Below, piece after piece: positions 1 to 51,041 of a stretch of DNA of 51,041 nt. The stretch lies in assembly GCA_002897115.2 (NCBI GenBank), contig BCIH01000006.1:1269202-1320242 (forward strand), written 5' to 3'. The stretch's first letter is position 1. Each line of letters begins with the position of its first letter. The position numbers and the translations under genes were made by a program. A model generated the notes under the pieces. It made no database searches and had not been told where the DNA came from. It saw only the letters and a list, made by a program, of their open reading frames with translations. The DNA is from Prototheca cutis (lineage: Eukaryota > Chlorophyta > Trebouxiophyceae > Chlorellales > Chlorellaceae).

Positions 1-13
1 CACACACACACAC
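1..13. repeat. (CA)n at the left edge
   Basis: CA repeat at the very start, inside the intron before the first RRM exon. Confidence 0.85.
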
Positions 14-48
14 TGGCCCAATGCACGCATCAATCCAACCCCTAACAG

Positions 49-575
49 GTCGCTCCCGTGGCTGGGGCATTGTGGAGTTCGCGACGCCCGAGGAGGCTGT
101 GCAGGCCATCTCCACGCTCAATGGCACGGAGCTCAGCGGCCGCACCATCTCTGTCCGCGAGGACCGCGAAGATCGCGACGTGAAGCAGTACAATGCGGAG
201 AANGGGATCGAACCTCCCGCACGCCGGCCCCGCGAGCCCCGCGCCGGCCGCGGCCCCCGCGCCCCCCGCGCCCCCCGCGCGCCGCCGGCCCCCGCCGCCG
301 AGGGCGAGCCCGAGCCCGAGCGCGTGTCCTCTGGCCTCCAGGTCGTCGTGCACGGCCTTCCATTTGCCTACAAGTGGGCTGATCTCAAGGCCCTGTTTGA
401 GCCCGTCGGCGGTATCGAGCGCGCCGACATCGTCATCGGCCGGGACGGCCGGTCGCGCGGCTACGGCACCGTGCGGTTTGGCACCCTGGAGGGCGCCGCT
501 GCCGCCATCGAGCAGTTCAACGGCACCGAGCTGGAGGGCCGGACCCTCGCTGTCAAGCTCGACGCCTTTGCCTGA
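49..575 (+). CDS. RRM-type RNA-binding protein, 3' part (two RRMs, first truncated)
   Basis: This is the last exon of an RNA-binding protein whose 5' part lies left of the window. It opens at an acceptor (AG at 47-48) with a split Gly codon. The exon begins inside the first RRM: its RNP1 motif GRSRGWGIVEF and the following helix are present, while RNP2 is missing and must be in an upstream exon. A low-complexity Arg/Pro/Ala linker follows, then a complete second RRM starting at VVVHGLPF (RNP2) with RNP1 GRSRGYGTVRF, ending with TGA at 573-575. Two RRMs separated by a basic linker resemble the Gbp2/Hrb1 and GBP-like families that bind mRNA or G-rich single strands, but the exact subfamily cannot be fixed from this fragment. 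One N (203) falls in the linker codon before GIEPP. Confidence 0.85.
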
Positions 576-1059
576 AGTCGCTGCCGCTTATGCATGCCGC
601 CCCTGATGCGAGGTTACGGTCCCACAGCGACCGTCCCCGCAAGTGTTGCCCTGGTGTGACGAATGCAAACCCAGTACACACGTGTGTATACATGCGTGGA
701 AGAGGGGGGATTGGATGAGTGGACAGGAAAGGAAAAATGCTTAGCGGGGGCCAGCAGGTGCCCAGCGCCTCACCACCTGCACTCCCGGGGACTGCGCCCA
801 AGAATTTCGGCCAGGCCGCCCTGCACAGAAGAGAAATAAAGCTTCCCCCCAGCCGGGGAACGTTTGGGTGTGACCCAGCGCCCCGGCACGCGTCAGGCCG
901 CACATTTTTGACCTACCAGACGGAGGACCACTTCGAAAGTGATCCAAAACGGAAGTTCACCCTCCGCATAAGAGGACACCTGCCAAGCGCATCCAGGGGC
1001 CAGAAAGCCATTGCAAACCCCGATCATGGTATTTCAATCTCTCTAACAAGACAGGTACC
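576..1059. other. Intergenic: RRM 3' flank and SKIP16-like promoter
   Basis: Between the RRM stop and the next start codon I see no gene. It must hold the RRM 3' UTR and the promoter of the F-box gene. No TGTAA signal is visible on the plus strand. Confidence 0.5.
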
Positions 1060-3549
1060 ATGGGAGCACAGGGTCCCGGGGCCCTGTCGACGGATGCCCT
1101 GCTCAACATCTTTGGGTGAGTGTCGTGCCACGGTGCGGCCCTGGAGGATCGGACCTGCCTCAACCTTCATGGCTGCGTCATGTGCACCCAGATACGCGAA
1201 TATTTTTATTATCACCGCGCATCCCCCCAATCCGACGCGCGTTGTTTTAGGCGGCTCGATTGTGAGTCCCTGCTCCGGGCCGGCTGGGTGTGTCGGGCCT
1301 GGCGCCAGGCCCTCGACTCGGCTGAAGCCGACCAACTCTGGCGGCAGCGGCTCCTGTCAGACTGGGGCCTAGAGGAGCCCAGAAGCTTTGGAGATCGGGC
1401 GCTGTGCGACAGGGCGAGGGCCTGCTACCTGTCCTGGACGCACCAGTTCCATTGGGGNGGCCAGGTGGCCCGCAACATTGTCCGCGCCTGGTTACACCTG
1501 GAGGGATGGCTGGTCCAGCATGCGCCCGACGTTTTCCGAAGCCTAAGGTAGGATGGAGTGGGATCGAGGATGCCAGGCCATGCGACGGAGGGTTGGCCAG
1601 GAGGATTTGTGGCGACATGCAAGGGCCTTCACCATCGGACCAAACCCTGATCCCCAAATCACACAAAACCGCCAGAACCAAATTCCCACAAATGCAGTGG
1701 CCCTGCAAGTGACGATGAGCTGCAGCGACTAGATGATGCTTTGGATTTCCCACTGCCAACGTCTGTTCGGGCACTGCTCAAAATGCACAATGGGCAACCG
1801 GCTGTGGTTCGGGAGACGGAGGAACGGGATGTCTTTTGGCACGGCCTGTTTGGGGGGTAAGGCACTGGAATAGGCACAGGGGGGATGTAAATGGCTGGAG
1901 TGTAAGGTGCTTGAGGATGGCCAACCTTGCATGACTGCAGAATTCCCACTTCAGGTTGTCTGTGGACTGTTCTGCTTCCATGGATTGCCACGTTATCTTC
2001 CATGCCCTCATTAAATGCATGTGCATGCTTGATCCACCCTTTAAACACACACGCATGCACACACGTTGCAGGTGCCTTGTGTATGACTACCAGCTCTCCA
2101 CGAGGCTGCTGCCGGCGGAAGAGATGGTGATGTATGTGACTCAGCTCAAGCATGTTGCCCCCGACGAGTGCGTTGCCAATGCGACTGCGTTTTCTGAAAT
2201 CTGGAAAGTGGGAATTCCAAATGGAGGGTGCATTTGCCGAGCAGCCGCCTGATGCCCCTATCCGCTCCAGGCTGATGTGCCACCACCAGCCGCCACCTGG
2301 AAACCCACCACGCAGGCTGGTCCTGGCCGCCGATGCGACTCGGCAAAAGCTGTTTTATACAACACACACTGGCACGCTGCATGTGCGTTCCGCGGACGGG
2401 AGCACAGATGTCAATGCCGTCCCTGATGATGCCCACACACGTGCGCTGGGTTTATTGATGTGTGTGGGGTGGGGATCTGGACAGGGTCGATGACATGCAG
2501 TCTGGTAAGGAAGGGGCCTGTTTTGGGGCATCGTCGAACCCCGAGGTGATTCGCAGCAATAGGGGCACAGCAACCAATGGCCAGGCGCGGCCCTGGACAA
2601 CGCCGGTTGACTACATATACAAGCTCACTGTTTCATCCGCCACTGCCACCTTGTATCCACCAGTGATAGCAGACAGCAGGGCTCCTGACCAAGGCTCCGG
2701 CCCTGCACCCCACCACGAGCCTGACGCTGTGGAGATTTGGTTTTGCGAATACGTCCGGCGCCGGCTTTCCAACGAATTTGCCAAGCCCTGGTGGGCAATG
2801 CCTGGGCGCCGGGCGGGCCCGCTGTCGTTGTTCCCTGCCCCGCCATCGGGGGGAGGTGGCTGCAGCGGACCGGCCGCCACGCGCACGCGCTGCGGCATCC
2901 AAGTCAGCATCTCGCCGTACTTCCTTCCCGAGATGACACGCCACTTTAGCGATGGGGCCAGGGGCTCCGAGCTGCTGTTTGCTTACCAGTGAGTGTTTGA
3001 GCTCCTTGGAGACCCGGAGGCTGCGCAGAGAGGGAGGCGTTTTGTCATTGCCGATGGGATGGACTGGTCCAGGGTTGCTGTGCTCTGCAGAATGCTCCAA
3101 GTCCAAGCGACTTCTCCAAACCCCAAAGGCGTCGCTCTTGCCAACACCGGCCCGCCAAATCATCCACCCCAAATGACCAACCCCACAGGGTGACCTTCCG
3201 GCTGCTCCCACCGGCGGACCAAGAGGCGAGCTGGGTGGAGTCTGAGGCCGGGCCCTTCCGCGCACTGCACTCGGTGCAGCTGTCCAAACGCAACTGGGTC
3301 ATCACGCCCGGGGACGCGTCGTTCCGGCCCACCATTGTCCACGGCGATGGAGTCGTGGGTGAGTTCCCCCTGCTGGCCGCAGGCGGGCCCGCCGCCGGGT
3401 ACGCCTCGTGGGCGCCGCTGCCCTGCGAGCAGGGCACCATGAACGGCTGGTTTGACTTTGTGGAGGGGTCTCTGGCACGGCCGGGGCCACGGGCCTTTGC
3501 CGCGCTCTGCCCAGAAGTGGTCCTCGCCATCCCAGACTACATCTACTGA
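1060..3549 (+). CDS. SKIP16-like F-box protein with SMI1/KNR4 and ApaG domains
   Basis: Seven exons join in phase: 1060-1115, 1251-1547, 1698-1856, 2072-2207, 2290-2440, 2673-2988, 3189-3549, giving about 491 residues. The N-terminus (LSTDALLNIFGRLDCESLL, then VCRAWRQAL) is an F-box, the Skp1-binding part of an SCF ubiquitin ligase. Exons 3-5 look like an SMI1/KNR4 domain (PTSVRALLKMHNGQ). The last two exons form an ApaG/DUF525 beta-sandwich (CGIQVSISPYFLPE, GVVGEFPLL, a GTMNGWF-like end). This domain order is that of plant SKIP16, a Skp1-interacting protein of unknown substrate. The start was chosen because MGAQGPGALSTDALL leads straight into the F-box. One N lies at 1458. The function is by homology; the substrate is unknown. 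Confidence 0.85.
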
Positions 3550-4184
3550 TCTGGAGTTGGGAGTCTGTCTGTCTTGTCCCAGGACAGGCCTCAGAGTCCC
3601 CCCATTGCTGTTACAAGAGGCAAAGCAAGAATGCCCAATTTTGCTCCGGGACGGACGGATGTCCAGTGACCGACCGATCGATGAATTCATCAATGCCACT
3701 GTGACAGACCAGCCAACAAGGGACAAAACATGTCCCCCCACCAACAAAAAATACAAGCAGCCAGCTCCTTTGTGTTCCCTCTTTCTATTTCTTTCGTGAC
3801 GAATACGCGGTGCAGTAATCAAAAGTTACAGCCCAGTATATGGTTTGCACAGACGGAAACGCCCGCCGTGCCCCCAAGAGGACAGGGGCCACGGTTTCGG
3901 CCGATAGAGGCGGCACAGCTGGAGAAATACTGCTCGAGTCTCAAAGAAAAACAACCATCGTCGGCATTACCAGCGCCCAATTCAGCAATCGTTTCAGAGG
4001 GGGTAGGGGGAAGCAGTCGTGCGACCCCGGGGGACGACACGCCGGCAGGTCACAAAATTGCAGGGCCTCCCTTGTTCATTCCCAAGAGAATTGTGAACAA
4101 GGGGGGTCGCTGGAGGGCGTGTGCGCGTGTGTGCGCGCAAGGGAAGCGCTGATAATCATCAGCACCAACCTTACCGCAGGCAGC
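3550..4184. other. Convergent 3' flanks of SKIP16-like and ACS genes
   Basis: Tail-to-tail spacer holding the 3' UTRs of the plus-strand F-box gene and the minus-strand acetyl-CoA synthetase. Apart from a minus-strand poly(A) signal I see nothing else. Confidence 0.5.
3826..3830 (-). terminator. TGTAA poly(A) signal, acetyl-CoA synthetase
   Basis: TTACA on the plus strand reads TGTAA on the minus strand, about 355 nt past the ACS stop. TGTAA is the usual poly(A) signal of green algae. Assignment to ACS follows from position. Confidence 0.5.
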
Positions 4185-6634
4185 TCACTTTCCGCGGAGG
4201 CCGAGCAGGGTCTCAACGACGCTGGGGTCCGCGAGGGTGGAAATGTCTCCCAGCTGGTCCTCCTCCTTGGAGGCAATCTTGCGGAGGATGCGGCGCATGA
4301 TCTTGCCCGACCGCGTCTTGGGCAGCGCGGGCGCCCAGTGGATGACGTCGGGCGTGGCAATGGGACCGATGGCCTTGCGCACCTGCGCGACCAGGGCCTT
4401 GCGCACCTCCTCGCCCGGCGGGTACGTCGCGTCGCCGTAGAGCGTGACAAACGCGTAAATGACCTGGCCCTTGATGGGGTGCTCGACGGGCACGACAGCC
4501 GCCTCAGCGCACATGTGGTGGGCCACCAGCGCGCTCTCGACCTCGGCCGTGCCGATGCGGTGGCCAGACACGTTGATGACGTCGTCCACCCGGCCCAGGA
4601 TCCAGTAGTAGCCGTCCTCGTCACGGCGTGCGCCGTCGCCCGTGAAGTAGTATCCGCGGTACACGTTGTAGTACGTCTGCTCGAACCGCGCGTGGTCGCC
4701 CGCAATCGTCCGCAGCGACGACGGCCAGGAGCGCTTGATGACCAGGTAGCCCTGGCCGGGCCCCTCGATCTCCTTGCCTTGCTCGTCCAGCAGCGCGGCC
4801 TCGACGCCAAAGAAGGGCAGCGTGGCCGAGCCGGGCTTGGTGGGCACGGCACCGGGCAGCGGGGTGATCATGTGCGCGCCCGTCTCCGTCTGCCACCACG
4901 TGTCGACGATGGCGGCGCGCCGGTCGCCGACCACCTCGTTGTACCAGCGCCAGGCCTCGGGGTTGATGGGCTCGCCGACCGAGCCCAGGATGCGCAGCGT
5001 CTTGCGCGACGCGCGCTTGACGTAGTCGTCGCCCGCCGCCATGAGCGAGCGGATGGCCGTGGGCGCGGTGTAAAACAGCGTCACGCCATACTTGTCGACC
5101 ACGTCCCAGCAGCGGCCGGCGTCGGGGTAGGTGGGCACGCCCTCGAACAGCACCTGGCTCGCCGCGTGGAACAGCGGGCCATAGGTCACATACGAGTGCC
5201 CGGTGATCCAGCCGCAGTCGGCCGTGCACCAGTAGACATCCGACAGCTTGTGGTCAAACACGTACTTGAACGTCGTGCCCGAGCCCACCATGTAGCCGCC
5301 CGTGGTGTGCAGCACGCCCTTGGGCTTGCCCGTCGAGCCCGAGGTGTAGAGCTTGAAGCTGGGGTGCTCCGCGTCCACCCACTCCAGCGGGGCACTGGTG
5401 GGCTGGCCGGGGATGACGTCCTGCCACCACACGTCGCGGCCGGCCTTCATCGTGATCGCGTCGCGCGGCAGGGCAATGGCGTGGTCGTGCACCAGCACCG
5501 TCTCGACGGACGACGTGCCGGGCAGGGCCAGGGCCTCGTCGACAATCTTCTTCAGCTCGATCGGCTTTGCACCGCGCTTGACGCCCGAGCAGGTGATCAC
5601 CACCTTGGGCTTGCTGTCCTCGATGCGGCCGGCCAGCGACTCGGCCGAGAAGCCGGCAAAGACGACAGAGTGCACCGCGCCGATGCGCGCACAGGCCAGC
5701 ATGGTCGCGGGCAGCTCGGGGACCATGGGCAGGTAGATGGTGACGTCGCTGCCCTTGCCCACGCCCACGCTCAGCAGCCAGTTGGAAATTTGGCACACCT
5801 TGTCCCTGAGCTGCGAGTAGGTAACCACCTCAGACTTGTCGACGTCATTGCCCTCCCAGTAAAAGGCGACGCGGTCGCCCAGGCCAGCCTCGACGTGACG
5901 GTCCACGGCGTTGTAGCACAGGTTGGTCTGCGCGCCGATGAACCACTCGATCGACACGGGGCCCTTGCGCGTGTCAATGTTGTGCCTGGTGGCACCGAGA
6001 TTGTGTGTGTGTGGGGGGGGATGCCGTCAGGGTTTTGTCGGCCTTGTTGTAATGCGGCCATTCCTACGAGGCACACGTCGTCCACAAGCGCCAGACCTGG
6101 GGCCCAACCCGACGCCCGCTTCCCAGCACCACCACCAAATATTGAAGAAGAGCGAGCCTCCAACAAGATCAGAAAAAAAGTTTAAAAAATTCCAACAAGA
6201 AAACTCACCTCTCGATGGTGTCCCACTTCTTCTTCCAGTAAAAGTCCTCGGCGATCTTACCCCAGAAGGCCTGTTCATGGGGTGGGTGGACATGCGCCAC
6301 GTGTGCAAGGCTGTGCATCCTCTGTGCAATAAAAGCTTCCAACTACATGCAGCATGCATAGATCGAAACCAGGCCCGCAAGGGCAGCAGGAAGGCATGCG
6401 CACGTTGCTTCAAGCGAAAGCAAAAAGCTCTGGGGTTTGGAAAGCCCAAGGGCCCCACAACGAAGTGGCCTTCATCACGTACGATCTCGTCATCCCATCC
6501 CGAACCCTCACCTCGGGATCGCTCAGCGACTGAGCGTACAACTTCTTGTAATCATCGAGACTCTTGACGTGGGCGCCCTTCTGGATGTCGGGCAGCGGCT
6601 GGTAGACAGCGGGCCCGTCCCCGTTCTCAGTCAT
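4185..6634 (-). CDS. ACS: Acetyl-CoA synthetase (AMP-forming)
   Basis: Makes acetyl-CoA from acetate, ATP and CoA through an acetyl-adenylate. Three exons on the minus strand close in phase: 6634-6512 (41 codons, MTENGDGPAVYQ), 6270-6209, and 5985-4185, giving 661 residues, the family's usual length. Visible motifs are the N-terminal ACS cap (FWGKIAEDFYWKKKW), the phosphate-binding loop YTSGSTGKPKG near residue 275, WWQTETG, the hinge region YYFTGDGARRDEDGYYW, and the C-terminal SGKIMRRILRK holding the catalytic lysine that is acetylated in regulated ACS enzymes. An in-frame upstream ATG would add 15 residues (MNLSPRMRSPPP), perhaps part of a targeting peptide; location is therefore open between cytosol and plastid. 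No peroxisomal C-terminal signal is seen. Long open frames on the opposite strand are mirror artefacts of its GC-rich third positions. Confidence 0.96.
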
Positions 6635-7517
6635 GGCGAGTGTGGGCGGGGGGCTGCGCATCCGGGGAGACAGATTCATCGATGAGATGGTGACCGCCCT
6701 GTCGAGGGCCGATCAGACATGCACATTGCTCCATGTATCATGCTTTGATTACATGAATGGGAGCAAATTGCGGTGCGGAGCTGCGCGGTTCGCGAAAACC
6801 TTGCGGCAACCCACCTGAGGCTCGATGGCTTTACTGGGCTCTCGTCGCTGCCGAGTGATCCACTCGGCAAACTGTGCCCCGAATTCAATAGAGGACTATG
6901 CAATATTCTGGGAGAAAAAAGGAACCGAGTGTGGAAATAGGGTTGTGCCCCGCGGGGTTTTATGTGCACCTGTGCGCGCGATGACAGAGGTGCGGTCGCT
7001 CACACCGTCCACGTAAGGTGCAGTCCTCGTAGGATTCTCCCTCCTGACTAACCGGGCCTTCGCGCCCCCGGTCCACCCCCGCTGACTCGCCCCTTTTCGG
7101 ATCCGACCATCCCGGTAGCTGGGCTACCCAGTATTTGTCATGAATCGACAGAACGAAAGCAGGGATGCAAGCTGACGTGCAGGGGGTTGCCGCGGTGGAC
7201 CGGGGGATCCAGAGGACTGATTTCGCCACCCGAAGCGCATCCTGGAGATGTCCTGGAGGTGTCCGCGTGACTCAGGGCAGGGCCCCCCGCCTACCCCAAG
7301 ACCCGCTGCTGCACAATCCCGGCCGGCCTTCTTGGCACCATAGCCTGGCCAATCGCCAGTTCTCATCAGTACATGACAGAATGTGATGAACAGACGAGCG
7401 ACGGGGACTGTGAGGTGCAGGATGCGAGCTGGCCCAGCGCTGCGCCTGCAGATTTTTGGTGATGCGGCGTGGGCCGGTCCCCGACGCAATTCTGGCCCCC
7501 TCCCCGTGCAAATGCCT
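6635..7517. other. Intergenic: ACS promoter and NKAP 3' flank
   Basis: Spacer of about 880 nt between two minus-strand genes. It should hold the NKAP 3' UTR and the ACS promoter. No coding signal is recognisable. TTACA at about 6748 (minus-strand TGTAA) might serve NKAP, but it is about 770 nt away. Confidence 0.4.
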
Positions 7518-9552
<2,035 letters not shown>

Positions 9553-10338
9553 TGCACCAAACTTCCTTTGCGATGACCAGTTTATCGAGGCATTATAATA
9601 CTCTCATCACATTCGACTACAATGGCAAAATGAATATCAGTTGGAGGCAGCAACGACGGCGAGAATCTGTGTGGTATTGGTTGTTTGCTCGTCGATAACT
9701 CTTGGCCACGATTGTCCATGGCTTGGTTTGGTTTGTCGTCCATGAGCTGGGCTGACGGCAGGTGTGATGCTTGCAGGGAGAGGCAGAGCCCGTCAACGGG
9801 ATATCTGCCACTTTCTGGTCCCAGCCTCATGCAATTGGAGTCAATCTGATGACCTGCTGCTCACTCTGGAACTCATTTATGAAACTGGCTGTGCCTCATG
9901 CTCATGCATGCCACAGGCGCAGAACTGGCCACCAGCTGCTGAATGGTGGGGGGACCTCGAGCGACAAGCAGAGAGGTCCCTGATCAATAAGCCAATCGTG
10001 TCAAATGACATATGGGCCATGAATGGGTGCTGTCCCCGGCGCAAATGGGTTTGGGCCACATAAGCGATCGTCGAGTCGCCACAATTAGGAGATCCCACGT
10101 GGCCCGGTGCATCGCATGGTACGGGTTCACCAGCGATCGCGTCATGTAAAAGGAGGGGGGGACCCACTGCTGAGCCAGACCATGAAGCAGCATTGCTTGT
10201 GGGCCGTCGCAGCTCAAGGTGGCACTTCACAGGGGGACGCCTTGGCGAGAGCGCTTAAGAACTCTTTTCAGTCAGAACCCTTGCGCCCAGGTTTGGACTA
10301 CGTGACGGGCATTCAGCGCCGGCGCGCTCTGGGCCAAG
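9553..10338. other. Intergenic: divergent promoter region NKAP / RING-LON
   Basis: Head-to-head spacer of nearly 800 nt between the NKAP start (-) and the RING-LON gene (+). Short open frames on both strands show no recognisable domain. A further upstream exon of the RING-LON gene cannot be excluded. Confidence 0.4.
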
Positions 10339-13165
10339 ATGTATTGTAATTCTTCACCCTTTTGGTTTCGCCTGGCGGAGGCGAGGCGGGGCAGCACGCG
10401 GGCGCGGCGCAACTCGTTGCGACGCACGAAGAGCGGGTCTTCCTCGCAGGGCAGCGACGCGGCGAGCCAGCATGATCACGATGCTGGCTCCTCCAGCTGC
10501 GAGGAGTTTGAGGATTCCACTCAAGTCTTTCGTGAGGTTAGTATATGGAACATGCATCGAACTGACTGCGCTGGGCAATTGACTGCGCGATAGCATCGGC
10601 ATCGGGGTTTGAATCCCGGGGTGCATATGCCCATCGGCATTGGGGGTGGGAATTGGGAGGCATGGGCAGACCCCGGGATGGATGGACTGTTGGACTCTGT
10701 CCCAACCAAGCCGACGTGAGGACGTCCGCATCTTCAATCAACCTCCTTTTGGCCGCAGTTCCGGCGCATCATGCGCCAGAAGCAGGTCTCCCTAGAGACC
10801 GTGGAGGAGCAACGCGAACATCACATCCACCGGGCCCGAGAACAACTCCGATTTTGCAGGCTGCTGCTGGCCACAGCCCCGGTATGCCTTCGTGTGGACA
10901 TGCTGTTTGGGGGGGGTGCACGAGAGGGCAGGGCGATGGGTGGGTGGGTAGGCAGTTGGTGGAGTNCATGTCGCCACTTGTGCGATGGCGCTTCGGGGGG
11001 GGGGCGCCGTCGTCATGTCCTGTCCGCTTACCCACGCATAATCCAACCGCTCTACCCAGAAGATGCCCAAATTCCTGCACTCTCGACCGAGCAGGACAGC
11101 GAGTATGCATACCTGGCCCCTGACCCGTGCGAATGGGCGGCCAGCGCGCAGCTGGACGCGCAGGCAGCACTCCGTCTGCACGGAAGCTGCGAGGAAGCCA
11201 AGCAACTCAAGGTACGTGACTGGTTGGGGTTAAGAGTGTATGTCTGCGTTTGTTGGGGTTGGGCATGTGTGGGGGCGAAGCCTGCTGTCAGCGCTTTTTG
11301 GTCCCTGTCCTAGGTTGGTCGGTCCGCGATCCCCGGCCCTCCCCTTTATTGAAAACCCCTCCAAAAAAACAATGCAAACGAGCGCAGGCCGAGGCACAGG
11401 AGTTGATGGAGAGGTACGCAGCAGCGATTGCCGAGCTTAGGGCGGCGCGCAAGCGGAGCGGGCTCCAGGAACTCGTGGCCGCCGGGACCGGCAGAAAGGC
11501 ACATGACGGCTCTGACTCGGACGAGGAAGCCTCCTGCTCGCTTGCTTGTTTGCCATATGGTGTTGACGCTGTTGAAGGAGCAGCTGATGGTGCACGGACC
11601 GCGTCGTCAGTTCCCGGCCTTCTCCCCCCCTCCACAGCCGCTGCCGCCACTGCCACAGCCATGGATTCCCGGACTGCACCTGTTGCACGTGCATCAGTGC
11701 GGTCGTCAGCAAGTGCTGCAATGGCCGAGGCCGAGTGCCCGCTGTGCCTGCGGCTGCTGCACGAGCCTGTGACAACGGTTTGCGGGCACACCTTTTGCCG
11801 GACGTGCCTGTCTCGCGCGCAGGACCATTCGGCGAGTTGCCCCAGCTGCCGCGCGGCGCTGGGTCCCGGCGACATCCCCGCTGTGAGCCTGGCCCTGGCG
11901 GCCCTCCTGCGCCGCTGGTTCCCAGCCGAAGCCGCCGTGCGCGAGGCCGAGGCCGGCGAGGAGGCCGCCGCGCGGGCGGCGCGCCTGCCGCTGTTTGTCG
12001 CCGGCCAGCTCCTCCCAGGGGAGCACATGAGTCTCAACATTTTCGAGCCGCGGTGCCGGCTCATGGTGCGGCAGTGCATGCAGGGCAGCCGCAGGTTTGG
12101 CATGGTCACCCGTGTCCCCCTGCGCCAGGGTCGCATGGCCCCGCCCTCGCTCCCGGGCCTGCCCACCACTGCTGATTTGAGTCCGCTCGGTTGCGAGGTC
12201 GAGATCACCGAGTGCGTCGGGCACCCCGATGGGCGCTATGACATTCACGTTGTCGGCCGCCGCAGGTTTAAGATTGCCGGGCTCACCGACGAGGAAGGGT
12301 GAGAAGCTCTTTGGGCTTGGTGCCTGTTGGAGCTGTTTGTTGTTAGGGCTTGTGTTTTGCTGGCATATTGGATGCCCACATCTCGGAGCTCGCGTCATCT
12401 TTCACACTTTTCTCCCATCTCCCTGCCTATGGTGGTCACCATCAGCATGCTGTATACGGAGCCGGAGTGGGTGCTCGACGACCCACCGGCCATGCCGGCG
12501 CAAGAGCTCCAGGCCCTCGCCTCCGAAGTCGAGGCTGCCGCCGAGACCTGGATTGCACGCCTCCGCACCTCTGTCACGGTAAATGCGTTGTGCATTCTTT
12601 CCCCCTCTGTGCATGCATATGGCGCTGTGGTGTGCTCTGTGCGACAGCGGGGGTTGATGCGTGAAGCCTGTCTGTCCATCCATCCGTCGATGCATGTATC
12701 CATTCCGTCCATGCAGTCCCAGCCACGGCTGGCAGCGCTGTTGGACGGTGCAGACAGCAAGCCCTCTCCCGATGACGTCGAGGCGCTGTCTTTCTGGGCG
12801 GTACGCGGGCCTTTGGTTTGTGTGTGTGTCGAGCGTGGCTGGGGTGTGTGGGTATCTCGTCAACGTTTCGACCAAGAAAACACGTGCACTATGCGCCCAT
12901 GGACTGATGGCATCAGCTGCCTGCCCTGGGCTGCATGGACTGTGCAGCGACGTTCCACATCCCCAAGAAACGTCTTGTAAATCGGCGTCAACCGTGCTCC
13001 ACACCAATGAAACAGGCGGGCTTGGTGGTGCACTTGGCGGACGATCCGGCAAGGCTGCGGCTGCGCATGCTGGAGATGACACGGTCTGAGGAGCGGCTTC
13101 GGCTCTCGTGCACCATGCTGACGTCGGTCCAGCAGCGCCTGATGGGCCGGTGCTGCATCTGTTGA
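10339..13165 (+). CDS. RING finger and LON-substrate-binding domain E3 ligase (LONRF-like)
   Basis: Likely exons are 10339-10536, 10759-about 10889, 11060-11211, 11388-12298, 12446-12578, 12717-12800 and 13016-13165. All junctions close except the second, where a weak donor (C|GTGTGG) is needed to keep phase. The N-terminal part is charged and probably coiled (VEEQREHHIHRAREQLRF, AEAQELMERYAAAIAEL). A C3HC4 RING follows in exon 4: CPLCLRLLHEPVTTVCGH, then FCRTCLS and CPSCRAAL. It is followed by a LON N-terminal substrate-binding domain (LPLFVAGQLLPGEHMSLNIF, EPRCRLM, FKIAGLTDEEG, EPEWVLDD) ending in the helical SFWAAGLV / LEMTRSEERLRLS block. RING plus LON without protease domain is the LONRF arrangement, presumed ubiquitin ligases. 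The first exon is the least certain. Confidence 0.85.
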
Positions 13166-13669
13166 TGCGGTGGAATGCTTTGGGGGTCATCCGTCACGTG
13201 GAGGGAGTAAGGGCCCCTAAAATGGCTCACCCATCTCGTGTCAGGGCACCCCACCCGGGGCGACCGCTCGGCCGTGTTGCAGAACTGTTCCGGTTGCATC
13301 CTTGCACTGTACGTCTGCAGCAACGAGGAATGCGCTGCGAGGCATCGGGGCCTTTTTTCATCGACCTTTTTCTTGGCATAGGAATATCTGTCTGTCCCTT
13401 TCTCTGGGTTTCTATCATTATTTCGTGCAGAATCTATCTGTCTCTCTCGGCAACGCTTTTGACCCTTTCTTGCGCTCAAGTCGGCTCGGTAGTGCGTGCC
13501 TATTTTTTACTTTTGAAGGCACGCCTTTATTCGATCTGCAACCTGATCGATTATGAATGAACAGCATGGCCTGGTAATGTTGTCAGATGACGACTGTACA
13601 ACGCAAAAATAGTGCAACCAGCTCAGCCGACGACAGCGCTGCGATCGCTTGGGGACACTCTGCAGCACT
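13166..13669. other. 3' flank of the RING-LON gene
   Basis: No gene recognised. AT content rises here (runs of T near 13430-13510), as in 3' flanks. It ends where similarity to the copy at 23755-24290 begins. Confidence 0.4.
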
Positions 13670-14215
13670 GATGGCAGCAAATTTTTCACCCTCTGCAGGG
13701 CAATAGGAAGGTGGACCACCTCAATCATGGACTACCTTCGGGGCTCCTGGTCNTGGGAAGTTAAAGGGTCCCCAGGGGTGTAATCCCCGTTGGAAAGCTG
13801 TAACCTCCTCAGACGCATGCTCATCAGCACTGCGCCCTTGGGCGCTGGAAGAGCTTCGGCCGCTCGCCGGTCTTCCGCAGGGGTACTGCACGATGTGCCT
13901 CATGTTCAGACACGCCATCAAGTCTCTGTTCCAGAGACGATGCTCGCTGTTTGGGGGCCGGCACTCCTCGTTGGTGCAGCGCAGCAGCCCGTGGCACACC
14001 ACTGTGGGCGTCTGCTCCCTGCGGTAGGGGTGTGGTTGGGCGCAACCTGTCCTGTTGCCAAGAACGAACCCAACCCATTCTCTGAGCGACGCGGCAAGGG
14101 AATGCGGTCCAACAGGGCACTTTGTTGGAAGACATGCCCTTGCTGTTGACGTGAGGATCTTCTCACAAATCTCGAGAAGAGTTCCATCATTTTCTGCTGT
14201 TAATGCAGACGCGCA
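13670..14215 (-). mobile_element. Fanzor/TnpB-like remnant, copy 1 (RuvC-III/zinc-ribbon end)
   Basis: A stretch of about 540 nt on the minus strand is closely similar, by eye, to 23755-24290 on the plus strand, so it is a dispersed repeat. Its open frame (to 13721, one N at 13753) contains VVCHGLLRCTNEEC and then LWNRDLMACLNM. A cysteine pair followed by NRDxxAxxNM is the zinc-ribbon plus last RuvC motif found at the C-terminus of TnpB and of its eukaryotic relatives, the Fanzor nucleases. The RuvC-I/II part and any start region are absent, so this is a 3' fragment and not a working gene. The Fanzor call rests on this short motif only; another transposase with a similar end is possible. Confidence 0.55.
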
Positions 14216-14310
14216 AAATTGCATTCAAAGTGGTGGGTTTGGCTCGGAGCAGGCGTTTGTGTCGTTTGAAAACCGAGCCATGCGCACAAATACCGACAGA
14301 AAATCTTGAC

Positions 14311-14325
14311 GGAAGACTTCGATTC
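14311..14325 (+). promoter_or_regulatory. Leader of permuted pre-tRNA with anticodon-pairing segment
   Basis: Just before the 3' half lies TTCGA (14318-14322), the exact complement of T33-C34-G35-A36-A37 (14411-14415). In ordinary intron-containing pre-tRNAs the anticodon pairs with the intron to present the splice sites. Here the leader would play the intron role, bringing the 5' end and the 3' trailer together for cleavage. Pairing is seen in the sequence; its use is inferred. Confidence 0.6.
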
Positions 14326-14415
14326 ATGCCGTGGGGGAACCCGCACAGGTTCGAATCCTGTAGGCCGCGACAGGAATTGCGGCTTTGGCCGAGCGGTTAA
14401 GGCGCGGCACTCGAA
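14326..14415 (+). tRNA. Circularly permuted tRNA-Ser(CGA) gene
   Basis: The 3' half comes first. A38 is at 14326, then the 3' anticodon strand TGCCG (14327-14331), a 13-nt variable arm with GGG/CCC stem (14332-14344), the T arm ACAGG-TTCGAAT-CCTGT (14345-14361), the 3' acceptor strand AGGCCGC (14362-14368) and G73 (14369). After 9 nt (14370-14378) comes the 5' half: acceptor GCGGCTT (14379-14385), TG, D arm GCC-GAGCGGTTAA-GGC (14388-14403), G26, 5' anticodon strand CGGCA (14405-14409), then C32, T33, anticodon CGA (14412-14414) and A37 (14415). Across the halves the acceptor stem forms 7 pairs (one G-U) and the anticodon stem 5 of 5. The long variable arm and the anticodon fit serine, codon UCG. 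T runs at 14425-14428 and 14431-14435 fit Pol III termination. The split falls at 37/38, the usual tRNA intron site. Confidence 0.9.
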
Positions 14416-14981
14416 TTGGTCCCCTTTTGCTTTTTGCCTGGTGCCGTTCTGATTCGCATCTCATGCAATGCGGAACAATGCCCACCGGCGGCTGCCTTGC
14501 TAGCCTGGCTGCGCTGCCGGGCGTGCATATTGGCGAGTGCTCGAGTCCCATTTGCTAGGGGGACATGCGAAGCGCAGTCACGCTCGAAAGCTTCCCTGTT
14601 GCACAGCCCAGGTAACGACGTCGACATGACGCGTACGTGTTGATCATTACAGGAACAGATGTGCCCTCTGGACTGCACACCAGCGGTCGCCGTGGGACAC
14701 CGCGTGGCTAAGGTTGTGCCGGCCCGTACAAATGGGCACAGCAATCCATCCACAACACGGCGGTCCATTTCCTCTTTCCATTGCCAGTTCATTCACACCT
14801 TCTGGTGTTTGCGATTCGAGTGGATCGCATTCAACAAGTCCATCTGATTGAACACGCGGCCGCGATTCAACAATCGGGCGATAGACCCGTTTCGAGCCCT
14901 GCCGTGTCGTGTCGGAAATCTAGGCGGGTGACGAGCCCGCGCGTGGGCACATCAGGGCGGCATTTCGTCATTTGGGCAGAC
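14416..14981. other. Intergenic after the tRNA
   Basis: Begins with the T-run terminators of the tRNA gene and ends at the start codon of the secreted protein. No other gene seen. Confidence 0.4.
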
Positions 14982-16784
14982 ATGAGGAAGTATTTGATTG
15001 GATTTCTGGTCGTCCTTGTAGCGGTGGCCTCCACTGCGAGGGCTGAGGGGCCCTATCGCCGCGCCCTGCTGGCCTCGAGTTCGGCCAGCGCCAAGACGGT
15101 GACGACTGCAGGCAACAGCGCCACCGCGTCCGCCAGCTCCAAGGTGCGGGTGCTCTGGTACAGGTCTCAGAGATGATGTGTGTGCTTTCGACGTACCGTC
15201 CCTGATGACGTTAAAGTCATCGCATGCCCTCACGCAAAATGACGCACAGGCTGCGGCCGCCGACACCTCGACAGCGGCAGCCCAGGTCGGTGTGGCTCCC
15301 TTGCACTGCTGCTGCGCTATTCTGCTGGGCACATCCAAGCAGANCTTAACCCACAGTATGACGCAACATTCGATGACCCCAAACTTCTGTATACGAACTC
15401 ATGCAGGCCACGGCCACTTCCAGTGCTACCAGTGTCGCTGTGGCGCAGTCGTCCGCGTCGACCACGGGCTCTGGCACTGCATCGGCCAGCTCCCAGGCGT
15501 CAGCCACGAGCCAGGCTTCAAGCGGGCCCTCTTCATCGGCCAGCGCCAGCTCGTCGGCTAGTGCTTCCAGCTCAGGCCAGCAGGGCACCGTCAGCGCTTC
15601 GGTCAGCGCCAGCTCGACCGCCGTGTCACAGCTGTCCCAGTCGACGGCCACGGCGGTGGCCCAGGCGGTGGCCTCGATCTGTGGCGGCGGCTCGGCCTCT
15701 GCTGCCGCGTCGGCCGTCGCCAGTGCGGTGGCCACTGCCACTGCCACTGCCTACGCCTCGGTGCAAGCCGCCACGCAGGGCACTGGGTCCAGCGCTTGCG
15801 GTTCGGCCGCATCCTCCGCCGCTGCCATTGCCGAGGCCGTCGCGACCGCCAGCGCCCAGGCCATCGCCAGCGCCACATGCTGCGCGAGTGCCACGGCCAC
15901 GGCGGTGGGTCAGGCCACGGCCACCAGCCTGAAGACCAGCATCGCTACAGCCATCGCGTCGGCAGATGCCTGCGCTTCCAACGGTGGCACGGCCTCCGCA
16001 ACCTCCCAGGCGATCGCCACCGCAGTGGTCCGTTTGATTTTTTTTCCTTTGCTCTTTGGGAGTGGGGGGAGGAGAGGCCCTGCGTGCAAACATCGGCTCT
16101 TTGCTGCCTTACGCCGGCATCCCGCCTTCATGCTGGTTGCCTCAACACGCCACAACCCATCTGCCTGCTTGTGTTCCGATTCGCAAAATGCGACCCTGAA
16201 AACACGATGACGACGGCTTCCCCCCCCAACCAAAACACTGCAGGCGGAAGCCACCAGCTCAGCCTATGCCACTGCCTTTGTCAGCCTGTCGAGCTGCAAG
16301 GCGCCGGTCGCTTCACCACCGCCCCCACCCCCCACCCGGAGAACCCCCCCCCCACCCCCAAAGAGGAAGACATTTGGGCGCTTCCTGGCCGCAGTCTCAT
16401 CCAATGAGAGCGCAACCACGACCGTGACCGCGGCGGTCTCGGCCTCAGCCCCGCCACCCGTCCAGCTGGGGAGCCTGGCGCTGCTGAACTGCCCCATAAC
16501 TGTCCAGCAGCAGTGCTGTGCAACAGCGGCAGCATCCTGCCTGAACGGCCAGTATGTCAAGGTATGGAGTCTATGAATGTGTGTGTGTGCTGGGGGGTGG
16601 GGNCCTGGTTGGTGGGGAGCTGCTCTGGCCTGCGGCATGTGTGCTTTACAGCGGCTCAGTCCACCCGTGACTCGTCCATTCTCCATCTTTCCCTAACTCA
16701 CAGGCCGCATCCACGCCGCTGAGCTATGGGATCGAGAACAGCGCGACCCAGCAGCTCCTGCCCGGCACGCTCTGTGTCTGCTAA
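14982..16784 (+). CDS. Secreted Ala/Ser/Thr-rich low-complexity protein
   Basis: Five phase-0 exons: 14982-15143, 15250-15285 (only 36 nt), 15407-16024 (or 16027), 16244-16561, 16704-16784; about 404 residues. The start MRKYLIGFLVVLVAVAST is a clear signal peptide, with likely cleavage after ARA. The long third exon is almost only Ala, Ser, Thr, Val, Gly and Gln, with strict alternation in places (ASASSSASASSS, ATATATAYAS). Scattered cysteines occur (SICGGG, SACGS, TCCASA). Exon 4 holds a proline-rich stretch (PPPPPP, then PPPPP) and exon 4-5 a cysteine-bearing tail (LLNCPITVQQQCCATAA, LCVC at the end). I do not recognise a family. Signal peptide, polyproline linker and paired cysteines suggest a cell-wall or surface protein; that is inference. 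Ns lie at 15344 (intron) and 16603 (intron). Confidence 0.75.
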
Positions 16785-18167
16785 CCGCGCGATACGCCGA
16801 TCTTTCATGCATCGGGTGCTGGATCTGGGTCCTCCCCCAGGAGCCCGTTCCGACATACGCGATCCAGAGGACCCAATCTCCTGCTTCGAACTGTAGTAAT
16901 CGCACTGCCTCATTGATTTTCTATGTACACTTTCATTCCGTGATTCGAGTTCTGCGATCGAAGGGGATGGCCTCGCTGGGACACCCACAGAAACAGAGCA
17001 GGCCCACCCAACAGCCAAGATCAATGCACACACATGCGATCGAGAAACACAAATATTCAGGGTCACGGGCAATGATGTGTGCAAGTGTTCAAACGTTGTT
17101 GGCGGATCGTCCCGCCTCTTTGACACGTTTACCGGACATTCTCGGAAGGAAAGCCACCAGGCTTCCCGATCCGCGCCAGGGACTCCTATTCCGAGGACAT
17201 GTGCCTCCGTGCGCTTGAGGGAACATATAAATAGCTACATATTTTGTGGGTATCCTATTGGACGTCTCACGGCGGCGCGTCTGGGAATTCCTAGGGTCCC
17301 GACTGGGCTGCCGTAGAGGGAGCTGCCATGAAGCTGGTGGATAAGTCGGGAAGCTGGGGGTGCCAGGCAGGCAGGCAACTGCAAAGAAAAGAGGTTCAAG
17401 GTCCTCGCGACACATTCTCCTTACACAAAGTGCATTATCTTGTCGAAGAGTTCTTGCGCAGCCTCACGTTTTGGTCAACGTCACTGGAAGTGCGTCCTCA
17501 AAGAAACCACCCGGCGCAGTTGCGCACCGCGAAACTGCCAGCGTAACCCGCATTTTGTCCAGGGATCCAAGCGGCGCGACGACTGCAGTGCTTAAATAAG
17601 CGTGCAAATGAGATATGGCGTCGACTGCGTCCTTACCCTCACGTGAGTGTTCCCGTCGGGTGTAGCTGGCTTGTCGGAATGGAGCCGCTGGCCAGGTGGA
17701 GATCCTGGGAGCTAGGCGTCGTTGCCGTAATGTCCCACCGCTGAAGAGGATGCATTCCCTGATCCCAATACCGCGGTATATTTTCAAGCATTCGTTTTTC
17801 GCGAGCGGGAGATCGGGCCGAGGGGAAACCCCCCCAGGTTGGTTTCGAAGACTTTTCCAGAGTACTTCGGCCTTCCCCGTGTGCAGGCGGCCCAAGGGAG
17901 GGCCCGCCAAGGGATGGTATCCAAGCATTGCAGCTCCCTGCGGCCTGCGTTCAGGCGTACATCGGGGTCTGTGAATCCCAAGGTTTGATTGCGGGGTTTG
18001 GCTGTGGTTGAAGTGGGAGACGGTGGTGGGCTTGGGCTGGCAGGAGATCATCCGCCGCACCGCCTTTAACCATCCCTGCAGCTCCTGAACCCGAGTGCCC
18101 TGGTACTGCCCAGCTATGCGGTTGACAGGCGCACGAGCAAACACTAGTACAGACCTGACGACTGCAG
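16785..18167. other. Region without a resolved gene (3' flank and PP2C 5' part)
   Basis: Almost 1.4 kb between the secreted protein and the first sure PP2C exon. It must contain the 5' exon(s) of the PP2C gene, since that gene enters with a codon already begun, but I could not choose them with confidence. Candidate segments are 18080-18140 (LNPSALVLPSYAVDRR in one frame) and the open frame after 17328. Confidence 0.35.
17226..17233 (+). promoter_or_regulatory. Possible TATA box
   Basis: TATAAATA in an otherwise GC-rich stretch, about 100 nt before an ATG at 17328. It could drive the PP2C gene downstream. This rests on the motif and position only. Confidence 0.3.
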
Positions 18168-19323
18168 GCCACCGGGAGTACATGGAAGACCGGCACACCA
18201 TTCTGCCCGACTTCGAGCTATCCCCGCTGGCTGCCGGTCTGCCGCACCAATTTGCCGGGGTGTACGATGGCCATGCGGGCACGCGGGCCAGCGAGCATGC
18301 TGCTGCGCGGCTGCATGAGATCGTCGCCGAGCAGCCCGAGATCCAGGCCGCACCGGGGATGGGTGTGCCGACGGACCTCGCTGTGCGCGATGGGTTTGTC
18401 CGTGCATTTTTGACCCTGGACGGAGAACTGATACAGCATGGCACCGAGAATGAAGCCACGTGGGGCAGCGGGGGAACGACTGCGGTGTGCGCGCTGCGCA
18501 TCGGCGGATTCGTATACATCGCGCACGCGGGCGACTCGTGCGCGCTGCTGTGTCGGAGCGGACGCTGTCTGCGGCTGACGCAGGACCACAAGCCCGCGTC
18601 CTGTCTTCAAGAACGAGAGCGGATCGAGGGGCGTGGCGGCTGCGTGTTGCCGGCGCTGGATGCCGTGCTGCTTCCCGGCCAGACTGCTGGCGGCTGCTCA
18701 TGCCGGCTGGGAATGAGCAGGGCCCTGGGGGACGCCGAGTTCAAGACACCGGCGCGTTTGGTTGAGGCGGCGCCAGACGTTGTGCGCCTGTCGCTGCAGC
18801 CGGGCAAGGACGAGTTTATTATCCTGGCCAGGTGGGTTAGTTGGGGTGTAGACTGCGTCACGCGTGTGTCTGTTCAAGGAAAGGTCAGTAGCGTGGACTT
18901 GTGCGCATGGATNGTCATGGCCATCTGCCCATGCCTCCCCATCGCGCTCCTTCCCCTGCCAGCGACGGCGTCCTGGAAAAGATGACAGAGCGTGAGGCAG
19001 TCGACACCGTGCGATGGGCTGTTGAGGGCCGGAAGACCAGCGGTGCGTTGGGGCAATGCACGCCTTTGCAGGGGCTTCTCTGTTGAGCTGATGGAAACAG
19101 CCTTGCATGGGGTGTACGGAGGCTTCACGCCTTTGCTGTTCCGTCCGCCTTGCTTCAAGGCCACCACTGCTCCTTCCCCGCACATCATCGCACAAAACAC
19201 ATCTTCCGTTGCACTGTCTCAGATGCGGTGGCCGGAGCGGCTGCGAGCGCTCTTGTCCATCGTGCAGAACTGCTGCAGACAAGGGACAATATTACTGCAA
19301 TCATCTTCCTGCTCAGTTGGTGA
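18168..19323 (+). CDS. PP2C-type Ser/Thr protein phosphatase (5' end unresolved)
   Basis: Metal-dependent (Mg/Mn) protein phosphatase. Sure exons, all in phase, are 18168-18831, 18963-19042 and 19223-19323, about 281 residues; one or more short upstream exons are missing. The PP2C motifs are complete: HREYMEDRHT, FAGVYDGHAG, WGSGGTTAV, YIAHAGDSCALLCR, LTQDHKP, a GMSRALGD block, LASDGVLEKM (Asp rebuilt across the 18831/18963 junction) and RDNITAIIFLL. The metal-ligand aspartates in MED, DGH, SDG and DN are all present, so activity is expected. There are no membrane segments or extra domains. An N (18913) sits in the intron. The contrast with the PP2C-like gene at 28162-30005, which has lost the ligands, is notable. 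Confidence 0.9.
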
Positions 19324-19790
19324 CCGCTGCATCTGCCAACCGAGACTTTATTCTTTTGCAAAGAGCACCACCAGCCAGCCGGGCCCACATTTCCGGAGAT
19401 GGCCCAGCGCCGCCACAGGCTCCCTCGATTCCTTCTGGCAAGCCGAAATTCTTTCTGTGATGTAGACTCCAGCACCAGGCAATACCCCCCTGTGCATGCA
19501 CGCATTACCAAGGAAATGGTACGCAAACGTTCAGAANACATACTTCCCCGCTCAGTGCACGCGTTGCTTTGATGTTCCCACTCACCGCCCTTGGACTGTG
19601 GCGAGGCCTTCTGTTGGAACTCTGTACTGCTCTGCATTTGAGAGAACACCCCAGGCCCGCTGTTCAGAATTTCTGGATCCTGCCTGTGGAAAGCGCCAAC
19701 TGGTGGACAGATGTACCCACACCAGTACATTCTGGAGTGCACGGCACAAGCAAGTCGGTGAGATGCAAAACACCCCCCCAGCATCAGAAG
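19324..19790. other. Convergent 3' flanks of PP2C and HOP2
   Basis: Tail-to-tail spacer; no gene recognised. One N at 19537. Confidence 0.4.
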
Positions 19791-21199
19791 TCATGCCGTT
19801 CGTGGTTTTTTCCTGCCGGGAAGCAATGCTCGGTATGATGCCAGGTCTTCCCCGATGGCCTCATCCGTGTCCACGCCGATCTCCTCAAACAAGTCCGGCT
19901 GAGGGGTGGGGTACGAGGTTGGGTCTCTGTGAGATATTTGCTTGGCACAGGAGGCACGAGGCTCGTTGGAGAGTGCATGCTGCTGTGTCTCGCTGGAACT
20001 CCACCTTCCCAACAAGCACACTAGAAGGACCGCCACTGCTACCTGCTCCGGCACTGTAAAACATTGCAGGAGCAGGAAGCAAGAAAGAACCCGGCACCTG
20101 GTTGGATGTGTCTAGGTTCTCCGACACCGTGTCCCAGATGTTTCGGAACATCTTCTTGAACCGCTCCCAGGCTTCCAGGCCCTTTGAGAATTTCTGCCAT
20201 GGATGGACGCATGTGTGTGAAGGGGTTGGGGCAGCGCCAAGGTCTAGCACGGTGCCTGCATGGCCACAGCCCCACATTTCGGCCTCTGTACTTTAAACCA
20301 CCTGCTCAGCTACTTGCACGTCCTCTGTCCGGATGATTTCCGCGTTTCCAGACTGGTGTTCTGCCAGCTTTGCTTCAGCTTCCTCTAGCTGGCGCTGTTT
20401 GGCCCCAAGCTGGGCTTCCAGCTCCTCTACCGTCAGGGCTGACTTGAGCATTCCCAGCTCTGGGAAATGTGGAGGACCGATTGCCTGGCGTGAGACCTTT
20501 TGTGCCGTTCGCACGCCAGGGGAATGCTTACGCGCTGGACCCAAGTGCGAAAAAGAACACTGCCATTCCCCACGAGACCAGTGCAAATAGAGAAACCTTT
20601 CTGCTGCATGGCCACTGTTGCCTGGATTTCCTTGCATTCCTGCTGCAGCTGTCCAATCCGCTCCAACTTTGCATCTTTTTCCTGTGGGGTGGGAATGGCA
20701 GCGGACGGGTTTTAATTGAATGGGGACCCCATGGCCCGACAGCGGGGGTTGCCATCGACATCGTGCAGGTACCACGGACCGAGGATCTCAATCTCGTGAT
20801 CGCCGGCCCCAAGAGGCCTGACCGGGGCTCCCACCCCCACTTCCCCATACCGAGGGATCAAGTTCTGGCAAGCCGTCCTGGAGGGGAATGTATATCTTGG
20901 TCTTGCCAAACTCCTTGCACGTGATCTTGCCGGACTCTGCCAGTGCCGCTAGGGCCCGCTCCACCTGGGGCTTCTTGAAGCCCTGCGATGCCAGCATGTC
21001 TGCCACCCCCTGCAGCATGAGGGAGTGTGTGTGTTTGGCGTGGCACTCTACAGCAGCAACAGAACAGGTTCTGTGTTACAAACGAGAACATTTTAACGCA
21101 AAGTATCCAACAACCTCTCATGAATAAAATTTCGCGTGCCTGGACATTGAAAGGCTTGTTCGTCTCGGAGATGAGCCCCAGGCACTTGTCCTCCGCCAT
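19791..21199 (-). CDS. HOP2: HOP2 (PSMC3IP/TBPIP) meiotic recombination factor
   Basis: Partner of MND1; the dimer helps DMC1/RAD51 find the homologous chromosome in meiosis. Six minus-strand exons close in phase: 21199-21140, 21009-20851, 20681-20597, 20459-20302, 20193-20098, 19898-19791; 221 residues, the family's usual length. The N-terminus is a winged helix (GLISETNKPFNVQ, ADMLASQGFKKPQVERAL, then GKITCKEFGKTKIYIPLQD). Two coiled-coil parts follow (LERIGQLQQECKEIQ and VEELEAQLGAKQRQLEEAEA). The end, AWERFKKMFRNIWDTV and LFEEIGVDTDEAIGEDL, matches the conserved HOP2 C-terminus. The first intron begins with GC (CAG|GCACGC). The gene is intact, with no stop or frame break. It is divergent from the ArfGAP gene. 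Confidence 0.92.
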
Positions 21200-21645
21200 A
21201 GTGGGTCGGCCCACCTCAGACAGCGATCAGTGTGTTCGAGCTCGCACCTCCCTGGCCCCTGTTCCGCACAGTAATGTCAATAGTAGATCATGATTGTATT
21301 GCAGCGCAGCGCATGGGAGTCAAGATCTGTCGGCGGAGGGACCACTGAATCAAAAAATTGCCGTGCTGCGCGTCAGGCATGCTGCGCGTAGGACCCATGA
21401 ACGAGAATTTTTTTTGCAACCCACACGAGGGCGGATCCCACAGGCACCCACCATCCGCCGGGCATGCCAGGCACGGAAATGCCGCGGCCAGCTGGCTCGC
21501 GGGTGTCTTGCTCTTGATTGAGAGAACAGCGGAGGCAAATTTTCCTGCTGGACACAGGGAGCTCGGATCCCTGGCGCGGTTGGTGCTCGAGGGATCCCCC
21601 TGTCCCTCGCCTGCGGTCCCGTGCGCCGGGCGCCGAGCCTGAACA
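21200..21645. other. Bidirectional promoter region HOP2 / ArfGAP
   Basis: The 446 nt between two divergent start codons must carry both promoters. No gene recognised. Confidence 0.45.
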
Positions 21646-23455
21646 ATGCCGGTGGAACTCGAGCGCGATGCGCTCTTCAGGCGCATGCGTTCAAAGCCGG
21701 AGAACAAGGTGCGGCGTCGGTGTCTTGGGCTCGGCACATGGCCCTGCCTGACGCGGGTTACTGGTATTTCGGGTCACTGGTGGCGTGAAAGCGCGGCGTG
21801 GTTTTGCTGCTGGGTTTCTATCGCTTCATGAGCATCAAGCATGTGCAGGGATAGCTCTGCAATGGGCCATCTCCGGTGGTCTAGCAGTAGGCCCCTTGGG
21901 ACAGGACTGGCACCCCTCGGCTCAACCAACCTCCGCCCTCCCCATTCCTCAACTTAAAGGTTTGCTTCGACTGCCCGGCCAAGAACCCCACCTGGGCCTC
22001 GGTCCCCTACGGCGTGCTCATCTGCCTGTCCTGCGCCGGCGTGCACCGCAGCATGGGCGTGCACGTGAGCTTTGTCCGCTCCACGACACTCGACTCGTGG
22101 ACCGAGGGCCAACTGGCGCTGATGGCCGCCGGGGGCAACGGCCGCGCACGCGCCTTCTTCAAGCAGCACGGCTGGGAGGAGATTGGTGCGGACAAGATTG
22201 AGGCCAAGTACAACTCCCGTGCTGCGCAGCTCTACCGCAAGCAGCTGGAGCGCGACGCCGCCAAGCTGTTGGACGGGGAGGACCCCAGCGCGGCTGGCGG
22301 CCCCGGCGCCAGCCCCACCGCCGCCCGCGACCCGACAGCGGACCTGTGGTCCGAGTCGTACCAGCCGCGCCACGCGCCCGCCAGCGGCGCGACCGCCGCC
22401 AAGGCTGCTACCGCGGCGTCGCCGGCCAAGCCGGCGCTCAACGGTGCCGCCGCCGCCGCACGACCGGCCACGGCCGCGCGACCTGCGGCGGCAGTGCGGC
22501 GCCCTGCGGCCGTCGGCGCCCGCCGTGTCGGCGGAAAGCTGGGCGGTGGGCTGGGCATCAAAAAGGCCGCCGCGGCCGTCGATGAGTCTGTGTTCGAGCA
22601 GGAGCCCGAGGAAGAGAAACCCGCCGCTGCTGCGGCCCCGGAAACAGCCTTTGATGAGGACGATGTCGCTGGCGCTGGCGCTGGCGGTGCCCCGGGTCCC
22701 AGCCGCTTTGACATGGATGCCCTTGAGGAACGGGCTCAGCCCGCAGCGGCCCGGGGGCAGGACGGGCATCTCAAGCTGACGTCCAGCCACGATTTCTTTG
22801 CCGATCCGTGGGGCGCCCCCGCCGCGCCTGCCTCTCCCGTCGGCCGGAGCGGCGGCGGTTGGGGAGGCAGCTCCAGCGGCGCTCGGGCTGGTGCCGGTGC
22901 CAAGCCCCCCGCGGCTGCTTCCTCCGCCAGCGCCGGTTCGTCTGCGGCGGCCTCTACCGCCGCGCGGGAACGGTTTGGTGCGGCCAAGGCCATCTCTTCG
23001 GCGGCCTACTTCAACAAGGACTCGGCGGAGGACCAACACGAGAAGCAGGCCCGCCTGATGAAGTTCTCGGTGAGTCGTGAACACCGTTGGAAAGGAGGAG
23101 CAACACTGTGTTGTCTCTTGGGGGCGGATGGTGGATATGGTGCCGTCCGACGCCAGCACCCGTTCACACATCTTATAAATGCACATTCCCAAAGCCCCTG
23201 CATACCCACTCTGCAATGCAAACGAAACAGGGTGCCGGTGCGATCTCCTCGGACGCCTACTTTGGCCGCGAGGCGGAGCGGTCGGGGGCCAGCGCGGGCT
23301 CGTCCCTCGACCTGACGGCTTCGGAGTTTGTGTCCAAGATCAGTCTGACGGCGCGGGAAGATATGGCTCAGATCAAGAGCATGGCCTCGGCTGCGGGCTC
23401 CAAGCTGAGCTCCCTGGCCCAAGGCTTCCTCCGCGACCTCCAGGGAGGCTACTGA
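21646..23455 (+). CDS. ArfGAP of the Glo3/ARFGAP2-3 type
   Basis: Stimulates GTP hydrolysis on Arf1 at COPI vesicles in Golgi-to-ER traffic. Three phase-0 exons (21646-21708, 21960-23069, 23231-23455) give 465 residues. The N-terminal zinc finger is complete: [25 protein letters not shown] (CX2C...CX2C), with the arginine finger in [14 protein letters not shown] and then TTLDSW. A long Ala/Pro-rich middle contains a short basic stretch ([16 protein letters not shown]) like the coatomer-binding region. The motif ISSAAYF recurs as ISSDAYFG in the last exon; these repeats match the Glo3 regulatory motif that separates Glo3/ARFGAP2-3 from Gcs1-type ArfGAPs. The start is chosen because [21 protein letters not shown] runs directly into the finger. 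Confidence 0.94.
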
Positions 23456-23754
23456 GCACGTGCGCGGTTTGCCGACTGGAGTGGCATCGCATTGCATGGT
23501 GGAAATGGAGTCTGGAGGTGCAGTGCGGATCCAGCNCACAGAGCATGGCCGTTGTCGCCTGGCCTGTCACGGACGCAGTGCAGTCAGGGCACTGGGGGGG
23601 GGCCCGGCGGTCAAGGCCCCAATCACAAACCATTTACCTTCACAAATTTCCCTGCGGCCCTTCTTCTTGCTCGGCATCACCCTTTCTTTGGGATGGGCAC
23701 GGGGATTGGGTGCGTCTCTCTTCCTTTCATGGTTCTCTTTTGGATGCACTGTCT
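23456..23754. other. ArfGAP 3' flank
   Basis: No gene recognised; one N at 23536. Similarity to the repeat at 13670-14215 begins at its right edge. Confidence 0.4.
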
Positions 23755-24290
23755 GTGTACAATGCAGGGCAAAAACGATGAAACCTTCTCGGGATTCGTC
23801 AGAAGACTCCCACCTGCACAGCAGGGGCACGTTTTTCAAACAAGATGCCTGTTTGACCGCATTCCCTGGCCATGTTGCTCAGAGAATGGGTTGGGTTCCT
23901 TCTTGGCAGCACGACAGGTCATGCAGGGAGCAGACGCCCGAGGTGGTCTGCCACGGTCTGCTGCGCTGCACCAACAAGGAGTGCCAACCCCAGAAAGGCA
24001 AGCATCGCCTCTGAAACAGAGACTTGATGGCGTGTCTGAACATGAGACACATTGTGCAGTACCCCTGCGGAAGACCGGCCAGCGGCCTCTGCACTTCCGG
24101 CGCCCAGCGCCGAAAGACTGATGGACATACATACATACATCCTGGGGGTCATAGCCTTCCCAACTGGGGGTGGGAACCCCCGGGGCTCCTTCCCTCCCCC
24201 GGGAAGGGAAAGCAGCCCCGGAGGTGGTCCATCATTAAGATGGTCATCCACCTTCCTATTGCCCTGTGGGGGGTGACAATTCACAGCCAC
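23755..24290 (+). mobile_element. Fanzor/TnpB-like remnant, copy 2 (nonsense mutation)
   Basis: Plus-strand copy of the repeat at 13670-14215, alignable by eye over nearly its whole length with small indels. The conserved frame gives VVCHGLLRCTNKEC and KHRL, then a TGA stop at 24012-24014 where copy 1 has TGG (Trp), then NRDLMACLNM and the same tail IVQYPCGRPASG. Copy 2 also lacks about 20 nt that copy 1 has before the cysteine motif. It cannot encode the full motif and is a pseudogene fragment. The family call has the same limits as for copy 1. Confidence 0.55.
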
Positions 24291-24651
24291 CAGTGATGCC
24301 CAGCAACCCCCGGGGTGATGTGACGCCCTTGCTGGCTGAGCTGGTTGCATTATTTTTGCCCTGCATGGTAGAGCTTTCTCACTGGTCCCATTGAGCGCTG
24401 CCAGCCAGCGACGAGGGTGGGTGGGACTCGTGGGATTTGATCTGAGCACCAGAAACTGCACCATGTGCGGAACAGCGAGCTCGCACTCATGGCAAGCATC
24501 GTAAATAATACCATCTGCTATGGAGGAAGCTTGCCATGCATGCATGATCACTGAGCCGAGCCGGCGGTCCAGGTGACCGCGCCGAGAGGGGCCCACACCC
24601 CCGCCGGCCGTCCCGACACTCACGCCCTGGTGGACATGATCAGGGACCAGC
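24291..24651. other. Spacer before polymerase eta
   Basis: No gene recognised; should hold the polymerase eta promoter. Confidence 0.4.
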
Positions 24652-25395
24652 ATGGAGCTTCCTATCGGCAAGGCCATCGTGCACATCGACATGGATGCAT
24701 TCTATGCGCAAGTAGAGGTGTGATCATGTCCAGTGTGCTTCAGAGGGTCCTGCCCCTGTGGGCAATGGGGTCCTGGCAGTGGGTGGCGCCAGCAGCGCTG
24801 CAAGGACCTCAACAGCCTCATGCTGGCGAGGCTCCATGGCTTCTCGCGCACTGCCCGCTCCCACATCCCTCTGCCCACGGTCAATGCAGGCGAAAAGAAA
24901 GCCAGAATATGCTGGCAAGCCCCTGGCGGTGGTGCAGTACAATACCCGGGGCGACCTCACCACGAGGCTTGCCGAGGAAGACCGTCGCATCGGCGATAGC
25001 CCAAATTCTATTATTGCCGTCAACTATGTGCGTTTCTGGGTGTCCATTGAGTTTGTCTGGATGCTTGCAGAATGAAGTAGCTGAGCCTGCAGCAGGGGGG
25101 GCCCTGAGGGTGATCGACTGGCGGATTGTGAAGGGCATGAGGTGTGACGACCACTAACAATGTTGGGTGTGGAGAATGGGCTCCAACGGCTCTATCGCCA
25201 CTGAAAACCAGCACAAAATCCCCTCCCAAGAATCCCCATCAACATGCACAGGAGGCGGGGCCCGGGGAGTCAAACGGTACATGCGGGGCGCTGAGGCGCT
25301 CAAGCTCTGCCCCGAACTCGTCCTCATTCAAGTGTGCTTGTGTGTGGTGGTGGGGGGGGGGGGGGGGCGCCCCCCCCCCCCCCCCCCCCCCTCTT

Positions 25396-25439
<44 letters not shown>

Positions 25440-27519
25440 CATGGGCTATGCACCTGTAGCCACAGCACAGGACCCTGCTCTCAAAACAAGCTTCCCAGGC
25501 AATTCCCTGTCAACCACTGGGCCCCTCCGCCATGCATGCCCACACTGAAATCCATGCAGGTTCCGACGGCGCATGGTAAGTCAAACCTAACGCTGTACCG
25601 GCGCGCGGGGCACGCCGTGCTCAGCGTGCTGGAGCGGGGCGCCGACGTCTGCGAGCGCGCCTCCATCGACGAGGTCTACCTCGACATCACCACGGCTGCA
25701 ACCCGTCGCCTGACCGAGTGGGGTGGGGGTGCGCCAGTGCTGCCGCCAGATATCGGTACGTACGGGTTTTGGCTGGCTCTACCAAGCAATAGTTATTCTC
25801 AGCTTCATCTGGTGCAGCTGCAGCTATGAATGGGCCAGACACTGCAGTGTCCACACGCCCCGAAATTGTGTTGTTGGGTCTCCGCCATTGCATGACAGCC
25901 ATCTTAAGACCAAGCAGGAATCTTTTCTGAACCCTCCGATCTCCAGACCGAGTTCGGGTGGCGGGCGTGTCAGACGCCGAGGGTTGTTCTGGCGCCGACT
26001 GGTGGTCTCGGCCGCCGGCCAACTGGGCACCAGGCGAGATGCTGTTGGCCGCAGCAGCGGTTGTCGTGGCCGAACTAAGGGCTGCAGTATTCTCAGGACC
26101 GGGGTACACCTGTTCGGCTGGCATCGCACACAGCAAGCTCTTGGCAAAGCTTGGATCGGGGCTGCACAAGCCAGACCGCTGCACGGTACTCCCGGCCGCA
26201 GGCGTGCCGGTGCTCATGGCAGATCTGCCCCTCGCACGGCTGCGGTCTCTGGGAGGAAAATACGGCGTGGAGCTCGAAGAACGACTGGGTCTCCACACTG
26301 CGGGCGAGCTGGGGGCTCTGTCCCGCTCGCGCCTGGAGGCAGCGGTGGGCGAGCGCGAAGCCTCACGGTTGTTAGCCCTGGCTCGAGGCATAGACAATGA
26401 AGCCGTCACCCCGCGCCGCCTGCCCAAGAGCACTTCCTGCGGCAAAACTTTCCGCGGCCGACGGGCCTGCCTCCGAGACTTGGCCGATGTCCGAAAATGG
26501 CTAGGAGAGCTGGGTACGCTTGTGTGGGGGAAGGGGGCAAGAGATGTGAAGCATTTCAGAGACCCACTGTATTCCACGACGTCAAATGCCAACACATTGC
26601 AACACTGACAAGAACGAATTCATGGAATAATGACTCATGAAAAGGTCTGGAGCTTGAGGAGAGGCTGCAGGTGGAGCGGGAGGAGCATGGTCGGGTGCCG
26701 CAGCTGTTGACGGTGTCATGGACACAGGAGCCACCGCCGGGCCGGCACGTCGGCCCGGGGCCCGCGCCGCCGTCGCCACCCAGCGTCTCACGTTCTTGTC
26801 CGCTGCGCGCCGCAGATGCAATGGCGCTGGCGGACGATGCCGTGGACCTGGTCAGGCGATGGGCTGCTGAGCGGGGGGGCCACTTGGCCGTGGGCTCCCT
26901 GTTCCTGGAGGCATCCAAGTTTGTCCCCGTGCAGACCAAGGCCATCACCCGCTTCTTCGTCAAGGATCTGGAAAGGGACGTGCCATCCTTGAAAGGAGAG
27001 CCAGTGATGGTATGTGGGGCGGCGGACGTGGCGGCACCTATGCCCCAGGATCACGAGGGATTGGGTCTGGGGTCGCGGAGTGATCCGTCAGGCACTGAAC
27101 CAGATCCAGTAGCAGCCACGGTGGAAGGGACGACGGCCTTGACAGCAGAGACGTCCAGCAACAATCCACCCAAGGAGGTGGCCCCCTCATGCACGACCAA
27201 TGTTCATGATAGGACTACTCTTGACGGAGCCTTCTCAGACAGGAACAGGCCACAACATGGACATGGACACTCACTGGAGCAGCAGTTTAACCACGGCGAT
27301 GCCGAGGCAACCGCCGCGTTTCTAGCGGCGTTGCCCGCCGACATCCGACGGGAGATGGAGATACAGCTGTCGCTGGAGGCCATGGAGCGCCGAACGGGAT
27401 GGAACAAGCGCAGGGCTGGCGACCGTGGGGCCCGGCCGCCGCCCGGCCGTCGCTCCTCTGGCGACAAGCCCCGGGGCGGCGCCATGGACAAATTCCTCGT
27501 CCGGCCAAAGCCGCAGTGA
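24652..27519 (+). CDS. POLH: Translesion DNA polymerase eta
   Basis: Y-family polymerase that copies past UV dimers. Exons: 24652-24717, 24890-25027, about 25212/25252-25331, 25560-25755, 25947-26513, 26645-27519; about 640 residues. Catalytic motifs are visible: VHIDMDAFYAQVE (motif with two metal ligands), PLAVVQYN, SIIAVNY, GVKRYMRGAEALKLCPEL, GKSNLTLYRR and CERASIDEVYLDIT (second acidic pair). The thumb/little-finger parts follow (GIAHSKLLAKLGSG, PKSTSCGKTF, SLFLEASKF). The ERASIDE and RYMRGAEA blocks favour eta over kappa or iota. The C-terminus has a UBM ubiquitin-binding motif (FLAALPADIRREM) and a final MDKFLVRPK that may be a PCNA-binding box. Exon 3 does not join exon 2 in phase at the expected acceptor (25250-25251), in a GGGG/CCC/GGGG stretch: a one-base error or a different acceptor. 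Confidence 0.92.
25352..25437. repeat. Poly-G / poly-C / poly-G tract in a POLH intron
   Basis: Sixteen G, then CG, 22 C, a short T-rich spacer and 40 G, all inside the intron between 25332 and 25559. The C block is complementary to both G blocks, so it can fold as a hairpin, and the G blocks can form quadruplexes. Exact lengths are doubtful in any assembly. Confidence 0.9.
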
Positions 27520-28161
27520 GAGAATGGGTGGGGTGGATGGGTAGCTTTCCGGTTCATTGCCTCATCTTGGACGTGGCAGCTTTTCTGGTCATACCTCGGG
27601 GCCCTGGTGGTGCCCGGGGTACAGAGTTGCAGCTTGCTTTCCATGGTCACATGCCCCATTGTCACCCTTTCCAAACATAGTATTGACTTGCTTGCAATGC
27701 CACCATTGTTTTCGCTGGCACCCACCTCCTGGGGCCAGCATGCATCCTCGTGATACATTTCTTCTTTAAAAACAAGAGCAATCGCATGCGGCGGGGGTGG
27801 GATGTCCCCGAATGCACAAGGGTCGGTGTGAACAAGTGGTGGTGACAATGAAGTGAAGGGGTCAACCCATGCTTACTGGCCAAATGCGGCAGTCCTGAGG
27901 AGTGGTCCACATTCCCTCCACAGTACACATGCTGAAAAGGCACCCCAGGCTGGAAGAACACCCAAGTATCCCATCATCCTCACCCACAAGCTCGCCAGCT
28001 CATTCCGTACAGCAAGCTGGCTGCAGCCGCTGCTTGCACATGCAGGTGGCCCGGGCAACAACAAAAAACACACACACTTCTCAGACCGTGCAGGATGTAG
28101 ACGGTTTGATCATGCCTTGGGCGGTCGACCGTCCTGAGAGCACTCCAGCATTGCCGCCCAC
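27520..28161. other. Convergent 3' flanks of POLH and the PP2C-like gene
   Basis: Tail-to-tail spacer; no gene recognised. Confidence 0.4.
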
Positions 28162-29567
28162 TCAGGACAGTCCAACGTGGATGCCCATAACTGCTGCATC
28201 CACCTCCTCCCCCGTGGCCGCATCGCGGACTTTAAGCCCCGGGCTCACGTCAACAGCTCTACCATGCTGGACATAGGCGCGTTCCTGCAGCGCCCGTGCA
28301 CGCACGGCGGCCGCCGCGTAGGCCGCATCGACGGCGGCCCGCAGCGCCCGCAGGTGCCAGCGGCGTGCCGCACGAAGGCAGTCCACGTGGCAGCGCAGTG
28401 CCGTCCACAGTGCCCGTGCCCGCCGCGCGCGGGGTGGCAGGGCCGCGTCGCGTCGCGCCGCCAGCACCTTGCGTGCAGCCGCCTCCCCGGCCGACCGCGC
28501 CGCGTGCCACCTCAGTGTTACCGCCAGCACCGCTACATCTCCATGCATTGCCGAACGTGGTTTTAAGGGATTGTCGCTTGCAGAGGTGCTGCCACCATTG
28601 CTGGATGGACTTGCAGTGGTGACAGCGATGTCCACACTTGCTCTGCGGCCAAATTTTCCGTCGGCTGAGGGCAATTTCTCCATGAGAGTCGCCGCCTCCC
28701 GACCCCTGTACCTATCGTACGGCAGAGTGCCAAGGTCCACCACCGTCAACCCACTGCCCTGGCGGTCGCTCAGGTCGGCCATGGCTGCAGTGACCAGCTG
28801 TGCGGCTGCGTTGTGCACCGCTAGCGGCGGGAGAGCTGTCCCATTGTCGATGCCACCAAGCATAACGCCCCCGCTCCCATTCAGGAGCCCCGCGCGTTCG
28901 GCCTCTTGGTCAAGGCAAACGCGGCGCTCGTGAAAGTGGGCACGCAGGGCGGTGGCCGACGGCGATGCCAGGTCCCAGTACGGGCCCGTGGCCAGAACGA
29001 GTGATTCGTCACGGGAACTCAGATTTTTGGAGGCTAGGATCGGCATGGCAGATGGGGCAGAATCATCCACCGCCGGTCCACCACCGTTCTTCAGTGCCGC
29101 AAAGCCCAGCGCACGCTCCGAATGACCATTCATTGTAACAGCATCCCCGGATGCCAGCAGTTCGGCGTCAGGCTGTCGTGCGTTGAAGGCGCCGGTGGTG
29201 CGGCACAGCGTGCACAGAGCATCACCCACACTCGCCACGTGCAGCACGCATGCGTCGAGGTCCACCACCGCTAGCAGCGCTGCCGCACCACTCTGCTGCC
29301 GGGCCTGGAAAGGGAGGACGGGGGGGAGGGGTTGGGGCAGTGCTTGGCGGGGCAGTCATGTGTGTGACAAGTCCTTTTGGGAAACAACCGGGGTCCAGGG
29401 TCTGTAGGACCACATGACCCTCAGAAGTTCCTCAACACCAATGGCATCACCTGTGCCGGGAGGGAAGGGCTGCACACTGCGAGGTCCTCCAGGGCAGCCA
29501 TGGTGGACTTCAGGGCGTCAGGGATGCCACGCGCCGACTCCTGGCGCTGGGCGTACAGCTGTGCAAC

Positions 29568-29604
<37 letters not shown>

Positions 29605-30005
29605 GGGGGGTACGTGTCAGCCTGTACAAAGAAATGCGCCTGTCCATGTCAGCACCATAGCTCTCCCAGGTGGTACATTCTCCTGAATCTCCAGTATATT
29701 CTGTTCACCTTGACGACTTGATCATTCAATAGGCGAGAGACCAGGGCCCCATATTCGCCGCGGCCATGGAACAGGGCCAGCAGGACCTGCCTGCCATGCT
29801 CGTGTACCTGCCACCGCGTCCGCTCGTCAACAAAGGCGCGCCATGCTGCCGCGTGCACCACGATTTGAAGCAGCCCATTTCCAGTGGCGCTCTCGGTATC
29901 TAGGCATGTGCGGGCGCGTTCGACCCCGCAGGGCCTCGGCACGGGTTGCACCGGGACCCGCTCAGCTGGGTCGGGCCCCGAACCGCCCGACAGACACTGC
30001 CCCAT
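28162..30005 (-). CDS. PP2C-like pseudophosphatase, probably N-myristoylated
   Basis: Three phase-0 exons on the minus strand: 30005-29718, 29558-29451, 29304-28162; 512 residues. The PP2C fold is traceable but its metal ligands are gone. The DGHGG position reads LLALFHGRGEYG. The VGDS position reads LHVASVGDALCTLCR. The SDG position reads LVLATGPYWDLAS. The DN position reads GSGLTVVDLG. It should therefore bind rather than dephosphorylate. The start MGQCLSGG fits the N-myristoylation rule (Gly2, Ser6), with Cys4 for palmitoylation, so a membrane-attached signalling role is likely. The last 100 residues are basic, Arg/Ala-rich helix (ALWTALRCHVDCLRAARRW). A (TG)n tract lies in the first intron. 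It is divergent from eIF5A. The true partner is unknown. Confidence 0.75.
29572..29600. repeat. (TG)n microsatellite
   Basis: About 14 TG units followed by TT and a G run, inside the first intron of the PP2C-like gene. Confidence 0.9.
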
Positions 30006-30812
30006 GGCATGCGAGCCCGGATCAGGAAGCTAAAAGGGCTTTGACAATGATAACAAAGGAGTTTGGTCGTGCGCATTTACATAGGTGTAGTGCGTGATCG
30101 ATGTTGGTCGGCCGGGATTGGGTGCGACAGACTCCACCTGTCTCGGCAAATTTCGTGCACATGTTCCCCTTTTTCTAAAACTGCAGAGGAAACTCCAGTA
30201 GGCCCAATAGAAGCAAAGCAAGCAGCCATTCGTGGAATGCATGAGGCGTTGGACATCAATAACCTTATAAGTTGTTTTTTAACGCAGCTAGAGGAATATG
30301 AAGCTCCAGCACCCCTGAAGTCGGGTCACATCACCGGGGCTGGCGAGAGGCTAGCACTGACATGTCACCCCTACCATGCTCCTCTGCCTTTCCTTTCCTT
30401 TATCTGATAGAACTCCCTACGGATTATAATGGTGACACATTTTGCNTCTTGACCACCTGGCTGCATCCATCAATGGGGAATGTCTCCAGCGTACGCACCC
30501 CCAAGTCCACTGTGCAAGGCATGTAATCATTACGTGTTGTCTTTGATTCTTGTGCCGTGCTTGAAATGCAACAAGCCAAACTTGTGACTCAAGGGTGTTT
30601 CTTGATCAGAAACACTAGACGCGACTCATGGTTAGAACTGGAGGCCGACGTCCACATCAGGATTGAGCAGGTTGGTACCATGGCAGTACCTCGCGCCAAG
30701 CGGGCCAGTGCCGGGGCGGAGGAACAAGTACGCAGGGCTGCGGCCGCTTCTGTCCTTTCACTGCCCACCACGATCCAGGCCCATCGTGGTGATAAACACA
30801 TAAACGCATACA
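30006..30812. other. Bidirectional promoter / eIF5A 5' leader
   Basis: Between the PP2C-like start (-) and the eIF5A start (+). The right part is the eIF5A 5' UTR exon. An open frame over 30557-30817 is in another frame from eIF5A and shows no domain. One N at 30446. Confidence 0.5.
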
Positions 30813-32038
30813 AGTGAGTGGCAAGGCTGGAGGGTTGCAGGCCTGGGGCGGGGGCCCTGGGCATCCGCAGCCACACGAGGTGCTGGTTCGTCCAACACCG
30901 ATTCTCATCTCCCCTTTTGCAAATCTTTTGTTGTGCAGTGGCTGACGAGGAGCACCACGACGTTCATTTCGAGGTGAGGAATACTGATGTGGTCCCGCAT
31001 GGGCGAACGCGCGCATGGGTGGCCGGACAGAGCGTCGGAAGTCACTCCCCGGAGATGTGCAGTCGTGCAGGGGCAGCCCCATCTTCCGATGATTGAAATC
31101 TTATATCTGTTCCATGATGCCATTCCCACACGCGTCGCACCCGCCCCCCATTCCCTCTGCAGAACGCCGATGCCGGCGCCTCGAAGACCTTCCCCCAGCA
31201 GGCCGGTACCATCCGCAAGAACGGGTACATTGTGATCCGCGGCCGCCCCTGCAAGGTTGCTGATGTGTCCACTTCCAAGACCGGCAAGCACGGTCACGCC
31301 AAGTGCGTGTTTGTGGGCATTGACATCTTCACCGGCAAGAAGATGGAGGACCTGACCCCCTCCTCCCACAACTGCGACGTTCCCCACGTCACGCGTACCG
31401 ACTACACCCTCCTGGACGTCTCCGACGACGGCTTTGTGTCCCTGATGAACGACTCTGGCGACACCAAGGACGACCTGACCCTGCCCAAGGGCACCGACGA
31501 TGCCGAGAAGCTGGCCGCCCAGATCAAGGCTGACTTTGAGGCCGGCAAGGAGCTGATCGTCTCCGTCCTCTCGGTACGGCGCTTTGTTTTTACTTTGGCT
31601 TTCAGGAGGGTTGGGGAAATTGGGATGAAGCCTCTGTGCTGAGTCGGTCCATCCCTCCCGGCTGCCGGACTCAGTGGGGCTTTGGGGAGGGAGGGGGTCG
31701 CAGTGCGGGGGCCATTGCCACTGCCCGAGCAATCCTTGGCGGGGAGGAACAACCTAGTACCATCAAATTCTGAGGAATTGTCACCATGACGACTCAGTTT
31801 TCAGCCTTGTCTGAGCCAAGGATTCGCGCTTATGATACTGCCATCGTTGCTTGTGGTCCTGCCGCACAATACAGCCCCGTTCATCCCGCCGCTTATTCTC
31901 ATCTCGGCAACCCTGGTGCAGCTGCTTAAACGTGTCATCCCCGCCAAACCCTAAACCCTTTGTCCATCACCCAATCAATCGCTGCAGGCCATGGGCGAGG
32001 AGGCCATCTGCGCCGTGAAGACCAGCAACCAGTCGTGA
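30813..32038 (+). CDS. eIF5A: Translation factor eIF5A (start codon split by an intron)
   Basis: Hypusine-containing factor that helps ribosomes through difficult peptide bonds. Exons: base 30813 alone, 30939-30973, 31163-31573, 31988-32038; all in phase, 165 residues. The protein begins MADEEHHDVHFE, but the exon at 30939 starts with TGGCT after its acceptor. The A of ATG is the last base of the preceding exon (30813), before GTGAGT. In that frame a TAA at 30801-30803 precedes it, so no longer start is possible. The core is typical: KTFPQQAGTIRKNGYIVIRG, CKVADVSTSKTGKHGHAK with the hypusine lysine in TGKHG, and the C-terminal OB-fold part ending AICAVKTSNQS. Confidence 0.97.
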
Positions 32039-32512
32039 GCGCCCGGAGCTGGGGCTGCGCACGCAGCCCAGACTCTGGGCAGCCGGCAAGACGATGGATT
32101 GCCAGGTGGCACCGCGGAGCCTGGTGGGCATATTTGTGCCTCGTCTGGCGTCTGCTGGTGCAAGCAATTGCTCGGCTTTCTTTCGTTCTTCCCGGCATGC
32201 CCGCGTCACTGCCATACCTGGCGTGGGACCCGACGGGACTGGGTGGCGTCTGCAGCGCGTGTTCTCTGGTTGAGCCAGCGCTGCGGCTCCACGCTCCTCT
32301 CGGAAGTCCTTCCCCGCCCACCAATCCAGTTTGCATCACCCCCCCCTGTTGCCTGTCCACATGACATGGAAGCGTCATGTGGACTGGTTGTAAGCGTACA
32401 CACCCTCGACCGTATCAATTTAGCAGACAGTAATTTTCACGATGTGGTTTCATTAGATTTTCTTTAGGATGGAAATAAATGAAAGGCAAGATCACTGCCC
32501 AGTGTGTAGCAC
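32039..32512. other. Convergent 3' flanks of eIF5A and Canopy-like gene
   Basis: Tail-to-tail spacer holding the eIF5A 3' UTR with its TGTAA signal. No gene recognised. Confidence 0.5.
32389..32393 (+). terminator. TGTAA poly(A) signal, eIF5A
   Basis: TGTAA about 350 nt after the eIF5A stop, the standard green-algal signal. Assigned by position and strand. Confidence 0.6.
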
Positions 32513-32739
32513 TCAGAGTTCCATCTTTGCTCCTGCTGCCGGTGCATCTCCTCTGCTGCTGGCTGCTCGGGACAGCGTACACAGGCCTGCCGTCTGCACG
32601 CACACAAACTCTTCCACGCCTGGGTCAGTGGTTGATTGACTGGAGTGTGACGGGCTTGCATCGACTGGGACGACCAGGGCCTGGGTACCGTCCGTCCGTT
32701 GGAGCAGGCTCTTATGGCACCTGCCAATCCCTCGCAAAG

Positions 32740-32789
<50 letters not shown>

Positions 32790-33476
32790 ACCCCCCCCCC
32801 CCCCCCCCCACCCACCCCAACACACCAAACCAGCAGACATTGGTTGCTTGCCTGTGGCAGAAAGCTTCCCCGAGCGCAGCCCAGCAGCCAGACGGTCCTC
32901 GTGCTCTTCCATCATGCCGCCGCACCAGTTATCGTAGCGCCTCTGGAACTCTTTGGCCTCGAGGCTGCAGGAAGGGTTGAATGGGTGTGGGTAAGGCAGG
33001 TCGGCCAACCGTGCTGTCGTGGGAGAGCTCGGAGAAACTGCACTTGGCTCCCTCTCCATGCTCACTCTCTGCTGCTGCTGGTGGCTTTTCCAGGCAGCCG
33101 GCTCCAGGCATCCGCAGACGCATTGTAGATGACGCGATTCTCCAGCTGCGTACACAGATCATCAAGAAGCTCTATGCTCCGCAGTTCACTCATCCTGGCC
33201 AAGTGTGGGGGGAGAAAGCGGGGGCGATCTTGTTTGGCGACTTTTGCTCGCCCGGGGCAGATGTCCCCTTCCCCAGGGGCCGGGAGCGCTGGCCTTCCGC
33301 CGCGCGACTCGGTCAAAGCATAAAGCATATGCATGACGTCCTTATCCCGACAGCAGCATGCCCACGCACTTGTATTCGATGACCTTGCCATAGCGGTTGC
33401 CCTGGGCATCCAGCCGGTGCCGCATGTCCAAATGGTTCCTGGGAACTTCAGCCTCAAGCCTCTTGCCCAGCTCAGC
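32513..33476 (-). CDS. Canopy/MSAP family (DUF3456) protein, 5' exon not found
   Basis: Saposin-like proteins of the secretory pathway; animal members act as ER chaperone cofactors for receptors. Minus-strand exons: 33476-33370, 33194-33066, 32964-32831, 32619-32513; phases close throughout. The blocks match plant homologues: AELGKRLEAEVPRNHLDMRH, RYGKVIEYKMSELRSIELL, DDLCTQLENRV, LEAKEFQRRYDNWCGG, MMEEHEDRLAAGL, and a final exon with VEEFVCVQTAGLC. Cysteines in DDLC, NWC, FVC and GLC are the expected saposin-type ones. The first exon, with signal peptide and the first cysteine pair, should lie right of 33480, but I cannot identify it with confidence. The intron 32620-32830 holds a very long C tract. 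Confidence 0.82.
32740..32810. repeat. Poly-C tract (C50, A, C19) in a Canopy-like intron
   Basis: Fifty C, one A and 19 C, then a short C/A remainder. On the transcribed strand of the Canopy-like gene it is a G tract inside an intron. Length is likely approximate. Confidence 0.9.
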
Positions 33477-34433
33477 CTGCAGGTATGAGGTAGATAACAA
33501 CGCATGCAATCAAATCATGTGCCGAGCAGGACCTGGGAGNGAGAGCCGCTGCCCAAGGCACTGCATAGGCTCCACGCTGGAGGCTAACCAACTCTCAGCT
33601 CAACCTTGCGGACCTCTACGCGCTTCCACTTACCGCCATCACAAGGCATGCGCCGCATTTATCAGGAAATGTACTAGCAGCATGCGCCTGCTGCGCTAGA
33701 TGTAGCAAGGCAAGGAGCGCAGCACATCGAAGGGCCCCAGCACGGGTAGTGATCACTCCGGCTTTGTGCATTGAGACCGAACTGCCAGAGCCACAATGAC
33801 AATATTAAAACGTTGTCATGGCCGTTTTGCACTGGACTGGAAGCCGTATCGGCAGCGCATGCTTGCTTCTTGCGGACGGGTGCGCTAGCCCATCCCGACA
33901 GTCCGGCAGCTCACAGGGGAACCGTAAGATCGCGCGACATCCGACCACTGATCCAATGCAGTTCCATTGCATCGGTATGGATTTCAGTTCTGACACAATC
34001 ACATGTTGACATGCAAATACTTTCAGTGGGCCATGCAAGTTTCTTGTTGCAACCCAGGGCCTATGAACATCCACTCGCAACGCTGACGGCACTCCGCACC
34101 CGCTTCAGCACTCCATGCCTGCAAGACCAAAGCATGCGCACAACTTAAGAATGATCTACGCTTTATTTACAACATACCGGCGAAGATTTGCGCACTCATG
34201 CATGAGCATGCGACCCTGCATTCGACCACCGGGCATGCAAGAGGATGTTGTAGGCAGCCGCCAGCTAGGACGGTCGCCGGTATGGAGAGTTGGATGGAGC
34301 TCATTGATCTGGACCTCAGAATCTGGCCTTGTACGTCAGACACAAATTCGAGCGGGACCACACAGCAACACGATACCATAGCTGGTTGGAAATTTGCGCG
34401 TTACACGTGACCGGGATTGAATGCCCAAGTCGA
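33477..34433. other. Canopy-like 5' region and HOS1-like 3' flank
   Basis: About 960 nt that must hold the missing 5' exon and promoter of the Canopy-like gene and the 3' UTR of the HOS1-like gene. No certain exon found. One N at 33540. Confidence 0.4.
34401..34405 (-). terminator. TGTAA poly(A) signal, HOS1-like gene
   Basis: TTACA on the plus strand, TGTAA on the minus strand, about 30 nt past the HOS1-like stop. A second TTACA is near 34166. Confidence 0.5.
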
Positions 34434-37400
34434 TCACTGCCCCGGCGCAGCCCCAAAGAAAAGTGATGGCCACATGGCCTTGGGCGCTCCCGTCCCCCGC
34501 TGCACCTCTTCTGTCGTTCGCAGCGCGTTTGATGCTGGAAGGCTAGTCTTTGGCATCAGTAGCTGCTGCTGCCGTGGCCGGGCTGGATGCATGCTGCCAG
34601 CCAGCTGGGATGTCGCCCCAGTCGCTGTCACGCCGCTCCCGGACACAACCCCAGCCCCTTCTAGCTTGGGCCAGGCCGGCATTCTGTGTGCCGCGGGCAG
34701 CTCGCGCTCATACACTGTGTCACCACGCTCGGCGGCCTCTGCCCGCTGTGGCAGGCAGACCAGCGGGCACTCACGCAGGCTCGGGCCTTGACTTAACAGT
34801 CTCGGCAAGGGTGGTGGGTGCTGCTGCTGCTCGCCAGCTGCTTGCTCGGCGGCGCTCCCGCCACCGCCGGCATCACGAAGGAGCTGGAGCACAGCGGCCA
34901 GGTCCACGTCGTCAGCAGTGGCGCCGTCACAGTCGCCCAGTCGAGTTAGACCTGCCTCGGCACCGGGGTCCACCCTTACCACAAGCTGGGCGTAGACCGT
35001 CGGCAGCGCCCGGGACGCGACGGCCAGCAGCTCGGCCAGCTCCACGCCCAAGGCCTGCGGCCCGCACCGGCCGTACCAGTACAGCGCCTCGGGCAGCCGG
35101 CCCCGCTGCACATGGTACAGTACCAGCATGGCCCCCGCCGTACCATCGCCGCGTCCTGCCCGTGAAAACAGTGCTGCCACCGCAGCCTGCATGTGCTTGT
35201 GTGGTGGTGTTTCGGCCCATCAAGCTGGCCGGAGCAGCTGCCGAACCCCGCCCCAAACAAGCCCTGAAAGCCCAAGCCCTAGGACCTAGCCAGCCCCTCC
35301 CACCTCCTCCCTCACCTCTTCCTCCATGGGGTCGAGCGGCAGGCGGATGAGGGCATCCAGCTGGCCAGACGCGGCGCCCCAGGCGAACAGGTCGCCCAGC
35401 AGCGCCGCCGCGTGCCGCGCTTTCTTTGCCGCGTCGTCGGCCACAGCGCGCAGGTGGCGCTTCATCTGCATTGTTTGGGTGTTTGAGAAGAGATCGGAAT
35501 CTGTTGCTGGCCGAACTGTTGCGACCAACCTGGTGCGTGAATGAGCGCTGCCACCTTCATCCGCACGTGCATCTGCTCCCCCCTTCCCAAACCACAAAAC
35601 ATTGCAGACTCCACTCTGTAACCGCACTCTGAGCACGGCTTCGGCGAGCAGACCCGCTGCGAGGCAGGTCCCCAGCGCCACCCGGGCCTCGGCCAGATCG
35701 GACAGCTGCCCGGGCAGGCAGCGCTGGCGCGCCAGCGCCAGGGCCGCCTTGGCTTGACCCAGGTGCGCAAGCCACAGCACCTGCTTGAGCGGAACACAGC
35801 TGCCGTCCACATCTGCAATGAAGTTGGGACGAAGTTGGCATGCTGACGTCGTGGGCAGGGAGTGTGGGGATTGCATTTGTGTGGACACAGAAGAGGTCAA
35901 CGGATCACGGATAATTTCATGCACCAACCCCCTTGCCCCGCTGGCTGCGTGCTGGCTGCACGGTCGACCCACCTGCACACGCATACACACGCATAGATTG
36001 GCATTGCCCAACCAACCAGGACTCCCATACCAAAAATGCACCCCCCTTTCCTTCTCCCGCACACCTCGAGCCAGGTCCGCAGCTCCTGCGATCGCCGCAG
36101 TCCCCGATGGGTGCTCGGGGCACCATGCCGCGTCGAGGCGCTGCCCCAACAGCCACGTCGCGGACAGAGGTTTCGGTACGCCCCACTCCATCCACAGCTG
36201 CTCGATCAGCGACCCGGGTGCCACCCAGCCGCCGTCCAGCAGGTAGCACGCCAGCAGCCGCAGCCGCGGACGCAGCTCTTGTTGGGAGGTGGTCGTCGGT
36301 GCTGCTGCGCCACCAGGCACGGCGTGCTCTGGCAGGAAGAGCGCCTGCAGCAGGCGTTCGGGCGTCGGGGGGGGATACGCCAGCGCAGCAGCACTGCCAG
36401 AGCAGCCCACCACCGCGGTCATCGCGTCAGTCACAATCAGCGTCGGCGGCGGCAGCGACGGCTGCGCCACGGTATGCGTGGTGTCGGCCGGCGCGCGCGG
36501 CACGGCACTCCCTTCGTCTCGCGATGAGGCCCCCAGTCCGAGCAGGCCACAACCCGCAGCCGCCGCATGCTCCAGCGAGGCCCGCCGGCGACCGACCACA
36601 CCGCGCCACTCGGCCTCGCTCGTGAAATTCGGCGGATGGCCCGAGCACCAGCCGAGCGCCGCCAGCCACGCTCCAGCCCGCGCCGCCTGCTGCGCAGCTT
36701 CCACGCTCGAAAGCAGCGCCCCAGTGTCGTCGGGTGCTGTAGTAGTTCCGGCGGCAGCACCACCGGCACCGGTCGCCAGCGCCGCCGCAGTCAGGCGCAG
36801 TGAGGCCAGCTCGGCTGCAGCCCGGCCCAGGGCGGCCGCGCTCCCCGGGGACGAAAGTCCCGCAGCCAGAGCCGCCGCAACGCGGCCGCAGGCTGACTGG
36901 GCGGCACGGGCAGCCCATCGCTGCACGCATCGGGCGTCCATGAGAAAGGCCTCCTCCGGGTTGCTGCTGCTGAGCGACTCATCAAAGCATACCTGTGAGT
37001 TGCGCGTGTTTGTAGTGATATTTGTGATGAAGGTTGAGGGACGAGTGCCAGAGGTGATGGAGGGCCTGGTCCGGCACCGGGCCATGCGCCCGCAAGAGAC
37101 TTGGCTAGGTATGCCTCACCGTGGCGCGCTCCATGCCTCACACCAAGCAGTGCGTCGTCTGCCAGATCTCTCCCTCAGTCCCCACATTCAGGGCTCCATT
37201 CCTGCATACTTCACTCCCCTTTCAGCCAATGCNGCCCACCTCGGCTAGGTAGTCCACCACCAGGGTGCCAAAGCCCCGCTCCAGGCTCAGGGAGAACAGG
37301 GCGTACAGCCGGGCCACATCATCGGCCACGGCCGAGGCCGGGACCAGCCCCGCGGCAGCACAACTGGCATGGAGGCTTCTGAGTCGGCTCTGATTGCCCA

Positions 37401-37524
37401 CGCGCGCAAAGTAGTCGCGAGGGGAGGTCTCGATCAGCTCCTCCAGTACAGCCTGCGGACCTGCCATGGCTGCCAGCACCTGCTCCACCGATCGCTGCTC
37501 TTTCCGCTGGACCAATGCAGCCGT
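34434..37524 (-). CDS. HOS1-like protein with ELYS domain
   Basis: In plants HOS1 is a nuclear-pore-associated E3 ligase and chromatin/RNA factor. Minus-strand exons: 37524-37240, 36992-36065, 35812-35628, 35465-35316, 35186-34434; phases close, about 766 residues. Matching blocks are VARLYALFSLSLERGFGTLV, VCFDESLSSSNPEEAFLMD (very like plant HOS1), the helical ELYS part (WLAHLGQAKAALALARQRC, LAEARVALGTCLAAGLLAEA), LIRLPLDPMEEE and GAMLVLYHVQRGRLPEALYW. Much of exon 2 is Ala/Gly-rich. The exon at 37524 opens at an acceptor, so the true start is upstream. Plant HOS1 has an N-terminal RING-like finger before this part; I could not find it in 37525-37973. One N (37233) is in the first intron. 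Confidence 0.78.
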
Positions 37525-37973
37525 CTACATTGAAGGACAAAGGTCAATGCCCATGTAAATTGCAGGACCGGGATGAGGGTATGTGAACCCTGCGGTTCAA
37601 AGAAGTGGCCGATCTGCTGTGGAGCATCGCCGATGCCCCGCGCGCACAGACACCTTCAATTCGCGACATTGCACTCCCGGGGTGTTTCACGCCAGGTGCC
37701 ATCCAAGTATCGCCTTTCCCAGGAAGCTACATTCCATTCCAGTGTTTGGAATTCATTGTCACATGCATTAACCCAGAAAATTGCGCAAGGAGGTGGTCCT
37801 CGACAGTGCTGACCTGGGCTGGCGTGCCGGACCTGGCCAGTGCCTCGGCAGGCAGTGGTCAGTACTCGTCCCAACGCGAGGCAGCCCTTGGGACTCGCTA
37901 CAATTTTGGAGACACCATCCACACCTAGATTCTTGGTTACGAGCGGGGTTCCAAAGGCCGGTGCTGGCACGCC
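37525..37973. other. Divergent promoter region HOS1-like / EMSY-like
   Basis: Should hold the HOS1-like 5' exon and both promoters. An open minus-strand frame over 37656-37970 shows no RING cysteines and no recognisable domain. Confidence 0.4.
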
Positions 37974-40657
37974 ATGGCGACCGTTGCGTTGGAAGTGTTG
38001 AGGGAGCTAGAACTGGAAGGCTACACGGCAGTCATGCGGGCGTTTTACGCCGGAGCATACGACTGGGTACGAGCAACATGGGAATGCTGCCGTGTATTGT
38101 GGTCTGCGATGGTGGCATGGGCCGCCCATGATGGCGCTGCCCTCTGTCTTGACTAGGTTGGCAGGGCACCGGCGTCACCTTGCGTTGAATTGCTCCATTT
38201 TCTGCGCCGCAGGAGAAGGAGGAGATCTTGACCAAGCTCCGGGGCATACTGAACATTGACAACAACCAGCATGCCGTGAGTGCAACGTGATGCTGGGCCA
38301 GGCATTTGCAATGCTGTGTGCTTTCCGGGGCACGTAACTGTACAACGTGGCCCTCCTCCCATGGACAGCTGTCTTCCCCAGAGCCAAGCCCCCTCAGCTC
38401 TGCGCTGCCCTTTCCGAATGCAGGATGTGCTGACGCAGGTCAAGGGGGAGATGCAGGCGATCCGGACCGAGGGCAGACTGCCATCCAACACCAAGCCTCG
38501 TGCCGGCCAGCTTGGTGCCGCCACTGCAGCGTACGTTTGGATGCTGAGCGTTTTTTTCCTTTTTTATATGCGTGTGTGCGTTGGGGGGGAAGGGAGTCTG
38601 TCGTATGCTGGAGCGGGTACTGGGTTGTGTGCAGCAGCTGCTGGGTCAGGTTTTGGGTTTCCTTGCATGGATGGCGATGATGCAGGCAGGGGCCAAGGCC
38701 ATCGCAGAAGTCGGCACCTGCCTGCCATGATTTCCACGGCCGACCNCCCTATAACATGCTGTCACGTCCGCAGGGCCCGGAACCAGGTGAGGGGTTCGCC
38801 CGCGGGAACCCCCGCCGCCCGCGCCGGTGCCAGCGCGGCTCGGCCCTCCTCGACCAAACCCAAGTCTGCCCCACGCGCTGCGGGCAACCGTGCTGGCAGT
38901 GCTGCGGATCCTTTCGACTACGTCGGCCGCCGCGTCTGGTCCGTTGTTGGTGCTGTCACAAGGATGGAAGGCGGGTGGGGGGGTTATTCTCTCCTGCATG
39001 TGGGGGTTGTCAGAGGGAGGGAAGCCTTTCATGCACCATGACTGTCGCCTGAAGAGAGGGTGTGTATGCCTGCTCCTGCGGGAAAATGGCTTTTGCAGCA
39101 GCAGAATGAGCTGCCAGAGGGACAGGACAAGCCCATTCGCCCTGAGCAACAGCAACACGTCCCCACTGCAGGCGATTCTGGCCATCTGAGGATCCCGCCT
39201 GGGTGGAGGGTTACGTCTACGAGTATGATGCCGGTAAGACAGCACGGCGCAATGTTGAAACTCTGCATGCGCTTTGCAGCAGCAGGTTGTGTTACATTTG
39301 CAAACACACTCCCGGTCATCGCTGCCATGTCGCGTACATGGCATCCTCTCACGCGCCTCCCCTCCTCACACATGCAACACTGTGCAGAGAGTGGAACACA
39401 TAGCATCTTGTACGACCCAAACCATGCTGAACGGGAGACGTTGGAAGACGGCTACTCCTTTGCCATGGCCAGCCCGGTGAGTGTGGATGCCGGTTTGGTT
39501 TAGTTGGGCCGGTGGCGAGCCCTGCCGTCCAGCCGGGAGCCCAGCCTGCATCAATCAATCCTCAACATTCTTTCTCACTTGGCCCCCCCCCCCCCCCCAA
39601 AAAAAAAACGCACTGCACTCATAGAATGACTATGTCCTGGGCGAGTTTGTCGATCTGCGGTCGATGAACGGCTCACGCCGCGTCCGGGAGCGGCCCGTGG
39701 AGGCCCCCGTCGTCCCGCATGCGCCGGCGCCGCCCGCCGCAGCAGGCAACGCGACGGCAGTAGGTGAGTGAAGTGGACGATGCCGTGTTGCTGGCGAACG
39801 GGCCTCTGCAGGAGGAGGAAGCTTTTGCGTTGCATGTACTACCATCGGCGATGAACGGAGGCAAGAAGAAAGAAACTCAGGTCACTCGTTTTCCGACTCC
39901 CTCTCCTCAACTCCCTTTCCTTGCAGACCGCGTGCCGAGCAAGAAGCGGCGAGGCACCGGCACCGCGCCGCCCGTCCCGGCGCACGCGCCGTTTGACCCC
40001 GCCTGGCTCAATGGCCGGCTCCAGGTGCGGGTTGCCGGATTTGCTGTGTTTGACTGTGTGGTGGAAAGAAGGGAATGGAGGGCGGAGGGGTCGTAGAGCG
40101 AGCGGTGCATGGCCCTGCTCACAAGTGCTGTGCAATTGGCAGATCGATCGGAAGTCAAGGACGGTGCGATGACAAGCCGCCAGCGACAGCCATCCCCACC
40201 AACAAATGATCGACTCTGGGACAGGTGGCAGCGGAGGAGGAGCTGCAGGAACTCTATTCGGCGCTGGAGCGTCGGGAGACGGAGCTGGTCTCCGAGCTCG
40301 GTCCGCTGGATGCTGGTGAAGTCCTCGGTGCGTGGTGGGAACGCTTGGGTTTGATTTGATTTGACCCCGGGGAATGGTGGTTGACCGAGCAAGGAGCGCT
40401 GGTTTGAGTGCTTGAACAAGAGGCTCGTCGCATGCACCGGCTCTTGTTGGGGCAGAAGACTTTACACACGCCCCTCTCTTGAGGGAGCTCATCTTTCTCA
40501 TAAAAAGCCACCATGCTGACTGGCCCAAAATACATTATGATCTGCAGACGAGGACGCGGGGCTGCGGGCACAGCTGGAGGCCGAGTTCCAAGCACTGTGC
40601 GAGCGGGAGACGGGGCTCATGGCCGAGTTGGCCACCCTGACAGCCGTGGAGGAGTGA
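37974..40657 (+). CDS. EMSY-like protein (ENT domain, Agenet/Tudor, coiled coil)
   Basis: Plant EML proteins are chromatin readers that bind methylated histone H3. Eleven exons close in phase: 37974-38066, 38213-38275, 38424-38530, 38774-38938, 39172-39233, 39388-39476, 39625-39763, 39927-40024, 40143-40163, 40225-40327, 40548-40657; 349 residues. The ENT domain spans the first three exons: LEVLRELELEGYTAVMRAF, YDWEKEEILTKLRGILNID, DVLTQVKGEMQAIR. The Agenet/Tudor-like part is rebuilt over exons 4-6: DYVGRRVWRFWPSEDPAWVE, GYVYEYDAGESGTHSILYD, then ETLEDGY. A basic linker (VPSKKRRGTG) precedes the C-terminal coiled coil (EEELQELYSALERRETELV, LRAQLEAEFQALCERE). Exon 9 is only 21 nt. The intron-rich layout (about 11 exons for 1.05 kb) is the densest in the window. 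One N (38756) is intronic. Confidence 0.9.
39586..39608. repeat. C/A homopolymer tract in an EMSY-like intron
   Basis: A run of C followed by a run of A just before the acceptor of exon 7. It may serve as part of the pyrimidine tract; its length is uncertain. Confidence 0.7.
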
Positions 40658-41909
40658 TAGGGGGGACGAAGGTGGAGGATTCGTAGGTACCTGCTGCCTG
40701 GGAATGAGTGGAAGAGGAGACGACACGCTGCTGCGGTGATGCAAGGCCTGTGGAGATAGGACTGCTGTCCCTTTCTCCCCTCACTCCGCTGCGAGGCAAA
40801 CCCCCAACGACTACCACCATACTGATGGTTCCCAGTCGCTGTTGTTGTGCTGGACATTCCTGTTGACTTGTGCCTGGCGCCGGCCGTCTGATGGCGGCTG
40901 TTCGGCCTGGGCGTTGAGCAGATTCAACCCTGTTGTCACTGTGACTGTAGTCCAAGGGCTGTATCCGCAGTACCCACGGGGGAAAGCGCGTGCAGTAGTT
41001 CAGCTGGCTCCAGAATGGCCCGGTGCAGTGCAGTGTGGAAGGTGATGTCCTGGCGGGAAGAGCAGGGCAGCTGCGGGTTGTAGCTGGCAGTGGGACTGCA
41101 GGAACAACCCGTGCTGCTTCCGATCGGCGGAGCCAACCCAGTCCGTAGGGCGTACATGCGAAAAATATGGACCCATCAGCGCAACCAATTCACGACCCCC
41201 CGCTCCGAACCCCCACCACTGTTCCCATATTGTGCATGATGCATGCATAGATTTATTTAAAGGGTGATACGGAGTACGATGGTCGTGGGGTTGCTCACGC
41301 CGGCGTGCCGGCCACTGGGCTTGGTCTCGGCGATGCCACCGGGCAGTGCTGTCTGCTTCCGCCCGTGCCAGCTGGCGTTCAGGCAGCGCCATGCCAGACG
41401 GTCCGGTAATCTTGTTCTTGGCCTCGCAAGGGCACAAAAGCTGGTGTGCAGGGCAGAGGAAGGAGCCACGGCCCCTGCACAGGTGTGTACTGGGTGGATG
41501 GGGGTGGAAGTCCCTGNCGCCAGGGATATTCCGCGGTGGACGCGCGGTCCCACCGGCCAAGCCAATGACGGGTGATCTGGTCTGGGTGGTAGGAATTGTA
41601 GAGGGGACCCCAAATGGCCTCTGGATGGCGGGAATATGATGGATTCTTGCTGAGCTCAGGCTTGCTGCCATTGGTTCCGGGGTGGCGCTGACACGGTTCC
41701 CTGTGGGGTTCCCCCTGCGCATGCGCATGCTTGTAGAAATGTGGGTCGTGAGGGCGAGTGGAAAGGGCTTTTATTGCCTAATAAAGAGGCGGGGATCATG
41801 ACGAACAACAGTCCCCTTTGCCCCTCCGCACAACACATGACAGGATGTCGTCAACCCTTTCGCGCATCGGGCCCCCCCTCCCACGGGCGTCGCAGCATCG
41901 CTGTTTGCC
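40658..41909. other. Intergenic, about 1.25 kb; Tic110 5' region at right
   Basis: No sure gene. A minus-strand open stretch at 41257-41613 ends with a GC-rich frame, but I recognise no family and no consistent splice pattern. The right end (41740-41909) probably encodes the Tic110 transit peptide in broken frames. Confidence 0.35.
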
Positions 41910-44900
41910 ATGCCGGCCAGCGGAGTGATGGCAGCCGGCGCGGCCTTGACAGCCGCTCTAGGCCTGGGGGCCTGGACTGCAGCGGGCGCGGCGCTGCCGC
42001 CTGCGTTTCGCACGGCGGGCCGTGCGGCGGCCGCGGCACTGGCGGCCGGCGCGGGCGTGCTGGCCGCGCGACGGATGACGGCGCTGCGCCGGCAGGCGGC
42101 GATTGTGGAGCTGGAGATGTTGCTGGCAGAACTCCAGAGCCCGGAGTCGCTAACGCGTGAGGCGGTGGAGGGCATCGAGCGGCGGGCAGGGGCGGCGTTG
42201 ATTCTGTGCGACCTGGATGGTGTGCGGCGAGTGTACGGTCGGTACCTGGAGTCGCTCGTGCCTCGCGGCGAGGGTCAGGAGATTCGTGGCGATGAGCACN
42301 TGCGTCTGGCTTCCTTCCGATCGGCGCTGGGTCTGGACGAGGAGTCCAGCGCCCCCGTGCACATNGAAGTCGGGCGGCGGCTGCTGCGAAGCCGCCTGGA
42401 AGCCGGCGATCGCCGAGGGGACGCCGAGGCACGCCGCGCTTTCCAGCGCCTGATGTACATCTCGTTCTTGCTGTTTGGCGACCGGGGGTACCTCACGCCC
42501 TGGGCCCGCGCGTTTGGCCTCACCGACGCGCAGGTCTACGTCGCCCGCCGNGATGGGGCACGGGTCCTGTTTGATGCCGCGGTCAGTGCTGTGGGAGGTT
42601 TGCCGGCTGACCGTGGTGTGCTGCGCACGCTGCGTGATGTGCAAGTGACCGTTCGTTTAGCCGACGACGAAGCCGCGGCCGCCNTGGGAGAGGCCGCNCG
42701 GGCTACGATGGAGAAGCAACTCGACGCCGCCCTGAAGGCCGCCGCCACCACCACCACCCTTGGGGGTGCTTCCCGCCGCGGCGCGGATGTCGTCGCAGAA
42801 CTGGAAGCGGCGTTGACCTTCAACCGTGACCTTGCCGCGCTGGCAGGCCAGGAGGGCATCGTCCCCGGGGTCGGACCCGTCACNGTCGCTGGATCCCCTT
42901 GGGCTGCAGTGGAAGGCCGCCACCGGGGTCTCCGCGACCTCTTTCGTGCCTTTGTCGAGCAGCGCTTGGCGCGCGAAAATCACACCTGGGATGCGGGTTG
43001 TGAGCGCGACACCGNTGACCTGGCACAACTGCTTGGCCTGCCACAAAAGGATGCGACGATCGTCGAGTCTGAGGCCAAGGAGGCCGCGTACCGGCGGCGG
43101 TTGCGTGCCGCGGTGGCCGGCGGGAAGCTCGATGCCGCACCGAGCCCCGCGGCGTTGTTGAGCGAGTTGGTCGATGCCGTGGGCTTTGACCCCAGCGCCG
43201 CTGCGGCTCTGCACGCGTCACTGTACCGGCAAAAGCTGCAGGCCCTGCTGGCATCGCANGACCCGCCCGCNCTGTCGGACGCCGACGAGCGAGAGCTGGC
43301 CCGGCTCCAGCGCCTGCTGTGCGTGCCGCGGNAGGAGCGCGACGCCGCCCGGGCGGCGCTCTGCGGTGCNCCCTTCCGGGCCGTCGTCGAGCGCAGCCTC
43401 GACGCCGGAGCGGAGAACTTTGCCGGGGACGATCGCCGCCGCGTCGGTGCTGCCGCGCGCGGCATGCGCATGGAACCCGCTGACGCGCAGTGTGTGCTCG
43501 CCGAGGCGGGGCGCCGCCGCCTGCTGGGGTTTGTCGCCGAAGCACGCAAGCAAAAGGAGCCGGTCGACGCCGCCAAGGAGCTCAAGGCCATGGTCACATT
43601 CTCTACTGTTGTTCTGGCCCCCCTCGTCGACGAACTCCGGGTTCGCATAGCAGGGTTTCTGTTTCTGCTGTGTGTGTTTTTTTAATTTCTGCGTGTGGTG
43701 TTCTCGAGCCATGAATTGCCTCCCTGGAACCATTTGAATGCCTCTTCCACTAACAGAACCCTCCCCCACACCCAACTCTGGCCAGACGGAGGAGGAGCGC
43801 AAGGCAGTGCGGGAGGAGGCGGAGCAAGAGGCTGCGATGCAGGCCATGGTCGCTCGCATGCAGCGCGAGGCGGCGCGGCAGGGCCGGCCCGCCGCCGCCG
43901 AAGACGAGGAAGAAAGCGATGCAGAGCGTGCACGCTTGTCGGGCACGGGGGACGACGAGATGCCCGGGGCACGGCCGGCGCTGGCCCCCGCCAGCCAGCT
44001 GCCGCAGCGGGCCGTGACCCTCAAGACGGACCTGGAACTGCGGGAGCGCCTCAACCTGTACCGCACTTTCCTCCTGCATGCCAACGCGGGCGAAGAATCC
44101 ACGGGGCCCATGGGTGCCACCATGACCCTCGGTGCGTGGGTGGGTGGGCGGAGGGGACGGCTCCGTGTCGTTGAGGCCCCCTGCCTCCCTGCTTGGTCGC
44201 CCATGGACTTGGCCGAATTTCCAACCCTAACCCTAAGACCGAATAACTGCAGACGACGGCGAGACCGAGATGCGGAGACTGGCGCAGCTTGGGGACGTGC
44301 TGGGCTTGACCCCGGCAGACATGGCCGGCGTGCACTCTGAGCTGGCGGAGCAGGCTTTCAGGGCACAGGTTCAGGCGGCCGCCGGCGAGTCGGGCGCGGG
44401 CCTGACGCCCGAGCGGGCGGCGTCGCTGCGCAGCACTGCGGCACGCATGGGCCTGGCGCCCGACCGTGCTGAGACGGTCCTCCGGGGCTTCGAGGACCGC
44501 AAGCTCCTGGCGGGTCTGCAGGCCGCAAAGAAAGCGGGAAAACTCACGGCCAGAATGCTGCTCGATCTCGCGGACCAAGGCGTGGACGTCGTCGGGCTGA
44601 CGGCGGCCGACGCGCGGTGGCAGCTCTACCGCGCACACATCTTAACGTCACTGACCGACGGCCAGGGTGCTTACGATGTCCAAGACATGACCGTGGCTGT
44701 GCCGACCGCTCTGGGCCTGGACACCGCCAAGGCGGCCAAGATGGCGGCCGATCTCGCGGGCGAGCGCCGTCGGACCACGCTCGTCCAGGCAGTGTCATTC
44801 CTGCGCCAGGGCAAGCGCACGGAATGCGCGGGTGCCCTCAACAACCTCGTAGCTGTCCAAGCCGCCGTGGCCGCCGGGACCAAGGCTCCCCAGCCGCCGC

Positions 44901-45097
44901 TCAAGTGGACTCCCGCCGCGGAACTGACCGACTTGTTTGCACTTTATGTCGGTTTCGAGGCCGGTGCCGGCAAGCGCGCTGCAGTGCAGGCCGTGCTGGG
45001 TCTCTCTGACGCCCAAGCGGCCGACATCAGCGCCTCCGCGGGGAGCGCGGGTGAGGACCCTGGTGCCCAGGGCGAGTCCGAAACCGCCATCTTCTGA
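41910..45097 (+). CDS. TIC110: Tic110, chloroplast inner-envelope translocon component
   Basis: Scaffold of the inner-envelope import machinery; most of it is a helical stromal domain that recruits chaperones. Exons 41910-43640, 43786-44131, 44253-45097 close in phase; 973 residues without transit peptide, close to the plant length. The N-terminus has two hydrophobic segments (VMAAGAALTAALGLGAWTA; AAAALAAGAGVLAA), the known membrane anchor. Typical blocks are LDGVRRVYGRYLESLVP, RLMYISFLLFGDRGYL, LGLPQKDATIVESEAKEAAY, an acidic linker after TEEERKAVREEAEQEAAM, and QLGDVLGLTPADMAGVHSEL. The protein ends ETAIF. The start MPASGV lies at the mature end; the transit peptide is probably upstream, where the frame is interrupted. 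Eleven single Ns fall in exon 1. Confidence 0.92.
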
Positions 45098-45371
45098 GCC
45101 TTTATTGGTGGTTGTTTCTTAGGGGGATACCGTCGCCAGACCATGGTTGCCGTGTGCCAGCCAACCGTGTGTGAAAACGGTAGAACGAGCGTGACGAGAG
45201 GATCAGAAGAAGCGAGCACACGCCGGCTGTTCAGATCCCAGCGCGATTTTTGTCACTGCGTTCCAATCAACATATTGAGATTCATTGCGCTGCTCATCGA
45301 CAATCGCGACGGCGCGGGGTGCCTGGGTGATCACATCCTCCGAGACAGCAGACTGTACCGGCGCAGCGAGA

Positions 45372-46382
45372 ATGATGGTCCCGGGACCACAGGATCACAA
45401 TGCCGCGGACGCGATCAAGGCAGAACTGAGAGAGCTTCAATCCAGGAAGAAGGCGATGGAGCTGGAATTGGAGTCGTGCACCGGCCGCCTGCGGCTGGCG
45501 GGGGTGGACATGCACACTCCTCTGGTGGATGCCGAAGTGCGCAGTTGGGGTTGCGGTGGAGTGCCCCCGGTACTGTGTGGCATGCCAATTTGTTCCAATG
45601 ATGAAGTTTCTAGTGGGACGTGACGGGTCCATGGCCTGAGGCTGCTGCCTGCTGACATCCCCCCACTCACATAGGGCTTCCCCCGAGCGGATGTGGACAT
45701 CCCAGGCATCCGTGCCGCCAGGCACAGGATCAGAGGTGCGTCAGGGGGGAAATGGTTGCTTGGGTGCACATGAATACTGTCTGTTGCAGCAGACAGATCT
45801 TGGAGCTCGGGAGCAGAGCCCGGTTGGTCCCTGCGCCGACAAGGAAGGCCGGACCAAAATGAAGGGGTACTGCAAACGTGCATGCTTGTCCTGCGCAGTG
45901 ATTGGCTCGGCCGGACAACCCACCAGCTCGCTTCCCCTCGACGATGCGCAGTGCTGAGCAACGATGTCAAGGCACTTGAAAAGGCGCAGGAAGAGGGCCT
46001 GCACCGGCTGCATGCCGCGATGCGCCGGCCGGCAGCTGCTGAGAAGCCGGTTGTTCAGGGAGATTCTGGTACAATGGCAGGCGCAGGGCGTACAGACGCC
46101 ACGCCTCCAGACCTCGAGCCCTCCCGGCCCTTTGCCAGGGTCACGGCCGTGTCACCCGGGTCGCCCGCGGCCAGCGGCGGGATGCTTCCCCGGGACCTGC
46201 TTCTCCGCTTTGGCCATCGGACAGCGGGGCCGCTCAAGGACATGGCTGCGACGATGCCAGGTCTGGTGGGCCAGAATGTCGAGGTCAGGGTGTTGCGGGG
46301 CGGTGACATCATCTCCCTTGCAGTGCGGCCGGGACCCTGGGCAGGCCGCGGTTTGCTGGGTGCCACGCTCGTGCCCTTTTGA
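45372..46382 (+). CDS. PSMD9: 26S proteasome assembly chaperone PSMD9/Nas2
   Basis: Chaperone that holds the Rpt5 C-terminus during assembly of the proteasome base. Three exons (45372-45536, 45675-45735, 45952-46382) close in phase; 218 residues, the family's usual size. The N-terminal coiled coil (IKAELRELQSRKKAMELELE) leads into the conserved TPLVDAEGFPRADVDIPGIR across the first junction, then RHRIRVLSNDVKALEKAQEE. The C-terminal PDZ-like domain reads PFARVTAVSPGSPAASGG, LLLRFGHRTAG and VEVRVLRGGDIISLAVRPG, ending GRGLLGATLVPF, the family's final block. Two Met codons in a row start the frame (45372, 45375). It lies 274 nt behind Tic110 on the same strand. Confidence 0.95.
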
Positions 46383-46997
46383 TGGTGCTCCGGGAGACTG
46401 CCGGAACAGATGTGGTTGATGGGAACGACACAGCGGGGTGGAAACCCTCCCCGCGACAGTGCTGGCAACCTCAGTCCAGGCGCTCTTCGGTGTGTGCAAA
46501 CGAAAGCTGCTCTGGACGCTGGTCGCTTGCGGCCCGTCTCGACTGCGCCCCTCGCTCCTCGCATCTACCGCCCTTTTTTCCCAAGTCATCGACCGTTTTT
46601 CGGCTGTTTCATCGCAGGGCTGGCCCATGCAAGGGTGCGTACGCGGACATAAATTGAAAAAAATTCTCAATGCAAGGGGGGCATCGTTATGCAAAGAAGT
46701 TCAGGTGCAAGGATGAGACGTGCAACGTGTTGGAGTGTTGAAGCAGAAAGGCTGGCTGGTCCGAAGCTCACGCTTCCTGGCCGGCCACCGTATGGACTGG
46801 GCGTGGTCTTGACGATCAAGGTTTGACATTGTGGGAAAACTAGAAGAGGCGATGCAACGGGGTGAAGGCTTTTATTTGAGTCGGGCCGTGGAGATTATTC
46901 CCTATCAAAGGGCATGGAGGGCAAGGTGGGGGAGGAGGCGCCGCGGCCCTCTGGCCGGATCAGCCCCTTCCCCCAATCACAGCGGGCCCTTCNAACA
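46383..46997. other. Convergent 3' flanks of PSMD9 and F-box gene
   Basis: Tail-to-tail spacer; no gene recognised. One N at 46993. Confidence 0.4.
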
Positions 46998-47940
46998 TCA
47001 TACACACTCATGCTCGTCCGGCACCGCCAGCNGCNGTGGGCGGGCCATGGGATGCGCGGCAGGCAGGAACGGCTTCATGCCGTCNACACCATGCTTGTAG
47101 GGCCCGTCAGGCGTGAGATCGGCGGTGTAGATCACAAACTGGTTGTAGAGCTGCCAGCCGCCGTCTGGCAGACGCACCATCTTGAGTGCCGGGAAGGAGT
47201 GGATCTTGATGCGGGTGACCACTCGCCACGCCGGCGTGGTCCGCTCCTTGATGCGCCACATGAAACGCACATTCGTCACGTCTCGCAGGCTGTCGTTGGG
47301 GCCAGCCTCGGTCACGCCGTTGGGCAGGAAATACCGTCGCATGCACGGCCCAGTCCCGGTCCAGTAGGGGTCCAGGGATGTCCAAAAGTCCCCAGCACCA
47401 CAGCGGAACCTGGGGAAGGAGGGGGCCGGGGCGGGGGTTGGTGGGATCAGGCACCTGACGACCTTCGCACCAGGTCCGCCCCCCGACGCTCAACGCAAAA
47501 AAGTTGTATTGCAGCCTCCCTCGGCCGAACCTCCCCCGGGGCCACTGCACAGCGACCAGCTCGCCTCAGAACACATCAATGCATGACCCATGCACGTACG
47601 TGAAAAACCAGGGGAAAGTCGTCAGTTCTTGGACGGTCAGGGTAGTCCGACGGGCATCCTTCCTTGTGAACAGGAGGCGCTCCTTGGCCGTGGAGCCAGG
47701 GGGAGCGGGTGGGCAGTAGACCCTGTTTTCCTCTTCTCTTTGAAGAAGATTTTCCCAGAGCCACTCGGTGCTACATTGAGCTCGCAGGGCCTTGCAGACG
47801 CAGCAGCATGAAGCCAAGTCCTCGGCATCCAGCCATGGCAGGGTCCATGTGAGAATGGTGAGGATGCTCTGCGCGTCTACGTCGCAGATGCCCTCATTAC
47901 ACATGATGGACGCATTGGTGTCAGCATGACACTGAAACAA
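46998..47940 (-). CDS. F-box protein of a plant type, substrate unknown
   Basis: Two minus-strand exons (47940-47600, 47409-46998) close in phase and give about 250 residues. The N-terminus carries an F-box (LTILTWTLPWLDAEDLASCC, VCKALRAQCSTEWLWENLL), which would bind Skp1. The C-terminal half, PWFFTFRCGAGDFWTSLDPY, WTGTGPCMRRYFLPNGV, VRFMWRIKERT, GGWQLYNQFVIYT, resembles a plant F-box family whose downstream domain has no known ligand. The junction rebuilds FFTFRCGAG, the conserved run. A long open stretch in the intron (47410-47599) in another frame is not needed. Several Ns (47032, 47035, 47085) lie near the 3' end. It starts from MFQCHADTN; a shorter start at MCNEGICD is possible. Confidence 0.8.
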
Positions 47941-49058
47941 CTCTGCTAGTTTTCAGAGGGGCCTCAGAAGCCGGTGGACCCGAAGCGAACGACATCGACG
48001 ATTGCGTCATGGTGAATGCACTCCCACCCACACCTTCCTTTTGGGCACGTGAACGACCAGCAAGCTCCACGGTCGGGNCCTGGCGTCTCAAAATGCCAAC
48101 TACGGAAACCATATCGTCTCGAATTGTAATTATCGGGCTATGCTGACCTGCATCAGAAGCTGATTGCGCCTTGAGCTCGTCTTTTCCTCGTCTTTCGTGG
48201 GGTACGGCGGATGTGCACGTGGGCAGTCGGACAAGTGTCCGACGACAAGACCCCAACTTTGCGACCTTGCCAGGCGCATCAGATCTTAGCGCGACCTTAT
48301 GCTCCTTCCATTTAGTGCCCGTTTTAACATCTATATTTTATTTATGGCGATTTCAGGCGCTCACCTGCGCGAATCAAAAAGGCGTGCGCTGAATCCCACT
48401 CATCAGGAGACTCTGATCCACGTGGTCTTGACATTCTCCGATGGTAGGTCTGTCCTCGTTCGCGCTGGTTTTTTGAATGAAAAATGAAACACCGGTATGG
48501 CCAACTTTCGACGGACGGTATAACAGTGCNGAAGAGAGGTTCTCTCCTCGTCATCCTGAGGGCTTGTCGATCTCTCAGCCGGCCGTGCACACACCTCGCG
48601 CCCTCAGGTGGGACTCCGAGCTCGCACATTTCATAGCCGCGGGAGCCTTGCATGAGCTCCGGTATGCCGTTTATAAAACGTCCAGTCTTATTTCAAAGTC
48701 TTGGGCAGTTTAATCAGCTTGAAGAGCCGCCTGTCCAGCCGCCTGCGCGCCGAACGAGCTAGGGTTTGTCGCTGGAAGCGCAGGCCATCGCAGCCGCACA
48801 CAGCCGGCCTGCGCCAGGGACACGGACGGTGTCGGCACCGGCAGTGCTGGGAAGGAGCGCATCTTGCATTCGCATTAGGAAAAACCCAGAACGCTGTGTC
48901 TGTACCTTGAGGTGTTTGCAGCAAAACTTGATTTGAGGCCCCACTCTCACGAGAGCATTGCTTGCGCCAAGCGTTGTGCGGAGGGTTGAGCGGGGCGGCC
49001 CGGGCTGCTGGTGCACCGATGGTATCGCCTGGTCATCCCTCTGGCCAACCTCCATGGT
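47941..49058. other. F-box promoter and TAF1B 3' flank
   Basis: About 1.1 kb with no recognised gene. AT-richer stretches at 48290-48350 and 48470-48530. Ns at 48078 and 48530. Confidence 0.35.
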
Positions 49059-51025
49059 TCATGCCGTGCCTCGCTGAAACCCGTCGTTCTGTCCAAACTC
49101 GTCCTCAGATCCAGACAGCAGGGGAACCGGCGAACGGCGCATCGCCAGCGCCTCATACTCCTCGCGCCTCGCGGCGATGACTCGCCCCTCGGCACGCACC
49201 CTGTCCAGCCGCTGCCGTTCCATGTCGTCGGCTGCATACACCAGTTTCACCTCCGTGCTCGTCACCGCTCGCTCCAACTCCAACACCATCTGCATGTGTG
49301 TGTGGGGGGGGGGCTTCAGACAGGGCAGCCTGCAGTCATGCAGTGTCCATCGTCCGCAGTATCTATGCACGCGCACGTTCAGTGTTTTGCCAGGAGGGCT
49401 ATCGAGTGCAACTGAACAACCACTCGCCCCTTCCTTGCCTCGTGTAATGCCAACGGTGTCAACCAGACAACGGGCGATGCAGCGGCGAGCACCGCCGCGT
49501 AATCCCGGAGCAGCTCGTCAAAGCCGCTGTAACTCTTGATACCCAGCCATGTCAGCGTCCCAAATGCACCAGCAGCCGCCCCCTCGATGCCAGCGCCAGT
49601 CTTGCAATCCCTGGGTTCTATTGGAGACGTGACAGACTGGAGAATGTCACCGTTCCCGGCAGGCCTCGCTGTCGTCGGTGGCAGGCGAAGGTTCTGGAGG
49701 GAGGAGGTGCCTTGGCCGTCGGCGTTGCGTTGACCGAGACCACCTTGACTTTCACTGCTACATTGGCCTACGCCGCGTTCGCTTGGCAAGGGCCCCGCCA
49801 GGCGAGTGAACACCGCAGCGGCCTCCTGCAGGTCCTCTGGCGGCTCCTGACCCAAGAAGAAAGTGCCACGCAGGAAATCCAACCATTCGGCAANTCGTGT
49901 GGGCGGCATGTCCAGTCCCTGCCGATGGTGCGGATGGATGCGGTTCCTGGTGATGCAGTGACTTCAGCTGCGGTCCGCTATTTCCCCAGGCACAGACACG
50001 ATNGGCGTTCACCGATGGGCAATTGAATTGGGCCCAACAGCAAGCTGACTGCCTGATGATGGCCGTCCACCATTCCACAAAATAACTGGAAACAGCTAAC
50101 AAGCATCACATGCGTCGACTGCAGCAACCTTTCCCTTGGCCACCCACCTCGTCGACGGAGGAAGGCCCTGGGAAGGGGAAGACCTGCCGGCGCAGGCGAT
50201 CGGCGGCCCATGCCGGCCATCCACCTTCTGGCGGTGGCAGCTCCCTTGGGCGGCCCTCGGCAATCTCGGTCACCGCCCCGCGGGGCGTGCCGTCCAGACC
50301 ATAGACCAGACGCATGGTGACAACAAAGAATGTCATGACCACAGCCCAAGGGTGCGAATTTGACCCCGGAACCAGCTGCAGCGCCGGGCAGCCAGGCGAC
50401 AAGTGGGTGCGCAGCAGTTGCAGCGCCGCAGCTGGGATCCTGTCCACGGGCAGGCCGAATTCGGTTGCCCAGCGCTGCAGCCACAGTCCCGCATTGATGG
50501 GCGGAAGCAAGAGCTTGAGTTGCCGCCCGAGTGCCGCAGCAGATTCCATGAGCTTGGAGGGTGGTGGGACACCTGTCATGGTGGTGGTGGGGGGCCGGCT
50601 CTTTGTTTGATGAGAGAGGAGATGGTCTCCTCGTGTTGGGCCGTGCTAGTTGAATAATTGCTGTGTTCCATGGAACTGCCCCCTTAACTGTCCGAGCAGA
50701 GCAGCCCCCTCAATGCTCACCCGAGGGTGCCAGGAAGCGCCAGGTGAACAGCGAGTGGTGCGGCGCCATCAGCGCTTGCGAGTCGTGTGCGAGGGAGTAG
50801 TACGGAATCCGGCCTGAAGCTGCTGCGCGGACGACATCCAGCGGGCTCACTGCAGCCCGGGCCTGCCAGCAGGCCAAAAGGCACAGCGACAGTGTGACCA
50901 CTGGTGCCGCCGTGCGCGAGACGGAGCCGAGAAACGCAGCAGAGGGGCCCTGCGCGATGCCATGCCTTGCACCGGCCTCCGAGGTGCTGGCCTCTGCATG
51001 CTCCTTCACAAGCTGCTCGAGCGCC
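49059..51025 (-). CDS. TAF1B/Rrn7-like RNA polymerase I initiation factor, 3' part
   Basis: TFIIB-like subunit of the Pol I core promoter factor, required for rRNA transcription. Minus-strand exons seen: 51025-50721, 50572-50148, about 49946-49439, 49289-49059; the 5' part with the zinc ribbon is right of the window. Diagnostic blocks are LACWQARAAVSPLDVVRAA, GRIPYYSLAHD (the cyclin-fold entry of the family), PSKLMESAAALGRQLKL and HPWAVVMTFFVVTMRLVYGLDG (the strongest family motif). The C-terminal part (PTRXAEWLDFLRG, SFDELLRDY-like and VLELERAVTSTEVKLVYAAD) is weakly conserved. The junction 50148 to 49946 is not in phase with the best frame, so a small exon or another acceptor is missing. 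The intron after 49439 begins GC (GAG|GCAAGG). Ns at 49894 and 50003. Confidence 0.8.
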
Positions 51026-51026
51026 C

Positions 51027-51041
51027 TGTGTGTGTGTGTGT
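51027..51041. repeat. (TG)n at the right edge
   Basis: TG repeat at the very end, inside the intron preceding the first visible TAF1B exon (minus strand). Together with the left edge it suggests that both ends are assembly breaks at microsatellites. Confidence 0.85.

Follow-up and report, generated by a model that had tools for sequence, protein, structure and literature searches.

A permuted tRNA-Ser(CGA) locus in the nuclear genome of the green alga Prototheca cutis, one of many of its kind

The tRNA-Ser(CGA) locus and its surroundings

The stretch of DNA considered here, hereafter the window, comprises 51,041 nucleotides of green algal nuclear DNA, namely positions 1269202-1320242 of contig 6 in the 19.9 Mb, 23-contig assembly of Prototheca cutis. 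Its forward strand carries reading frames for a protein with RING and LON substrate-binding domains (11250-12302), a PP2C phosphatase (18095-18985), an ArfGAP (22014-23315) and Tic110 (41910-43685; Pfam E 2.1e-139), and its reverse strand one for acetyl-CoA synthetase (4185-5957). The best relative of the latter is ACS1 of Auxenochlorella protothecoides x symbiontica with 87% identity, followed by a protein of Chlorella sorokiniana with 76%. Between the coding regions lies a gene for tRNA-Ser(CGA) whose 3' half is encoded upstream of its 5' half on the same strand, as read from the sequence and as reported by a dedicated permuted-tRNA finder (Table 1).

Table 1. Features of the permuted tRNA-Ser(CGA) locus, in window coordinates
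Feature	Position	Strand	Basis or remark
Whole tRNA-Ser(CGA) locus	14326-14415	+	sequence, permuted-tRNA finder
Leader segment UCGAUUC, directly 5' of the 3' half	14319..14325	+	7 contiguous pairs with 14413-14419
3' half, tRNA positions 38-73	14326..14369	+	sequence, finder, ARAGORN on joined halves
Anticodon 3' strand TGCCG, tRNA positions 39-43	14327-14331	+	directly after A38 (14326)
Variable arm, 13 nt	14332-14344	+	
T arm ACAGG-TTCGAAT-CCTGT	14345-14361	+	
Acceptor 3' strand AGGCCGC	14362-14368	+	
Discriminator G	14369	+	
Spacer (intervening sequence), 9 nt	14370..14378	+	sequence, finder
5' half, tRNA positions 1-37	14379..14415	+	sequence, finder, ARAGORN on joined halves
Acceptor 5' strand GCGGCTT, then TG	14379-14385	+	
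D arm GCCGAGCGGTTAAGGC	14388-14403	+	
Anticodon 5' strand CGGCA	14405-14409	+	loop CT-CGA-A
Anticodon CGA	14412-14414	+	
GAAUUGG, end of 5' half and start of trailer; partner of leader segment	14413..14419	+	pairing, minimum-energy fold
Pol III terminator-like T-runs	14425..14435 (TTTT 14425-14428, TTTTT 14431-14435)	+	sequence

The pairing of the halves encompasses 7/7 positions of the acceptor stem (one of them G-U), 5/5 of the T stem, 5/5 of the anticodon stem and 3/3 of the D stem, in which a fourth pair would be G.A; the finder scores the acceptor, T and anticodon pairs as intact, together with the tRNA consensus bases. The 5' half stops at position 37 and the 3' half starts at position 38, which is the site of ordinary eukaryotic tRNA introns. 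When joined in silico the halves yield a complete cloverleaf that ARAGORN names tRNA-Ser(CGA). T-runs follow the 5' half only, with none between the halves, and no clear TATA-like box is seen upstream. The 7-bp helix between the leader segment and its partner is present in the minimum-energy fold and, when scored without strict bulge sizes, could serve at the cut as the central helix of a relaxed bulge-helix-bulge, while the predicted fold of the whole precursor is no more stable than that of its shuffles (z -0.97; 34/200 as good). A preliminary description of this DNA had the coordinates, cut site, spacer and pairings all correct, as judged by the sequence and the finder.

That description had also predicted that standard tRNA finders would miss the locus, and this holds in its native order: on the window ARAGORN calls no tRNA gene and Rfam gives no match at the gathering threshold. 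Even with E values up to 10, Rfam recovers from 14200-14550 a T-arm fragment of the tRNA family alone, scoring 14 bits where gathering requires 29. The permuted-tRNA search that it had called for, run over both strands of the window, returned this locus as its single match; the finder is restricted to cuts at 37/38, and permutations at other positions would therefore escape it. No collinear tRNA emerged from the window when this script was run with introns of up to 129 nt allowed, and an intron-containing collinear reading of the locus does not apply, as the 5' half does not precede the 3' half. As a control for chance we used 6032 dinucleotide-preserving shuffles of the window, amounting to 616 Mb over both strands, in which no match had perfect pairing throughout the acceptor, T and anticodon stems, and six passed the finder's looser threshold. 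Algal genomes of such a type look tRNA-poor to standard finders.

Permuted and collinear tRNA loci across the genome

A partial survey of the genome with the 37/38-limited finder yielded 35 permuted loci covering 25 isoacceptors, all cut at 37/38 and spread over many contigs. Thus, the locus is not the lone oddity as which it had first been presented. Twenty isoacceptors are represented by a single permuted locus, namely Ser(CGA), Ser(TGA), Gln(CTG), Gln(TTG), Gly(CCC), Gly(TCC), Pro(TGG), Leu(AAG), Leu(TAA), Arg(TCT), Arg(CCG), Arg(TCG), Ile(TAT), Val(TAC), Cys(GCA), Trp(CCA), Thr(CGT), Ala(TGC), Tyr(GTA) and His(GTG), and the others by several: Gly(GCC) and Glu(CTC) by four each, Ala(AGC) by three, and Ile(AAT) and Ala(CGC) by two each. 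The acceptor stem has 7 pairs in 34/35 loci and 6 in one, the T stem 5 pairs in all 35, and the anticodon stem 5 pairs in 33/35 and 4 in two. Spacers range from 9 to 80 nt with a median of 12, the commonest length being exactly 9 nt (10/35).

Most of these loci emerged from three T-arm patterns, which favour neither the permuted nor the collinear architecture and whose every site was inspected: GGTTCGANTCC (43 sites), GGTTCGANCCC (54) and GGTTCAANYCC (88). They gave 31 permuted loci (17, 6 and 8, respectively) and, by manual tally, 14 collinear tRNA genes (9, 5 and 0), the remaining sites not being recognizable tRNAs. The permuted share is hence 31/45 in the T-arm samples and 35/53 among all tRNA loci found, and the permuted kind seems to be the majority in this genome. 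The other four permuted loci, for Trp, Thr(CGT), Tyr and Gln(CTG), were found by A-box patterns or by luck; for the pattern AGCTCAGNNGG 100 of 224 sites were listed and about a third of those 100 inspected, and for two longer A-box patterns (9 and 6 sites) most but not all sites were fetched. An Rfam family search of the genome gave 17 tRNA loci, all collinear, among the 63 of 246 candidates that were scored. The 35 loci derive from 39 finder rows after merging of alternative registers, with L027 (4 rows) and L033 (2 rows) counted once each.

Several candidates were left out of this count: L170, a finder match in a GT repeat with a T stem of 4/5; L130 and L105, with weak matches of 15.7 and 13.2 bits to the model R1 described below; and L112, a degenerate permuted-like locus with 22.6 bits. 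L112 (G000:C2:1547070-1547310, bases ~65-155, + strand) retains intact acceptor and anticodon stems, with an anticodon that would read GGC, and about 5-6 nt are missing between the anticodon stem and the acceptor (a short T stem or a lost variable loop); its sequence suggests a possible permuted pseudogene.

The four permuted Glu(CTC) loci (L022, L036, L043 and L052) lie on four different contigs and share a leader stretch of ~35 nt preceding the 3' half, in which CCGAGG could pair with CCTCG of the trailer; this shared leader may be functional, or the copies may be recent. On the minus strand at L009 the permuted Gln(CTG) gene has two tandem collinear Leu(CAG) genes as neighbours at a distance of ~1.2 kb. 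Single N bases are scattered through the assembly, including within genes (as X residues in the Tic110 translation) and in the D arm of the Glu(CTC) locus L052, and some tRNA genes may consequently be hidden or broken in pattern searches.

The collinear tRNAs found in the partial survey comprise 18 loci of 11 isoacceptors: Leu(CAG) and Asp with three each, Lys(CTT), Arg(ACG) and Pro(AGG) with two each, and Phe, Arg(CCT), Met(CAT), Pro(CGG), Leu(CAA) and Leu(TAG) with one each; 8/18 contain an anticodon-loop intron. L044, which ARAGORN reads as an intron-containing Phe(AAA), was counted as Leu(TAG), the reading of the finder, which sees a class II arm and an intron of 59 nt there; the ARAGORN reading was set aside. 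L047 / L150 (G000:C12:216306 region), unrecognized by the finder, is collinear and tRNA-like, its T arm being perfect and followed downstream by T-runs but its anticodon arm poor; it is possibly a pseudogene or an unusual tRNA. Among the 53 loci of the partial survey no isoacceptor was found in both the permuted and the collinear form, and the architecture hence looks fixed isoacceptor by isoacceptor. The survey found no gene for Asn, Lys(TTT), Glu(TTC), Ser(AGA), Ser(GCT), Val(AAC), Val(CAC), elongator Met, Thr(AGT) or Thr(TGT); being partial, it does not imply their absence from the genome. The suggestion that the genome might appear to lack a normal tRNA-Ser(CGA) agrees with the search made for one, which covered the A-box 17-mer and the T-arm pattern GGTTCGANTCC, with genes bearing other T arms outside it: the 17-mer occurs once in the genome, and none of the 43 GGTTCGANTCC sites is a collinear tRNA-Ser.

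Signs of function, predicted processing and rival readings

We then considered features bearing on function over the permuted set as a whole. After joining of the 5' and 3' halves, ARAGORN called 35/35 loci with the expected isotype and anticodon, as against 0/35 in native order; because joined halves from different isoacceptors were also called in 101/600 cases, the joining test is lenient on its own, although the contrast is still clear. In 35/35 loci a TTTT starts 5-20 nt after the 5' half, against a background, in 40-nt stretches, of 7% of positions in the window and 11% in the flanks, and TTTT occurs within the gene body in one locus of the 35, in the spacer of Arg(TCG). Across 25 representatives the leader-trailer duplex energy averages -7.4 kcal/mol versus -5.2 for swapped partners (0/20000 permutations as good). 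The contiguous leader-trailer helix separates weakly, with 5.44 versus 4.91 for swapped partners (194/20000 permutations as good), and in a few cases, Gly(CCC) and Glu(CTC) among them, the helix has no more than 4-5 pairs. In Gly(GCC) a change on both sides, from T-G to A-T between the two copies in L050, leaves the helix intact. In 29% of 24 representatives, versus 3% of control stretches, an approximate TATAAA (at most 1 mismatch) lies between -60 and -26, which points to an upstream TATA-like box in some permuted genes, Ser(CGA) not being among them.

Furthermore, a model (R1) was built from the 12-sequence alignment A2 with the spacer and variable arm masked. It matched all 17 permuted loci given to it from outside the training set with E values of 9.3e-12 or better, several of these being near copies of training members; L176, L184, L187, L195, L198 and L202 were left out of the scoring. 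Collinear tRNA loci match R1 weakly, reaching up to 24.6 bits, and scores below ~28 are accordingly not taken as evidence.

Based on the cloverleaf, the T-run after the 5' half only, the potential leader-trailer pairing and the 34 siblings, all of which support the original reading of a permutation at 37/38 (type II), we propose with a probability of about 0.93 that the Ser(CGA) locus is a working circularly permuted nuclear tRNA gene of a green alga that is chlorellalean and a near relative of Auxenochlorella. RNA polymerase III would produce one transcript with the order leader, 3' half, spacer, 5' half and trailer, stopping at the T-run. This precursor would fold with its acceptor strands joined via the 9-nt spacer as a loop, and its open end would lie at the anticodon loop, so that leader and trailer would occupy the places of the two ends of an ordinary intron. 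The splicing endonuclease would then cut on either side of the anticodon-loop junction, at 37/38, and a ligase, for which RtcB is the candidate found, would join 14415 to 14326 to give a circle. Excision of the spacer by RNase P and tRNase Z would open the circle at the acceptor end, and CCA addition would yield a tRNA-Ser(CGA) that reads UCG codons. While the order of the halves rests on the anatomy of the locus, we infer these enzymatic steps because passages of a review describe such a pathway for C. merolae and green algae (PMC3978253). The genome encodes two tRNA_int_endo genes for subunits of the tRNA-splicing endonuclease and an RtcB in four exon-like pieces covering profile positions 13-426. 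The fungal-type tRNA ligase profile PF08302 has no match in the genome and is equally silent in the control genomes, and nothing is concluded from it on a ligase of this type.

An alternative is that the locus is a non-functional rearranged pseudogene, the remnant of a tRNA-Ser(CGA) tandem that lost its outer halves and is no longer processed. Permuted genes are thought to arise by just such tandem duplication and loss, according to passages of the review (PMC3978253), and the genome has at least one degenerate permuted-like copy, L112. We nevertheless consider this very unlikely for Ser(CGA), given its intact stem pairs and consensus bases and the terminator after its 5' half; moreover, with its A-box 17-mer unique in the genome, a pseudogene would leave the cell without a cognate for UCG, barring an unfound gene. 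It is extremely improbable that the halves are transcribed separately and joined in trans, as in the split tRNAs of Nanoarchaeum: they are indeed separate modules, and pairing of leader and trailer would be equally usable by trans-splicing, but they do not form separate loci, lying on one strand with no T-run in the short gap between them, and the set as a whole agrees in its short spacers and in T-runs that follow the 5' half in every locus and are absent from the gene body in 34/35. An assembly artefact or chance arrangement is scarcely credible, for despite the N bases of the assembly the same cut recurs in 35 loci on many contigs, the shuffles gave no match with perfect stems, and permuted tRNAs are independently reported in main-text passages on Auxenochlorella (PMC12636532).

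Relation to known permuted tRNAs and the scale of the set

The preliminary description knew of no earlier account of this locus, and within the literature searched that stands for the locus itself. It does not hold for the kind: a permuted Ser(CGA) with a 37/38 cut is already printed for Ostreococcus, Micromonas and the Bigelowiella nucleomorph (Maruyama et al. 2010, tabulated in PMC3978253), permuted Ser genes appear in passages on the Amorphochlora nucleomorph (PMC4494063), and permuted tRNA genes have been found in Auxenochlorella after its tRNAscan-SE set proved incomplete (PMC12636532, as its main text states with reference to Supplementary Fig. S1). The kind is thus already known, and the Ser(CGA) locus is an added example of trebouxiophyte type. 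In the open-licence literature, searched by title and the start of the abstract, we found no further report of permuted nuclear tRNAs in trebouxiophytes.

The tabulated prasinophyte and Bigelowiella genes share with the Prototheca cutis gene the isoacceptor, the 37/38 cut and the lack of a listed intron, they have a relaxed junction motif of the kind that may also form in it, and their spacers of 5-28 bp are comparably short to its 9. In contrast, the same table lists 3-6 permuted genes per prasinophyte genome against at least 35 in Prototheca cutis, and both the spacer length and the lineage differ, that of Prototheca cutis being Chlorellales-like by one protein. The closer parallel by relationship is Auxenochlorella UTEX 250-A, a close relative by its acetyl-CoA synthetase in which permuted genes likewise lay behind an incomplete standard-finder set; the finding has probably been partly reported already in this sister alga, although the main-text passages of that paper give neither a number nor a list. 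Auxenochlorella is a laboratory alga in which homologous recombination works (PMC12636532). Cyanidioschyzon merolae (Soma et al. 2007, via PMC3978253) resembles Prototheca cutis in the reversed halves, and in it the circular intermediate has been shown; as summarized in the review, its cuts lie at several positions and its permuted genes are 11 of 43 nuclear tRNA genes, whereas in Prototheca cutis all 35 loci detected by a finder limited to 37/38 are cut there and make up 35 of the 53 loci found.

In passages of the same 2014 review, 34 permuted genes were counted in seven organisms, with at most 11 per genome (PMC3978253); the loci found here in one genome exceed that count for all organisms. 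The whole set matters more than the single Ser(CGA) gene. For Trp, Cys, Tyr and His the one locus found is permuted in each case, and it looks as though gene copies multiply in the permuted form, as with the four loci each of Gly(GCC) and Glu(CTC). In light of these observations we lean, by a little over even odds, towards the view that the permuted form is the default for tRNA genes in this lineage, with most isoacceptors encoded only by genes permuted at 37/38 and most cytosolic translation drawing on tRNAs that pass through circular intermediates. If this is so, the circular route would be the main tRNA supply rather than a curiosity, and two matters would become testable: why permuted genes spread, be it through intron-linked tandem duplication, as a defence against insertion or by neutral drift, and in what way Pol III deals with a B box upstream of the A box.
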